A stretch of 64,000 bases of DNA from Henricia sp. BOLD:AAB3569 (lineage: Eukaryota; Echinodermata; Asteroidea; Spinulosida; Echinasteridae): positions 1,502,501 through 1,566,500 of the forward strand of contig JBBELK010000329.1 in the NCBI GenBank assembly GCA_037783545.1, read 5' to 3'. The notes under the pieces were generated by a model that made no database searches, was not told the origin of the DNA, and worked only from the letters and a program-made list of their open reading frames with translations. The position numbers and the translations under genes are program-made. Positions 1-64,000 of this stretch are shown one piece after another. How positions within the stretch are numbered: the first letter of the stretch is position 1; each line of letters begins with the position of its first letter.

Positions 1-386
1 TCATAAGTCGTAGGCCTACCCTCAATTTTTCCCGGAAATTTAACCAAAATGTCGTGGTAAACCATTGAAATAAATCCTACCTTTTAAAATTCACTAGCGA
101 TACTGTTGCAGCAACTTTGTAGCTTGCATCATGGAGCATGCAGGACATTTCATAGCCGCAGATATCAGATGAAGTACAGTACGCTGACTGACGACATCGC
201 GACAGTTGTGCCACGCTGATATCATCACTGCCAATAGCTAGGGCGCCCTCTAGAGACTAGGCTAACGTACCGCGGGAAAACCCGTGGTGCAAGCGCGCGC
301 ACGTGTACTGTCAGGATTGTACTCCGGCCCAGATGATCACGTTGGGTTGAGCTTGCTTTCTCCTACCAGCCTTTACACTAGTGTGT
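1..386. other. No feature seen
   Basis: I see no convincing coding exon, RNA gene or repeat with both ends in this stretch. Open frames are short and lack splice context. It precedes the first inverted-repeat element. Confidence 0.5.
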
Positions 387-1094
387 AGGGGCCTATTTCA
401 TAAAGTTGTTTAACTGAAAAATGTGCTGAATCCAAAATTTGTTTGCTTTATAAAAATGGGTTAGCAGTCAAAATCTTATGTGATGTGGTTTACCATGTTT
501 ACAATGCATAGTTCCGATTTTGCCCAGTTAACATGTTAACCCCGCCCCCTTGGCCCTTGGATATTGTTGCTATGGCTCACACGCTATCGTCAAAACGGCG
601 ACACACAACGCACAAAGCAATGGGACTTTCAACGGAAAGCACAGATTCATTGGAGAAAACTCAAAGGTATTCATGTTTCAGGGTCGACAGTTATCTTAGA
701 ACACACCGAGTAAAGGGCCAGTAATACAGGGATGTCATATCATGAAATACGTGCTTTCGTACCTTTGAACAACGAAACGACCGGCCTTGAAACCAAAAAT
801 CCACCCGGAACATCGCATACAACACTGTACTGTATGGGGCAGAACATCACGTGATGTTGTTGCAAACAATTAATGCACTTTGACCTATGTGGGTGCATGA
901 TCTCTGTTGTGATTGGTAGGCGGGTTCGGTTGATCGACATGTCGGAACTATGCATTAACTGGTGTTCTTGTTCTGCTATTCTTGCTAAGAACACAAGTTG
1001 ACGTACAACTTTGACTATTAACCCATTTTTATAAAGCAAACAAAATTTGGATTAAGCAAATTTTTCTTCTGAACAGCTTTATAAAATTGGCCCC
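387..1094. mobile_element. MITE-like element (GGGGCC-end family) with a nested second element
   Basis: The left end reads GGGGCCTATTTCATAAAG and the right end CTTTATAAAATTGGCCCC, an imperfect terminal inverted repeat. The similarity continues inward, with AAATTTGTTTGCTTTATAAA on the left mirrored on the right. The interior is occupied by a separate element at 503-956. Elements with related ends lie at 14853-15082 and 61863-62112. No protein is encoded, so this is a non-autonomous element of unknown superfamily. Confidence 0.65.
503..956. mobile_element. MITE with AATGCATAGTTCCGA inverted ends, copy 1
   Basis: The ends are perfect 15-bp inverted repeats, AATGCATAGTTCCGA and its complement. 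A second copy in the same orientation lies at 8506-8942 and matches over nearly its whole length, with small indels. This copy sits inside the element at 387-1094, so it inserted later. Open frames inside it are non-coding shadows. Confidence 0.75.
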
Positions 1095-1603
1095 AGGATA
1101 TACCACAAAAAGAAAGCAGATCTTGCCACCACCAGCATAATGCATGAATGACCTCGCACAAAATCGTCTGCTTTTCAAACCCTTCACTTCAGGTTTGTGC
1201 AAAAAATAAAAACATGCTAGTCTAAAGTAGTAGGCCCTACATGTAGGCCTACCACACTAGTCATATGGAGGGGGGAAAAGGGGGCACAATAAGTAACTCC
1301 CTTTTGTATACAGGTTTATTACCATGCACAGACACAGGATTTGCCTTTTTACGATCTACATGTATTTGTATATGTAAAATTAAAAATGTTAGTTTAATGA
1401 TAAAAACAAAATTAAGAGGAAAAAAGTAATGGAGAAAGAAACAAACATGGTTTTACTATTAGGAAAAACTTAGACCTTTTTTTTTAGAGTTGTCTCATAG
1501 TTTTAGTCATGTAAGTGCGTGGGGTCCCAGTGGGTGTCAGTCAGTGCACGGTAATCTTTCCGTTGAAACTTCACCACAGCCCATTTTCTTTTCCAGTCCA
1601 AAG

Positions 1604-4600
1604 ATGGCTCCCAAAAGACGTAAAACGGCTTCCAAAGTATCATCCCAAGCGAACGATACACTGCATCAAACTACCATCCATGTACCCACACCTGAGATTG
1701 AGGTTAGCCTCGTTGACAGAATGAGAAAGCGTTTCAGCACTCGAAACCCGACTAGTTCTGGCACTGATGAGGAAAACGAAACCTCACCAGGTCGTAGTAC
1801 AAAGAGGAAAACCAGAAATAAAGGGTCTCGGAAAAAGTCTTCCCTCGGTGAAAAAGTGACTCGGATTGACAAGATGTTCTCACCGGAGAAAAGTTCAAGT
1901 CGAGTCTTCCGAAGTCCGACACGATTTCCAATGCAGTCTGCGGCAGCAGGGGCTGAAATTGACAGTGATTTAGAGGAGAAAGGGATGGACGTAGCTACGC
2001 GGGAGACAGAATTGTCTGATGGTGGTCAAGTAGAGGATGGATCGCAATTGCCAGTTGACAACTCGGTGCAGGAAATGTCAACCAGGTATACACCAATCCT
2101 AGAGCTGTAGTCCTCTTCCCTGTACGTCTGCCATATTGGGGGCCATCCAGTGCCATGAACTGTTACATGAGCTGTTACATTATGTTGTCACTTCGAACAA
2201 TTTTGTGCATTTATTGTAAGCTTGCGGAGCCTGTGTACGCGAAGGAGGCAGGTTGTGCGCTGTTCGATTTAACAACAACACGGAACGCCCAGTTCATGGC
2301 AGTGGATGGCCCCTAGCTAGCTGAGGTTACCTCGGCTCCAACTTTATCATGTGGTTTTCTCTATTAGAGCCGATGTTACATATCAACATGAACACGATAT
2401 CTCAAAAAATTAAAATCAAAATGTGTCATTTTCTCCCCGTGACACACATTTTCTCCCCCTGGGACTCACCCAAACCTTGTCAGGCATAACCACTACGCAG
2501 GTCCTTCAGGGAAATAACAAGCCACGATGAAGATTCAGCCTACAATTGCATTAAAAAAGGAGGTCTGGAATGACAGCCGATGTGTACAAATTCAAGTCTT
2601 GTGTACGATGTGTCTATCCGTGTACAAAGGAATGGCAATGCTCGGTCGGTTACCAGACTACCAGTGCACAGACTGAATTTGAGATATCGTGTTCATGTTG
2701 ATATGTAACCTCGGCTCTAATAGAGAAAACCACATGATAAAGTTCGAGCCGAGGTAACCTCAGCTAGATGGCCCCCAGTAATGGCGGACGTGCAGGGAAG
2801 GAGTCCTTAGCAACCGGATTCGTCTATATGTTGAGTCACTGTATATAATCAAACCTTGTGAATAAGAGGTGGGACTTAACACCTTTTTATTATCGATTAT
2901 TTTTGGTATTATCTGGGCCCTGTAACTAAGCTGGTTCAGTATCTGCCTGGCGAGTCCGATCTGTGATCACAGGCTCAAATGTTGAATTTGATGAGACCAT
3001 GGAGGGTCATGTGATTTCTCTCACAGCAAGGTTGATGATTATACATGTAGTTCAGTTATAAAGCAATTTATTCCAAAATAACTCGCCTATGGTATTATGA
3101 ATATTATTGAGCTCATGCCAATGACGTCATTTTGGGAGTAAAACAATGCCGCGTCGTTGTGGAAGCAATGTGCGCGCGCGTTGTGTGTGTCCATAGCGCG
3201 CGTAACGCGCTATGATGAGGCTCCCATTGGTGAACTAGACCGCAATACGCCCACCAGAGACACACACAACGCGCACGCACATCGCTTCCACAATGACTCA
3301 GCATTATTTGACTCCCAAAATGGCATATTCGCACGTGTTCGAAAGGGGTCAATAGGAATTTTAATGCAGTATATTTTACACAGACTGAACATAAAAAAAA
3401 CCTTAAATTTAAACCCTCAGTAAGCGAGACACTGGAACCAAACGGAAGGGAAGCACCTCTTTGCCAATTACCTCCAAGACCAAGAAGAAACAAGTTGATT
3501 CGGACATCAACCCCAGCAGCCAAACAAGAGAAACGAGTGAAAGGCTTGAGGAGAGAACAAATGACACCAGAGGCCGAGGAACGTTCTCACTGAGTAGTTC
3601 CAGCTCCGAGGGTGAAATAAAGAAACAAGGACCCCAAAAGAAGGGTAAAGCCCAATTCATACTTCATGCAAAAGCGAATACGACTACGAATGTGACATAA
3701 ATCTGACGTCAAACATTTAGCGGAAAACTAAACTCCTCAAAAAAAGTTCGGAAAGTCAAGTTTGACTGACGATTTCTCTCTTGTCGCAAAATAATTTTCC
3801 TTGAATTTTATATCATTGGAAAGCCCTGTTATTCCTCTTTACGATGATGTGTCATTTGTTATGATTAAGCAATTGGGGGATGTGCAGCACAGCTGAATAC
3901 GGGGTCGGGTGTGCCTTGACACATTCCCATCCTCCAAGCAAAAGGGGAATGCACTGCATGACAATAGCAGTGAATTTTGTGACATTTCCCTTTCCACCCA
4001 CCCCTGTATTACTGCATATCCCCCAATTGATTAATCATAACAACTGACACATCACTGTAAAGAAGAATAACAGGGCTTTCCAACGATACCAAATTCAAGG
4101 GAAATGATTTAGTAACAAGAGAGAAATCGTCAGTCAAACTTGACTTTCCGAATTTTTTTTGAGGAGTTTAGTTCAACTTTATCTGCAAAAATTACAGCTT
4201 ACATTTGTGTTTACTTTCGCTTTTGTGTGAAGTATGAACTGGGCTCAAGTAAGATGATCCTTTAGGTATTCTCTGTTTTTTCTCCCGTCTCTAAAACTTC
4301 ATCTCATGAATACCGATCTGCATTAATTAATGCACATTTAATATATTTTTCCCTAGGTCATGCTGTCACGGCGAGCGGCGAGATAAACGCCCACATGGCG
4401 GATAAAGAGTTCATCAGCAGTCAGATCAGAGTGGTGTCTGCACCGTTTGTCATGGAGTCAGGGCTAAGAAGCTGGATGGAAGTATGGAAAAGTAAGGCCC
4501 GCTTCAAACGTCGCACTTATGCCGTGTCGAATTAAATTAAACTTGATTTTTTTAATTCGACACGGCACAAGCACGACGTTTGAAGCCATTTGGCTCGGCA

Positions 4601-7600
4601 AAATGAGTTCGACACGCAGAAGATTTTAGCTCGACAGGGTCTGCCGTGCTAACTCTTTAGTGCGGCACAAGCACGGCTTGGCTTCAAACATCGTGCTTCT
4701 GCCGTGTCGAATTTATTTCCAGTTCGAAGTTGGTCTGCAATTTCGTTCCAACTAGGAATGCCATGCTCGCAGCGCGTATGTGAGTAAAGAAATAACCAAC
4801 AAACAAGTGCATCAAAATAATAAAATGGCGACGTACAATGGACAGAATGGAAAATGCACATGTACAACGTCCATGACGTGCACAATACTCATCGGCAATG
4901 TTGGATGTAGTTAAGCTCGACTGGGAGTTTGCAATTAAGTTCGACGTTTAAAGCCAATGCCGTGCTTACACCGTACCAACGTCGTGCCAGGTTGACTTTA
5001 ATTCGACACGGCATAAGCGCGACGTTTGAAGCGGGCCTAAGAGGTCAAATAAAATCACATGAAGGCTTTTACATGGCCATCACAAGTCTTAGTAAAGCGG
5101 CAATCTGTTTAAATACACTGCAATAATAACATTCTTTTATTGAATCTTTCTACAGGCCAGCAGTCGAGTAATGATGCTAATTCAAAAGACATCTCTCAGT
5201 CAGTTATTGACAGAGTTGTCACCCAGAGTAAGCGACTTTTATGAATTTTTTTAATTTTAAACAAATGTCAAATAATTTTAGTTTAATTGCTATTCATTAT
5301 ACAAGTAGATAGCATTTTTATTAAAAAAGGAAATGTTACCAAAAGTATATCAACAAATTGTCAATACATTAAACAAAATTGGGAACTATGCTGATTATCA
5401 GATATTGCTTAATTTGGCGAAAACGATGATTTACATGGCTGAATCTCACTCCATATTCCAATGTCAATGCCAGGGGCGGATCCAGGGGGGAGGCGTGGGG
5501 GGCGCACGCACCCCCCTTTTCCAAAAAAAAAACAAAACAAAACAAAACACACATTTTGTGCACACTTTTACTGCTTAAAGTGGTTAAATATTGCCCCAGA
5601 TCGCACCACAGAGCATCTAGAATCCATCTGGAAGCCGTTAGGGCATATATCTGTGTACACAGGGGTTTATGGGGTACTTGCATTGTTGTCCTATTTTCCC
5701 TTTTCTTTAGAATTCCTCTGTGGGGTACCACTGTTCCTTTTGAATTTCTTTATGGGGTACCATTGTTCCATTGTGTTTGGTACCCCACAAGTGTGTCCGT
5801 GTTAGACCTTCGCGCTACGCACTCGCTATTTCATTGTCATCAGTATTTCATGCTTAAAAATTTCACGCCCCCCCTTTTCAAAATCCTGGATCCGCCCCTG
5901 AATGCCCTGATGTAACTCTCTCAAACTTTGATAATAATAATGCAAATATTTTCTTAGCTTTCTAGAAAGAGTTTTTGCACACAAGTGCCTGCTCGCATGC
6001 ATCTTTTCACGCACATAACTCATTCTACTTGTTCCTTATTCAGTCAATTTCAGCATGGATGAAGTCTACCAGCGCTATTTGGGTCGACATCAGCAACGCG
6101 ATACTTTAATGAATCTAGACGAGCTGCGTAAAGAGACTGGGAACCAGACCCAAGACAGTCTACACACGGGAGTCCAGGACCAGGCCAGCCTTCAAGAGTA
6201 TGATATATTTTATTTGAAACAAAACATATTAACCCCAAACAAAGCAAGATTTATCTTAAAGTCCTAATCTGTGTTTTTATTGGTCTGAAGTTGCTCTAAG
6301 CTAATTATGTGAAAGAAAAATTCAACTCAAAGTCCTAAGTTTTGATTGGTCTTGACTTTTTATATTGGACTTCTTGGCTCGGTTAAAGATGACCAGACAA
6401 TGCTGTATCAAGATGGTGAATGGTCGCTTCACTTTGGAAGCTGCAGAGCCAGGCAATAGACCGATCCAGTAAGCTCCGCCCATTTTGGAATTGACCAATC
6501 ACAGCCTCGGGTTCAGGTAACCAAAATTGTTGGTTACCTGAGTCCTCAAAATTTTGTGCACAGAGCTACGGCAAATGCAGCACGAGTGACTCAAAAACAC
6601 CATAAAAATAATTTTTATTAGCGCAGAGGACCCTAGCCGGTTTAAAACGGATTGTATAAGACTATCCTAACCTACTTTTAATCCCTTCATAAATGTGTTT
6701 TTGTGTAAACGGGGAAAACTCACAAAAATTAGCTTGTCTTTTTGCTATGTTGTGCATTCACTGCATTCTAGATGTGTGTCGAGATGTTTTTGTCTGATCG
6801 CTCGCGTTACGCGTAATGCAGGCGTGTTGTACGTGCACGCACACGACCAGATACTTAAGTGCACATTTTGCTTTCGAGCGTGCAGTTTCTGTGTGCGTGT
6901 GCGTATTTCAATACGCGCGGACGCTAACGCACGGCGCGGCCACGCTACTCTACTGCACACGTGCTTCACATGTGTGGCATGTTGCTAGGCAATTTCTAAA
7001 TGGGCGGAGCTTACTGGATCGGTCTATTGTCTATAGGTACAGGTCAGTGATACCTTAGGTTGATCCACTTTTCATATTTGTTACTTTGTGTGTTCTCAGG
7101 ATCGTTTCATGCTACCCCAGTGAATGGCCTGGTGATGTTGAAACAGATGAGCCATTGAAACAAAGGTACTGGCCAGGAATCTTTGTGGTATACTTACACA
7201 AGTTACGATGATGAAAACCTACATATGGGGTGCTTGGCTGGAACTCCAACTCAACCACTCGACCATATTATAATTGGTAAAAGAAATCCATTGATGGCAA
7301 GTTTGGTTATCTAACAAAAGGTTCAATTTAAAAAAAACCTTAAAGGAACATACCGGCTTTGTTGGGCTATTTTGGGCTCGAAATAGACCCATACTTTATT
7401 CTGATGCGCTTTCCAGAGTGTATTAGATATATCTTAAAAAGACGCCGTCAAATTTGGCCGTTTTTTGAAATTTTTTTCAAAAAATCAAGGTCACGTGACT
7501 TTTTGGAACCAGATTCTGGTTCCGAAAAGTCACATGGTCTTGCGAGTTAGTTTTGTGTCTAGCCGCATGAATGTTTTCTACTGCAGAACTGCACCAAATT

Positions 7601-10600
7601 CAACTCTGATTTACCCCCAATATTTATAAGATATTGACAAAAGAGAGACTATTTATACAGGTATGAAACAAAGTTGAATTCGAACATAAATGTTTGTTTC
7701 GAGAGTCCGGAGAACGGGAGCGAGCGCGTGCTACGGCAGGCTACCGTGGAGTGTAGGATATTTGCCCCGCGCAGCACGGCAAATAGCCTGAGTCCACACA
7801 CGGCTGGGTGTGCTGCTTCGGTGTACGTTTGTGAAGACAAAACATGATGCCAACTCCCGGCAAAAGAAAACGGTAATTCCTATTCGGTCGTCCGGGCTGT
7901 CCAGTGAAATCGTGAGCAGAAAATTGGAGATAGTAGGAGAAGAGCGAATCGTTTGTGACAAAGTCGTGAGTCTCGCGCATAGTTGCAACGGCTGGTAAAG
8001 CGTATAACCCGTCTTTTGAACGTTTTTGTTAATTTTGCACTTCTTTAGTAGATTACAGGATATTTTGATGAAATCTTTTTTACAACGACCATCAAACAAG
8101 TATTGTCAATGCTGCTACATCTCTAAATCATGTAAACAGTAGGCAGGTGTGTACCTTTAAGTTTCATACTGCATCAAATATAACTATAGGTAGAATGCTT
8201 GTCATTTTAAATTCACCATTATTAGAGCATAAGTGATGTCACAGTTGGTAACTTGCGATTTTCTTTTTATAACATGAACTACACAAAACGAAACAGACCT
8301 AGTTTTGGACTGGTTGAAACAGTAATCTGTGCATAAAATGAATGCAATACATATTTTTTGACTCACCTTACTGTTCCATTATCCTCCAGATACGCTTCTC
8401 TTAGAGCCAAATTATTTGCGCTAAGCAGCTCACTGTCTGCTACCAAGAAACAGCATGAGCAGTACAAGGTAATTAATGGCCCTAGTTAGCTAAGAGAATC
8501 TTTGCAATGCATAGTTCCGATTTTGCCCAGTTAACCCCGCCCCCTTGGATATTGTTGCTATGGCTCACACGCTATCGTCAAAATGGCGACGCACAAAGCA
8601 ATGGGACTTTCAACGGAAAGCACAGATTCATTGGAGAAAACTCAAAAGTATTCATGTTTCAGGGTCGACAGTTATCTTAGAACACACCGAGTAAAGGGCC
8701 AGTAATACAGGGATGTCATATCATGAAATACGTGCTTTCGTACCTTTGAACAACGAAACGACCGACCTTGAAACCAAAAATTCACCCGGAACATCGCATA
8801 CAACACTGTACAAATTGTATGGGGCAGAATATCGCGTGATGTTGTTGCAAACAATGCACTTTGACCTATGTGGGTGATCTCTGCTAGCTCTGTTGTGATT
8901 GGTTGGCGGGTTCGGTTGGTTGACGGGTCGGAACTATGCATTACCAGTGAGCATTTTTCTTGGAAGTGCAAGTACAGTGACCGGGTTTGTATCGTAAAAT
9001 TTAGAAAATTATCCAGAGCACTCCATAGGTAATGCTGTAACAAAGTCCGCAAGTTCGGGTTCGGTTCGGTAAAAGTTCGGAATTTCTTCCCAAACATTTG
9101 TTCGGTTTGGGTTCGGCAAGTATTGCCGGCGGTGTGGGATCTGGTTGAAAGTGATCACGCACGTGCATGCTAGCTAATCACAATTATTATCAGCACATCG
9201 TACTGCGCGATAACTCTTTGGCTTTGGCACGTTGCGACGTCCGTGTAAATAGCGATTGTGAAGTCATGTCGGTACAGTGGGCGCCGGCGCCGGGCTCAAA
9301 ATGTCGGATCTGATTTGGCACAAGAATTGCTTTGTACAGTGCATAACGTTCGACAGTTAAACACGGAGCGCTTTTGCAAGCATAATAAGTCATTTTGAGT
9401 GGGTTTTTGACATTCAGGAAGCCAGCTGCCTTTCATATTTACAGTTAAAATACGTAAGATGTGAAAACCAAAGTGAAACACTGCCGAACTAAGTGAAATG
9501 TTCGGAAGTGCCAAAATCCTGTTGGGTTCGTCTGTTCGGTTACAGCATTATCCATAGGTACTGTTAAAGGCAGTACACATGATTGGTATCTCGCAGAATC
9601 AGAAATGTTCACAGATTTACACATAACTTACACAATATAAACATGATGACGGCAGAAAACGTCCCCTTAAATGGTTTTGTCTGAAGTGCCATAGTCTTTG
9701 AGAAATGAGCAAAACAATTATTTTTCGTCTCGCGAGACGTAAATTCAATTCGCCTCAAAACCACTTCGCCCAAGTGCCATTTCGCCCCAAATCACTTCGT
9801 CCAAACACTACATCGCCCAAATGCCACTTCGCCCCAAAACCATTTCGTGCACAGGCCGTGGTTCAGGCCGAAGTGGTTCAGGGCAAAGTAATTTTGGGGC
9901 AAAATGACTGCAAACCTTTTTTTTAAACTGTTTTCTCAAATGTTCGACGAAGTACGGAGCTGGTTTTTGCTCAGGTTGGTTTTAATCATGCATTTCTTCA
10001 ATCACACAGGGGTATAAAACTGTTTGTAACAGTTTACCAATCATGTATACTATCTTTAATGACAATGTTGAGTATCTTAGTTTTGTTGAATAGACCGTAT
10101 CGAATAGCTGCCATCTTGCAGGGCAACGTTTGACATTTAAGTCGGTCAAAAATGTAAGCACAAAATGTGCAACCATGCATGTCCTCAAGGAACAAAGGAA
10201 CTTCCCTACAAGATGGCAGCTATTTGATGCGGTCTGTATTCTGGTCTGTTGATGCAATAGAGCTTCTGCATCAGCGGCCATGACAGGGGGCAGGTTTTCT
10301 TATTTAAATGATGTAACAATAGAACCACAAAGCACCTACTTATGCATGACACATGGTAACAATGTGATTGCCCCCTGTCATGGCCGCCGTGCAAAGGCTC
10401 TATTCAGAATGTACCTACAGGAATGGTGTTGACATAAAGTATATGTTGCAAAATAAATGCTTCCCAACTCGTGATCCTCATTTTGGCTTTCAGTCTCTTG
10501 CAGCATCTCTAAAGGGAATTGATTCCAACTTCAAGAAGTATCCGTCTGAAGAATTGAAGGAAGAAATAAAAAGAACTCTAAACCTTGGTAAGAAAAAACA

Positions 10601-11631
10601 GGACTTATAACTCCAAATATTCCTGCTTTGCAATGGGAAATCCTTGGGAAGCCGAGGTCAAGCAAAAACAGTGGAAAATTTTACAAATATATTTTGGAAA
10701 AAGAAACTGTAAACCTTGGCAAGGTTTGAAAAGGAGAATTAGGGAAGCTGAAGACAGCAAAAAAATAGTGGGAACTGGCAAATATTTCAAAATTATTTTT
10801 GAAAAAAAAACCTTTGTTATATACTCTCCAACAAAAGAAACTGTGCATGATTGAAATTGCTGTATTTTTTCAGCCATGGCAGATAACTCGCTGGAATAAA
10901 CTGTTAATGAAAGTCCATGAAATCTTTCAAATGGTTAACCGAACTTGAAATGTACAAAATGTGTTCTTCGTGTTCTCAGAGGTTGCTGAAAACTGACTTG
11001 CCAATATTGAAGTCACAAAGTCAGTATCGAGTGTGTCCCCCTTGTGCATTAATCACTGCTGTCCATCTTCGCCTCATGGAGCCAATGACACGCGCATGAA
11101 AGAGAATATTGACTTTTGGGTAGTCTTTTTATACGGCTTGCTAACGAGACCTGAACTTTATGGAATTCTGTTACATAACAACCTGTAGGACCCCTATTGT
11201 GAAATCAACACCCAGGCATGCCTAAGTCCTGCACTATGCCATGAGCAGGTTTTGAGTGCATAACCTTTTTCTAACAATGTCAGAGAATATTGTCTGTGAA
11301 TTTGGTGTTTATTTTCCACCTTCTTGAAAAAATACAGCAATTTTTACCATGCACAGTTTCTTTTGTTGGAGAGTATATATGGCACACTCTACAAACTTAC
11401 AATTTTAATGATTTATTTTCAAGTTTGACAAAGAAAAGTTTGTGTGTGTTCTTGTCAGTGTCGCAGATCAAAAAGAAACTACAAACTAAAAGGCCGAGAG
11501 ACGAACGTACAACTTACCACAAAGATGACAAATTCAAGGAAACTTCCGCTCAAACTCCACTCCAAAATCACTCGGCTCTCGTCAAGATGCTTTTCAGAGG
11601 AGCAGCCACGGGATCGACTAAACCACCTTGA
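1604..11631 (+). CDS. Nine-exon gene for a 492-residue basic, probably nuclear protein with a helical C-terminus; family not recognised
   Basis: Coding exons: 1604-2085, 3421-3644, 4357-4491, 5156-5227, 6044-6197, 7100-7165, 8390-8468, 10494-10587 and 11459-11631. All junctions are GT-AG, phases match at all eight introns, and the total is 1479 nt (492 codons plus TGA). The start MAPKRRKTASK has a good context (CAAAGATGG) and lies 8 nt after a TTTTCCAG acceptor, so a spliced 5' untranslated exon is likely. Residues 1-235 are Lys/Arg/Ser-rich with several basic nuclear-signal-like clusters and an acidic serine run (SLSSSSSEGE). Residues about 376-450 look helical and coiled-coil forming (LRAKLFALSSSLSATKK). 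The composition recalls kinetochore or chromatin coiled-coil proteins such as CENP-U, but I found no diagnostic motif, so no function is assigned. The structure is well supported; the identity is not. Confidence 0.8.
2116..2799. repeat. Nested inverted-repeat element in intron 1
   Basis: A roughly 100-bp arm at 2310-2405 is repeated inverted at 2676-2770, including the CTGAGGTTACCTCGGCTC segment. The flanks also mirror each other: the stretch at 2116-2146 matches 2768-2799 inverted. A smaller hairpin pairs 2141-2160 with 2291-2310. This looks like a MITE with internal rearrangement. No coding content. Confidence 0.65.
3128..3322. repeat. Hairpin MITE in intron 1
   Basis: CATTTTGGGAGT at the left is mirrored by ACTCCCAAAATG at the right. 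The arms continue inward through a CGCGCGTTGTGTGTGT-type stretch and its complement. The element ends about 100 bp before exon 2 of the plus-strand gene. Confidence 0.65.
3649..4245. mobile_element. MITE starting 4 nt inside the intron 2 donor
   Basis: The ends AGCCCAATTCATACTTCA and TGAAGTATGAACTGGGCT form long imperfect inverted arms that continue for about 230 bp on each side, including the TCAGTCAAACTTGACTTTCC segment. The left flank is TAA, part of the splice donor GTAA; the right flank is CAA. A 3-bp TAA-like duplication fits PIF/Harbinger-type MITEs. The donor itself remains intact. Confidence 0.7.
4496..5037. mobile_element. PIF/Harbinger-like MITE with TAA duplication at the intron 3 donor
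   Basis: The ends are GGCCCGCTTCAAACGTCGC and its near-exact complement. Both sides are flanked by TAA (4493-4495 and 5038-5040). The left TAA is positions +2 to +4 of the donor of exon 3. Inside are further degenerate copies of the terminal motif, for example at 4565-4590 and 4679-4710, so the arms are partly self-repeating. No protein is encoded. Confidence 0.8.
5471..5900. mobile_element. hAT-type MITE (CAGGGGCGGATCCAGG ends)
   Basis: The inverted ends are CAGGGGCGGATCCAGG and CCTGGATCCGCCCCTG. This terminal motif is widespread in non-autonomous hAT elements of invertebrates. An exact 8-bp duplication is not evident; AATGCC occurs on both sides, offset by one base. The interior is non-coding. 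Confidence 0.7.
6454..7029. mobile_element. MITE in intron 5
   Basis: The ends begin CAATAGACCGATCCAGTAAG and are mirrored at 7001-7029, giving an inverted repeat of about 29 bp. The interior is GC-rich with CACACG/GCGCG words and no gene. It ends about 70 bp before exon 6 of the plus-strand gene. Confidence 0.75.
7341..8159. mobile_element. Inverted-end element with TTAAAGG ends, copy 1
   Basis: The left end is TTAAAGGAACATACCGGC and the right end, read inverted, TTAAAGGTACACACCTGC. A second copy lies inverted at 35571-36827 and is longer only because a further element inserted into it. The interior has no long open frame. It lies in intron 6 of the plus-strand gene. Confidence 0.75.
8506..8942. 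mobile_element. MITE with AATGCATAGTTCCGA inverted ends, copy 2
   Basis: Same family and orientation as 503-956, with the same terminal 15-mer at both ends. It lies 37 nt downstream of exon 7 of the plus-strand gene. The two copies are close enough that they probably moved fairly recently. Confidence 0.75.
9031..9551. mobile_element. hAT-like MITE with 8-bp target duplication
   Basis: The element is flanked on both sides by CCATAGGT (9023-9030 and 9552-9559), an 8-bp duplication as made by hAT transposases. The ends are AATGCTGTAAC and GTTACAGCATTAT. The interior holds runs of TTCGG-containing words but no coding exon. Confidence 0.7.
9735..9905. repeat. Minisatellite of a CCACTTCGCCCCAAA-like unit
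   Basis: About six degenerate copies of a 15-17-bp unit (CCACTTCGCCCMAA) run in one orientation. At the right end two copies appear in the opposite orientation. It lies in intron 7 of the plus-strand gene. Confidence 0.6.
10085..10405. repeat. Adjacent inverted repeats
   Basis: AATAGCTGCCATCTTGCAGG at 10096-10115 pairs with the complement near 10208-10226. A second pair joins the GGCCATGACAGGGGGCA stretch at 10277-10293 to 10371-10387. The second motif recurs around 19128-19155, so it belongs to a dispersed MITE. Confidence 0.55.
10826..11373. mobile_element. Relic with long inverted ends related to the Tc1-like element at 16174
   Basis: The stretch at 10826-10870 is mirrored at about 11320-11373 (TTTCTTTTGTTGGAGAGTAT motif). 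Internally, 11010-11085 reads like the subterminal region of the Tc1-like element at 16370-16435: GTAT(C/T)GAGTGTGTCC, then a stretch ending CGCCTCA. No intact transposase remains. It lies in intron 8 of the plus-strand gene. Confidence 0.5.
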
Positions 11632-12050
11632 TTGTTTTAAGTCGAGTGGTTACCGTCAGCTACTTGGTGTTCGTAAAGAGGTAATCATTTTCAGTTTGTG
11701 TTTCATATTTCTGTTGAAGTTGACATTTTTAAATGTCTTTTTTTAAAGATACAATTATATTTAAAAGAATAGGATGTCATCTTATTGTTGTCAACCATCT
11801 AAGCAGTTCTGTGTTGCTGTAAATATATAATTAGCTTTCATAAAAACTTGTGAAATTATCTTGTTGAAAGGGTATCTTTCAACATAATTATTTCAAGAAA
11901 GAAACCCTACCTGTATATTCTAGCAGAATTATAAAATGGACAGAAAAGTCAAATTATCTTCAAACCTGATTTTATTTACATATTTTGAAAGCACCATCAA
12001 AATAGTTTACACATATTTGGATTTTACCCATTTAGTTCTCAAAGTGGCCC
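11632..12050. other. 3' flank of the plus-strand gene
   Basis: AT-rich sequence after the stop codon. I find no clean AATAAA close to the stop, so the polyadenylation site is unresolved. No further gene is seen. Confidence 0.4.
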
Positions 12051-13175
12051 AAGGGGCCGTCCATAAAGTACGTACACATGAAATGCCAAATTTTTAGACC
12101 CCCCCCCCCCCCCTCCTCCCCCCTTTACGCATACGCATTCCATATATACCTCAGCATTGGTAGGCATTGGTAAATGGTTCAGTACTACATGTATAGTGTT
12201 ATATACTTCATGCGTAGATTCCTGTCATCTGGTTAAAAGTGGGTGCATTGAATCAGCTAGACCCGGCGCGTATATGCCCACCGGGCATAGTCTTTGCCAC
12301 GCCCCGGGCATAGTCATTTAGCGGGTTCCGGACGCGCGCATTACACGTGTTGGCATAGCTGTGCACCAACTATGCAGCTGGGCGCTTCACGTAAACATTC
12401 AGCAGGACGGTAATGGCGGAATCTCGACGAAGTCGTTAAGAAAATAAAAGAAATGGCCTACAGTAAAAGCTGTGTCAGGTGAAATGTGCTACTAAAGTGC
12501 CAGGTGATTATGCTACAATTTTTTCGCCGTAGACCAGCTTACGAAATCGAAACTTGAAGGACCACTGTCATGACTGTATGATGTATCGTTACTTTTAACC
12601 AACCAGATGACAAAAATCTACACATTCGGAAACAAATATTGACTGCTGTGTATTCGGGTCATGGTTAAGATTATAGGCCCTAGGTGATCTCGAAGCCATG
12701 ACTATGCCCCTCTGCTTCCGCCTCGGGGCATAGTCATGGCTTCGAGATCACCTTGGGCCTATAATCTTAACCATGCCCCTCATTGCAGTCAATATTTGTA
12801 TACTATATACTACTAGTACGATTTGCATGCCGCCTCCAAAGTCTGAAATAAATGAGATTTCTTTTGCCTTTTTGTTTTTTGTTTACATAAAATGACATCA
12901 AGCATCAGAAACTGCAGAAAATGGAAAAACCTAAATTGAGGAGTGAGTGAGATGAATGAGAAAAATGTGTGGCCTGTCTAATATGTTTTGTACATAAGGT
13001 CTGAAGCCATGGTCAACTTGTCCATCCTTTCCCGATTTAGTAAAAGCAAATGTTCAGTTTGCGTACATACGCATTGGCTTGGACCCCCTTCCCCCTGTAC
13101 GAATGGTGTACGCAATGTCAACAACTCCCCCCCCCCCCCCCCCCCCCCCTCCATGCGTACGTACTTTACAATCAC
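12051..13175. mobile_element. Composite repeat: GTCCATAAAGTACGTAC-end element with poly-C tracts and an inserted hairpin element
   Basis: The left part has GGGGCCGTCCATAAAGTACG followed by a C16 tract near 12101-12116. The right part has a C22 tract near 13128-13149 followed by TGCGTACGTACTTTA, a degenerate mirror of the left end. Between them, 12195-12800 is the hairpin element also present inverted at 22795-23550. The boundaries of the outer element are approximate. Confidence 0.5.
12661..12774. repeat. 114-bp near-perfect palindrome inside the hairpin element
   Basis: Starting ATGGTTAAGATTATAGGCCC, the left half is mirrored by the right half with a short loop around the CTTCCGCCTCGG stretch. 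The same hairpin recurs at 22831-22954, and a structurally equivalent one with different arm sequence is at 23568-23650. Confidence 0.8.
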
Positions 13176-13206
13176 CTTAACTTAAAGGGCATTTGCAAGT
13201 TAATGG

Positions 13207-13748
13207 TTTAAAGGCCCAGTGTATCATTTGCAATGACCCCAAAAAGTAATCGACGAGTTTACAGGGGAAAAGTTCTGAAAGTAAAGATTGAATTAATAGC
13301 AACTATCCAATAAAAGGTTTTCGCTCAAGATGATATCATTTTACCAGAAAATAATCCGTAAAGATGAAATTATTTAGATCGTTTGCAAACGATTTACTTA
13401 TTTTTGGTTCGCATCTACGCGTTCCAAAATGCATTGGCGCTGTGTACTGCGTGTGCGTGTTCCAACGCGATGCATTTTTATGGATCGCGCGTACATGCAG
13501 TATATGATCTGTGCCACAGAGTGCATGACGCAAGCCACATAGTACGTACCCGATCAACTGAGAACGAATATTTGAAATGTCCCGCCAAGACCAGAAAAAT
13601 GCATATGGATTTTCATGTTTTTTTAAAACTTGGTACATTTGACAAAGCTAAAATTTCTTCGGATGAGTTTGTTGATGTCTTTCTTTTGATTTATAATGGT
13701 TTTATTCGCAGAATCGCTCAAAAACAGATCATCTACAGGGCCTTTAAG
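13207..13748. mobile_element. MITE-like element with TTTAAAGGCCC ends
   Basis: TTTAAAGGCCC on the left is mirrored by GGGCCTTTAA on the right. The ends resemble other elements here that begin TTAAAGG. A longer internal open frame lacks any recognisable domain and is probably non-coding. Confidence 0.5.
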
Positions 13749-14445
13749 GAATGTACAGTAACATCCAATTATTTACATTATTTTCTTAGGCATGTCGCAT
13801 GTACCTTAATAATTAGCCACGGGCAAAGTAGATTTTAAATACATAAGATTTATTTGACTTTTAGTTAAATATTCTTGTGTCACGTCACACATTAGTACAC
13901 TTTTAGCAGTTTAAAAAATTATTTCGGGGCTTTTTATTTGAATTCTAAAAAAATAATTTACAAAGCTTTACTGCATTGAAAACCAAAAATGCTTAACTAT
14001 ACTTCAACAAAAACCTAATACAAAAACTTTCTATTTTTTTGCTAACGCGAGATTCCACAAAAATGATAAAAAGATCCACACACTGTTTTACATGTATACT
14101 ATATGAAGATTTTTGTTTCATTAAAATTATATCTTTTGTGAATAAAAAAAAATTTCATAATCATAGTTATCAAACGTTGCTCAATAAAAAAAACGTTGCT
14201 TTTCTAAAATAAAAAAATAAATAAAGATTCAGGCAAAATTTTGACAGTCAATTGACATCCCTACAGATAAAAACCGTGGATTTATTTATTTTTCCCCCAA
14301 GAAAAACCTGTCAATTTGGTTTAAAGCAAGACATCATCACCTGCGGCCGAGTGAACATTTTCTATGGCCTCTATGTCACCCTAATAGTTTTACGTCGTTT
14401 TAAGCTATCTTAATTTTTCTTTTATCTTGATTGGACTTAATTTTT

Positions 14446-14451
14446 TTTATT
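14446..14451 (-). terminator. Candidate polyadenylation signal of the collectrin-like gene
   Basis: AATAAA on the minus strand, 47 nt beyond the stop codon at 14498. This is a plausible position for 3' end formation, but further AATAAA motifs occur downstream near 14280. Confidence 0.4.
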
Positions 14452-14497
14452 AATTTCGCTCAATCTTGGTAGAATGACCAAAGCTTTTTTACTTTTT

Positions 14498-17400
14498 CTA
14501 CAACTCTGTCGTTGGTTCACCTTCTTCGTTGATAATTGTATCAAGAGCAGCATTATCAAGACCCTGGTCTGCAATTTCCCTGAGAAACAAAAACACGTTA
14601 ATAACAGATGTGATACAAAATATTTTATCTAAAATTTGCTAAATACCGGTATTTGGCCGCCTTATTTATGGACAGTATATACCTTTTGCATGGCAGCGAT
14701 CTCGGGGAGCAATTACACAGGGAGCATGTACACAAGTAAAAATGTCACCCTTTGTGTGTTGCCAAGGTTACTGGAGGTACACTAAAACCAGTGATCTGTT
14801 ACCCTGCGCTTTGGCAATGGACATTTCAGATTACCAGTGAATATTAAGACTGGGGGCCAATTTCATGATGCTGTTTAACAATTTGCTTAGCACAGCATTT
14901 CTTTGCTTTTTATGTCTTAGAAGCCAATTTTTTTGTCAAATTGTGTTTTTATAAAGACTAGCAAATATTAGTAAATACGCATCACATACGATTTTGGCTG
15001 GCAACCGATTTTTGCAATACAAGGCAAATAAATTCTGTGCTAAGCAAATTGTTGTGCTAAACAGTGCCATGAAATTGGCCCCATGGTTATCCTGGCAACA
15101 GACGTCCCGCTTAGTCACTAAAGTGATTTTGTCACTGTGTATCATGAATGCATAGGCGCTTTGTGGAATTACCACATTTAAATAAGAAAACCTGCCCTGC
15201 AACAGGGCCACCAGTAAAAAGGATGTATATGTATGTTAAAGAAAATCCCGCTTACTTGGACTGATCTGCTATGAGATTCTCCAGTTCCCCCACGGCTTCA
15301 TCCACATCCTTGATGGCCGATGAAGATGCTTTACCTGAAGATGGTGATGATGAGGTGCGGGAATCTCTCCTTGGAGGCGAATATTGGGGAGGATCTTCAG
15401 TTGCCTTTAAAAATAGCATGAAATTTGATTCTTATTACATGATGGAGCGCGTGTGGTCAAAGTACGAACAGAGACCTCCGACTCGGATTCGAATCCCAAT
15501 AAGGCCCTTACGATTTTCTCTCATCCCAAGTTTGCTTGTTTCAATTTCAATGGTGATCAGGCACCATACCAGATGTTGTGTTCATTGTTTTTCAACTGTG
15601 GGTTCCCTCCATGACTTGCTATAATCAGTGCCCTATTGTCAAGAAAATTCTAAAAACAAAAGCAAATTGATCTGTGTTTAAAACTAGTCAAATTTCATTT
15701 CACTCAACCTTGCACTCGTCTGGAGGTGGTGGTAGATCTTGCGACGAACTTGAAGCAGAGTCGGACTCCACATCAGGTGTAGGGGGAGGGGGAAGGTCGT
15801 CCTCCGAGGGTGGGGGTGGGAGATTTTCCTCGGAAGGCGGGGGTGGCAGGTTGTCCTCGGAAGGGGGAGAAGGAGGCATCTCAGAGGTGCCAGGAACATC
15901 AGGGTCTGCTCCTTTTGTCACATTGTCATCATTCTCTGTTAATTTTCATTGAAAAGTGAGACACGTATTGTTGATCCAGACAGAACAGCACTTGAGAGGA
16001 AATATGGGTCTAAATACATCCTCTTAAAGATTTCGGAAGGGAAGAGGGATCGAGGGGAGTATGAGGCTTCTTAGAGGTTCCAGTAACTTCTGTGTCTGCT
16101 TTTATCACTTCAGCATCATCCTCTGTTTTTATTAAAAATGAGATACTTGTTGACCCAAACATAAGAATACCTACACTCATGGAAAAAAGAAACGCACCAC
16201 TTACTACAGTTTTATTAATATTGATCCCATGTTCTATTTTTGGCCAACAATAACTTATGTAAAGGTGTTGTCGGTATAAACAAAAATGTTATAAATGCAC
16301 TGACATTGAAACAACTAAAAAAAATAACAAGGTACCCTGAAACTTCAGTTTTCTTCAAATGCATGGACAGTTAATACTGAGTGTGTCCACCGTTTAGCTG
16401 CCAAAACTGCAGTTATCCTACGCCTCAAGTTCCATGGCAAAAAATAATGTATTGATCGTCACGATAGTATGGGTTGCCATATGTGCTAATGATCGCACAG
16501 AGCTCCAATTCATTGACGGGAACCTGAACGGCCAGAGATACCGTGATGAGATCTTGGAACCTATAGTTGTTCCATTTCTGCAGAGAGTGGGTGATAATTC
16601 AGTATTCCAACAAGACAATGCACGTCCCCATGTGGCACGCATCTGCAGGGACTTCTTGGAAAATGCTGATGTTGATGTTCTCCCATGGCCTGCGATGAGT
16701 CCGGATCTGAACCCCATTGAGCATTTGTAGGATGAGCTCAACCGCCGGATTCGACGACGTGAACCACCACCCGAAACCCAGCAGCAGCTCAGACAGGCTT
16801 TGGTGGAAGAGTGGACAGCTCTTGAGCAAAATGTCATTCGTAACCTGTGCCGATCCATGAGGCGTAGGATAACTGCAGTTTTGGCAGCTAACGGTGGACA
16901 CACTCAGTATTAACTGTCTATGCATTTGATTAAAACTGAAGTTTGAAGTACCTTGTTATTTTGTTAGTTGTTTCAATGTTAGTGCATTTATAACATTTGT
17001 TTTAATTTTTTTATACCGACAACACCTTTACATAAGTTATTGTTGGCCAAAAATAGAACATGGGATCAATATTAATAAAATATTGAAACTGTAGTAAGTG
17101 GTGCGTTACATTTTTCCATGAGTGTATATAGGAACTTTAGACGCCTATTCCCAAAGATCTCCGAAGGGGTTGGGTGATAGGAGGCCTCTTGGAGCTATAC
17201 CAGGATCCTCTTGATCTGCTTATTTTATCATCTCAGTTTCTTTAAAAGAGGAAGTTCCTCTTTTATTGAAAAATATACACGTAATGTTGACCCAGACGAA
17301 GAGTACCTAAGAGGGAATGTGGGTCTGAACACCTCCCAAAGATTTTTAAAATGAAGTCTTAAAGATGCACTTAGAGCAAGTGGGTAGGTGGCAGAAGGTT

Positions 17401-20400
17401 TGTTGGAGCTATCAAGAACCTCATGGTCTACTTTATTTATTATCTTTTTTTTATTAGACAAATGAGGGTCTGATAAACGTCTCCTCCCAAAGATTTTACC
17501 TTTCAAACAAAATCTAAAGACATATTTTAGACCAACTGTTAATGTAAGGTTGATAAAAATGAGTTGGAGAAAGGTCTTGGGGTGCCTTACCGACATTGAC
17601 GACTTGGTGGTAGGCTGGCGGTGGTTCAGCACTGCTAGACCCGGCTACGTCATCATTATCCTCTGGATGTGAACTACCCTCATTAGATGAAGAGATCTCG
17701 GCAGTCACAACGATGACGTTAGGTGATGGGTCTGGATGGGGATCTTCAGGCTCATCCTTTTGCTCTTTCTGCCGTTGCTTCTCTTCATCCCTTTTCATTT
17801 TTTGTTGTTTTTTGTCCTGTTTGAAATTATCCGACCAAAGCAAAGATCAAGTAGTATGCCACGATGGTACAGGCTGCAGAAGCATTTACTTTACCAGATA
17901 ACTAACGCGATATTTGGTATGGTACCTCATGGAATGAAAGAACCAAGCAGAGGATGTGCGGAAAATAATATGGTCTCGGATTTGAATCCGATGAGGATCA
18001 AGGACCATTTTTCTCATTCCATGTTTGGTTATTTCATTTCCAATTGGGTATAAACATTCGCTGGTAATCTGAAATTAATGATGGTAATTACACATTCGTG
18101 ACCTTTTAGCTTTTCTTTTTATCAATGATATATGCTCGAGTGAAAATAAACGAATGGGTGTTTAACGTGTGAAGCGTTTATTTGCACTAAAAAAAACAGA
18201 AATCCATTTCGAGGTATTTCACGTACCTTAAAATATTTTGTTATGCTTTTCAGAAAATACCCTTCAAAATGCAACAACGAAGCATTCAATCTGCACCAGA
18301 GACTTGCTTGTACCAATTTTATACCGTTTATTTACATTTTGTTGGATATTTTTTGAAAGGCACAAAAATAAATACTGAGGTATACACGAAATATGTTAAA
18401 CGGCATTTATTTGTTTTTGCAAAGGAACTCTTCATGCATGTGGACCAAAACGAAGACATGAGAGTTTAAATTATTTTTCCAAACTGGCCCAAATGGAATT
18501 ACCTTTGTACTCTTCCGGACGACCGCGTATATTTCATTATTGGCGTCAGGGGTAGTTTCGTCCATGGGAGGTCGTAGAATCACAGTCTTGGTCTCCGCAA
18601 TGATCTCGGCTTGATACACGTTGGTTTCGGCGTCTACTGTCCGTCTCTTCACGGAGGCAGGAACAGCCATGCCTGGAGGATGTGTCTTACTGTCGGTAGG
18701 GTAACCTCTCATCTCTATGTCATCAATGGGCCTCTTGGAATCCCTGGAGCTGAAACAATCAATTTTATTTAATAACATTTCGTGGCCAGCACACTTTACT
18801 GATTAACATATACATGTTTAAACAACTTCCATATCACCATGGTAAAACTACCACGGCTTTGCAAAAGAATTTATAAGAAATCCAATGCACAAGTTGTTAG
18901 TGCACGAGGATACACGGAGAACCGCGAAGTCCCTATGACGTGGTCACGATGTAAAACTGACAGGTTGAGAAAGGCAACAGAAACTTCACTCAACCGCGAC
19001 CAGATTTTTAGATACGAATTTGATAAATCCATCAGAACTAGTTTTGGATTTACACACAAAACGTTAGGAGCAAAGTTACTACATGTTTTCGTGGGACGGT
19101 CACCGAGTGCTTTGGAGGGAATTATTTGTGCCCCCTGGCCCCTGTCATGGCCGCCGGTGCAATGGGTCTGTTCTTTTTGTTTAATGTACAATTCATTTAC
19201 TTACCTCTTTGCGCTTCTGTAATGCACACAGCAAACGAACGCGCCGACTGTTGCGAACAACACGATCACCAATGCTAGCGTAATGACCCAGTAGTACAGT
19301 GGAAGGTCGCTCGTATTATCCGGCTCGTTTAAAACCAATCTAGGGTAAAAGATTGCCTGACTCTATTAGGATAGAATCGAGTCCTCCGAATATATCGTAT
19401 AAAATGCAAACTGTGATAATTTTTTAAAAATATACATGTAAAAAGAAAGTAGTGAACAATCAGCCACACTTGTTCAGTTGTTCTTACCCGTACCCTAAGA
19501 CCGCTTCTATGGCGGTGCGTTCGGCTAACACCATTTTACCGAGTTGTTCCGATTTCATGGCGAGTTCGGTTCGAGCGTTCGGGTTCTTAACGTAAAATGA
19601 TACGGCCGTTCGGCTGCTGGCATCTATTGCTTTCAGATCGTACCTTACCACATCATCCGGGCTTTTGAGAAATAAAACGGACAAACATGAATCAAATCTT
19701 AAACACGTGAATAGATAACTTATGCAACTGCGTGACAATTCGTCACTTGCTATTGTAATATTAGGCTCTGCACCTTTAAAGACCCCGTCACACGTGTCAA
19801 GCTTCGTTTTGTATGACAAAACCAATGCCGCTCATTTGCGAACGGCTTATGACGAACGGCGAATGACGAACCACACAGACCGTTCAGAGCGTCGAACGCT
19901 CTAGGGGCATTATGAGACCGCCAGAAGATACAGTCTCGTCGTACCAGTGGTACCAGTGGCACCATAAATATGAAAGTTAAAACTCACCCGACCGTCTTTC
20001 GCGCTCCATAGCAGTTGTCGGCGGTGGAGCAGTACCGGTTGGTAGCGTCACTCATAATTCGTTTAAACTTTGTTTCTTCATCGGAATCGAACTACATAGC
20101 AGAAAACAATCTTATATTATTTCATAAAATAACTGCACAATGTGTTGAAAGATAGATAGGGCCTATCGCATAATAGTAATGTTCCACCCCATATTTTGTT
20201 GTATGTCCTGAGGAAAATTAATTATAGAGATAAATGTAAATGACTGGCTATGAGCATATACCGGGAAGCAATTTAGCCGGCTACCAATACCTCGTGTGTA
20301 GTTTCAAGCCGTAGCCAATATTGTTTTTATGCCGAGAAACTTTCAGGCAAAGTTGGCTTTACCAGTGTACCTAGAGCTAGAGCGGACGCTTTCATATTAA

Positions 20401-21214
20401 TTGTATAAAAAGGGGCGAGATAAACATCCAATCTCGAAAAGGCTGCCTTACCGCCTTGAATTCTCGATCGATTACAACCGTAAATCCCCCTTTATATTTT
20501 AGCTTCTGCACGGGGTCCTGCAGTGAGTTCCTGTGATCTTCAACACCATCTTGGTTTAGGAGAATGTTTGATGACTGGGGTGGCGGCGGAGGGGGTAAAA
20601 TCGATCTCTTGGCAGACGTGGAAATGGCTGCTGCGAAAGTTGAAAAGAAAACAGCAAAAACTGCACGCGAAAAGCCATGTACGGTAGGCAAGGTAAAACA
20701 GACAAGAACATATACTCACATAAAAACACTGAACCACTCAAAATTACAAAATTGCTCAGACAAGGATTAATTAACCTTCATGAGTTAATGAAGCTTCGCA
20801 TTAAATTAATGATTGAACGAAACGACCTTCCGTCTCATACTCACGGACACTTACGTGCGGCTCAAACCTTTCCGTTCAGTAATGTGATGAAGTGTTTCAT
20901 GGAGTGTTATGGAGTTTTTAATTTTCCCGCGGTTTTCCTAATCATCTTTTTAAAAAAATCACCCGAAAGCAGCCACCTTTACAAGGTATTTTTTGCATTT
21001 TTTTATTTTTGACCATGCAAGTACAAAATACTTATCCGTTCCTTGGAAATGCATGACTACAAATTTCTATCTCGCCCACCCCAATTATATATATTTTTCA
21101 GAATGTAAATAAAACATGTATATAAAACGATGAAACGTAATTGAACTTACCTGTGCATATCGCTATGGGACATCGAAGAACTGCGACGAACAAAGCTAAA
21201 TTTAAAGCCTTCAT
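14498..21214 (-). CDS. Ten-exon gene for a collectrin-like type I membrane protein with a long PPxY-containing tail
   Basis: Exons, 5' to 3': 21214-21151, 20630-20452, 20091-19988, 19661-19488, 19339-19205, 18749-18503, 17816-17591, 15935-15709, 15404-15256 and 14579-14498. All junctions are GT-AG with matching phases; the total is 1587 nt (528 residues plus TAG). Residues 1-21 (MKALNLALFVAVLRC...) form a signal peptide. Residues about 68-173 resemble the collectrin/ACE2-neck domain: GGFTVVID, then FDSDEETKFKRIM, then TAVSFYVKNPNARTELAM. A helix at about 188-212 spans the membrane, with an NTS glycosylation sequon at 182. Cys102 and Cys108 may pair. The tail (213-528) holds PPAY (367-370), PPQY (457-460) and three proline-rich repeats of the PPPPSEENL type. 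Vertebrate collectrin is about 220 residues, so this tail is unusually long. PPxY motifs usually bind WW domains such as those of NEDD4 ligases. The family call is from pattern only; another SEA-like membrane-proximal domain is the alternative. Confidence 0.75.
14735..14845. mobile_element. Partial copy of a dispersed ~165-bp MITE
   Basis: Contains GTCACCCTTTGTGTGTTGCC and CCCTGCGCTTTGGCAATGG blocks that recur in the same order at 28705-28870 and inverted at 44683-44848 and 52500-52640. This copy lacks the TAGTAGTCTATT end seen in the others. Confidence 0.6.
14853..15082. mobile_element. MITE-like element with GGGGCCAATTTCATG ends
   Basis: GGGGGCCAATTTCATG on the left is mirrored by CATGAAATTGGCCCC on the right. 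The internal word CAAGGCAAATAAATTCTGTG is shared with 61863-62112. It lies in intron 9 of the collectrin-like gene. Confidence 0.7.
15444..15500 (+). mobile_element. tRNA-derived SINE head
   Basis: Begins GGAGCGCGTGTGGTC and, after about 40 nt, has a B-box-like GGATTCGAATCCC. The first 15 bases match the tRNA-like head of the SINE at 27965-28273 (minus strand). It is too degenerate to be a functional tRNA. The body beyond 15500 is not clearly delimited. Confidence 0.5.
16013..16132 (-). pseudogene. Decayed duplicate of exon 8 of the collectrin-like gene
   Basis: On the minus strand an AAAAACAG acceptor is followed by an open stretch in the same phase as exon 8. It reads DDAEVIKADTEVTGTSKKP where exon 8 has NDDNVTKGADPDVPGTSEMP. 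The frame stays open for about 39 codons. The proline-rich repeats are missing and only a weak GTATTT donor at 16017-16012 is available. It could be a rarely used alternative exon. Confidence 0.5.
16174..17124 (+). mobile_element. Tc1-like transposon relic with ~265-bp inverted ends
   Basis: The ends start CACTCATGGAAAAAA and are flanked by TA on both sides, as for Tc1/mariner elements. The inverted arms extend to the CGCCTCA motif near 16432 and 16857, far longer than the usual short ends. The 5' half of the transposase gene is deleted. The element sits in intron 7 of the collectrin-like gene, between decayed copies of exon 8. Confidence 0.85.
16434..16913 (+). pseudogene. C-terminal half of a Tc1-like DDE transposase
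   Basis: Reads FQQDNARPHVA and then WPAMSPDLNPIEHL. The spacing between the second Asp and the Glu is 34 residues, the DD34E signature of Tc1-like transposases. The Trp expected after EHL is a TAG stop (16728-16730), after which the frame continues DELNRRIRRR to a TAA at 16911. The N-terminal DNA-binding half and the first catalytic Asp region are absent, so the gene is dead. Confidence 0.9.
17150..17510 (-). repeat. Further degenerate tandem copies of the exon 8 block
   Basis: Blocks beginning TCCCAAAGAT recur at about 17153, 17335 and 17484, each followed, where complete, by a GAACCTC/GGATCCTC and a TGATCTGCTT/TGGTCTACTT stretch. These resemble the flanks and start of exon 8 and of the copy at 16013-16132. 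Their frames contain stops, so they are relics. Confidence 0.5.
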
Positions 21215-22547
21215 TTTGTATCCTCTTACAAATCAAGGCAGCTCATTTAATAATCGTTTGTCATTATCCATCAAAACTTGCTTGACAGTAATAAACCACT
21301 ACACAAACCACCGGTCTGTTTAATAACCTCTTTACTGCATAACCGATACCATTTTACGCAGTAACGAGTAAATAAATTATTGGTGCACAGTGGCTAATTT
21401 TTCTACCTCACGGTGGAAATACATACATGTACCAGTGCAGTGTGCATTGCGTACAAAATGGGAGGGGCATCTATAGACCATGTACTTTGTACCACAACCA
21501 GCACTGTTCGATAACGAGTTATGTCTGTTCGTGTAATATGACTTATAATCTTCACTTGATGTTCAATATTATCAGTTGATTTGCTGAAAAGAGTCGAACT
21601 GTTAACAACAAAATCTGGTTCAATTAATTTTATGTAGAAAAAGCGGTCAAAAAAGCTATGAAAGGCCTATGCATTATTTTTGTATCATTTCGCGATTATT
21701 TCGAGTTTGCCAAACCAAAAAACATATTTTGACCGCACCAAAATGATAAAAACAATGAAAATGTTAAATATCCTTTTATATATGCCCTTTTGGGGCTACG
21801 GTGGTACGCATGCGTCGGGCATGCACAGAGAGTATAGTCGCCATGACGGTTTATGCACGAGTGCACTTGTTTAGCACAATGTAGTTTTCTTTCTTGCAAT
21901 AGGTTTTTAAGTACCGTTTTAAAAAGGCAATTCGGTGAATGTTTTCTTTACCCCAAAAAACCTATCGAGTGCCTATTACTTTTCATGACATCCTATATCG
22001 TTTATTCAGTCAGGCTTAAAATCACGAAGGCATATTAATTATTTTAGATGGGTACAAATTAACAAAATAATTACTGCCTTTATGATCTAAAACAACCATA
22101 TAGGTGTTATATATGTAACGGTGTCCAATCACCTTTAGCGCGGTGCGCATGCGTCCGAGCTGCGATGACTTCTGTTACGTCACCAACAATTGCGTGAATT
22201 GTGACGTCACAAAGACAGTCACCTGACGTGCTGTGCTGCAAAAAACAACGGCAAACCAAACATACATGTACAGTCATCATTTACGCACTTTCCGCTTGGC
22301 AAACAATGACACGATAACGTTCGTTATGACGAAAACGATTTTAGATAACAACATTTTGAACCACCCCGATATTTGGCCCAGGGTGGCCCAAAGCGTCATC
22401 TATGAAATCTGCGGTGGTCAGCTGACCTATGCCCCGGTTCCTCTGCTGAAGGACAACGGTCAAGAATGTCAACCTTTGCAAGTAAAAACCAATTCAATTT
22501 CTTAGACGACATAGCCCATTTTGCGTTTTCATCATGACCGGATACTA
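21215..22547. other. Upstream region of the collectrin-like gene, no gene seen
   Basis: AT-rich sequence with scattered short open frames that lack splice context. It should hold the promoter and any untranslated first exon of the minus-strand gene starting at 21214. I cannot point to a TATA box or initiator with confidence. Confidence 0.4.
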
Positions 22548-22764
22548 CACTGCAAAAACTAGGGTGTTAAAGATAACACCAGTCGGTGTTAAATAGGGAC
22601 CACACCCATAAGTGTCAAAATAACACCCAAGATTGTTAACATAATTAACACCACAGAGTGTAGGCCTAAAACTAACACCCAAAACTCAACACCGGCGTAA
22701 AATGTTTGGCGTAGTCCTCTAGTAACACCGGGGTGTTAATTTCAACACCCTGGTTTTTGCAGTG
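22548..22764. mobile_element. MITE with CACTGCAAAAAC ends and TA duplication
   Basis: Ends CACTGCAAAAACTAGGGTG and the matching CAGGGTGTT-type mirror finishing GTTTTTGCAGTG, flanked by TA on both sides. The interior is a run of GGTGTTA/TAACACC words that form nested inverted repeats. Confidence 0.75.
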
Positions 22765-22794
22765 TAGCCTATAGTATACAAATATTGACTGCTC

Positions 22795-23720
22795 ATGAGG
22801 GTGATGGTATACAAATATTGACTGCAATGAGGGGCATGGTTAAGATTATAGGCCCAAGGTGATCTCGAAGCCATGACTATGACCCGAGGCGGAAGCCGAG
22901 GGGCATAGTCATGGCTTCGAGATCACCGAGGGCCTATAATCTTAACCATGCCCCGAATAAACAGCAGTCAATATTTGTTTTATATACCGAATGTGTAGAT
23001 TTTTGTTATCTAGTTGGTTAAAACATGGAGGAAGAAACGATACATCATACAGTCATGACAGTGGTCCTTCGAGTTTCGTAAGCTGGTTTGCGGCGGAAAA
23101 GTTGTATATTTACAGCAAACAATTGTAGCATAATCACCTGGTACTTTAGTAGCACATTTCACCTGGCACAGTTTTCAATGTAGGCCACTTCTCTTACTTT
23201 CTTAAGGACTTCATCATCTACGACAGACGACAAAACGACTTCGTCGAGATTCCGCCCTGATGAATGTTTACGTGAAGCGCCCAGCTGCATAGTTGGTGCA
23301 CAGCTACATGTATGCTAACACATGTAATGCGCGCGTCCGGAACCCGCTAAATGACTATGCCCAGCTGCATAGTTGGTGCACAGCTATATGCTAACACATG
23401 TAATGCGCGCGTCCGGAACCCGCTAAATGACTATGCCCGGGGCATGGCAAAGACTATTGACCAGTTGGCATACGCGCCGGGTCTAGCCTATTCAATGCCC
23501 CCGCTTTTAACCAATCAGATGACAGGAATCTACGCATGAGGTATATAATGCAAACTATCGTCCCGAGGTGATCTTGAAACGGCAGTCCTGCTATTTTCCC
23601 GAGGCCGCAGGCCGAGGGAAAATAGCAGGACTGCCGTTTCAAGATCACCGAGGGGCGGTTGTTTGCATCATCACCCGAATAAAAGCAGTCAATATTTGTT
23701 TTATATACCTCATACATTGA
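22795..23720. mobile_element. Hairpin-bearing element(s), inverted relative to 12195-12800
   Basis: Contains palindromes at 22831-22954 and 23568-23650. Shared flanks include ATATTGACTGC before and CAGTCAATATTTGTTTTATA after each hairpin. The block 23000-23520 matches 12195-12620 inverted (CTTCGTCGAGATTCCGCC, GCGCCCAGCTGCATAGTTGG), with a duplicated segment near 23345-23430. No coding sequence. Confidence 0.7.
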
Positions 23721-24042
23721 TTTTTGTGTGTCAAATGATTGGTATTTTCAGGACAAAATTCAGTTTTCAGAGAGCCAAGCCAAAGTCCACATTGTTCGCG
23801 TGAACGCGAACACCACTGCTAGTTGCTTCACGCGAACGCGTCTCCCGCGCGCTGGCACACGCTCGCGCGATTGCGTACGCGCTATGAAATAGTACTTTTA
23901 AAAAGTGCTATCATTTGACATATTGCGCAATAGGTCAAACAATAGTACTTTTTTCAGTTGCCCACTGAAATGGTTGAACCACAGATATCTATTAACAACA
24001 AGATAGGAAACGGAGGCCGTACGCGCATAACCGCGCCTTCTC
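23720..24042. other. No feature seen
   Basis: Contains a GC-rich CGCGAACGCG-type stretch near 23798-23880 with short inverted words, but no delimitable element or gene. Confidence 0.35.
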
Positions 24043-24185
24043 ATTAGCATAGTTTTGGGCACCCTCATTTACATACTTTTGGGCACCATTTGCATACTTT
24101 TGGGCACCTCATTTGCATATTTGTGTGGTTTGGGCCACCTCATTTGCATGATTTTGGGCACCGTAATTTGCATGATTTTAGGCAC
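24043..24185. repeat. Minisatellite containing repeated ATTTGCAT octamers
   Basis: About six imperfect copies of a 22-28-bp unit with the words CATTTGCATA and TTTTGGGCACC. At least three copies contain ATTTGCAT, the POU-factor octamer. The array has no flanking inverted ends. Confidence 0.7.
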
Positions 24186-25007
24186 GTCTATATGGGTTTT
24201 CGCGCATGCGCACAGATGAATGCTGCTGTCGCGTGACTCGCGTCGCGTCCTCAAGTTTGGATACGCGCGATGCGCACACGCGATTAGGGGTAGTGTACGC
24301 AAAGTCCCATTCGCGACGTGCGTGCTGTATTGGCAAGCGTACGCGTACACCAGAAGGATGAACGAACTTGGTTGCTGAGCTGTATACGTTTATTGGTATT
24401 TCTGTGCACAATTTAGCGTGACTTTTTGCCATTTTCCTCCGGATTAAGCAGTTTGGTGATGTGTAGGGTCTTTCTAAGCCCGTCAATGCCAGAGATTAGG
24501 ACACACGGAACCTTGTTTGCACATCGTCTTCCAGCACAAGGTAGACAATTTGAAAACCTTTCTTATAAAGTTTGTGCCATGTTTTTGGAACTTTATATCC
24601 CGGACTCCGTCCACTATGTAGTAAGCGGTAAGGAGTCCATACCATCGCCACGACGGTCGAAATTGTCTTAAATAAACCTTGCATTATCGCGGCAGATTAT
24701 ATTCTGTCAAGAGATTGCTTCAATTAGATATACGATATTTAAACAACATAACCTTTATAGCTCCATGGTTAAGTTTAAAGTATATTTTCAGCATAATAAG
24801 CCTGGAATTTTCGCCACACTGGTCAAAAACAAGATGGCCGTTTTTTTAAAATTTTCTCCAGGTATGTTAATTTTGACGTCATGAGATCAAACATAAACTA
24901 GAGGTATGACGTTTGTTGTTACAAACGCCAGGTGATCGGGCTAAATGAACATTTTGTGATGAATTTCAGACGTTGTTATCACCTATGGAATGGCAAAAAT
25001 GGAAGTT

Positions 25008-25130
25008 CAGCAGCCGATTTCACGAAACTTTACGCAATTGCGCAAGTCCACTTACGCCATTACTTGCGCAATAGCTTATGGCGTAAGTGGACTTGCGCAA
25101 TTGCGTAAAGCTTCGTGAAATCGGCTGCTG
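25008..25130. repeat. 123-bp palindrome (CAGCAGCCGATTTCACG ends)
   Basis: CAGCAGCCGATTTCACGAA on the left is mirrored almost exactly on the right. The centre contains TTACGCCATTACTTGCGCAA. Probably a small foldback or MITE. Confidence 0.75.
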
Positions 25131-25212
25131 TATACACTAATCCGGTAACTAATATCTCCTCCCTGCATATCCGCCATAGCTGGGGGTTGATAGCTTGCAC
25201 CGTTTTGAGATA

Positions 25213-26197
25213 TGAATTGTTGAAATAATAACCTTTGAAATCTTGTAATGTGACACCTGTGACGACATCATGACGTCACAATTTTGTGCACAAATTGTTG
25301 AACAATATGTTGAACATCAAGTTCTGAAATGTGGCGAAGGAATCATACCAATATCTGTTGTAGTTTTCAAGATACAGCATTTTAAAACATCTCAGCTCCA
25401 AATTTGCGTAATTTGACGTACATTACGTAACCACCGTCCATGTAATGACGTCACCAATGGTATAGTCAAAAGGTCCACATGTGTGAAAACATTTCGTTCC
25501 GTAGAACTATGGTCAAATTCCCTACCACTTTGGCTCTATTTGCATTCAAAGTGCTAAACAAGTGTACATTTTCGAACCTCTTCCGGTTTGGACCGGAAGT
25601 AGGCGTCACACAGGGGTCATGACATCGTATGATTTGTTCAGTTCATTTAGACTTATCATGTTGTGAAAGAATTGTTCAAGTATCTATTACGGTTCTTGAG
25701 ATATGAATTTTAAAAATAATAACTCTTGAATTTGTGTAATTTGACACCTGTGACGATATCATGACGTCACAATGTTGTGCACAAATTGTTCAACAATTTG
25801 ATAAACATCAAGTTCTTAAATGTGGCGAAAGAATCATGCAAATATCTGCTGTAGTTCTCAAGATACAGCATTTTAAAACAATTCAGCTCCAAATTTGCGT
25901 ATTTTGACGCCACATTACGTAACCACCGTCCATGTGATGACGTCACAAATGGTATAGTCAAAAAGTCTACATGTGTGGAAACATTTCGTTCCGTAGAAAT
26001 ATGGTCAAATTCACTACCACTTTGAATCTATTTGCATTCAAAACGCTTACAAAATGCACATTTTCGAACAACTTCCGGTTTGGACCGGAAGTAGGCGTCA
26101 CACAGGGGTCATGACATCGTATGATTTGTTCAGTTCATTTAGACTTATCATGTTGTGAAAGAATTGTTCAAGTATCTATTACGGTTCTTGAGATATG
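25213..26197 (+). repeat. Two tandem units of about 492 bp
   Basis: Units start at 25213 and 25705, and a third, truncated unit starts at about 26198. Each carries GTGTAATTTGACACCTG-like text, then CATGACGTCACAAT, then ACTTCCGGTTTGGACCGGAAG. Each unit contains two exact TGACGTCA sites. No open frame persists between units. Confidence 0.75.
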
Positions 26198-26403
26198 AAT
26201 TTTGGAAATAATAACCTTTGAATTTTTGTAATTTGACACCTGATGACGTCATGATTACGTCACACTTGATGCCATCGTGATACTATACATTCTGGTGAAA
26301 GTCTGCCGTAGGGCCTATGTCTGTATCTAATTTACTAACGATTCAGCTTGGTTTGATAGGCATTGTTGCTGGTAAGTGTAAAAACTGAGATTCTCAGTTT
26401 CGT

Positions 26404-27000
26404 TGAACTTTGACCTCCAATTGACCCCAGAAGGAAGGGTCAGATGAAAATGCCCACACAAAGAAAATTGTAGCACAGAATGTCATCTGTAAACCTGCCA
26501 AATACAAAGATCCTGGGTCACGTGGTTTTCAAGACGGAAGCATTTTAAAATATGCATATTTTGTTTTTTTGGGGGGTGTAATTTGATACTTGATGACGTC
26601 ACGATGACGTCACGCTTGATGCCATCATAATATTATACACGCTGGTGAAAGTCTGCCATAGGACCTATGCCTGTACTTAGTTACTTAAAGATTCAGCTTG
26701 GTTTGATGGGCATTGTTGCTCAATAAGTGCAAAAATTGCGATTTTCGTTTTCGTTGAACTTTGACCTCAGATTGACCCCAGAAGGAAGGGTCAGATGAAA
26801 ATGCCCACACGAAGAAAATCGTAGGCCATGATCTTATCTATAAGCCTGCTAAATACGAAAATCATGGGTCACGTGGTTTTCCAGACGGAAGCATTTTAAA
26901 ACATGCATATTTTAGTCATTTTTGGGTTGTAATTTGATACCCAATGACGTCACAATGACGTCACCCTTGTATGCACACCTTCACATTGGGGTTGATGTTC
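26404..27000 (+). repeat. Tandem ~351-bp repeat monomers
   Basis: Monomers begin GAACTTTGACCT at 26404 and 26755, followed by TTGACCCCAGAAGGAAGGG. The same monomer type recurs inverted at 29885, 30253 and 30625 and direct at 33310, 33680 and 34060, so it belongs to the large foldback complex. Confidence 0.7.
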
Positions 27001-27084
27001 CTACAAAGTTTCAAGTTGATAGCTTGAACCGTTTTGAAGAAAAGCTCTGGAAACGTTTGAGTGGAAAAAGAAAAAAAAAAAAAA

Positions 27085-27620
27085 AAAAAACTAGAGCTAC
27101 GTCTGTTCTATGAACAGGGCGTAGGGCTTTTTCACATTTTTTTTACTTGAAAAATGAGCATGCTTACCTTGTAAAATTAGATGTTAACATATCAACTATT
27201 TAACTTAAACAAATATTAACCTTTAATGCGTTACCTTTAAAGGACTGATGACGTAATCAATGTTTTAACAACACAGACATGTTTAGTGGTCGACGTACTC
27301 TATAAGCACCACTATGGGCTAATTTGCGCAAACATTGCTATGAAAGGGTCATTTTCAGATTTGTTAATTTCGCCGCTAGAGGGCGCATTTTTTGGAAAGC
27401 ATTTACCTTAGACACTAACACTGCCAACCCGATCTCGGCATCGTTGACCACTTTTACAAAATAGCAAGGTCAAAGGTCAACACCACATTTTTGAATACCC
27501 TACCCTAGTTGAACCATAACACAGTAGACTAGCTCTGAACACGTTCAAACTACAAGGCAGAGTCTGTTTGACCAATCGGGAATCAGGTCAAAGGTCAAAG
27601 CATGTGGGCATCTGAATAAT
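27085..27620. repeat. Outer arm of the foldback complex
   Basis: The block from CTAGAGCTACGTCTGTTCTA onward is repeated inverted at 31950-32540 with moderate divergence, including a GCGCAAACATTGC word and the GGTCAAAGGTCAA region. It indicates repeated inversion of the same family. Confidence 0.65.
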
Positions 27621-27655
27621 AATCATAATAATAATTATGAAATTTTAAACAACTC

Positions 27656-27900
27656 TGAATGCCGCAATGGGGCGACATTTCGGGAAGACTCTCCCCGGGG
27701 ACCACCGAAATTTCGGCAAGAGTCACTCAAAATGACACCTTATTTTGTTTACCCAAAGCTTCCAAAAATGGTTCCAGACCAAAGAGAAACAACTCCAGTC
27801 CCAATAAAAATGGTTCTGGACCTAAACAAAATGGTTTTTGACCTTAAAAAAATGATTTTTGAACTCAAAAATATTAGGGCGACACCAAAATGTCGCCCTA
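27656..27900. mobile_element. Possible MITE with GGGCGACAT ends
   Basis: GGGGCGACATTTCGG at the left is mirrored loosely by AAAATGTCGCCCTAAT at the right. The interior has repeated AAAATGGTT words. The boundaries are uncertain. Confidence 0.35.
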
Positions 27901-27964
27901 ATGCTCTATTAGGGCGTCGCCATAACATAGCTTTATTACACACAAAATGTCGCCCTATCCTAGC

Positions 27965-28273
27965 ATTCATAGTAATTATATAGCGCACATATCCACCCTG
28001 CAGGGTGCTCAAGGCGCTGTTACCATTATTATATCAGGGAATCACCAGAACCATTTCGCTTCAACTAGGTGGCTGCTGGTCAGGCGCACAACACTATCAG
28101 CAGTTAGATTGCGGCAATCCCTTTAACAGCTTCCCATATATCGCTTGGGTTTACGAGGCAACTGGGATTAAGTACCTTGCCCAGGGACACAGACACGTTG
28201 GTCGAAGTGGGGTTCGAACCCCCAACCTCTGATTGGGAGTCCCGCTTCATACCCACTAGACCACACGCGCTCC
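27965..28273 (-). mobile_element. tRNA-derived SINE
   Basis: Read on the minus strand it starts GGAGCGCGTGTGGTCTAGTG (A-box-like TGGTCTAGTGG) and has GGGTTCGAACCCC (B box) about 50 nt later. A body with CCTGGGCAAGGTACTTAATC follows, and the far end is GCGCTATATAATTAC. The promoter-like boxes suit RNA polymerase III transcription. A related head lies at 15444-15500. Confidence 0.7.
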
Positions 28274-28704
28274 GTATGATGTACACGTGTAAGATGTACA
28301 CGTTTGCCCGCCATATTGAAACAGGAGGAATTGCTCCTTTTTGCAAAGGTTCCCGAAGTTACCCGAATGCACGTCCGGACGTTATCGTTAATCGTCGGGT
28401 ACGATTCGTCATTGTTTCGAGAATTTGAGTTGACGTCGCGTGCACTATGTGTGCCTGTGTGCGTGTGTATTTGGTGATGCAACGGATTCAGAACTATACT
28501 ACGCAGTGGCTATAGTTACGGTAACCGTAAAGCGATAATGAATGGCTATAATAGTTACGGGATTACAACAGCAGATTTAAAGTACACTATGGAGCTCAGC
28601 TGGGTGATGCAGACAAGGTTTGAATTTGCTTTTAGATGTTAGGCCTACATGTATACTAAAATGGCATGTGTAATATATTAATTGTTTATGCCGTCACACT
28701 CTGC

Positions 28705-28870
28705 CAGCGAATAGACTACTAAAGTGAAAACGCCACCCTTTATGTGTTGCCATGGTTACTGGATCTACATTAAAACCAGTGAACTGTTTCCCTGCGCTTT
28801 ACCGATGGACGATTCAGATTAGCAGCGAATGTTTAGACACAATTACCATAGTAACTGACGTCACACTTCA
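28705..28870. mobile_element. Member of the ~165-bp AATAGACTACTAAAGTG MITE family
   Basis: Begins AATAGACTACTAAAGTG, followed by CACCCTTTATGTGTTGCCAT, CCCTGCGCTTTACCGATGG and a terminal ACTGACGTCACACTT. The best-preserved member is at 44683-44848, in opposite orientation. Confidence 0.7.
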
Positions 28871-29199
28871 CCACACTTCACGAAATGATATGTACAAATG
28901 TATACTTATTTTTTAGAAGTAGTTTGGAAGCATGACAATTTCAATCCTCGTGGGCGCTGTCAGTCCGCTTTGCGAGCTTCGTGCGTCCATCGCCCATACT
29001 TCATAGGAACGCGTACAATACACACGCCGTACGCGCGTTTTGGAATAGCGTTCAGCGCTTTAAACCCGCGCGGTTAGCTCATGCAGCCCATTGTGTCGTC
29101 ATTTGCCCATACTTTTCCAAGTCACGATTTTCAATGCACGATCGTTGGTCTATAGGTTTATAGGTCTGTGCAACACCGTAATTTATGAACGGCGCCCTC

Positions 29200-32100
29200 T
29201 GCCGGTCACGTACGGAAGTCGACATTTGGTGGCTTATGCATTGTTTTACGCAAATTTTGACTTGGCTGAACTTTGGCCTTTAATTGACCCAGGACGGAGG
29301 AATCATATGAAAATGACTCCACCCAGCAAATTGTATCCCATTATCTGATCTATAATGTCTGCTAAATATGAAGACCCTGGATTATGTGGTTTTATAGAGG
29401 GAAACATTTTAAAAAGTGCATATTTTGGTAATTTTCATCTGCTGTCTCACGATGTAGTCAGCGAAAAAAGATTGTTAATTGGCTTTTTCGCTTTGCGGCG
29501 AAAAAGCCTTTGTTTTCGTTTTGATTTTTTTTTTTCCGTTTATTTCTTCTTCTTCTTCTTCTTCTGATTTTTTTCTCATAGACAAAGCGCATAGGCGTTG
29601 TCGGCGCTTTTTCAGGTTGTTCCCAAACATTGATCTTAACCAAACTTGGTCACATCAAAGACATAGTATAAGAGGTGTGCACCCAAGAATGGCTTAATTG
29701 TGACGTCATCCGTTACGTCATTTTAACACTTTAAAAATGCCTAAAAAGCGAAAAATTGCCGAAATACGCACTTTTTAAAATGGTTCCCTTGCCAAAACCA
29801 CATGACCTAGGGTTTTCATATTTGGCAAACATTTAGATCAGATCATGAGCTTTAATGTTCTTAGTGTAGGCATTTTCATCTGACCCTTCCTTCCTGGGTC
29901 AATCGAAGGTCAAAGTTCAGCCAATTCAAAAATCACATTTTTTGTATTTGTTTGTACTTATGAAGCAATATTAGCTATTCAACCATGCTTGATTTTCATA
30001 AAACTAGGTATAGGCATGGGCCATCACAAACGTCCACCACCATGTAGAACGTTACCATGACGTCAATGATTACGTAATTATAATAATTTTAAAATGGCAC
30101 AAAAGTGGATTTTTATCATGAAAATTACCAAAATATGCATTTCGTAAAACGCTTCCCCGTATGAACCCAAATGACCCAGGGTCCTCATATTGGGCAGACA
30201 TATAGATCAGATCCTAGCCTACCATGTTCTTAGTGTAGGCATTTTCATCTGACCCTTCCTTCCTGGGTCAATCGAAGGTCAAAGTTCAGCCGATTCAAAA
30301 ATCACATTTGTTGTATTTGTTTGTACTTATGAAGCAATATTACCTATTAAACTACGCTTGATCTTTATAAAACTAGGTACAGGCATGGGCCCCATCACAA
30401 ACTTCCACCCCATGTAGAACATCACCATGACGTCAATGATTACGTAATTATAATTATTTAAAATTGGCAAAAAAGTGGATTTTCGTCATAAAAATGAGCC
30501 ACAAATGCATTTCGTACAATGTTTCCCTCTATAAAACCACATGACGCAGGGTCTTCATATTTAGCAAACATTATAGATCAGATCCTGGGCTATAATTTCC
30601 TTTATGTAGTCATTTTCATCTGCCCCTTCCTTCCTGGGTCAATTGAAGGCCAAAGTTCAGCCAAGTCAACATTTCCGTATATACAGGGTGGATAAAAAAA
30701 AAAGATATTATTGCTAATTGTAACTAAAGTAGGGCCCGTATGAATGAACAAGAGATATCATCTGTTAGGGCTGAATCCCCTCTTTAAAATGACACCATGA
30801 TCATGCCATGATGTTTTCGGTTTACTGAGCAGTGACCAGTGTTATGCCAGGGGCATAGTTTTAGATTTGATCGTTCTCTATGCGAGCAAACTTCGCATAA
30901 ATCAATTTTTACCGTAGATGTCTATTCCGTGTGCCCTGTGTGACACGGCGCCGGAAGCAGTCTTTTAACTGTCTACCACGGACGTGTAATTCAACAGAAG
31001 ATGGTTTAACAAAAGTTCAGTGAGTATAGGATACAATCTTTCATGTTATTTCAGTCTTATTTAAGAGAGTCCACTCTCTACAAGAAAGTAATTGTATGCT
31101 ATTGAGGGAATGTCATAGTTTTGCCGTGAGGCATTAATTCCAATGTTTGTTTTCTTTCTTTTTAGGTTTAGTAAGGTGCAAAGCTTAATATAGGCCTGAA
31201 ATCATTAAGTCATTGTTATGATTTTATTGAACCATCTTCAACAAATCTAATTACGAAATTGTTCCTTCCTGGCCAAACTCTTTTCAATCTTTATGTGCTC
31301 TGATTTCTGCCTTTGATGACTAATATATGTATATCAGTTTTTCGAGTAAACATCGGATTTCCATCCGAAATGTGAACAAAACAAACTAAAAATGAACAGT
31401 TTAATTAAATATTTAAATTAAAATATATACGATCAAACATTCATAACAAATCAGGCACCTATGATCGTGATTCCTGCACCATATACGGTCATTAACAAAT
31501 GTATTTAACTAATGATCTCATAATGACGTCATCACATGTCAGATTAAAGGTTCATGAAAATATTTTAAAATGCAAATTACAACATTGATTCCTTCCCATA
31601 AACGATCACTAGCAAAGGTCGTTACAAATGTATGGCTTTTCCGTTTATTTCTTCTTCTGATTTCCCCCCGCCCCCATTGACATAACGCATGGGCGTTGTC
31701 GGCACTTTTTGAGGTTGTTCCCAAACTTGAGGTTGTTCTTAAACAAACTTGGTCACATGAAAGACACAGTAGAAGAGGTGTGCACCCAACAATGGCGTCA
31801 TCATGACGTCATCAGGTGTAAGTTTAAAGGGGCATGAAATTTAATGTTTCCATATTTTAAAAATTCATAAAAAAATCATCCGTTTGACCTACGATCTTGA
31901 TTCTTTCGGCATATACGATCATTAATAAAGGTCTTTTAGATGCCCACATGCCTTAACATTTGACCTCATTCCCTATTGGTCAAACAGACTTTGCCTTGCC
32001 ATTTGAAACTGGTAAGAGGTATTTGGATGCGGTCAAAGGTGTTTTAGTTCGACTTGGGTGGGGTATCCAAAAAATATCGCCATGACCTGTGACCTTGCTC

Positions 32101-34545
32101 ACTCTCGGTAGAAACCGGAAGTGCATTTAAATGAACCTATTTTGTAAAAGTGGTGAAAGCTGCCGAGATGCGGTTGGTAGTGTCAGTGTCTAAGGTAAAT
32201 AGGGTTTCTAAAAATATAAGTTTCTACGTCATTCCATAAAAAGGCGCCCTCTAGCGTCAAAATTAAAGTCTTAAAATGACCCTTTCATAGCAGTGTTTGC
32301 GCAAATTAGCCCAATAGTGCTGCTTATAGAGTAAGTCCACCACCAAACATGTCTGTGTGGTTAAAACATTGATGACATCATCAATCCTTTAAAGGTAACA
32401 CATTAAAGGTAAACCTTTTTAAAGTTAAATAGTTAATATGCTAACATCTAATTTTGCAAGGTAAGCATGCTCATTTTTTAAGTTAAAAAAATGTGAAAAA
32501 GCCCTACGCTCTGTTCATAGAACAGACGTAGCTCTAGTTTTTAGTTTGTTTTGTTCACATTTGGGATGGAAATCCGATGTTTACTCGAAAAACTGATATA
32601 GGCCTACATATATTTGTCATCAAAGGCAGAAATCAGAGCACATAATTTGTTAAGATTGAAAAGAGTTTGGCCAAGAAGGAACACTTTCTTAATTAGATTT
32701 GTTGAAGATGGTTCAATAAAATCCTGACAATGACTTAATGATACCAGGCCTATATTAAGCTTTGCACCTTACTAAACCTAAAAGGAAGAAAACAAACATT
32801 GGAATGAATGCTTCACGGCAAAACTACGACATTCCCTCAATAACATACAATTACTTTCTTGTAGAGAGTGGACTCTCTTAAATAAGACTGAAATAACATA
32901 AAAGATTGTATCCTACTTACTGTCCTTTTGTTAAACCATCTTCTGTAGAATTACACGTCCGTGGTAGACACAGTTAAAAGTTACCGTGTCACCGTCTCGG
33001 TCGGCGCCGTGTCACACAGGGCACACGGAATAGACAGCTACGGTAAAGATTTATTTGTGCGACGTTTGCTCGCATTGAGAACGGTCAAATCTAAAACTAG
33101 GCTCCTGGCATAACACTGGTCACTGCTCAGTCAACCGAAAACATAATGACATGATCATGGTGTCATTTTAAAGAAGAGATTCAACCCTAACAGATGATAT
33201 CTCCTGTTCATTCATACGCGCCCTACTTTAGTTACAATTAGCAATAATATCTCGGTTTCGTTTTTTTTAATCCAACCTGTATATACAGAAATGTTGACTT
33301 GGCTGAACTTTGGCCTTCAATTGACCCAGGAAGGAAGGGTCAGATGAAAATGACTACACAAAGCAAATTGTAGCCCAGGATCTGATCTATAATGTCTGCT
33401 AAATATGTAGACCCTGGGTCATGTGGTTTTATAGAGGCAAACATTTCACGAAATGCATATTTGGCTCATTTTTATGACGAAAATCCACTTTTTTGCTTTT
33501 TTTAAATAATTATAATTACGTAACCATTGACGTCATGGTGATGTTCTAGATGGTGGTGGAAGTTTGTGATGGGGCCCATGCCTGTACTTAGTTTCATAAA
33601 GACCAAGCGTAGTTTAATAGCTAATATTGCTTCATAAGTACACAACAAATACCAAAAAAATGTGATTTTTGAATTGGCTGAACTTTGACCTTCAATTGAC
33701 CCAGGAAGGAAGGGTCAGATCAAAATGACTACACAAAGCAAATTGTAGCCCAGGATCTGATTTATAATGTCTGCTAAATATGACGACCCTGGGTCATGTG
33801 GTTTTATAGAGGGAAACATTTTACGAAATGCATTTTTGGCTCATTTTTATGACGAAAATCCACTTTTTTGCCAATTTTAAATAATTATAATTACGTAATC
33901 ATTGACGTCATGGTGATGTTCTACATGGTGGTGGAAGTTTGTGATGGGGCCCATGCCTGTACCTAGTTTTATAAAGATCAAGCGTAGTTTAATAGGTAAT
34001 ATTGCTTCATAAGTACAAAAAATTACAAACAATGTGATTTTTGAATTGGCTGAACTTTGACCTTCGATTGACCCAGGAAGGAAGGGTCAGATGAAAATGC
34101 CTACACTAAGAACATTGAAGCTCATGATCTGATCTAAATGTTTGCCAAATATGAAAACCCTGGGTCATGTGGTTTGGGCAAGGGAAGCATATTTCGGCAA
34201 TTTTCCGCTTTCTAGGCATTTTTAAAGTGTTATAATGACGTAACGGATGACGTCACAATGAAGCCATTATTGGGTGCACACCTCTTATACTATGTCTTTG
34301 ATGTGACCAAGTTTGGTTAAGATCAATATTTGGGAACAACCTGAAAAAGCGCCGACAACGCCTATGCGCTTTGTCTATGGGAAAAAAATCAGAAGAAGAA
34401 GAAGAAATAAACGGAAAAAAAAAAAAAAAAATCAAAACGAAAACAAAGGCTTTTTCGTCCTAAACGAAAAAGCCAAAAAAAAAAAAAAGAAATCGTACGA
34501 GAGTAATAGGTGATCGGGCTGTTGGCCCGATCACCTAATTACATA
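29200..34545. repeat. Giant foldback structure, arms up to ~2.2 kb
   Basis: The left arm (about 29250-31390) is repeated inverted as the right arm (about 32546-34510), with a centre at 31390-32545. The outer parts consist of tandem ~370-bp monomers, each with GACCCAGGAAGGAAGGG. The arms end in a (CTT/AAG)n stretch next to TTTCCGTTTATTTCTTC. The right side finishes in a small hairpin AGGTGATCGGGC...GCCCGATCACCT at 34508-34536. The architecture (long inverted arms built of tandem repeats) recalls foldback elements such as the sea urchin TU elements. No protein gene is seen. Confidence 0.7.
30684..33279. mobile_element. Mariner-like foldback element nested in the giant palindrome
   Basis: The left end is CAGGGTGGATAAAAAAAAAA and the right end a degenerate mirror finishing ATCCAACCTG. 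Both are flanked by TA. The inverted arms are about 700 bp (30684-31390 and 32546-33279). No transposase could be read in the interior, so the assignment rests on ends and TA flanks only. Confidence 0.5.
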
Positions 34546-35454
34546 AATATTTAATATTACGCACGCGCACACGTTCGGAACCGCCCCTAGCTGGTTACGG
34601 TGATGTGCCATTCAATAACACAGTCGTTTCCTATCTTGTTGTTATAGATATCTGTGGGTTGAACTAATCTATGTCGCGTGATCTGCGTTTAACCAATCAG
34701 TGAACGAGAATCAATGTATGAGGTATATAATATTACATACTCATGTTACGCTTATCTACAAAAAGGCGGCACTTTTTTGAATGAGGTTTTATTGCTGTAA
34801 AATAACTTTGGCCAAAAGCAACTTTTTCTTGCTTCCACATCCTTAATTTCTGGACGGAATTGTTTTAAAATGTGATAATTTGTTATACCCGTTTAGTTGC
34901 CTGCGCGAATAATTTGAGGTATTTGGCGTTCCGTCATATAAACACACTCACCGTTCGTCTGTTTGACCAATCAGTGACCAGGATTCTCATCCAAGTACGG
35001 TGCACCACCGACTCTGACTTCGCAATAGGCCCTACGTCGACAAATTTCGTGCTAGTTTTAAATGACAAAATAGGGTTTGGAAGAAAAATAATGGTCTTCA
35101 CAACCCGAGAACCTAGTTTGAACTCCGTCATACCGCGGGTAGATCATGACATTCATTGAAGATATGGTCAAAATATAATTACCGCTTCGGATTATATACC
35201 GTTTTTATTCGATCGTTGGTGTCATTCTATGCATAATAATAGAGACAAACAGAAATGTTTCAGCATTCACGTCTTGCAATGGCTTCAGTGCTTTGTTTAT
35301 TGTTTATATTTCCCCAAGGTGTTTAGCGATTGCAAATCGCTGTTTTCTGGTTCCGTTTTGAAATTGGGGCCACTGCAAACTCGACTAACACAACCGAACG
35401 TGTCTGACAGAAAACCCACGTCATTCTTCAGTTGGATAAGGTATGTCTTTAGCC
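34546..35454. other. Repeat-derived sequence, no gene seen
   Basis: Contains GAGGTATATAATATTACATAC and ACCAATCAGTGAACGAGAATC words shared with the hairpin elements near 23500-23720, so at least part is another member of that family. The open frame at 34872-35159 has no recognisable domain. Confidence 0.4.
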
Positions 35455-35570
35455 AGGCCTGGGCGATTCATCTCTGGAGTCGATTCGTATTCAGGAGTCG
35501 ATTCATATATTTAGAAATCGATTCTCATTATCTTGGCGATTCCAGGAAGTACCCGGCGATTCCGACTGTT

Positions 35571-36827
35571 AAAAGGTACACACCGGCCTACTGTTTATAT
35601 GATTTAGTGATGTAGCAGCATTGACAATACTTTTTTGATGGTCGTTGTGAAAAAAGATCATCAAAATATCCAGTAATTTACTAAAGAAGTGCAAAATTAT
35701 CAAAAACGGTCAAAAGACGTGTTATACGCTTTACCAGCCGTTGCAACCACGCGCGAGCCTCACGACTTTGTCACAAACGATTCGCTCTTCTCCTGCTCAG
35801 GATATCTCAAATTTTCTGCTCACGATTTCACTGGACAGCCCGGACGACCGAATAGGAATTTCCGTGTTCTTTTGAGGAGTTGGCTTCATGTTTTTTCTTC
35901 ACGAACGTACACCGGAGCAACACTCCTATATGTGTGTGCACTCAGGCTATTTGCCGTGATGCGCGAGGCAAATAGAGAGGTTTCGCAAGCGCACGGATAC
36001 GGATAGCGCGACAGATACGTCACAGGTTGTGACGTCATACGCGTCTCACTATCTGCTCCGCGTTTGCACGGAACGCGTATCGAGGTCGCTATGCGTAAGC
36101 ACTAAACGCGTATTGAAATTTCGGATTTCTAGTATTTTAACTTATTTTTTCGTTGCGTTTACGTAGCCAGGTTATGAATTATGAATGTCTACGAACTTTG
36201 TGTGCATTTCAAAGCTTTGGATTGAAAGTAAAATTAGTATCAAAGCCGTGTTGTGCCGGGTAGTTTTCCAGCTGTCGGAAATAGACGCCTTTAAGCTAAC
36301 ACGCTGTAGTTTTGAAGTTGCGAAACCAGAGAAATGCCACTAACGGTCACGGATAGCTAAACGTATGCGTACGCGTATCCGTCGGCTTGCGAAACCTCCC
36401 TAATATCCTACACTCCACGGTAGCCTGCCGTAGCACGCGCTCGCTCCCGTTCTCTGGACTGTCGAAACAAACATTTATGTTGGTTCGAACGTCTGTTTAA
36501 CTTTGTTTCATACCTGTATAAATAGTCTCTCTTTTGTCAATTACTTATAAATATTGGGGGGAAATCAGAGTTGAATTTGGTGCAGTTCTGCAGTAACAAA
36601 CTTTTATACGGCTGAAAATACAACTAACTCACAAGACCACGTGACTTTTCGGAACCGGAATTTGGTTTCGAAAAGTCATGTGACCTTGAATTTTTCAAAA
36701 GTGCTCAAAAACGGCCAAATTTGACGGCGTCTTTTCTATATATAATTTTCTCTCGAAGGCGCTTCAGAATAATGTATGGGTCTATTTCGAGCCCAAAATA
36801 GCCCAACAAAGCCGGTGTGTTCCTTTA
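35571..36827. mobile_element. TTAAAGG-end element, copy 2, inverted relative to 7341-8159
   Basis: The ends TTAAAAGGTACACACCGGCC and GCCGGTGTGTTCCTTTAA match copy 1. Sequence outside the inserted block aligns with 7341-8159 along its length. It is interrupted at 35974-36402 by a third element. Confidence 0.75.
35974..36402. mobile_element. Innermost inserted element (GAGGTTTCGCAAGC ends)
   Basis: GAGAGGTTTCGCAAGC and its mirror GCTTGCGAAACCTCCC are flanked by TA. The uninterrupted copy at 7341-8159 shows the empty site (ATTTGCC next to a single TATCC). The ends resemble the GGGAGGTTTAGATGC family at 50349-50911. Confidence 0.7.
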
Positions 36828-36990
36828 ATGGATTCAAAGTACAAAATACCTGAATCTTTGCTGTGTTTCGTATCAAGATAATATACGAGATATTTGTCTA
36901 GTAGCCAATTTTTCTTTTGAAAATAGAAAAAAATCCGAAAAAAATCATGGAAATCGATTAAGAAAATGTTTGAATCGCCCACGCCTGTTC

Positions 36991-37358
36991 ATAAACCCCA
37001 CACAAAACACTGCTATTCCATTATTTTTTCATGAAACATAATAAAACACATACCCTTCGGTCACATGTGTACATTTATTGAAGGGGACTTTTTTCTGTCC
37101 GAATCTGTGACTGAAGGAGATATTTTTTATAAAACAAATAATATGGACGTGATCTATGATACTGTTTCCGGTGACAGTGTATTATGTGACTTGTACTAAT
37201 TGGGGTGGTCCTCGGTCGTTAGCGGCAACTCTGTACGTTTGTGTCTTCTTTCTATAATTATACACAACCGTGCGCGACGATGGTTAGGCAATTCGATGTG
37301 ACAATATACAACTAGGGCATCGTTTAGTACGGTTGGTTCTGTCTATACTTCTTAAGTT
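36991..37358. other. No gene seen
   Basis: Unique-looking sequence with one word (TAATTGGGG-GG-CCTCGG) that recurs in the same orientation at 42720-42740, on the far side of the inverted duplication. It may mark the end of the original element. Confidence 0.35.
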
Positions 37359-38064
37359 ATGGGAAATTTTGGAACATTTGCTATTTTTGGTCTTAAAAGT
37401 TAGATAATGAGCCAAGGAACTCAAATCAAATTGTTGCCATTTTTTAATCGCTTCCGTTTGGCGGCCATCTTGGATTTCAAAATGGCCGCCATTTTCAATA
37501 TATTTTGCACTATATCTCGACTTCTGAGCACCGTAGAAAGCTGAAAATGGTGGCAATACCCAGGTTTGTGATAGCAAGGAATGCATTGATTGCATCTAAA
37601 ATGCCAAAGATCAGTTCCTTGATGCCACTACCCTTGATTTCAAAATGGCCGCCATTGTAAAATAATTTGTTCCATTTCATGGCTTCCGAGCAACAAAGAA
37701 AGTTCAAAATAGTGGCAATACCCATGTTTATGATGTCCAGGAATATGATAACAAGATTCCCCAAGTCCGTACAGCTAGAGTTTGGTAGCTACCGTAAAAT
37801 TCAACATGTGTGCACATTCTTACAACAATATATAATATAATTATATTGTAATTTTCTCGAGGTTGAAAATGACTTAGTTTAAATTGTTATTTCATCTGGC
37901 TAATTTTGTAAACATTTAAACCTTTACAGCTGGTCATTAATTTCCTCTGCTTCATTGTTCTATCGTGGCAGACATTTCCACCAATTACTGCGTAAGGATC
38001 AAATACACTTTTGAAGAACTTGGAAATGGTAGTACTTACAAATTTCACTTAGTTTGCCTTGTTA

Positions 38065-40290
38065 TTAAACACTATCTTCGTCATCTTCATCCTCATCACT
38101 GACATCTGCCACAGCTAGAATGTTGCAGCAATCCTCGCTGGCATTACATTTACATAGTTCTGTGCATTCCAAGTTGTTGTTCTTGCAAGTGCATCGCATG
38201 GTAGAACATAGAGTCTTGACACAGTTACATTTAATAAGTTCTGCCACCGCATCTGGAGCACAGTTCATCTCCGTCAATTTTGGCGATAGTTTGGATCCAT
38301 CTTTGCACCATCCAAGTTTACATGGGTCATAAATGACTGGATCCACCACATCATCCTGTGCCCATATACTTGCTTGAAGATGCATGGGCTCGTAGACTGT
38401 GCTGTAGCATGGCACCTGGTGTGGGAGGTAGCTTATCAATCCCTTGCGTAGGTTTAAGTTTCTTTAACTTCTTCCATCGTAGAGAAGCTGCAGAAGTAGC
38501 TGACACATCTCTGGTGCTTAACAGCATACAAAAAAACTGCTCACAACCACTAATGACACTTGATTGCGGAACTTCTCCCTTACCAAGATCACTCAAGGCT
38601 TTGACAACATTGTCTGGTGCAACTATAGCAACTTAGCAAGTGCAGTTTTCTTGCCAACGCCGCTTAATCTGCCTGTTGTGTCTGAACCAGTTAAAGCATG
38701 AAAGCCAGGGAGGGCCGTAGCTCTAGACGTTCCTAGTTGTTCAAATATAGTCTTCAGAGGTACAAGTGTCCGTTTTTCAGATGTCCCAGTGAGGATACAA
38801 GTATTCAGACCCACATCTGGTAGCCTTCGCAGGAGCAACACCCACCAGTCTGTATCTTGAGTGAAGAAGTCTACTTCAATGCCAGAATGAGCAAGTTCAA
38901 GCCCGTGTAAAATCATGAGGGTATCTGCCTCCTCCTGTGTGCTCACACCTGTTGTACACTTCAGGTTTAATCTATTTGTCAAAACATCTCTTCTTGTAAC
39001 TGTAACGACAGGCTTGTAGCTTTCTTGTATCAGTGTATCTGCAAGGTAGAGAGTAAGGCTATCCTTAGACTTGCTGCTGGCCATTACCTTCTTCATGTCC
39101 CTTACAGGTGTTGTTTCTTCAATGATGAGGTCATCCCCTTCGGTTGTATAGCGGATATCATCTTTGAGAGTTAGCTTCTTGTGGTAATTGTCAAAGATTA
39201 TATGCCCACCTGCATACGGACGGAGGAGAGAATTGATATTATGTATGAATGCTTTCCCGACATCCTTAAACGTTTGGAATGCACTAGTTGAAGAGGAAAC
39301 AATTGCCTGGACAACTGCCATTGCATCTACTATTAAATGCTTCTCCTTCTGACAAGATTGCTCTGAGGTTACTTCTGGATGTGGGTTAGGGTTGACACTT
39401 TCAGTTGTCAGCTGATTGTTGGTATCCACTTCTTCATTCGAAACTATATTTGGTTCCTCAGTTTCATTGGATTCATCTTCTGACACTTCTAGCAGACTCT
39501 CCAGTGCATGGATGAGCTGACTCTTGTTTTTGCATGGCAGCAGATGTCCACTGGCGTCCATCAGTGTAGTATTAATTACATTGAGTTCATACTGAGATAT
39601 GATTTCTTCTAGATCCAGATGTCTCTGAGATTTTGCCACGACTAGCAATCTTGACAGCATTGTACTTGTAGATTTAAGATGCATGATTTCCCCTTTACTT
39701 TTAAGCTTCACCTTTTTGCAAAGTTCATTCCAGTTTTGGAACCTTAACTTGGACATCTTCTTCCACAGATTTTCTTCTCCACGAATGCGGGATTCAACAA
39801 AATCTATCTTTGCTTGTTCCCCTCTGTCTTCCATACCCAGGATTGACGCTTGTGTCTCTTCTGTAACCACTTGGTTAGTCATGAAGTTGTACAGATTTGA
39901 ACCATCTTCCTGTTTCTTGAAAATGTGCTTTGGATGGATCACTGCTTTCAGGTCACCAATTGCACGTTCCTGTCGTGCTGTCTTTCCTTTAGAGAGGAGG
40001 TGATGTTGATCTGTGCACCAGGAAGGCATGCACAGCATGTCACGGTACTCGTGTGCAATACGGGACAGTTCTGGTGCAGCAAGGCAATACTTCAGTAGTG
40101 CAGAAGGATTTGTTGTAATACCCTTTATTCCTCCATCACCCTTGATACATTTGTTTGCATGTTCTTGTGCTTGGTCTAACCCAATGCTGGAGAAAGGAAT
40201 ACTGCTGGCAGAATGGGCAAACTCACCACGCAACATACTTTCCCAGATTTCAGGATCTGTATCCTTAGACTGATAAACTCCCTGGTGCAC
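38065..40290 (-). pseudogene. FEN1/XPG-like nuclease plus CXC domain, transposon-associated, copy 1 (frameshifted)
   Basis: The main frame (to 38623) encodes about 555 residues. Nuclease-like landmarks in order are HLIVDAMAVVQ, QEEADTLMILHGLELAHSG, VDFFTQDTDWWVLL and FHALTGSDTT...GVGKKTALAKL. These parallel the N-terminal Asp, the EA-A and DSD metal ligands and the helix-hairpin GxGxKTA motif of FEN1/XPG nucleases. A frameshift near 38625 moves to another frame (DLGKGEVPQSSVISG, LPPTPGAMLQH), and a second near 38370 to a third (LQASIWAQDDVV). That frame ends in a cysteine-rich CNCVKTLCSTMRCTC block like tesmin/TSO1 CXC domains. The frame is open to the spacer boundary, so the true start is not certain. 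Related proteins with FHALTGxDTT and EEADT motifs are, as I recall, common in repeat-rich invertebrate genomes. The nuclease call is inference. Confidence 0.65.
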
Positions 40291-41923
40291 AGATCAACAT
40301 CACCTCCTCTCTAAAGGAAAGACAGCACGACAGGAACGTGCAATTGGTGACCTGAAAGCAGTGATCCATCCAAAGCACATTTTCAAGAAACAGGAAGATG
40401 GTTCAAATCTGTACAACTTCATGACTAACCAAGTGGTTACAGAAGAGACACAAGCGTCAATCCTGGGTATGGAAGACAGAGGGGAACAAGCAAAGGTAGA
40501 TTTTGTTGAATCCCGCATTCGTGGAGAAGAAAATCTGTGGAAGAAGATGTCCAAGTTAAGGTTCCAAAACTGGAATGAACTTTGCAAAAAGGTGAAGCTT
40601 AAAAGTAAAGGGGAAATCATGCATCTTAAATCTACAAGTACAATGCTGTCAAGATTGCTAGTCGTGGCAAAATCTCAGAGACATCTGGATCTAGAAGAAA
40701 TCATATCTCAGTATGAACTCAATGTAATTAATACTACACTGATGGACGCCAGTGGACATCTGCTGCCATGCAAAAACAAGAGTCAGCTCATCCATGCACT
40801 GGAGAGTCTGGTAGAAGTGTCAGAAGATGAATCCAATGAAACTGAGGAACCAAATATAGTTTCGAATGAAGAAGTGGATACCAACAATCAGCTGACAACT
40901 GAAAGTGTCAACCCTAACCCACATCCAGAAGTAACCTCAGAGCAATCTTGTCAGAAGGAGAAGCATTTAATAGTAGATGCAATGGCAGTTGTCCAGGCAA
41001 TTGTTTCCTCTTCAACTAGTGCATTCCAAACGTTTAAGGATGTGAGCACACAGGAGGAGGCAGATACCCTCATGATTTTACACGGGCTTGAACTTGCTCA
41101 TTCTGGCATTGAAGTAGACTTCTTCACTCAAGATACAGACTGGTGGGTGTTGCTCCTGCGAAGGCTACCAGATGTGGTTCTGAATACTTGTATCCTCACT
41201 GGGACATCTGAAAAACGGACACTTGTACCTCTGAAGCCTATATTTGAACAACTAGGAACGTCTAGAGCTACGGCCCTCCCTGGCTTTCATGCTTTAACTG
41301 GTTCAGACACAACAGGCAGATTAAGCGGCGTTGGCAAGAAAACTGCACTTGCTAAGTTGCTATAGTTGCACCAGACAATGTTGTCAAAGCCTTGAGTGAT
41401 CTTGGTAAGGGAGAAGTTCCGCAATCAAGTGTCATTAGTGGTTGTGAGCAGTTTTTTTGTATGCTGTTAAGCACCAGAGATGTGTCAGCTACTTCTGCAG
41501 CTTCTCTACGATGGAAGAAGTTAAAGAAACTTAAACCTACGCAAGGGATTGATAAGCTACCTCCCACACCAGGTGCCATGCTACAGCACAGTCTACGAGC
41601 CCATGCATCTTCAAGCAAGTATATGGGCACAGGATGATGTGGTGGATCCAGTCATTTATGACCCATGTAAACTTGGATGGTGCAAAGATGGATCCAAACT
41701 ATCGCCAAAATTGACGGAGATGAACTGTGCTCCAGATGCGGTGGCAGAACTTATTAAATGTAACTGTGTCAAGACTCTATGTTCTACCATGCGATGCACT
41801 TGCAAGAACAACAACTTGGAATGCACAGAACTATGTAAATGTAATGCCAGCGAGGATTGCTGCAACATTCTAGCTGTGGCAGATGTCAGTGATGATGATG
41901 AAGATGACGAAGATAGTGTTTAA
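40281..41923 (+). pseudogene. FEN1/XPG-like nuclease plus CXC domain, copy 2 (5' truncated, internal deletion)
   Basis: Near-identical to copy 1 but in opposite orientation. It begins inside the coding region (DQHHLLSKGKTARQ) and so lacks about 85 N-terminal residues. It also lacks 105 residues between TFKDV and STQEEADTLM, an in-frame 315-bp deletion bounded by a short TGT repeat. Both frameshifts of copy 1 are present, so they predate the duplication. The CXC-type cysteine block ends at the stop near 41921. Neither copy can make the full protein. Confidence 0.7.
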
Positions 41924-42846
41924 TAACAAGGCAAACTAAGTGAAATTTGTAAGTACTACCAAGTTCTTCAAAAGTGTATTTGATCCTTACGCAGTAATTG
42001 GTGGAAATGTCTATCACGATAGAACAATGAAGCAGAGGAAATTAGTGACCAGCTGTAAAGATTCAAAGGTTTACAAAATTAGCCAGATGAAATAACAATT
42101 TAAACTAAGTCATTTTCAACCTCGAGAAAATTACAATATAATTATATTATATATTGTTGTAAGAATGTGCACACATGTTGAATTTTACGGTAGCTACCAA
42201 ACTCTAGCTGTACGGACTTGGGGAATCTTGTTGTCATATTCCTGGACATCATAAACATGGGTATTGCCACTATTTTGAACTTTCTTTGTTGCTCGGAAGC
42301 CATGAAATGGAACAAATTATTTTACAATGGCGGCCATTTTGAAATCAAGGGTAGTGGCATCAAGGAACTGATCTTTGGCATTTTAGATGTAATCAATGCA
42401 TTCCTTGCTATCACAAACCTGGGTATTGCCACCATTTTTAGCCTTCTATGGTGCTCGGAAGTCGAGATATAGTGTAAAATATATTGAAAATGGCGGCCAT
42501 TTTGAAATCCAAGATGGCCGCCAAACGGAAGCGATAAAAAAATGGCAACAATTTGATTTGAGTTCCTGGGTTCATTATCTAACTTTTAAGACCAAAATTG
42601 GCAAATGTTCCAAAATTTCCCATTAATTACACATGCATCTGTACTAGTTGGTCCAGTTTGTAAATGTTTGTTTTGTTGTTTCGTTTTACATATGTAATGC
42701 TCGCGGATCGTAGTCGTGTTAATTGGGGAGTGGCCTCGGTTTTAAAAGGTGCAATCCTAGGTTTATACGACTTCCATTCTGTGCACACAATCGGGGTCAC
42801 TGTTGGCTTATATACACTCTAAAAACAGATTGGTTGAATTCAACCA

Positions 42847-43056
42847 ATTGGTTGGTAGATATGTGTCCAACCAATATATTGGTTAAAATAACCAATCATA
42901 TTGGTTATTTTAACTAATCATATTGGTTAAAATGACCAATCCATATTGGTTAACCAATACGGATTGGTCATTTTAACCACTATGATTGGTTATTTTAACC
43001 AATATGACTGGTTATTTTAACCAATATATTGGTTGGACACATATCTACCAACCAAT
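42847..43056. repeat. 210-bp palindrome built of AACCAATATGATTGGTT-like words
   Basis: The centre is at 42951/42952 (GGTT|AACC). Each 105-bp arm contains repeated ATTGGTTATTTTAAC-type words, so there is periodicity as well as mirror symmetry. The outer words are TTGGTTGGTAGATATGTGTC and its complement. A CACTCTAAAAAC sequence just upstream (42815) resembles the end of the CACTGCAAAAAC family, but no right-hand partner was found. Confidence 0.85.
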
Positions 43057-44141
43057 CATCCTCTTGCAACAGTGCCCCTTTAACGCACTCCCTAACTCCT
43101 GCGTACAGTGGCCCTGTTGAAAAAGGCCCCATTTGGCGGTGGGACTAGCGACAGAAATCTTGTCGCCTCTGCTGGACCAATCATGACGCTTGGCTGTGCA
43201 TTGCAGCATGATTGCAGGCATTCAAATGTAACGCGCGCAGATTGTAAACACCATGCATGCATGTGATACATGTACTCGGTAATGCTGGCCGTTGTCCGCG
43301 TCGGCGATTGGCTGCTATTTAAAGCATATTAGGGAATCCGTTCCATTACATTCGTCAGCATGCACCCCTGTTATTAATTTGAAAAACTGCGGAGTAAATA
43401 AGGTTCGTCGTTTGAAAGTTTGGTAGGAATGGGACAGTCATAAGGAACGGAACCCAATACAATTTCTGGAAAGTATAGAAATTGTTTCTTTTCGGCATAA
43501 CATGACCGAATTGATTAAATTACATCAAAATGACTCGGGCGTGAGTTGGCTCAAGACAACAGCCGGCTCGCTCCACAGATTTGCGTGTATTTCCTCAGGG
43601 TATTGTCACGTAGCTTCGCAGAGTGGAAATTCCCTGAGATCTCAGGATGCCAACCAATAGAGTGTAGTAGTCTTTATACAACAGTTACTGCTGCGTCATA
43701 AAAAAAACGCACAGTCGTGCCGTCATATTGGTTTAAGGCCTCACGTGACCACATTTTAAATGAGTAATGTTAAAAGAAAGTCGCCGCAAAATTTGGAAAA
43801 ACGAAATATTGCACTTGTTCGTGACGTAAACCGCCTCCCCTTCGGGAAATGCTTTGCCATAGCACATATTGGACTCTCTTTACTGCACTACCGTAATGGA
43901 AATGATGACCACACATGGACACTGCCTAGCTAGACCCTATGAATACAACTTATGCACAAGTTGAAAAATATATTAACTTCCCTCTTAATTGTGTGTTTTT
44001 ATCATCAAACTCGCATTACGCGGTTTGTAGGTCATAACAAAATAAGGCAAATCCTGTGTCCCTGCGATGTGTAATAATCTTGCCTACTTTTTTATTTAAC
44101 AAATCTTAGTCAAAATGTGATTGTTTCTAACCGCCTGCAGG
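43057..44141. other. Upstream region of the 44142 exon
   Basis: Must contain earlier exons or the promoter of the gene ending at 44672, but I could not identify a coding exon with matching phase. A TATTTAAA sequence near 43316 could be a TATA-like element. No repeat with defined ends was seen. Confidence 0.35.
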
Positions 44142-44672
44142 AGGGCATTCAAGCAAGAAAAGCGTCCGATTTCCTCAGAGAAAATCTCGCTATGTGAAGA
44201 AACATCGAAACTAAGCGGTCCCGATTGCTTCGAGTTCACGCAGTCAGTGACTTGCTTCAAACCGTCTGCCACCACTGATAAACCGCAAAAAGGATTTGGG
44301 CGCCAGACCACATTCAGGCTTGGAATTTACGATGTTCATATTAGAAAAATCGACCCGAGAAAGCTTCTAGATTGCCGAATCAATCCAGAATCACCCGTCG
44401 GAAAGACGAAAAAGCGAAGGTTTTACCTCATTTATGAGACGTACGTGGCCGAGCGTGTCTCGCTGCGTCTGGGATGGGCTTCTCGCGTCGCTGAGCCGGA
44501 GCAGTTCACCGAGTCAGTCCTGCTTAACTGCCCCGTGTGTCTGCGCTTCGTCGAGGTGCAACTGGACGGCAGGGGTGTGGTGGCTAATTTGCGATTTGAC
44601 GCGACTCGTGTTGAACTGCAAGAACCCGAACATGGCAGCATCATTCCGACCATGTCTGTCCTGTCTGCATGA
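44142..44672 (+). CDS. Terminal exon of an unrecognised gene (about 176 residues)
   Basis: A CTAACCGCCTGCAG acceptor precedes an open frame running to a stop at 44670-44672. There is no in-frame Met near the start, so this is a downstream exon of a gene whose 5' part I could not find. The reading begins RAFKQEKRPISSEK and includes TTFRLGIYDVHIRKIDPRK, FYLIYETYVAERVSLRLGW and LNCPVCLRFVEVQLDGRG, and ends TMSVLSA. The balanced composition and alternating hydrophobic pattern suggest a folded beta-rich domain. I do not recognise the family. A MITE begins 11 nt after the stop, so the 3' untranslated region contains or abuts it. Confidence 0.6.
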   Translation, partial: RAFKQEKRPISSEKISLCEETSKLSGPDCFEFTQSVTCFKPSATTDKPQKGFGRQTTFRLGIYDVHIRKIDPRKLLDCRINPESPVGKTKKRRFYLIYETYVAERVSLRLGWASRVAEPEQFTESVLLNCPVCLRFVEVQLDGRGVVANLRFDATRVELQEPEHGSIIPTMSVLSA

Positions 44673-44682
44673 GCGGGCAATA

Positions 44683-44848
44683 GACTACTAAAGTGTGACG
44701 TCAGTTGCCATGGTAATTGGGTCTAAACATTCGCTGGTAATCTGAAACGCCCATTGGTATAGCGCAGGGAAACGGTTCACTGGTTTTAGTGTAGACCCAA
44801 AAACCATGGCAACACACAAAGGGTGACGTTTTCGCTTTAGTAGTCTAT
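44683..44848. mobile_element. Best-preserved member of the ~165-bp AATAGACTACTAAAG MITE family
   Basis: The ends CAATAGACTACTAAAGTG and CTTTAGTAGTCTATT are inverted repeats. Inside are AGTTGCCATGGTAATTGG, CATTCGCTGGTAATCTGAAA and AAACCATGGCAACACACAAA blocks. Relatives lie at 14735-14845, 28705-28870 and 52500-52640, with a fragment near 18045-18080. Confidence 0.8.
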
Positions 44849-45078
44849 TAACCAGTATGGTGAAGGAATTTACCAAAAGGAAGCATAAGTGGTAAAGGAG
44901 ACTGAAGCGGGTGGGCGCCCTTACGCAACAGCTTGTATAGACATACATGTAATATAATGTAATAGCATTGTCATTGCCGTGGCGTTTTATCAGCGGTGTT
45001 ATATTAGTTTCATGACCTTTTTTTTTAAATTGTTGCCGACAGTACCATGATTTTGCCGACAAAATATGGATTACATAA

Positions 45079-45110
45079 GTGGGGGGGGGGGGGGGGGGGG
45101 GGTTGGGGGG

Positions 45111-45143
<33 letters not shown>

Positions 45144-45155
45144 GGGGGGGTTGGA
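45079..45155 (+). repeat. Long poly-G tract
   Basis: Nearly uninterrupted G over about 75 bp with a few T and C interruptions. It could form G-quadruplexes. Such tracts are often misassembled, so the exact length is unreliable. Confidence 0.9.
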
Positions 45156-45169
45156 CGCCCCCACCCCGT

Positions 45170-45723
45170 CTCCTATACGCCTATAGCCTATGCTGTTATA
45201 TGTGAAAGAATATTTGCTTCTAGTTTACGCAGTCCGTAATTATCCACTAAGCCACGCCCAATATGCAACGTGCAACCTAGCAGGGGACCACGTAATTCGC
45301 CATTTTCCTGCTCAGTTATTGGTCAGTTTTATACAATCTGCGAGCGAGATGGAGCGTCAATAATCGATCTATACAGCCTTTGCACGTCGGCCATTTCGGG
45401 GACACAAGCGCTTTGTTGCCACGCGTTAGACAATGAGTACAGGCCCTGTGTGTTACCATTATCGCATCAACCTGCTCACAACTTCCAGGCTGATGTACCT
45501 TTATAACATATAACCATGTGATAACCTTTCATTTTGTGAATAGTTGGTCTGCTCAAAACATACACTTCTAAAAAGATAAATATAATATGACGCAGTTTTG
45601 AATAAACTTTTAATGAACTATATAGCCTCTTATAAATACAACATTTACACATTAGTTTGGATATAATTATATACATGTAGCACAATTTTGACAAATACTT
45701 GACGATGGCATGATCGACATTTG
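45170..45723. other. No feature seen
   Basis: No coding exon or delimitable element. Short open frames lack any domain or splice context. Confidence 0.4.
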
Positions 45724-45833
45724 GGCCTTTTTCCAAATCTCGACTTCGTCTCCGTCTCCGGCTCCGGCTCCATGTGGTTTACGTGGAGCCGGAGCCTGAG
45801 CCTGAGCCCAAGTCGATATTTGGAAAAAGGCCT
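45724..45833. repeat. 110-bp hairpin with CTCCGG hexamer arms
   Basis: GGCCTTTTTCCAAAT on the left is mirrored by ATTTGGAAAAAGGCC on the right. The inner arms are tandem CTCCGG/CTCCGT hexamers facing CGGAGC/CTGAGC hexamers around a CATGTGGTTTACGTGG centre. Probably a minimal MITE. Confidence 0.75.
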
Positions 45834-46232
45834 TGAACTCAATTCACTGAAGATATGATGACGTCGGTCACTCTGTTTCCTGCGCGCATTTGTAGGGCAG
45901 TCTCAGGGTACCAGACGGCTTGCGTGGCCGTGACGTCATTATATCTCATTTTTGTTATATCTAGCAATACCACAAAATATGAACAGAAATACGAAAAGAA
46001 TCAAACAACTTTTTTTTATATATAGTATTATATAGGGACGTCTGCACGTTGCAACATTTTGAGCAATTATTTTGGGTAATAGTTGTCGAATATCAGAAGA
46101 GAAAGAGATAGAGAGAAAGGTCTTTCTCAATCCCATGCAAGCTTTTAAAATAGTCAAATGGTATTATGGCCATTTTCCTCAAAATTCCAAAAGAGGGAAA
46201 CTGAAAGGGTGCGGGAACTTCACAAGTCAAAT

Positions 46233-46402
46233 CAGGGGGTCTGTTTTTGCGGCCATGACCAGAATCATGTTTATGACGTCACTGCATGCAGATTCAGCCA
46301 ATGGCCAGCTTTGGTTGTCTGCAACAGAAACCGTTCAGTGGTTGAATAAGTAATTATGTCAAAAACATGTTTCTGGTCATGGCCGCGAAAACAGGCCCCT
46401 GT
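46233..46402. repeat. Inverted repeat (GGCCATGACCAGAATCATG)
   Basis: GCGGCCATGACCAGAATCATG near 46250 is mirrored by CATGTTTCTGGTCATGGCCG near 46364, with flanking CAGGGGG/CCCCTG words. Likely a small MITE. Confidence 0.6.
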
Positions 46403-46761
46403 CTGTAGTTGAAACCTTACAAATAGCCACTTAATCTTTGGTTCTAATAGGCCGCAAGATAGATGCCCCAAAACAGCCTGGAAAATAAAATTTGTGGTGA
46501 CCACGTGGTAATACCATTTCTAATGATAATCCACTTTTTAACCCACCTGAATTTTGCCAGTTTTGATAAAAATGCGACTTTGGTAATTAACCCAAAAAGC
46601 GGTGGGAGGCGGGGGCTCGCGGTTCCCCCATACATTTTTTTTTTTATTTTTTTTTTTCATGTCATGCCTCGAGGAGTTTGTTTACTGTCTCACCATGATT
46701 TTAACACCAATGTTATGGAATTTTTACATCACTTACGTACGTATTATTATCAAGTACATAC

Positions 46762-47017
46762 GGGTCATTCTATAAATTTGGGGTCCACTTTTTCTGTCCC
46801 CGTTACATCTGACATCTTGTAAAATGTTGTATTTTGTAAATTCAGGACATATTCTTTAAATGCCTCCTATTTCAAAGAGTGATTACATAAAATACAATTC
46901 ATAAAAATATGGTTTGAAGGCATTTTTAATGATACTTGTATGGCAAATAGCAGTATGTCAGGTGTAACGGGGACAGAAAAATGTCACACGTTGGACCCCA
47001 AATTTATAGAATGACCC
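46762..47017. mobile_element. MITE with GGGTCATTCTATAAATTTGG ends, copy 1
   Basis: The inverted ends are GGGTCATTCTATAAATTTGG and the complement, with ATAC on both sides. A second copy is at 58071-58311; both share TTGTAAATTCAGGACA and a GGTGTAACGGGG block. The element at 60291-60713 has related ends. Confidence 0.8.
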
Positions 47018-47541
47018 ATACGTATTTTTTTAATTTGTTTAAAGCACAATACTTAAATGTCCCCTCTGTGTCTTCGTAGTGGGATGCATTGCACATACCT
47101 TGCACGTCGCCATTTTTTATTTCATCCTTGTTCCCAGTGAAAGTTGTTGATTAGTACATGACTGTATGCATAGGTTGACAATGCACCCTTGATCCTAGAA
47201 ATATGCATGCCAACAAAGGACACATAATTGAGGTCATTTGTAACGTTCAATCACCGTTTAACTGACAATTATTTGACAAAGGTAACAAGCTAGTTTTGTA
47301 AATAAAGTTAATTTATAAGTGGTTTGCACTTAGTTACTAGGTGATCACCACAAAACTGAACGATAAGTGGAGCTGTCAACATTTTGTATAGTTTTGTATT
47401 AAGACTTGTTTCGCTATATTACAGGGTTGACTGTAAAGTCAGTTCATGGTCGCGGCCATATTGGATTGGATTCCAGTGCCATGCTGCGGAGTTTTGGTAA
47501 ATAAATGCCAATGTCTACAAAATGTGCAGTCTTGAAAAATA
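47018..47541. other. 3' flank of the Ras-like gene, no gene seen
   Basis: AT-rich sequence downstream of the minus-strand GTPase gene. No exon or repeat with clear ends. Confidence 0.4.
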
Positions 47542-48183
47542 TCAACGTCGGTACTGACTTTTCCACTTCCTCACCAGCCCTCGTTTGCTCTTCATGGCGT
47601 CTGTGCTGCTCACGAAATCGACCCGAGCGCCGTTGATCCGGCGCCGACGGCCCACGACCATGGCCCGAACCTTGGCGAACACAAAATCCACGTTCTTTGG
47701 GTTCCGGGCATCCGTCTCTGTATACCTGACCACGTCCAAGTAATCGATGAGTAAGAGTTCGGCTTCGGCGAACGTCAGGGCGTTCGAGCATCTTCGGTCC
47801 GATTTGTTGCCCACGACGAGCACCAGAGGTTGCTGTTCGGGTTGTGCTTTCTTAATCTGGTCCAAGAGTCGTAGAACATCCTGGAATGATTCGGGATCAT
47901 CCAAGGAGTGAACAAGAAGGAAGATGTGGGCTGTGGAGACGTAAAGCCTCCTCATTCCAGGGAATTCGTTGCACCCCGAAGTGTCGATGATGCTAACGAG
48001 ACATTGCTGACTTCCTAGCGTAGTCTCCCACACGTGGGACTCCTCTATAGTCGGTGTATACGTCTGACTGATCTCACCACGAAAAAACATGGAAACGAGA
48101 GCCGTCTTGCCGACTCGAGGGGAGCCTAGCACTACCATACGATAAACAACAGGATCTTGACTGTGCCTCTTCGCCGTGAACAT
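47542..48183 (-). CDS. RASD/Dexras-like small GTPase, intronless, without CAAX box
   Basis: 213 residues in one exon, ATG at 48183. The P-loop is GSPRVGKT (20-27), switch I contains YTPTIEE (42-48), switch II has DTSG (67-70) and the base-recognition motif is NKSD (126-129). DTSG in place of DTAG, the MRRL after it and the AEAELL stretch match the RASD1/RASD2 (Dexras/Rhes) group. The usual SAK motif is replaced by ETDA, and the C-terminus is basic (RKWKSQYRR) with no cysteine, so prenylation is not expected. Rhes and Dexras are larger (about 266-280 residues) and end in CAAX. Alternatives are another Ras-like subfamily or a recently retroposed copy. Residues needed for GTP binding are present. 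Confidence 0.88.
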   Translation of the reverse strand: MFTAKRHSQDPVVYRMVVLGSPRVGKTALVSMFFRGEISQTYTPTIEESHVWETTLGSQQCLVSIIDTSGCNEFPGMRRLYVSTAHIFLLVHSLDDPESFQDVLRLLDQIKKAQPEQQPLVLVVGNKSDRRCSNALTFAEAELLLIDYLDVVRYTETDARNPKNVDFVFAKVRAMVVGRRRRINGARVDFVSSTDAMKSKRGLVRKWKSQYRR

Positions 48184-48960
48184 TGTCAATTACAAGCCTG
48201 AGAACCTATCGACAAACCTTCAGAAACCCGCAGTCTTGGTCTGTGCTCGGAGGTGATGTTTGGCACATCTGCTCAGACAGATCTTTTCAAAGGATGCAGT
48301 TGTCACCCAAATCTCGCCCAAATCAAGCTGGATCATCTTGTCTTCCAACCACGCTTATATATACAACACAGAGATATGACATCTTCACACACGGCCGCAA
48401 ATTGGAAAAACGACCTCGCGAGAGCTGTCGTAGACCTTCCCAATTCCACTAAATTTTGGAACTTCCAAACGGCCTTTCTCAAACAACATTGTATAACAGG
48501 CCCTGTTCCAAATTGTTCAACATTATCTAAGTAAACTTGCCGTAGCTTAACCAGTATGCGTTTTGCAGAGAAAGCCATGCACCAAAATGAAGCTTTTTGT
48601 TTTAAGAAAAAGGTCAGATTTAAGATGTAAAAAGTTGTGTCAAAATTCGTCAGAGTAATACACCTTTTTATCAACATCATTCGCCGGCGGCACTCGTTCC
48701 CAAACATGCAGTGACAGCCGAAAAACACCCGCCTATAAATCGAATGTACACAATATAGTAGAATCATATGCACATTTTTGAAGGCTTCATCAAAACCAGT
48801 TGAAAAATTACCATAAACGTCGTCAGATAACAAAACCCACATTTCTAATAGAGTATTTGTGCATTATTGTTTACACACGTTTTATACATTGTTATCTGTA
48901 CGACAATTTTGAAGCACGACAACAGTTTACGAAAGACTTCGGTATTACACGGAGCTCTAA
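48184..48960. other. Upstream region of the Ras-like gene
   Basis: Should contain the promoter of the minus-strand GTPase gene. No coding exon or repeat with clear ends was seen. Confidence 0.35.
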
Positions 48961-49122
48961 AGCAGGCCTCCCACTGTGCGATTTTGGCCACGAATTAGGT
49001 ACGATCAGCTACAAATTGGTACGATAACCAAAGACTGTCTATAGACTCTACACACAATCGTAGCAAATCGTAGCCAATCGTACCTAATTCGTGGCAAATA
49101 TCGCACAGTGGGAGGCCTGCTT
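48961..49122. mobile_element. PIF/Harbinger-like MITE with TAA duplication
   Basis: The ends AGCAGGCCTCCCACTGTGCG and the exact complement are flanked by TAA on both sides. The arms continue inward through CACGAATTAGGTACGAT. A relic of the same end seems to flank the element at 59383-59979. Confidence 0.85.
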
Positions 49123-50115
49123 AAGTCTCATTTTTTTGTGCACTCTCTATATAGTTAAAACACACCATACCAAACAATTAAGTAAAATTTTGCCCAACAA
49201 TAACAAGAAAATATATATCGTGAAAAATAAAGACGCCTTTTTATCACCGAGGTATGTTTACTAGGAATAGTATATCTGATATTAACAGTCACAAAATATA
49301 TACGTCTGCATTTGTTTTGTTCTGAGTAGGAAGAAGAAGATACATTTAAAGTCACACCAAGAACCCTTAAAATATGTTGAAGTTATACGTTTTTTGTAAT
49401 GCTACAACATTGAAATTAGCGCAATGCAAAATAAATAATGTGTGCTAAGTTATAAAACCTTGTCCTTGTTTACGCCATTTCCATTTCATTCATGCCAGCC
49501 TCCACATTTTACCTTTTATACATTTTGTATATCACGTTTTGTACATTTAACATATTCAGCCAAAAATTACATGGTGCAATGAACTTTGCATCAATGCACT
49601 ATGCTGACGTCATAAGCAATGCTCAAAAGGAGGCTCTTCGTGCAAACATCATATGTAAACTCCAAAAAGCTGCTTAGCTCAAAATTTGTATTGTACTTTA
49701 CTGCAATTACACAATTTAGCAAAAAAACTAAAGAAATGTATTTTAGACACAAATGACCTGCATAATAATATATCATTTTCGTTAAGAATAATACCATTGA
49801 AATGCAGCCTCTTAATTAGACATTATGTTGAAATTAATTATCCATACGTAACGATAAGTATTCACAATATATTTAACAAATATTTGTGAGATATCATTTG
49901 TTGTATTCATAATGATATTCATTGTGTTTTGAAGCACTATGTATTCGTAAATTTTTACGAATACATGTCAATCCTTATGCCTACGTTGAAGCGAGTTGAA
50001 TGTTCTCGTCGCAACGTCTTTTTATAACACTGTTTCAAATTAGTTTGTATAGTTTTGTTTATAATTTTCGTGCATATTTCAACGTTGTTTTACTCGTATC
50101 GACATTGCGCTGTTA
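49123..50115. other. AT-rich intergenic sequence
   Basis: No gene or delimitable repeat. The region separates the Ras-like gene from the downstream end of the CARD/ubiquitin-like gene, which is also on the minus strand. Confidence 0.45.
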
Positions 50116-50348
50116 AGCTGGCCGTATACACCTTGCGTTTTGACTCCGTTGCGATTGCACAGACACGCCATATTTCGAGCATGCTCGAAATTCTGCGATT
50201 GCGTTGCGACGGGCACGTAGGCCTACACAATATCGTGACCACGTCGCCATCGGAACGCATCGCAAAACCCTTACACCTTGTGATGCGACTGCACAACATG
50301 CACTATCGTGATCGGATCATGGACGAAACGCAAGGTGTACGGCCGGCT
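50116..50348. mobile_element. MITE with GCTGGCCGTATACACC ends
   Basis: AGCTGGCCGTATACACCTTG on the left is mirrored by CAAGGTGTACGGCCGGCT on the right. The centre has a perfect TTTCGAGCATGCTCGAAA palindrome. It directly abuts the next element, whose left end it seems to have replaced. Confidence 0.75.
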
Positions 50349-50566
50349 TTAGATGCACGTAAAACGCGAACGTGAACGCGAAATGCTTCGAGCACTTGGT
50401 CGTTACTTAGAACAGACGAAAACAAAAATCCACAAACGTGACTTCCGTGGCAAGATAACTCTTTTGTCGCGACCAAAAATCGAACTTGGGTTCTAAGCTC
50501 TCCATATGATATGACTAGTGCTCGAGCCATTTCACGTTCACGTTTTACGTGCATCTAAACCTCCCT
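50349..50566. mobile_element. GGGAGGTTTAGATGC-family element, left end truncated
   Basis: The left end starts inside the terminal repeat (GATGCACGTAAAACGCGAAC). The right end GTGCATCTAAACCTCCC is complete. The interior matches 50699-50911. Confidence 0.75.
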
Positions 50567-50698
50567 ACTGTGAGTGTTTGTTTTTGCGTTTGTGGAAAGC
50601 TGGATACCATGGCTGCGTTCAATGTGTGCTCGTTGCCAACGTTTGCCACTGGTAATACACCAGTTGTTGGCAAACGTGACAAACGTCTGCAATAAGCA

Positions 50699-50911
50699 GG
50701 GAGGTTTAGATGCACGTAAAACGCGAACGTGAAATGCTTTCAGCACTTGGTCGTTACTTTTAGAAAAAAAAACCCCACAAATGTGACTTTCGTGGCAGGA
50801 TAACTCTTTTGCCGTGACCAAAAATCGAACCTGGGTTCCGAGACCTCCTAAAGATATGACCAGTGCTCGAGCCATTTCGCGTTTACGTTTTACGTGCATC
50901 TAAACCATCCC
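50699..50911. mobile_element. GGGAGGTTTAGATGC-family element, complete
   Basis: GGGAGGTTTAGATGCACGTA is mirrored by TACGTGCATCTAAACCATCC. It ends 67 nt downstream of the stop of the CARD/ubiquitin-like gene, so it probably lies in its 3' untranslated region or just beyond. Confidence 0.8.
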
Positions 50912-50977
50912 TAATGTTGAATGTTGACACCGTTCGCGCAACGCCGAACGTAATTGTAGCCGTAGTTTAAACGAGTT

Positions 50978-53900
50978 TTAACGGGCCGACTGCTGGGCCA
51001 TATTGAACTTTCCGGACACGCTGAGATCCAATGACCTATCGGTCTGGTTCCCTGACTGCTGATCATCGTTATCGCGTTGTATCTGACCAGACGATGACAT
51101 AATCAACACGTTACCTACGTGCACGCCGATTTCCTTCCCACTGCGCATGACCTCTGTCACATCTTGGTCATCATCTAAGATCTGGTCCCCGCCGCACACG
51201 ATGTACATACGATCAGTGCTGATGTTCTTTCGGCGTGACACTAGCTGCTTGAGTTGCTGTACGGTGGATCCCGGCTCCAGATCAAGATGGATGTCAGTGT
51301 TGGTGGAATGCATCTTGACCACGAGGGAACACGTGACATTCAGAATAGCGCCCTCATCGATGCTGTAGTGGGCCAGGCTGCGGTGATCCTCCAACTGCTT
51401 GCCTTTGTATGAAACCTGTTCAAGAAATAGTTTTAACCACGGTTGTTAAATCTGATAAATTTGAGGCAGTATTTACAATGGGGGGAAAAACTTGGGTGTT
51501 TATAGCGACTGTCCAGTGACAATCGCCAAAAACAGATACATATAATTCCACCTTTCTTGGAAAAAGAGCATCATGCACTGTTATTTCACACAAAGGTTCA
51601 GATTCACAAAGTCAAAAATGGTACTGTACTTCCAGTGTAGACATTTACGCTATGTAAAGGATTCCACCATTATCATCCTACGTCGAAAGGAAAACATATT
51701 GTATTAATTGAGTTATACCATTGAGGTTATTCAATGGCAGTTTTGTTTTTTAAGTTTGCAAATCTCACGGACTTCTGGTGTAGATATCAATGCAATATAT
51801 GGTGCCTAATCACCATTGAAAGGAAGCAACCAAACTTGGGATGAGAGAAAAATCATACGGGTGTAGATATGTACACTATTGAAGATACCGCATTATCATC
51901 ATATACCGTAAAGGAAGCTATTATTTGAGTTATACCTTGAAGTTATCCAATGGCAGTTCTGTTTCTTGAAGTTTGAAAATCATGTATACTGGCTTTAAAT
52001 GCTTCCCGGTCCCATGTGGATATGTACGCTGTGGAAGATTCCACCATATCGTCCCACGTAGATAAAAGAAACATGTATCTTGTTTTAGTTATACCTTAAG
52101 GTTATCTAATGGCAGTTGTGTTTTCTCAAACACAGCGGCTTTGATGTTGGCAATGGTGTTGATTTCATCCACTGTGATCAGATGGTGTTGGGTGCTAGAC
52201 AGCTCAGCTATGACCGTGAATCGAAGTCTCAGGTCCAGTGTGGCGTTCCTCCTGATGGAGTAGTGCTGCAGGGAGGCGTGGTTCTCAAGAAGGACCTCCT
52301 TGTACGAGAGCAGTTGCTGGTGTGGTGGTATGGCCGTGTACTTGAAGATGCGCGTCTTGGCCAAAGCTATGGTGTCTTCCGTAGCGAACTCGATGGTGTG
52401 GGTGGGGCCATTGCAGCTTTTGACCTGAGACAATGTGGGAAAATAAAAAAACATGATTAGGTATGGGCATGGCGTCCATTTCAGAAGTGGGTGGTTTTAT
52501 ATAGAAGTTACAGCTAAACATTAGATCTAACCATTTGCTGGTAACCTGAAACACCCATTGGTAACTTAAAGCACGATTCATTGTTTTGAGTGTAGCCTAT
52601 ATAGGTAACACACAAAGGGTGATGTTTTAGTCGATTGTCGAAGTATACATACCTTCAGCTTAAGCACATCTCTCTCCTTAAGTGGTGGTGACGCCAATTT
52701 GAGATCCACTTTCTGAACACCTTCAGGCATGGAACTTGTTGGCATATTAATGCTGTCATCCATATGCTGGCCATGCAAGAACAAACTCTGCCAGGGGACA
52801 GGAATACCCTCCTCCGTCTCCAAGATGGCTTTGAAGGCAGCCACGGTTTGCTCCCCAGGGACCTTAATCTCAAATGAGCCCTTGCTTCCACGCTTGGCCG
52901 CGCGGGCTCCTTTAAGTACCACCTCGTAGCTGTACATCTCAGGTTCCGGATCAGCGTCAAGGTGCAGAGTATCCTCGCTAAGTGGCGCGGACTCCACTTC
53001 TGTACGCTGATCATCTTGAGGTTCCTCCGCAACTTCTTGTTCCCTTCGGGCCCTCTCTGCCTGCAGCTGTTGTTTCTTTAGCTCGATCTCTCGACGTTCC
53101 TTCTCCACTTCGCTCCAACTCGGAAGGTGCTCGCCCTTCTTCGGCTCTCCGCCGTTCTTATCTAGCTCCTCCATGCGAGTCGCCAGCTCTTCCATCTTTC
53201 TTGGGGAGGATATGTTTAGCTGAAGGTATTCAGCTTCCCGGTTGAGGATATCCTTGTCTCGATTTATCTGATCTAAAGCGATCTGCATGAGGGCGCGCTC
53301 CATTCTCTCCTGAGCTTGCAGACGTCGATCAAGAACATCCTGGAGACTATCCAATTCTTTCTTTTTGATGACGACGTCTTCCTCGCGTTGCTGAAGGTCT
53401 TCGTCTTTCTGGTTTGCTCCAGACGTCATGTTGCTCACTTCTTGAGACTTTGACTCCAGCTCGCTTTCCCAATCTCGCATCTCTTGTTCCATCTCTTGGA
53501 CTTGTTGTTCTTTCTTCTCAACCAAGGCCTGTTGATGTTGGAGGTCGTCTTCCATCTCCTTCAACTCCAGTGCATTCATTTCAAGACGTCTTTCTTTTTC
53601 GTTAAGACTCTCTTCGCGGTGGTGTAGATTCTCGCCAATGGTCTTGACGTCTTCCTCTGCTTGAGCCACCGATTTCTCTCTCTGTTTCAGCTGTGTCGCG
53701 ACCTTTCGCTGTGCGTTCTGCATCAGCTTGACATGCTCCTCAAAACGGACAACCTCGATCTCCTTGCGTCGCAGCTCAATCTCTTTTTTCTTCAGAATGC
53801 TCTCCTTTCGGCGAATCTCGTCTTCTCTTTCGGACAGCTGTGACTCGCTGGTTTCTATGTTATTTTCCCGTTCTTTCATTCTATTCTCCCTGACGTGGTA

Positions 53901-56900
53901 TTCCGCACTGCGGAGGTCCTGGCGATCTCCCCTCTGTACCGTATCAAATCCCTTCTTCTCCAAGGATTCGTGCTGGCGTCTCTGAAGCTGATTGCGCTGT
54001 TTCTGCTCCTCCTCTCTTCGCCGAAGTTCGACTTCCTTCGATGCCAGATATGTCTCCTTCTGTTCCAGCACGGCCATGCGTCTTCTGATCTGACCCTCCC
54101 ATTTGCGATGTTGTTCTTCAAGCTTCTTACGCTCCGTGTCAGCCTCTGCGACTCCCGCCTTGAGCTGCTGGCGAGACTCGGCAGCATGTTGGCGGGCTGC
54201 ATCGGCCTGTGCCACGGCGATCTCTCGTTCCTCCTCGGCAACCTTAAGTTGGGCTTTCAGCTTCTTGATGGAGTTATTCGCCTCTGCCGTCGTCTGTATG
54301 CATCTCTCCAGCTGTAAGGACTGCTTCAGACTATCACTCTGTGATTCGGTCAGATCTGATTGGAGGTTTGTGAGCGATTTCATGACGTCATTTGACGCGC
54401 CGTTTCCAGCAGAATGGGGCGATCCGCGCATGCTCTGCGGCGAAGCAGGCAGAGAAGGGCGGCTTCCCGCGCTCCCCTTTTGGGGATTAAAGCCTGCACC
54501 TAAAGAGTATCAACAAAACAATGATAATTGAAACTTAAATTAGGATTTACGAAACACAAAAACTGGTCTAAAGCCACGAACCTAGAGTAAAATAAATGTT
54601 TATGCCAAAATATAAACACCACCTTAAACCGAACACCATAAGAAACAACAATCATTAAGAAAATTGCTCTCTATACCACTGAATCTTACAAGTTTAAGAA
54701 ATTATTTAAATATTCGCTGCTTATGTGCAACTAGGAGCTCACTTTTTGGGAGTGGCACAACAATATTCTTGAGTTGTTCCCATAACTCGTTGGATAGATG
54801 CTGGAACGGATCCCTCAGGGTCTGCACGATGTCAAAGAACACGACGTACTCATTGACCTGGGGCAAGATGGCGTCAAAGAGCATCTCTGCCTTAGCCTCA
54901 GGCTCGTGTTCGCGCTCTATCTGTCGCTTGGTGGCGCTAGATAGCATTATTCCCTTGCATGCGTCCAGTTTCCGGACGAGGCAATCTGGATCCGCGGCGA
55001 CGTCGCTGATGAAGATGTTACGGCATCGTTTGAACACGTCTGTGTAACTGCCGGAGGCGCCGCTGGAGGAAATGCAATGGCGTTTCTCGTCTGCAAATTC
55101 AATGAATTGACAAATTTTCGTCTGAGATGCTGAGCATCGTGCTGCCTCAACAGGGTTGAAATTCACGTAGGCCATTGCCTCCGTTGCCCCTGGTCAACCC
55201 CAAAAGGCTCCTAAAAAAATGCAAATAGCAGTGCCCTTTCAGAGACGAATTTTCTGCCCTGTCTCAAGCGTCCTTTAATTTGCAAATTTTATGACAAAAT
55301 AAAGCAGCGGGATCAGTAGGTTTCGATGGCTATCATTTAAAAATAATTTTGTCTATTCTGTCGGTCGCCGCAACGTCACTTCCGGTAGGGCCCATGGTGA
55401 CAAGCGAAGGAACAAAGCCGTTGTCTACGCAACATGAACGAATTTGTTTTCACTCCAGTCACGGTGCTATGCCCGTATACAAAGGCATATGACACCGGGT
55501 CAAAAAAGTACCAGGATGTGCGACGACAGAATAAGATACGATGAAGAGACCGATAATATAGGTTTTCCCGGCCAATTTCAGCAAAAAAACTTTCATTTTC
55601 GTCAACACGCAATAAAGTTGCACTGCCCGTGTTTCGGTGAAAAAGATTTTAAAAATTAATTTACACAAGCGAACGAATTTATAAAGCTTACGTGTCTCTG
55701 TAACGAAAAATATCAAAAACTTGAATTTCCGACGTCGAGAACTGGAGAATATTGGTCTAAGCCTTTTTCCTAAAACGTCAAAACATAATACGTCAACACT
55801 CTCTCGATTAAATGACCTGCCAGCCATTTAATCATTTCTTGACGGATTTTTGCGTTCTTGGTACCAAATGAAAGCTGATAACTTTTTCTATTCTAGACAA
55901 ATACCTATTTATCTTTAAAAAAAAAACATTTGACACCCAAATCGGCCAAAACACGGGCAGTGCAACTTTAAGATTCGTGCGGATTTTTCAAGTCTGTGCA
56001 AACTCGGGTTTCTTTTTCCTTAGTATCACATTCTGTTTCGTTTTCGTGCACACAAGATTTTTGCTTTATCATTCAGGTTCGTTTTAGTCATTATTTTTCG
56101 TTTAATGACATTTAAGACTACATTTTCACCATTCCAAGTTTAATCTATGCTGTCTTTTTGCAATCGGGGCAATCAAATTAAAATCCATCGACGCGTGCAG
56201 AATTTTTTGTCTGCGCGTGTTTTTCTTTTTCGTTTGCAGTAAATCTATTTCGCACTCTAAGAGTTCAATTTAGATGTGACATAGATTATTCGAGAAGGTA
56301 CTGCTATTGTCTGTCACTGTAAGTTGTTCTATATGATATTCGTCTTTCAAATAATAATTGTCTTGATGTGAATAATTCCTTTGTATCCTTAACCTTTGTT
56401 TGTATTTATGCCTGTCTCTGGAGTCATTTGAAATCAATTCAGGAAGTTTGTTGGTGTTTTTGCTCTTTACTGTGTGTACAGGTACTGTTCATTTTGTTTT
56501 ATATACAGGGTGTTTAAAAAAAAAGGTAGTCCAACTTTGAAAGGTTGTTTTGACCAGACTATACTTTTGTCAGTACACAACATGGTAGCATCTTAAAGCA
56601 GAGGGTATGGGCTTTCCAATTATGCCTTGGTTACTTTCCTAGGTTCATGCATCACTGAGCACCGTTGTCCTAAAATTGAGGTACAAAATGGGGGTTGGTT
56701 CATTTTTATGTTCAACTTGAACATAAAGCAAAAAATCTTCTGGGCACGAAAACGAAACAGAATGTGATAATAAGGAAAAAGAAACCGAGTTTGATGCGTG
56801 TTGACGAAAATGAACGTTTTTTTTTCTGAAATTGGCCGGGAAAACCTATAATAAGACGCTAAAGTAGTGTCCGGTGATGGGAATATAGTTATGGTGCTAT

Positions 56901-59900
56901 ACAGGGTGTATCAGAAAGAAATAGACACAAATAAAATGGTTTTATTTTTAGACAATTGGCTCACACATATCGGCACACATAGGTTTAATTTTTTGATTAA
57001 CGTCATCATCATGTTGGGAATTTCACACCTGACCGAACAGGGGCTAGTTTTGTAAACAAAGCTAAAAAATAACTTGCGCATAAAAATGGTAATCACGACC
57101 ACTTAAGCGAGCACCTGATTTGGACACTGCCGTCTGCTCGCAAGTGGTCGTGATTACCATGCACCTACCATCGCGAAACATGTAGGTTGGAGTACGTTAC
57201 CAGACTAGTTTCTGAGACGTCGTCGTCTGCTCGCAAGTGGTCGTATTACTACGCATCCACTATGACGAAACATGCAGACTGAGGAACGTTACCAGACTAA
57301 ATTTTAATTCTTAATGTTTGTCTTCAAAAACTGCTTTAAAAACACCTTTCCACTCAAAAGAAACAACTAGATTTTTAATATGTTGTTTATTTGAATGTTG
57401 CGGCCTAGATTAACTTTAGAATGATTTTTATTGCAATTAGTTCTAGGTCAAATCGTAAATTGACTAGACTATAATACGCTAGGCGCTATGCATACAACGC
57501 ACGCAAACTAGAGATGCAGAGATTTCGTCCCACTTTTCACCCATAATGCACCGCGGTAAACATTGCGTGACGTCATTACGTTTCAGGTCTATTACTGCTC
57601 TGTTCTGTATAAAAAGGACGAATTTATAAGTTCTTATTTGTCTCTCCAGGTTATCCACTGGCAGTTCCATGGACAGTAACACAAACTTGGACTTCAGATG
57701 TCCCCCAAAAAAGTCCAGTGATGTTAGGTCTGGTAATTTGTGAAATGGACTTGGGAATGTCCCCCTTAAGATCACCAGACCTAACACCACTGGTCTTGGT
57801 TTTTCTTGCAGGGACATCTCAAGTTGTTGTTACTGCCCATGGAACTGGATGACCCGGGGAGACGAATAAGAGTCAAAGTCACCTTTCTCAGGCAGAACAG
57901 AGCAGTGATTAGGCATGCCTTTGGTGTTAACGTTAACGGTGCAAATGTGTGTGCAGAAAAAGACGGTCACGTGGACAACTGAGGGGCTAGCTAAACTTTC
58001 TGAAAAGCCGATAGCAAAGGAAGGACATGTCAAATTGATCTCTCATGCTCCTTGATCCTGTTTTGCATCTGAGTCTTTCTATAAATTAGGGTTCCAATGT
58101 TGGTGTCCCCCGTTACATTTTACATCTTGTTTTTGTAAATTCAGGACACATTCTTTAAATACTTTCCATCTCAAAGAGTGAGTACATAAAGTACAATTCA
58201 TACAAAATGGTTTAAAAGCCATTTTAATGATTTTTGTACGAAAAATAACACATATCAGGTGTAACGGGGGACACTAAATGTCACACCCCTATATAATTTA
58301 TAGAAAGACCCATCTTCCAATTTTAGCTTTGTTTACAAAACTAGCCCCTGTTCAGGCGTGAAACTCCCAACATGATGACGACGTTAAAGTTGCATTGCCC
58401 GTGTTTCGGTGAAAGGATTTAAAAAATTAATTTACACAAGCGAACGAATTTAGAGAGCTTACGTGTCTCTGTAACGAAAAATATCAAAAACTTAAATTTC
58501 CGAAGTCGGGAATTGGAGATACAAGCCTTTTTCTTGAAACGTGCTTCACATGTTGTACATGTGCGCGTACGCTCATATGTACATAGTATGTGTACAATGT
58601 ACACATGTACGCGCACATGTACATTTACGTCATAACCCTGTCGATTAATTGACCAACCAGCCATTTAACCATTTCTTGTTTTTAATCGACTGGCATTAAT
58701 CATTGACGGATTTTTACGTTCTTGGTACCAAATGAAAGCTGATAACTTTTTCTATTCTAGAAAAATACCTATTTAACTTTTTAAAAAGATTTGACGCCCA
58801 AATCGGCCCAAACACGGGCAGTGCAACTTTAATGAAAACATGAAACCTATGTCTACCGATATTTGTGAGCCATTACTCTATAAATATAATATAATTTTCA
58901 TTTTATCTACAATTTTACGAGTGTTTACTTTTTCTGATACACCCTGTATAAACAACAAAGTCCGTACACCAGAAAAGCTTCTTGTTCCAAGCAATTGCCT
59001 TTGAGATCATTACAATGCATTACCCAACACACTGCACCTACGGCTTTACATCCCATCCAAATGGATAGAGCAATTATGAAGGGAACCTGAAGGGAATACT
59101 TCAACCGATCCTTGTTTTAATTAGTCTAGACACCTTCGCAATTTTCACATGTGATACATATGTAATACACATTTAAAGGCCGACTGTATGCACCTTTTCA
59201 ACAAAAAGCTATGTCAATTAATTACAACGATGCCGACAGGAAACGTCTCGATTGAGCAGAAACCTTTCTTTAAAGAAATATATATTTTAATGAATTTGGT
59301 GATCTTGACGTGCACGTATATAATTGCAGCGGGGGCGGGTGGGGGTGAGGGTGAGCGCACCGTGTCACGTTTTTCTAAAGCAGGGCCCATGTGCATAAAA
59401 GGCTACTAGTTTAGCTGCCAACTAGTGCTTAGTAAGATTATAAATTCCCTAGTTTATACCTACGGAGTTGGCAACTAATTTGTGTTGCATAAAACCTCAC
59501 TAGGCACATTGCTTACTAAAAGTTGCATACTAGGACAATTTGGTTTGTAACTGATTTGGGTGCTATGGCCTTGGAGAGGAGGTGATTATGTCAGATACAA
59601 TAGGCTTGTAGACAAGTTTATTGTGTTTGAGCTTCGAACCACATTCCAACTGAGCAAAACTCATTTCTAAGGGTCTTTGTAACATTGCATTACTGCCCAG
59701 TACTTACAAGTAATCCGTCATTGTAAAGCAAAGCTTAGGCACAAAGTTGTTTAGCTCCATGATTCTACGAGCCATGTTGTCCAAAGGCAGACTGATTAGT
59801 TGTCATCTAGTGACTTAGAGGTACCCCAGATCAACTCTAACTTTTGCCAGAATTTTAGAATGTTACTATATCTAGTTGGGTTTTATGCATCACAATTAGT

Positions 59901-61183
59901 AATCAACTATGCTTAGTAAGCAACTTAAGTCCATTTTAGTTGCCAACTAGGCCTAGTAGCCTTTTATGCACATGGGCCCAGGCCTCCCCCTGTGTGATTT
60001 GTTGCTACCAATCTCGAACGATTACTGCATGGTAATATTTTCGCTCAACGGGTGATTGGTGTTGACCTGCCGTTAAAGTTGCATGTGTTTGGGTGAAAGG
60101 ATTACAAAAAATAAATTTACACAAGCGAACGAATTTAGAAAGCTTACGTGTATCTGTAACGAAAAATATTAAAAGAAATTAAATTTCCGACGTCGGTAAT
60201 TGGAGATTCAAGCCTTTTTCCTGAAACGGGCTTCACATGTTGTACATGTGCGCGTACTCTCATATTAGTATGTGTACAATGTACCTACACGGGTAATTCC
60301 CAAAATTAGGGGTCAAAAAGTGTGAGATTTCCGAGTGTTTTTAATGATTGAAAGTGGTTTCCATTTTTATTTGAACAAATGCCACTCAAATTTAATGTTT
60401 GTGTGTAGATATGGCACCAAGGTTAATGCAAACTCATTCTACAGGCAATTTTCATTGGCGTATAGCTAACCCGGGACACCAAACTCCTATCCAATACCAT
60501 GAAACAAATTATAAGCCTTTATGGTCTTTTGTTTTGAATATTTTTCAGGAATCAGAAAACTAAATATTGAAGAAAATGATGCTTCCCCCTATAATCACAG
60601 GCCACAGTCCATTACTGAGAATTTGTGGTCATAAGTGGTGATTTTTGAAGCAGAGAGTGTCGTACGTAACTGGGACACCAAACATTTTGGACCCCTAATT
60701 TTGGGAATTACCCACGCACGTATACGCGCACATGTACGTTTACGTCATAACCCTGTCGAATAAAAGACAAGGCCTGTCTTTTATTATTTCTTGTTTTTAA
60801 GTCTTATTTTGTTGTGTGTATTTTTAATGTGGATCCCAAAGGCACTTACCCCCTCCTTTTGGCTTGCCGCGTTGCTTGGTGCTTGGCCGTGAACCCGAAT
60901 CCCCATCCTTTGACGGCATGAGCTGCTGAGCGATTTTTTGATGTCCCTGTTGCCGCAGAACATCGCAGAACGCCTCGTATTTACTGGGTTTAGTGATCTT
61001 CAAGACGTCGACCAGCTTAGCAGTTTGCTCCTTGTTGGTTTTCAGCCCTACCACCAGATCCCGTATCTCCTTACTGATAACGTCTCGATCACAAAGCTCC
61101 CTCGCAACTTTCTCCGCGTCGATTTCAGCCGCCATTTCGACCATGTTGGATTCCAGTAACCGCCTTCGTGTGCTTCGATCCAT
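50978..61183 (-). CDS. Five-exon gene: CARD - CARD-like - coiled coil - four ubiquitin-like domains
   Basis: Exons: 61183-60850, 55189-54743, 54499-52653, 52424-52095 and 51415-50978. All introns are GT-AG with matching phase; the total is 3396 nt (1131 residues plus TAA). Residues 1-88 form a six-helix CARD (LLESNMVEMAAEI, VISKEIRDLVVGL, KLVDVLKITKPSKYEAFCDVL). Residues 162-252 look like a second CARD (CRNIFISDVA, LLxxAT/QIEREH, AEMLFDAILPQVNEYVVFF). A heptad-rich coiled coil runs from about 298 to 770. Four ubiquitin-like segments follow: about 782-869, 870-944, 945-1018 and 1019-1090. The third, read across the exon 4/5 junction, is clearest (TIANIKAAVFEKTQLPLDNL, then YKGKQLEDHRSLAHYSI). 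The tail has no GG ending, so conjugation is unlikely. CARD-coiled-coil proteins such as CARD9/11 nucleate BCL10 filaments; tandem ubiquitin-like domains could replace or recruit ubiquitin signals. The role as an immune or death scaffold is inference. Confidence 0.85.
51713..51975 (-). pseudogene. Decayed copies of the 3' end of exon 4 of the CARD/ubiquitin-like gene
   Basis: At about 51931-51975 the minus strand reads QETELPLDNFK followed by GTATAAC, matching exon 4's KTQLPLDNLK and its GTATAAC donor. At about 51713-51757 a more damaged copy is visible. Both sit in intron 4 in the same orientation, so exon 4 or part of it was duplicated in tandem. No acceptor or long frame remains. Confidence 0.55.
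52500..52640. mobile_element. Diverged member of the ~165-bp MITE family
   Basis: Contains CCATTTGCTGGTAACCTGAAA and AACACACAAAGGGTGATGTTTT-like blocks in the same order and orientation as 44683-44848. It lies in intron 3 of the CARD/ubiquitin-like gene, close to the exon 3 donor. Confidence 0.6.
55614..55970. mobile_element. MITE with AAAGTTGCACTGCCCGTG ends, copy 1
   Basis: AAAGTTGCACTGCCCGTGTT is mirrored by AACACGGGCAGTGCAACTTT. Two further copies lie in the same intron at 58384-58832 and 60073-60800. Confidence 0.8.
57640..57810 (-). pseudogene. Mariner/IS630-type transposase fragment
   Basis: Reads LPDLTSLDFFGGHLKSK and MELPVDNLERQIR, resembling the catalytic SPDLxPLDFFLWGxLK region and the following helix of many mariner-like transposases. 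A diverged inverted copy of the second part appears on the plus strand at about 57839-57950. No complete frame remains. Confidence 0.45.
58071..58311. mobile_element. GGGTCATTCTATAAATT-family MITE, copy 2
   Basis: The ends GAGTCTTTCTATAAATTAGG and AATTTATAGAAAGACCC match the element at 46762-47017, as do the TTGTAAATTCAGGACA and GGTGTAACGGGGG blocks. It is nested in the mariner-like element. Confidence 0.7.
58384..58832. mobile_element. AAAGTTGCACTGCCCGTG MITE, copy 2
   Basis: Ends TTAAAGTTGCATTGCCCGTG and the mirror finishing GTGCAACTTTAA. It includes an extra palindromic ACATGTACGCGCACATGTAC-type stretch near 58555-58625 that copy 1 lacks and copy 3 shares. Nested in the mariner-like element. 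Confidence 0.8.
59017..59071. repeat. Short dispersed repeat, also at 62739-62806
   Basis: The words CATTACCCAACACACTG, CGGCTTTACATCCC and GGATAGAGCAA match CGTTACC...CACACTGG, CGGCTTTACATCCC and GGATGGAGCAA at 62739-62806. The element boundaries are unknown. Confidence 0.5.
59383..59979. mobile_element. Element with GGGCCCATGTGCATAAAAGG ends
   Basis: GGGCCCATGTGCATAAAAGG is mirrored exactly at 59960-59979. The interior repeats GCCAACTAG and CTTAGTAAG words in both orientations. The flanks, read together, look like an interrupted copy of the AGCAGGCCTCCCACTGTG MITE at 48961-49122. Confidence 0.75.
60073..60800. mobile_element. AAAGTTGCA-family MITE, copy 3, interrupted and truncated
   Basis: The left part matches 58384-58620 (TTACACAAGCGAACGAATTT, CTTACGTGTATCTGTAACG). 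It is split by another element at 60291-60713. The right end after CATAACCCTGTCGA is diverged, and the right terminal repeat is missing. Confidence 0.65.
60291..60713. mobile_element. MITE with GGGTAATTCCCAAAATTAGG ends
   Basis: The ends GGGTAATTCCCAAAATTAGG and the exact complement enclose a non-coding interior with GGGACACCAAAC words. It is inserted in the AAAGTTGCA-family MITE. The ends share their plan with the GGGTCATTC elements at 46762 and 58071. Confidence 0.8.
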
Positions 61184-61862
61184 TTCTGTCGTCACTATTG
61201 ACCAGTTTCGAATAATCCAGTTTCGGCCTCTTTTGCCGCAAAAATTGCGACACCGTTTTACTTATATTATCGTCTGCTGGTGAAAATCTCTCCCTAATGC
61301 GATTGGTTTGCTCTCAATCGGACCGTTTTCCCGCCAAAAATGCAGAGGTTAGGCTATACTGTGAATTTTTGTCTTTACAGTTTTAATACCGCGCACCGCG
61401 CAAACAGCATTGTTTTACAAGACAAAAAAATGCCAACATCACTGTTTTGGCGTTAAAAATATGCCAATTGTCGTCTGCTCGTAAAATCAAGCCCTTTTCC
61501 CGCCAAAAATAAATGGAATAGAACGATTATCGTCTGCTACTGAACAGTAACCATTCGACGCCGTATACCAACACCAGCCGACTTTAGGGAGCAGAATGAT
61601 GCCGCCAACCTTCTGTTACCAATTTTTATTCCTCTGGTCTCCATAGCAACCGGTACCAAGCTGTTGGCGGAGGGTTGGTGGTATACCACGGATCAATAAC
61701 CAAGGTAACCGGCTGCCGCTTCTGCGCCAAGGGGGAAAAGCAATTATCAACCGGGTATAAATATTAAATGGTAACTGCTAATCATTCGACCGTGCATGTG
61801 CAGCAACGCTCCACAAAGAGGCATGTAATGGCGGCAGGTTATGATTAGAATAATGTACATCA
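61184..61862. other. Upstream region of the CARD/ubiquitin-like gene
   Basis: Probably contains the promoter and 5' untranslated sequence of the minus-strand gene starting at 61183. Several CCCGCCAAAAAT words (61329, 61499) resemble E2F-type sites, but this is weak. No other gene seen. Confidence 0.35.
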
Positions 61863-62112
61863 GGGGCCAATTTCATGGCGCTGTTTAGCACAATAATTTG
61901 CTTAGCACAGAATTTCTTTGCTTTGTAAAATGTGTAACAACCCAAAATTGTATGTCAATTTGTTTTTTTAGAAACAGCAACAAAATATTAGTAAATATGC
62001 AGCACATACGATTTTTGGCTGTCAATCCATTTTTTGCAATACAAGGCAAATAAATTCTGTGTTAATTTTGTTTGGGTGCTAAACAGGAATTAGAGGACCA
62101 TGAAATTGACCA
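61863..62112. mobile_element. MITE-like element with GGGGCCAATTTCATGG ends
   Basis: GGGGCCAATTTCATGGCGCT on the left; a diverged mirror (CCATGAAATTGACC) on the right. It shares GCAATACAAGGCAAATAAAT and CAGCACATACGATTTTTGG-like blocks with 14853-15082. Confidence 0.65.
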
Positions 62113-64000
62113 CTGCTATTGTGTTCGAACGGCAAAACAAAAGGAGCGCAGTTAAAATTCCCCAAATAATGTGACCAAGTTATTTCTCTAAGTCGTCACA
62201 AATTTTATTCATTTTTCAACAAGTTAAGTCATTTTTTTCATGTATGTCACAAGGTATTTCTCATGTGTTTTCTTCCTCCATGGTCGAATTTACAATCTGA
62301 AGTCAATTTCTTTGAGTGTGTATATAAATTCATAAAATAACATGACAGATAATCCTTTAATATCAAGCGCATGCCCATAACGCACCAATGAAGTGCCTAG
62401 CCACAACAGGCAAGATGCCACATTGCATCCAATGATTGGTCATAAATAAATCTTGGTTGCGATAAATGCAAGTTATAGCAATGTTGTAATGCACTATACA
62501 ACACACTGCATATGTTGTGATATGTTTTGTGTTGACAATAGAGTAACAGACATTGTCACCTTGTTACATTCACTATAGGCCTACCTATAATGGTAACAAT
62601 ATTAGACTTGAAATTATTATTATTAATTCTTTATGGTATTCATGTACCATGAAGGATTCCTCTAAAATTCCCATTGCACTGTAACTCCCAAGCGTGAGAA
62701 AACCCCTTGCTTTTCACGAAAGAATGCTCTGGGATCTTTACAGTGCGTTACCGTTACCTAACACACTGGACTATCGGCTTTACATCCCTTCTGAGAGGAT
62801 GGAGCAAGTGTGGTTGACACAGGTACCGCAGCCGAGGAGGTTCGAACCCGCAAATTCGTACGAGACTGCTTCAAATAAAAAAATAAAAACCAAAATGAGT
62901 TTTGTTTTTTTTATCATATTCATGGCACAAAAGTTCAACCAGAGGCCAGCTGTTGATCATTGCTCAGTCCATGACAAAGTCAGAAACGTGCTTTTGGTTA
63001 TTAACGCAAAAACTCGGCCTTGGACTACCGTTGCCAAGGGATACGCTCAAATGGCAAGCGATGCTTTCGTTTCCACGGTAACTGCTGCCGATAAACACTA
63101 GTTGCGCCAAAGGCGGTAAAATCAATAAAGCTTTACACGCAATTCAACAACACAAAAAATTGCACACTACGATTATTCATAAATTTCGAAAATTTAATTA
63201 TCCCGGACAGTTTTTCTTGAAGTAGTTTTTCGTGAAGCCTGCGTAGGGGTTCTCCGTTCTGTTTCCAGGTACATTTTGCACCAGATTGGGGGAGTTTTGA
63301 CCATAACAAGTCAACCATGAACTGGTGAAGATCGGTTCATTGCAAAAGTAGGAAACGATAATTCACACAAGTAAACCCATTTCTTCAAACGCTTTCTTTG
63401 GCTGTATTTTTTTTGTAAAAAGACGTGTTTTCGGCGCTTCAAAACCACATTTTCATCCCCGATACTCGTGGGCTAGTCTCGTTTCAGCCGCAAAAATTCC
63501 CGGACATGCAACGTCTTCTATCTAGTAAGCTCACAAGCATGACCTGCTTTATACATGCAGAACATTTTGCCAAAACAAGAGCGCAAATCGCACGGTTACT
63601 GCGTCCGGTTGTGCCACTGCAAGGTTTTGCAACTCAAGCTACCAAATTTTGATCAAATACACGCACGTTCTCGGTGTGACAGGTATAACATCCCAGTTAA
63701 CGGGATTACTTCAAACATTGCTGTCTGTAGGCACGGGTTTATTTTTGGTTGAAGCATGGAAGGAAGGAAAACAACTCATTAACCATGCACAGTGAAGTAT
63801 TGTTGTTATGTTGACGCACTGTTATTGTACACTTCAATGTTGCTTTGTTTTGGTTATTTGTTGCTGTTTTGGCCATTTCCATCGTCAATTACTGCGAGTG
63901 TAGATGTATCATTTGCAAGATAAAACTTTTTACAGTTTCGTGGAATAAGAGTGTAACATATTTAAGGAAGAATGTTGGTAAACAAGCCTGAAGAAATTTT
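62113..64000. other. No gene seen
   Basis: A short repeat shared with 59017-59071 lies at 62739-62806. The open frames at 62694-63101 and 63425-63652 have no recognisable domain and overlap repeat-like text. The edge of the window may cut a gene, but I see no exon I can defend. Confidence 0.4.

Follow-up and report, generated by a model that had tools for sequence, protein, structure and literature searches.

Does a single gene encode a protein that joins two CARDs, a coiled coil and four ubiquitin-like domains (UBLs), and if so, what might such a protein do? The question arises from a 64,000-nucleotide stretch of DNA, termed here the window, from the sea star Henricia sp. (positions below are those of the window).

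Gene structure and occurrence in sea stars

The sea-star gene for this long scaffold-like protein is real. The initial annotation had assembled five minus-strand exons into one gene for a protein of 1,131 aa, and its exons, phase agreement, GT/AG sites at all four introns and single stop codon were reproduced (Table 1). The start of exon 2 at 55189, and with it the protein length, did not stand. It was replaced by 55090, since 35-37 residues near the exon start are absent from all three orthologues described below and the new acceptor (gaatttgcag|ACGAG) keeps the phase. This acceptor removes 33 residues and yields a protein of 1,098 aa, compared with 1,092-1,102 aa in the orthologues. The junction then reads GDEKR..., to be compared with GDIKR in Acanthaster and GDAK in Asterias. 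In-phase open acceptors are also present at 55141, 55129 and 55039, and 55090 was picked by the likeness of GDEKR to the orthologues rather than from transcripts.

Table 1. Exons of the Henricia gene, in order of transcription (domain limits are residues of the 1,098 aa protein)
Feature	Position	Strand	Content	Limits in the initial annotation
Exon 1	60850..61183	-	start codon, CARD1 (1-90), basic linker; donor gggg|gtaagt	61183-60850
Exon 2, 5' end corrected	54743..55090	-	linker and CARD2 (126-222)	55189-54743
Exon 3	52653..54499	-	linker, strongly conserved pre-coil segment (261-312), helical region with the coiled coil (to ~713), acidic linker, UBL1 (749-834)	54499-52653
Exon 4	52095..52424	-	UBL2 (839-912) and first half of UBL3 (913-982)	52424-52095
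Exon 5	50978..51415	-	second half of UBL3, UBL4 (983-1054), acidic tail (1055-1098), stop codon	51415-50978

The encoded order is thus CARD1, CARD2, coiled coil, UBL1-4 and acidic tail. Orthologues are present in Patiria miniata, Acanthaster planci and Asterias rubens; they are 60-72% identical to the Henricia protein and align with it over its full length. In tblastn comparisons each of the three matches sequence in all five exons, with exon 4 being covered, for Asterias and Acanthaster, by a single match that extends from exon 3. Exons 1 and 2 therefore belong to one gene, as had been proposed, and are not a false join.

A search of protein databases for the same order elsewhere, suggested by the initial annotation, was carried out among 5.8 billion proteins. 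The same three sea-star proteins, and nothing beyond sea stars, emerged from the 3,946, 3,626 and 7,989 candidates (in the last of these searches, scoring was confined to the candidates sharing most words). Diverged relatives in other echinoderms may be missed, because the search method depends on five-residue words in common and restricts the length of candidates. The gene is conserved in four sea stars and has to date been found in sea stars alone.

Three similar 44-nt stretches, termed repeat family D2, are found on the minus strand at 51705..52123, with copies at 51705, 51921 and 52080. Measured against the copy at 51921, which serves as reference, the others show 70% and 86% identity. The copy at 52080-52123 consists of the end of exon 4 and its donor; two decayed, non-coding copies lie within intron 4.

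Two CARDs and a coiled coil

CARD1 scores 33.4 bits against the Pfam CARD model (cut-off 23.9, E 4.5e-8), and its three orthologues are also above the cut-off (33.2, 33.6 and 26.2 bits). The model of the Patiria CARD1 is helical and confident (block pLDDT 82-95), with helices at 3-12, 14-20, 23-32, 38-45, 50-63, 66-78 and 82-88, i.e. six helices of which helix 1 is broken in two. The proposal that residues 1-88 form a death fold is borne out by these results. At the sequence level, the significant PDB matches of CARD1 are CED-3 and designs built on the Apaf-1 CARD backbone; CARD9, CARD11 and BCL10 are absent from its 22 matches (to E 10).

CARD2 differs in that no CARD match was obtained when segments from all four species were searched with the Pfam CARD model, and neither CARD2 nor the pre-coil segment has a convincing PDB match by sequence. 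The predicted fold of CARD2 is nevertheless a six-helix death fold with a broken helix 1, and its fold matches are Apaf-1, the best, followed by CED-3. CARD2 is a CARD by predicted fold. The CARD-CARD start that had been annotated thus holds by Pfam for CARD1 and by predicted structure for CARD2. In all four species CARD1 is basic and CARD2 acidic.

The helical region that follows is ~450 residues long and includes a clear heptad coiled coil of ~200 residues. The heptad register stays constant across all 14 windows tested (28 residues each, starts 424-606), and the heptad signals of 471-540 and 541-610 were each reached by none of 1,000 shuffles. The scaffold-like build that had been suggested is real in this respect. 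The fraction of residues invariant among the four species, computed on segments chosen by the analyst, is 0.87 in the pre-coil segment, 0.73 in UBL2 and 0.64 in CARD2; the pre-coil segment and UBL2, the most conserved parts, are likely binding sites.

The ubiquitin-like array

When cut singly, UBL1-4 score 32.5, 49.8, 58.1 and 35.3 bits with the Pfam ubiquitin model, all above the cut-off of 25.4, although the UBL1 match spans 44 of 86 residues. This agrees with the initial annotation, which had four tandem ubiquitin-like domains. Identity to ubiquitin is 19-37%. The beta-grasp fold is not confidently modelled: the prediction for the whole protein, based on three sequences, gives low pLDDT values for a large part of the UBL region. 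A whole-protein Foldseek search places linear tetra-ubiquitin first, but with rmsd values of 12-27 among the best 50 matches listed and with the low pLDDT, this match is not taken as evidence of fold or arrangement. A link to the TBK1 ULD was considered and dropped: the whole Henricia array scores 32.6 against a cut-off of 31, but the orthologues (14.8, 17.1 and 18.2) and all single UBLs fall below it.

In the alignments, UBL2, UBL3 and UBL4 adjoin nearly without linkers. The C-terminal GG of a conjugatable modifier is absent, as had been noted before: the Henricia protein ends in QQSAR and the orthologues in QIAR, QSTR and QTAR. The L8-I44-H68-V70 (I44-type) patch of ubiquitin is used in the reading of polyubiquitin. 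In all four species it is lost in UBL2 (C - S/A - D - R at the equivalent positions) and UBL3 (S - S - variable - T/S), and poor in UBL1. It is partly kept in UBL4, where position 44 is V and position 68, depending on how the sequences are aligned, may be H. Judged by these residues, the array is probably neither a simple copy nor a canonical mimic of a ubiquitin chain; mimicry through a surface other than the I44 patch is conceivable.

Relation to known systems and possible function

Parts of the protein resemble several known systems. Like CARD9, CARD10, CARD11 and CARD14, the CARD-CC family, it begins with a CARD and contains a long coiled coil. In that family a single N-terminal CARD is followed directly by the coiled coil, whereas the sea-star protein has two CARDs before the coil and four UBLs after it, and the significant PDB matches of its CARD1 are CED-3 and Apaf-1-template designs. 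The CARDs of Apaf-1 and CED-3 resemble CARD1 by sequence (for Apaf-1, through the backbone designs) and CARD2 by fold, but neither an NB-ARC ATPase nor a caspase domain is found in the sea-star protein by Pfam. Linear polyubiquitin, ISG15 and FAT10 consist of tandem ubiquitin folds. Polyubiquitin and FAT10 are among the sequence matches of the sea-star array, and ISG15 is present in the low-confidence whole-protein fold list; the array differs from all three in the missing GG terminus, the near absence of linkers and the patch lost in UBL2 and UBL3. Tandem CARDs are also a property of RIG-I and MDA5, and these bind K63 ubiquitin chains, according to PMC4107945. The sea-star protein has no helicase and carries its ubiquitin-like part fused in the same chain. 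OASL likewise ends in tandem UBLs, which are said in PMC6019448 to mimic polyubiquitin, but it has two UBLs, not four, and an OAS-like domain in place of CARDs and coiled coil.

The best reading, to which a probability of roughly 45% is given, is that of a cytosolic coiled-coil CARD signalling scaffold whose UBL array would serve as a fixed arm for docking or regulation. The protein probably helps to build immune or cell-death signalling complexes. The coiled coil would dimerise or oligomerise the protein and so cluster its tandem CARDs, and the clustered basic and acidic CARDs may then either nucleate a CARD assembly or enter one, the partner being a protein with an apoptosome- or caspase-type CARD. 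The four UBLs may form a compact, fixed arm, since they have no GG end and lack most of the usual docking patch. Such an arm would either dock a dedicated partner or fold back and keep the CARDs off until a trigger arrives. A bolder version, in which the arm uses a non-I44 surface to clamp or release the tandem CARDs of its own chain, is a long shot. The sea stars would then have evolved a single-chain, ubiquitin-independent form of the ubiquitin-assisted CARD oligomer, with a fixed signal in place of regulated polyubiquitin.

There are other readings. Perhaps the RIG-I/MDA5 principle is built in, with the UBLs binding the tandem CARDs of their own chain and stabilising the oligomer, by analogy with K63 chains on RIG-I and the UBLs of OASL. 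This is rather unlikely, as the CARDs are closer to Apaf-1 or CED-3 than to RIG-I and the UBLs have diverged from ubiquitin. The initial annotation favoured a scaffold of the CARD9/CARD11 - BCL10 - MALT1 type, in which fused UBLs take the place of polyubiquitin in recruiting readers of the NEMO or TAB type, such as TAB2. Neither half of this proposal fared well, and it is now very doubtful: the patch that such readers would require is partly kept only in UBL4, the UBLs are packed together and lack the GG linkers found in a polyubiquitin chain, and to the two CARDs is added the absence of CARD9, CARD11 and BCL10 among the 22 CARD1 matches up to E 10. The protein might also be a coiled-coil protein with a structural or trafficking role, or an adaptor of the proteasome or ubiquitin pathway; in either case its CARDs would merely self-associate and it would have no immune role. 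Its long helix (roughly two fifths of the protein; 429 residues out of 1,102 in the Patiria model), its charge-rich composition (0.42 of residues 261-713) and the public names of two orthologues, 'trichohyalin-like' and 'putative leucine-rich repeat-containing', are in favour of this. The names, however, look like a by-product of composition, and two death-fold domains are kept in four species, so that this reading too is improbable.

In the literature listings and paper passages covered, among them passages of PMC5978004, PMC2575513 and PMC13409769, no description of the CARD-CARD-coiled-coil-UBL4 order was found, in keeping with the initial annotation, which knew of no such family. Starfish have large expansions of a different adaptor domain, TRADD-N (PMC8195603), and the CARD-UBL protein is not mentioned in the part of that paper available. 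CARD oligomers and ubiquitin-type signals, which are separate molecules in pathways such as that of RIG-I, are here united in one conserved protein. Should the CARDs be under the control of the UBL arm, this would be a natural single-chain system in which UBL steering of CARD assembly can be tested. The findings also point to a sea-star death-fold scaffold that is publicly filed under names such as trichohyalin-like, although in automatic Pfam tables each of the three orthologues is already assigned both CARD and ubiquitin.

Gene model and sea-star orthologues

The CARD gene consists of five minus-strand exons with GT/AG introns and one open frame, and the five-exon model of the initial annotation, with its 1,131-aa product, was reproduced exactly. 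Out of 3,946 candidates in a protein search with the first 330 residues of that model, three proteins were returned, from Patiria miniata (1,102 aa, 72% identical over the whole protein), Acanthaster planci (1,100 aa, 70%) and Asterias rubens (1,092 aa, 60%). All three cover 100% of the query region, at 57–59% identity. The CARD region, the ubiquitin-like domain (UBL) region and a four-sequence profile, used as queries, returned nothing beyond the same three sea-star proteins; the method requires shared five-residue words and may therefore miss remote relatives in other echinoderms.

By tblastn, each orthologue matches sequence in all five exons; one match that continues out of exon 3 accounts for exon 4 in both Asterias and Acanthaster. 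That exons 1 and 2 belong together, a point that had been flagged as a risk, is best supported by these matches. The exon 2 start initially placed at 55189 has to be revised, since 35–37 residues near it are absent from all three orthologues. Exon 2 has in-phase, open acceptors at 55189, 55141, 55129, 55090 and 55039. Acceptor 55090, chosen on the basis of orthologues and not transcripts, gives GDEKR..., which matches Acanthaster GDIKR and Asterias GDAK, and drops 33 residues, for a corrected protein of 1,098 aa. Within intron 4, the final portion of exon 4, splice donor included, recurs as two decayed copies, as if pieces of the UBL exon had been duplicated in tandem.

All domain types in the protein are already known. 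Among the papers listed by literature searches, none was found to describe the order CARD1–CARD2–coiled coil–UBL1–4. The orthologues are already in public databases, one as trichohyalin-like, one as putative leucine-rich repeat-containing and one as uncharacterized, and each has CARD and ubiquitin in its precomputed Pfam list.

Coiled coil and segment conservation

The middle of the protein is helical, the Patiria model placing 429 residues in four long helices. Across all 14 windows of 28 residues with starts from 424 to 606, the heptad register stays constant, and the heptad signals of residues 471–540 and 541–610 were each equalled by none of 1,000 shuffles. Elsewhere, the observed signal was reached by 17 (residues 261–312), 44 (313–400), 67 (401–470) and 236 (611–713) shuffles of 1,000. 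Register and shuffle counts thus support a true coiled coil of ∼200 residues, flanked on both sides by weaker stretches.

Among segments with limits of our choosing, the pre-coil segment (residues 261–312), adjoining the coiled coil, ranks highest in conservation, with 45 of 52 residues invariant in Henricia and the three other species. UBL2 (54/74) and CARD2 (62/97) are next, and UBL3 (38/70), UBL4 (32/72), CARD1 (35/90) and UBL1 (30/86) are lower.

The UBL array and polyubiquitin

Cut singly, all four UBLs pass the Pfam ubiquitin cut-off of 25.4 bits (UBL1 32.5, UBL2 49.8, UBL3 58.1, UBL4 35.3), the UBL1 match spanning only 44 of 86 residues. Identities to ubiquitin are 20%, 37%, 28% and 19%, respectively. 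A structure model of the region is of low confidence, so the beta-grasp fold is a prediction from the profile match. Polyubiquitin is a GG-linked chain, whereas UBL2, UBL3 and UBL4 stand end to end with hardly any linker between them. The C-terminus lacks GG, as initially described, and is formed by a 44-residue acidic tail. An LDLSVS motif in the tail, kept in all four species, bears a resemblance to CtBP-type docking motifs.

NEMO-/TAB2-type reading of polyubiquitin leans on the ubiquitin L8-I44-H68-V70 patch. The array had been proposed as a polyubiquitin stand-in at such readers, and these residues are mostly replaced. In UBL2 and UBL3, the two most ubiquitin-like domains, the equivalents in the four species are C, S/S/S/A, D, R and S, S, N/H/Q/L, T/S, respectively. 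UBL1 carries G or S, F/Y/Y/L, D or E, and K or R at positions 8, 44, 68 and 70, respectively. UBL4 retains V at position 44 and perhaps H at 68, although two alignments place its last strand differently. Judged from these replacements, canonical polyubiquitin mimicry is unlikely; a different surface could still serve for mimicry. In UBL2, the residues occupying the patch positions are conserved in their own right, suggesting that a surface unlike that of ubiquitin has been maintained.

In the mechanism considered most likely, the coiled coil would cluster CARD1 and CARD2, which would then seed or join a CARD assembly. In all four species CARD1 is basic and CARD2 is acidic, a combination that would favour pairing inside such an assembly. 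UBL1–4 would form a fixed arm, either docking a partner or restraining the CARDs. Precedents come from accounts of CARD–ubiquitin contact in RIG-I/MDA5 (PMC4107945) and NOD1 (PMC4134136), and of tandem UBLs as a polyubiquitin substitute in OASL (PMC6019448). A single-chain version of this principle would be the boldest reading remaining; in its full form we consider it unlikely, at a probability of 0.15.

Other features in the window

Features of the window and their positions
Feature	Position	Strand	Remarks
DDE_3 transposase fragment	16398–16727	plus	Pfam E 6.9e-10
Large inverted repeat	37500–42482		outer limit fixed by region searched
Small Ras-family GTPase frame	47545–48189	minus	Pfam Ras E 1.6e-30; downstream neighbour of CARD gene
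LDLSVS tail motif	51014–51031	minus
Intron 4, exon 4 copies	51705–51964
Intron 1, repeated frames	55462–55827, 58419–58664		share FKFLIFFVTETRKL and KFVRLCKLIF

The repeated frames of intron 1 are probably copies of an interspersed element. The inverted repeat is nearly perfect, its arms being complementary at 100% over 921 and 766 nt and at 98% over 524 nt, and it holds similar open frames on both strands. It has the look of a mobile or gene-like element duplicated very recently in inverted orientation, or else of an assembly artefact.
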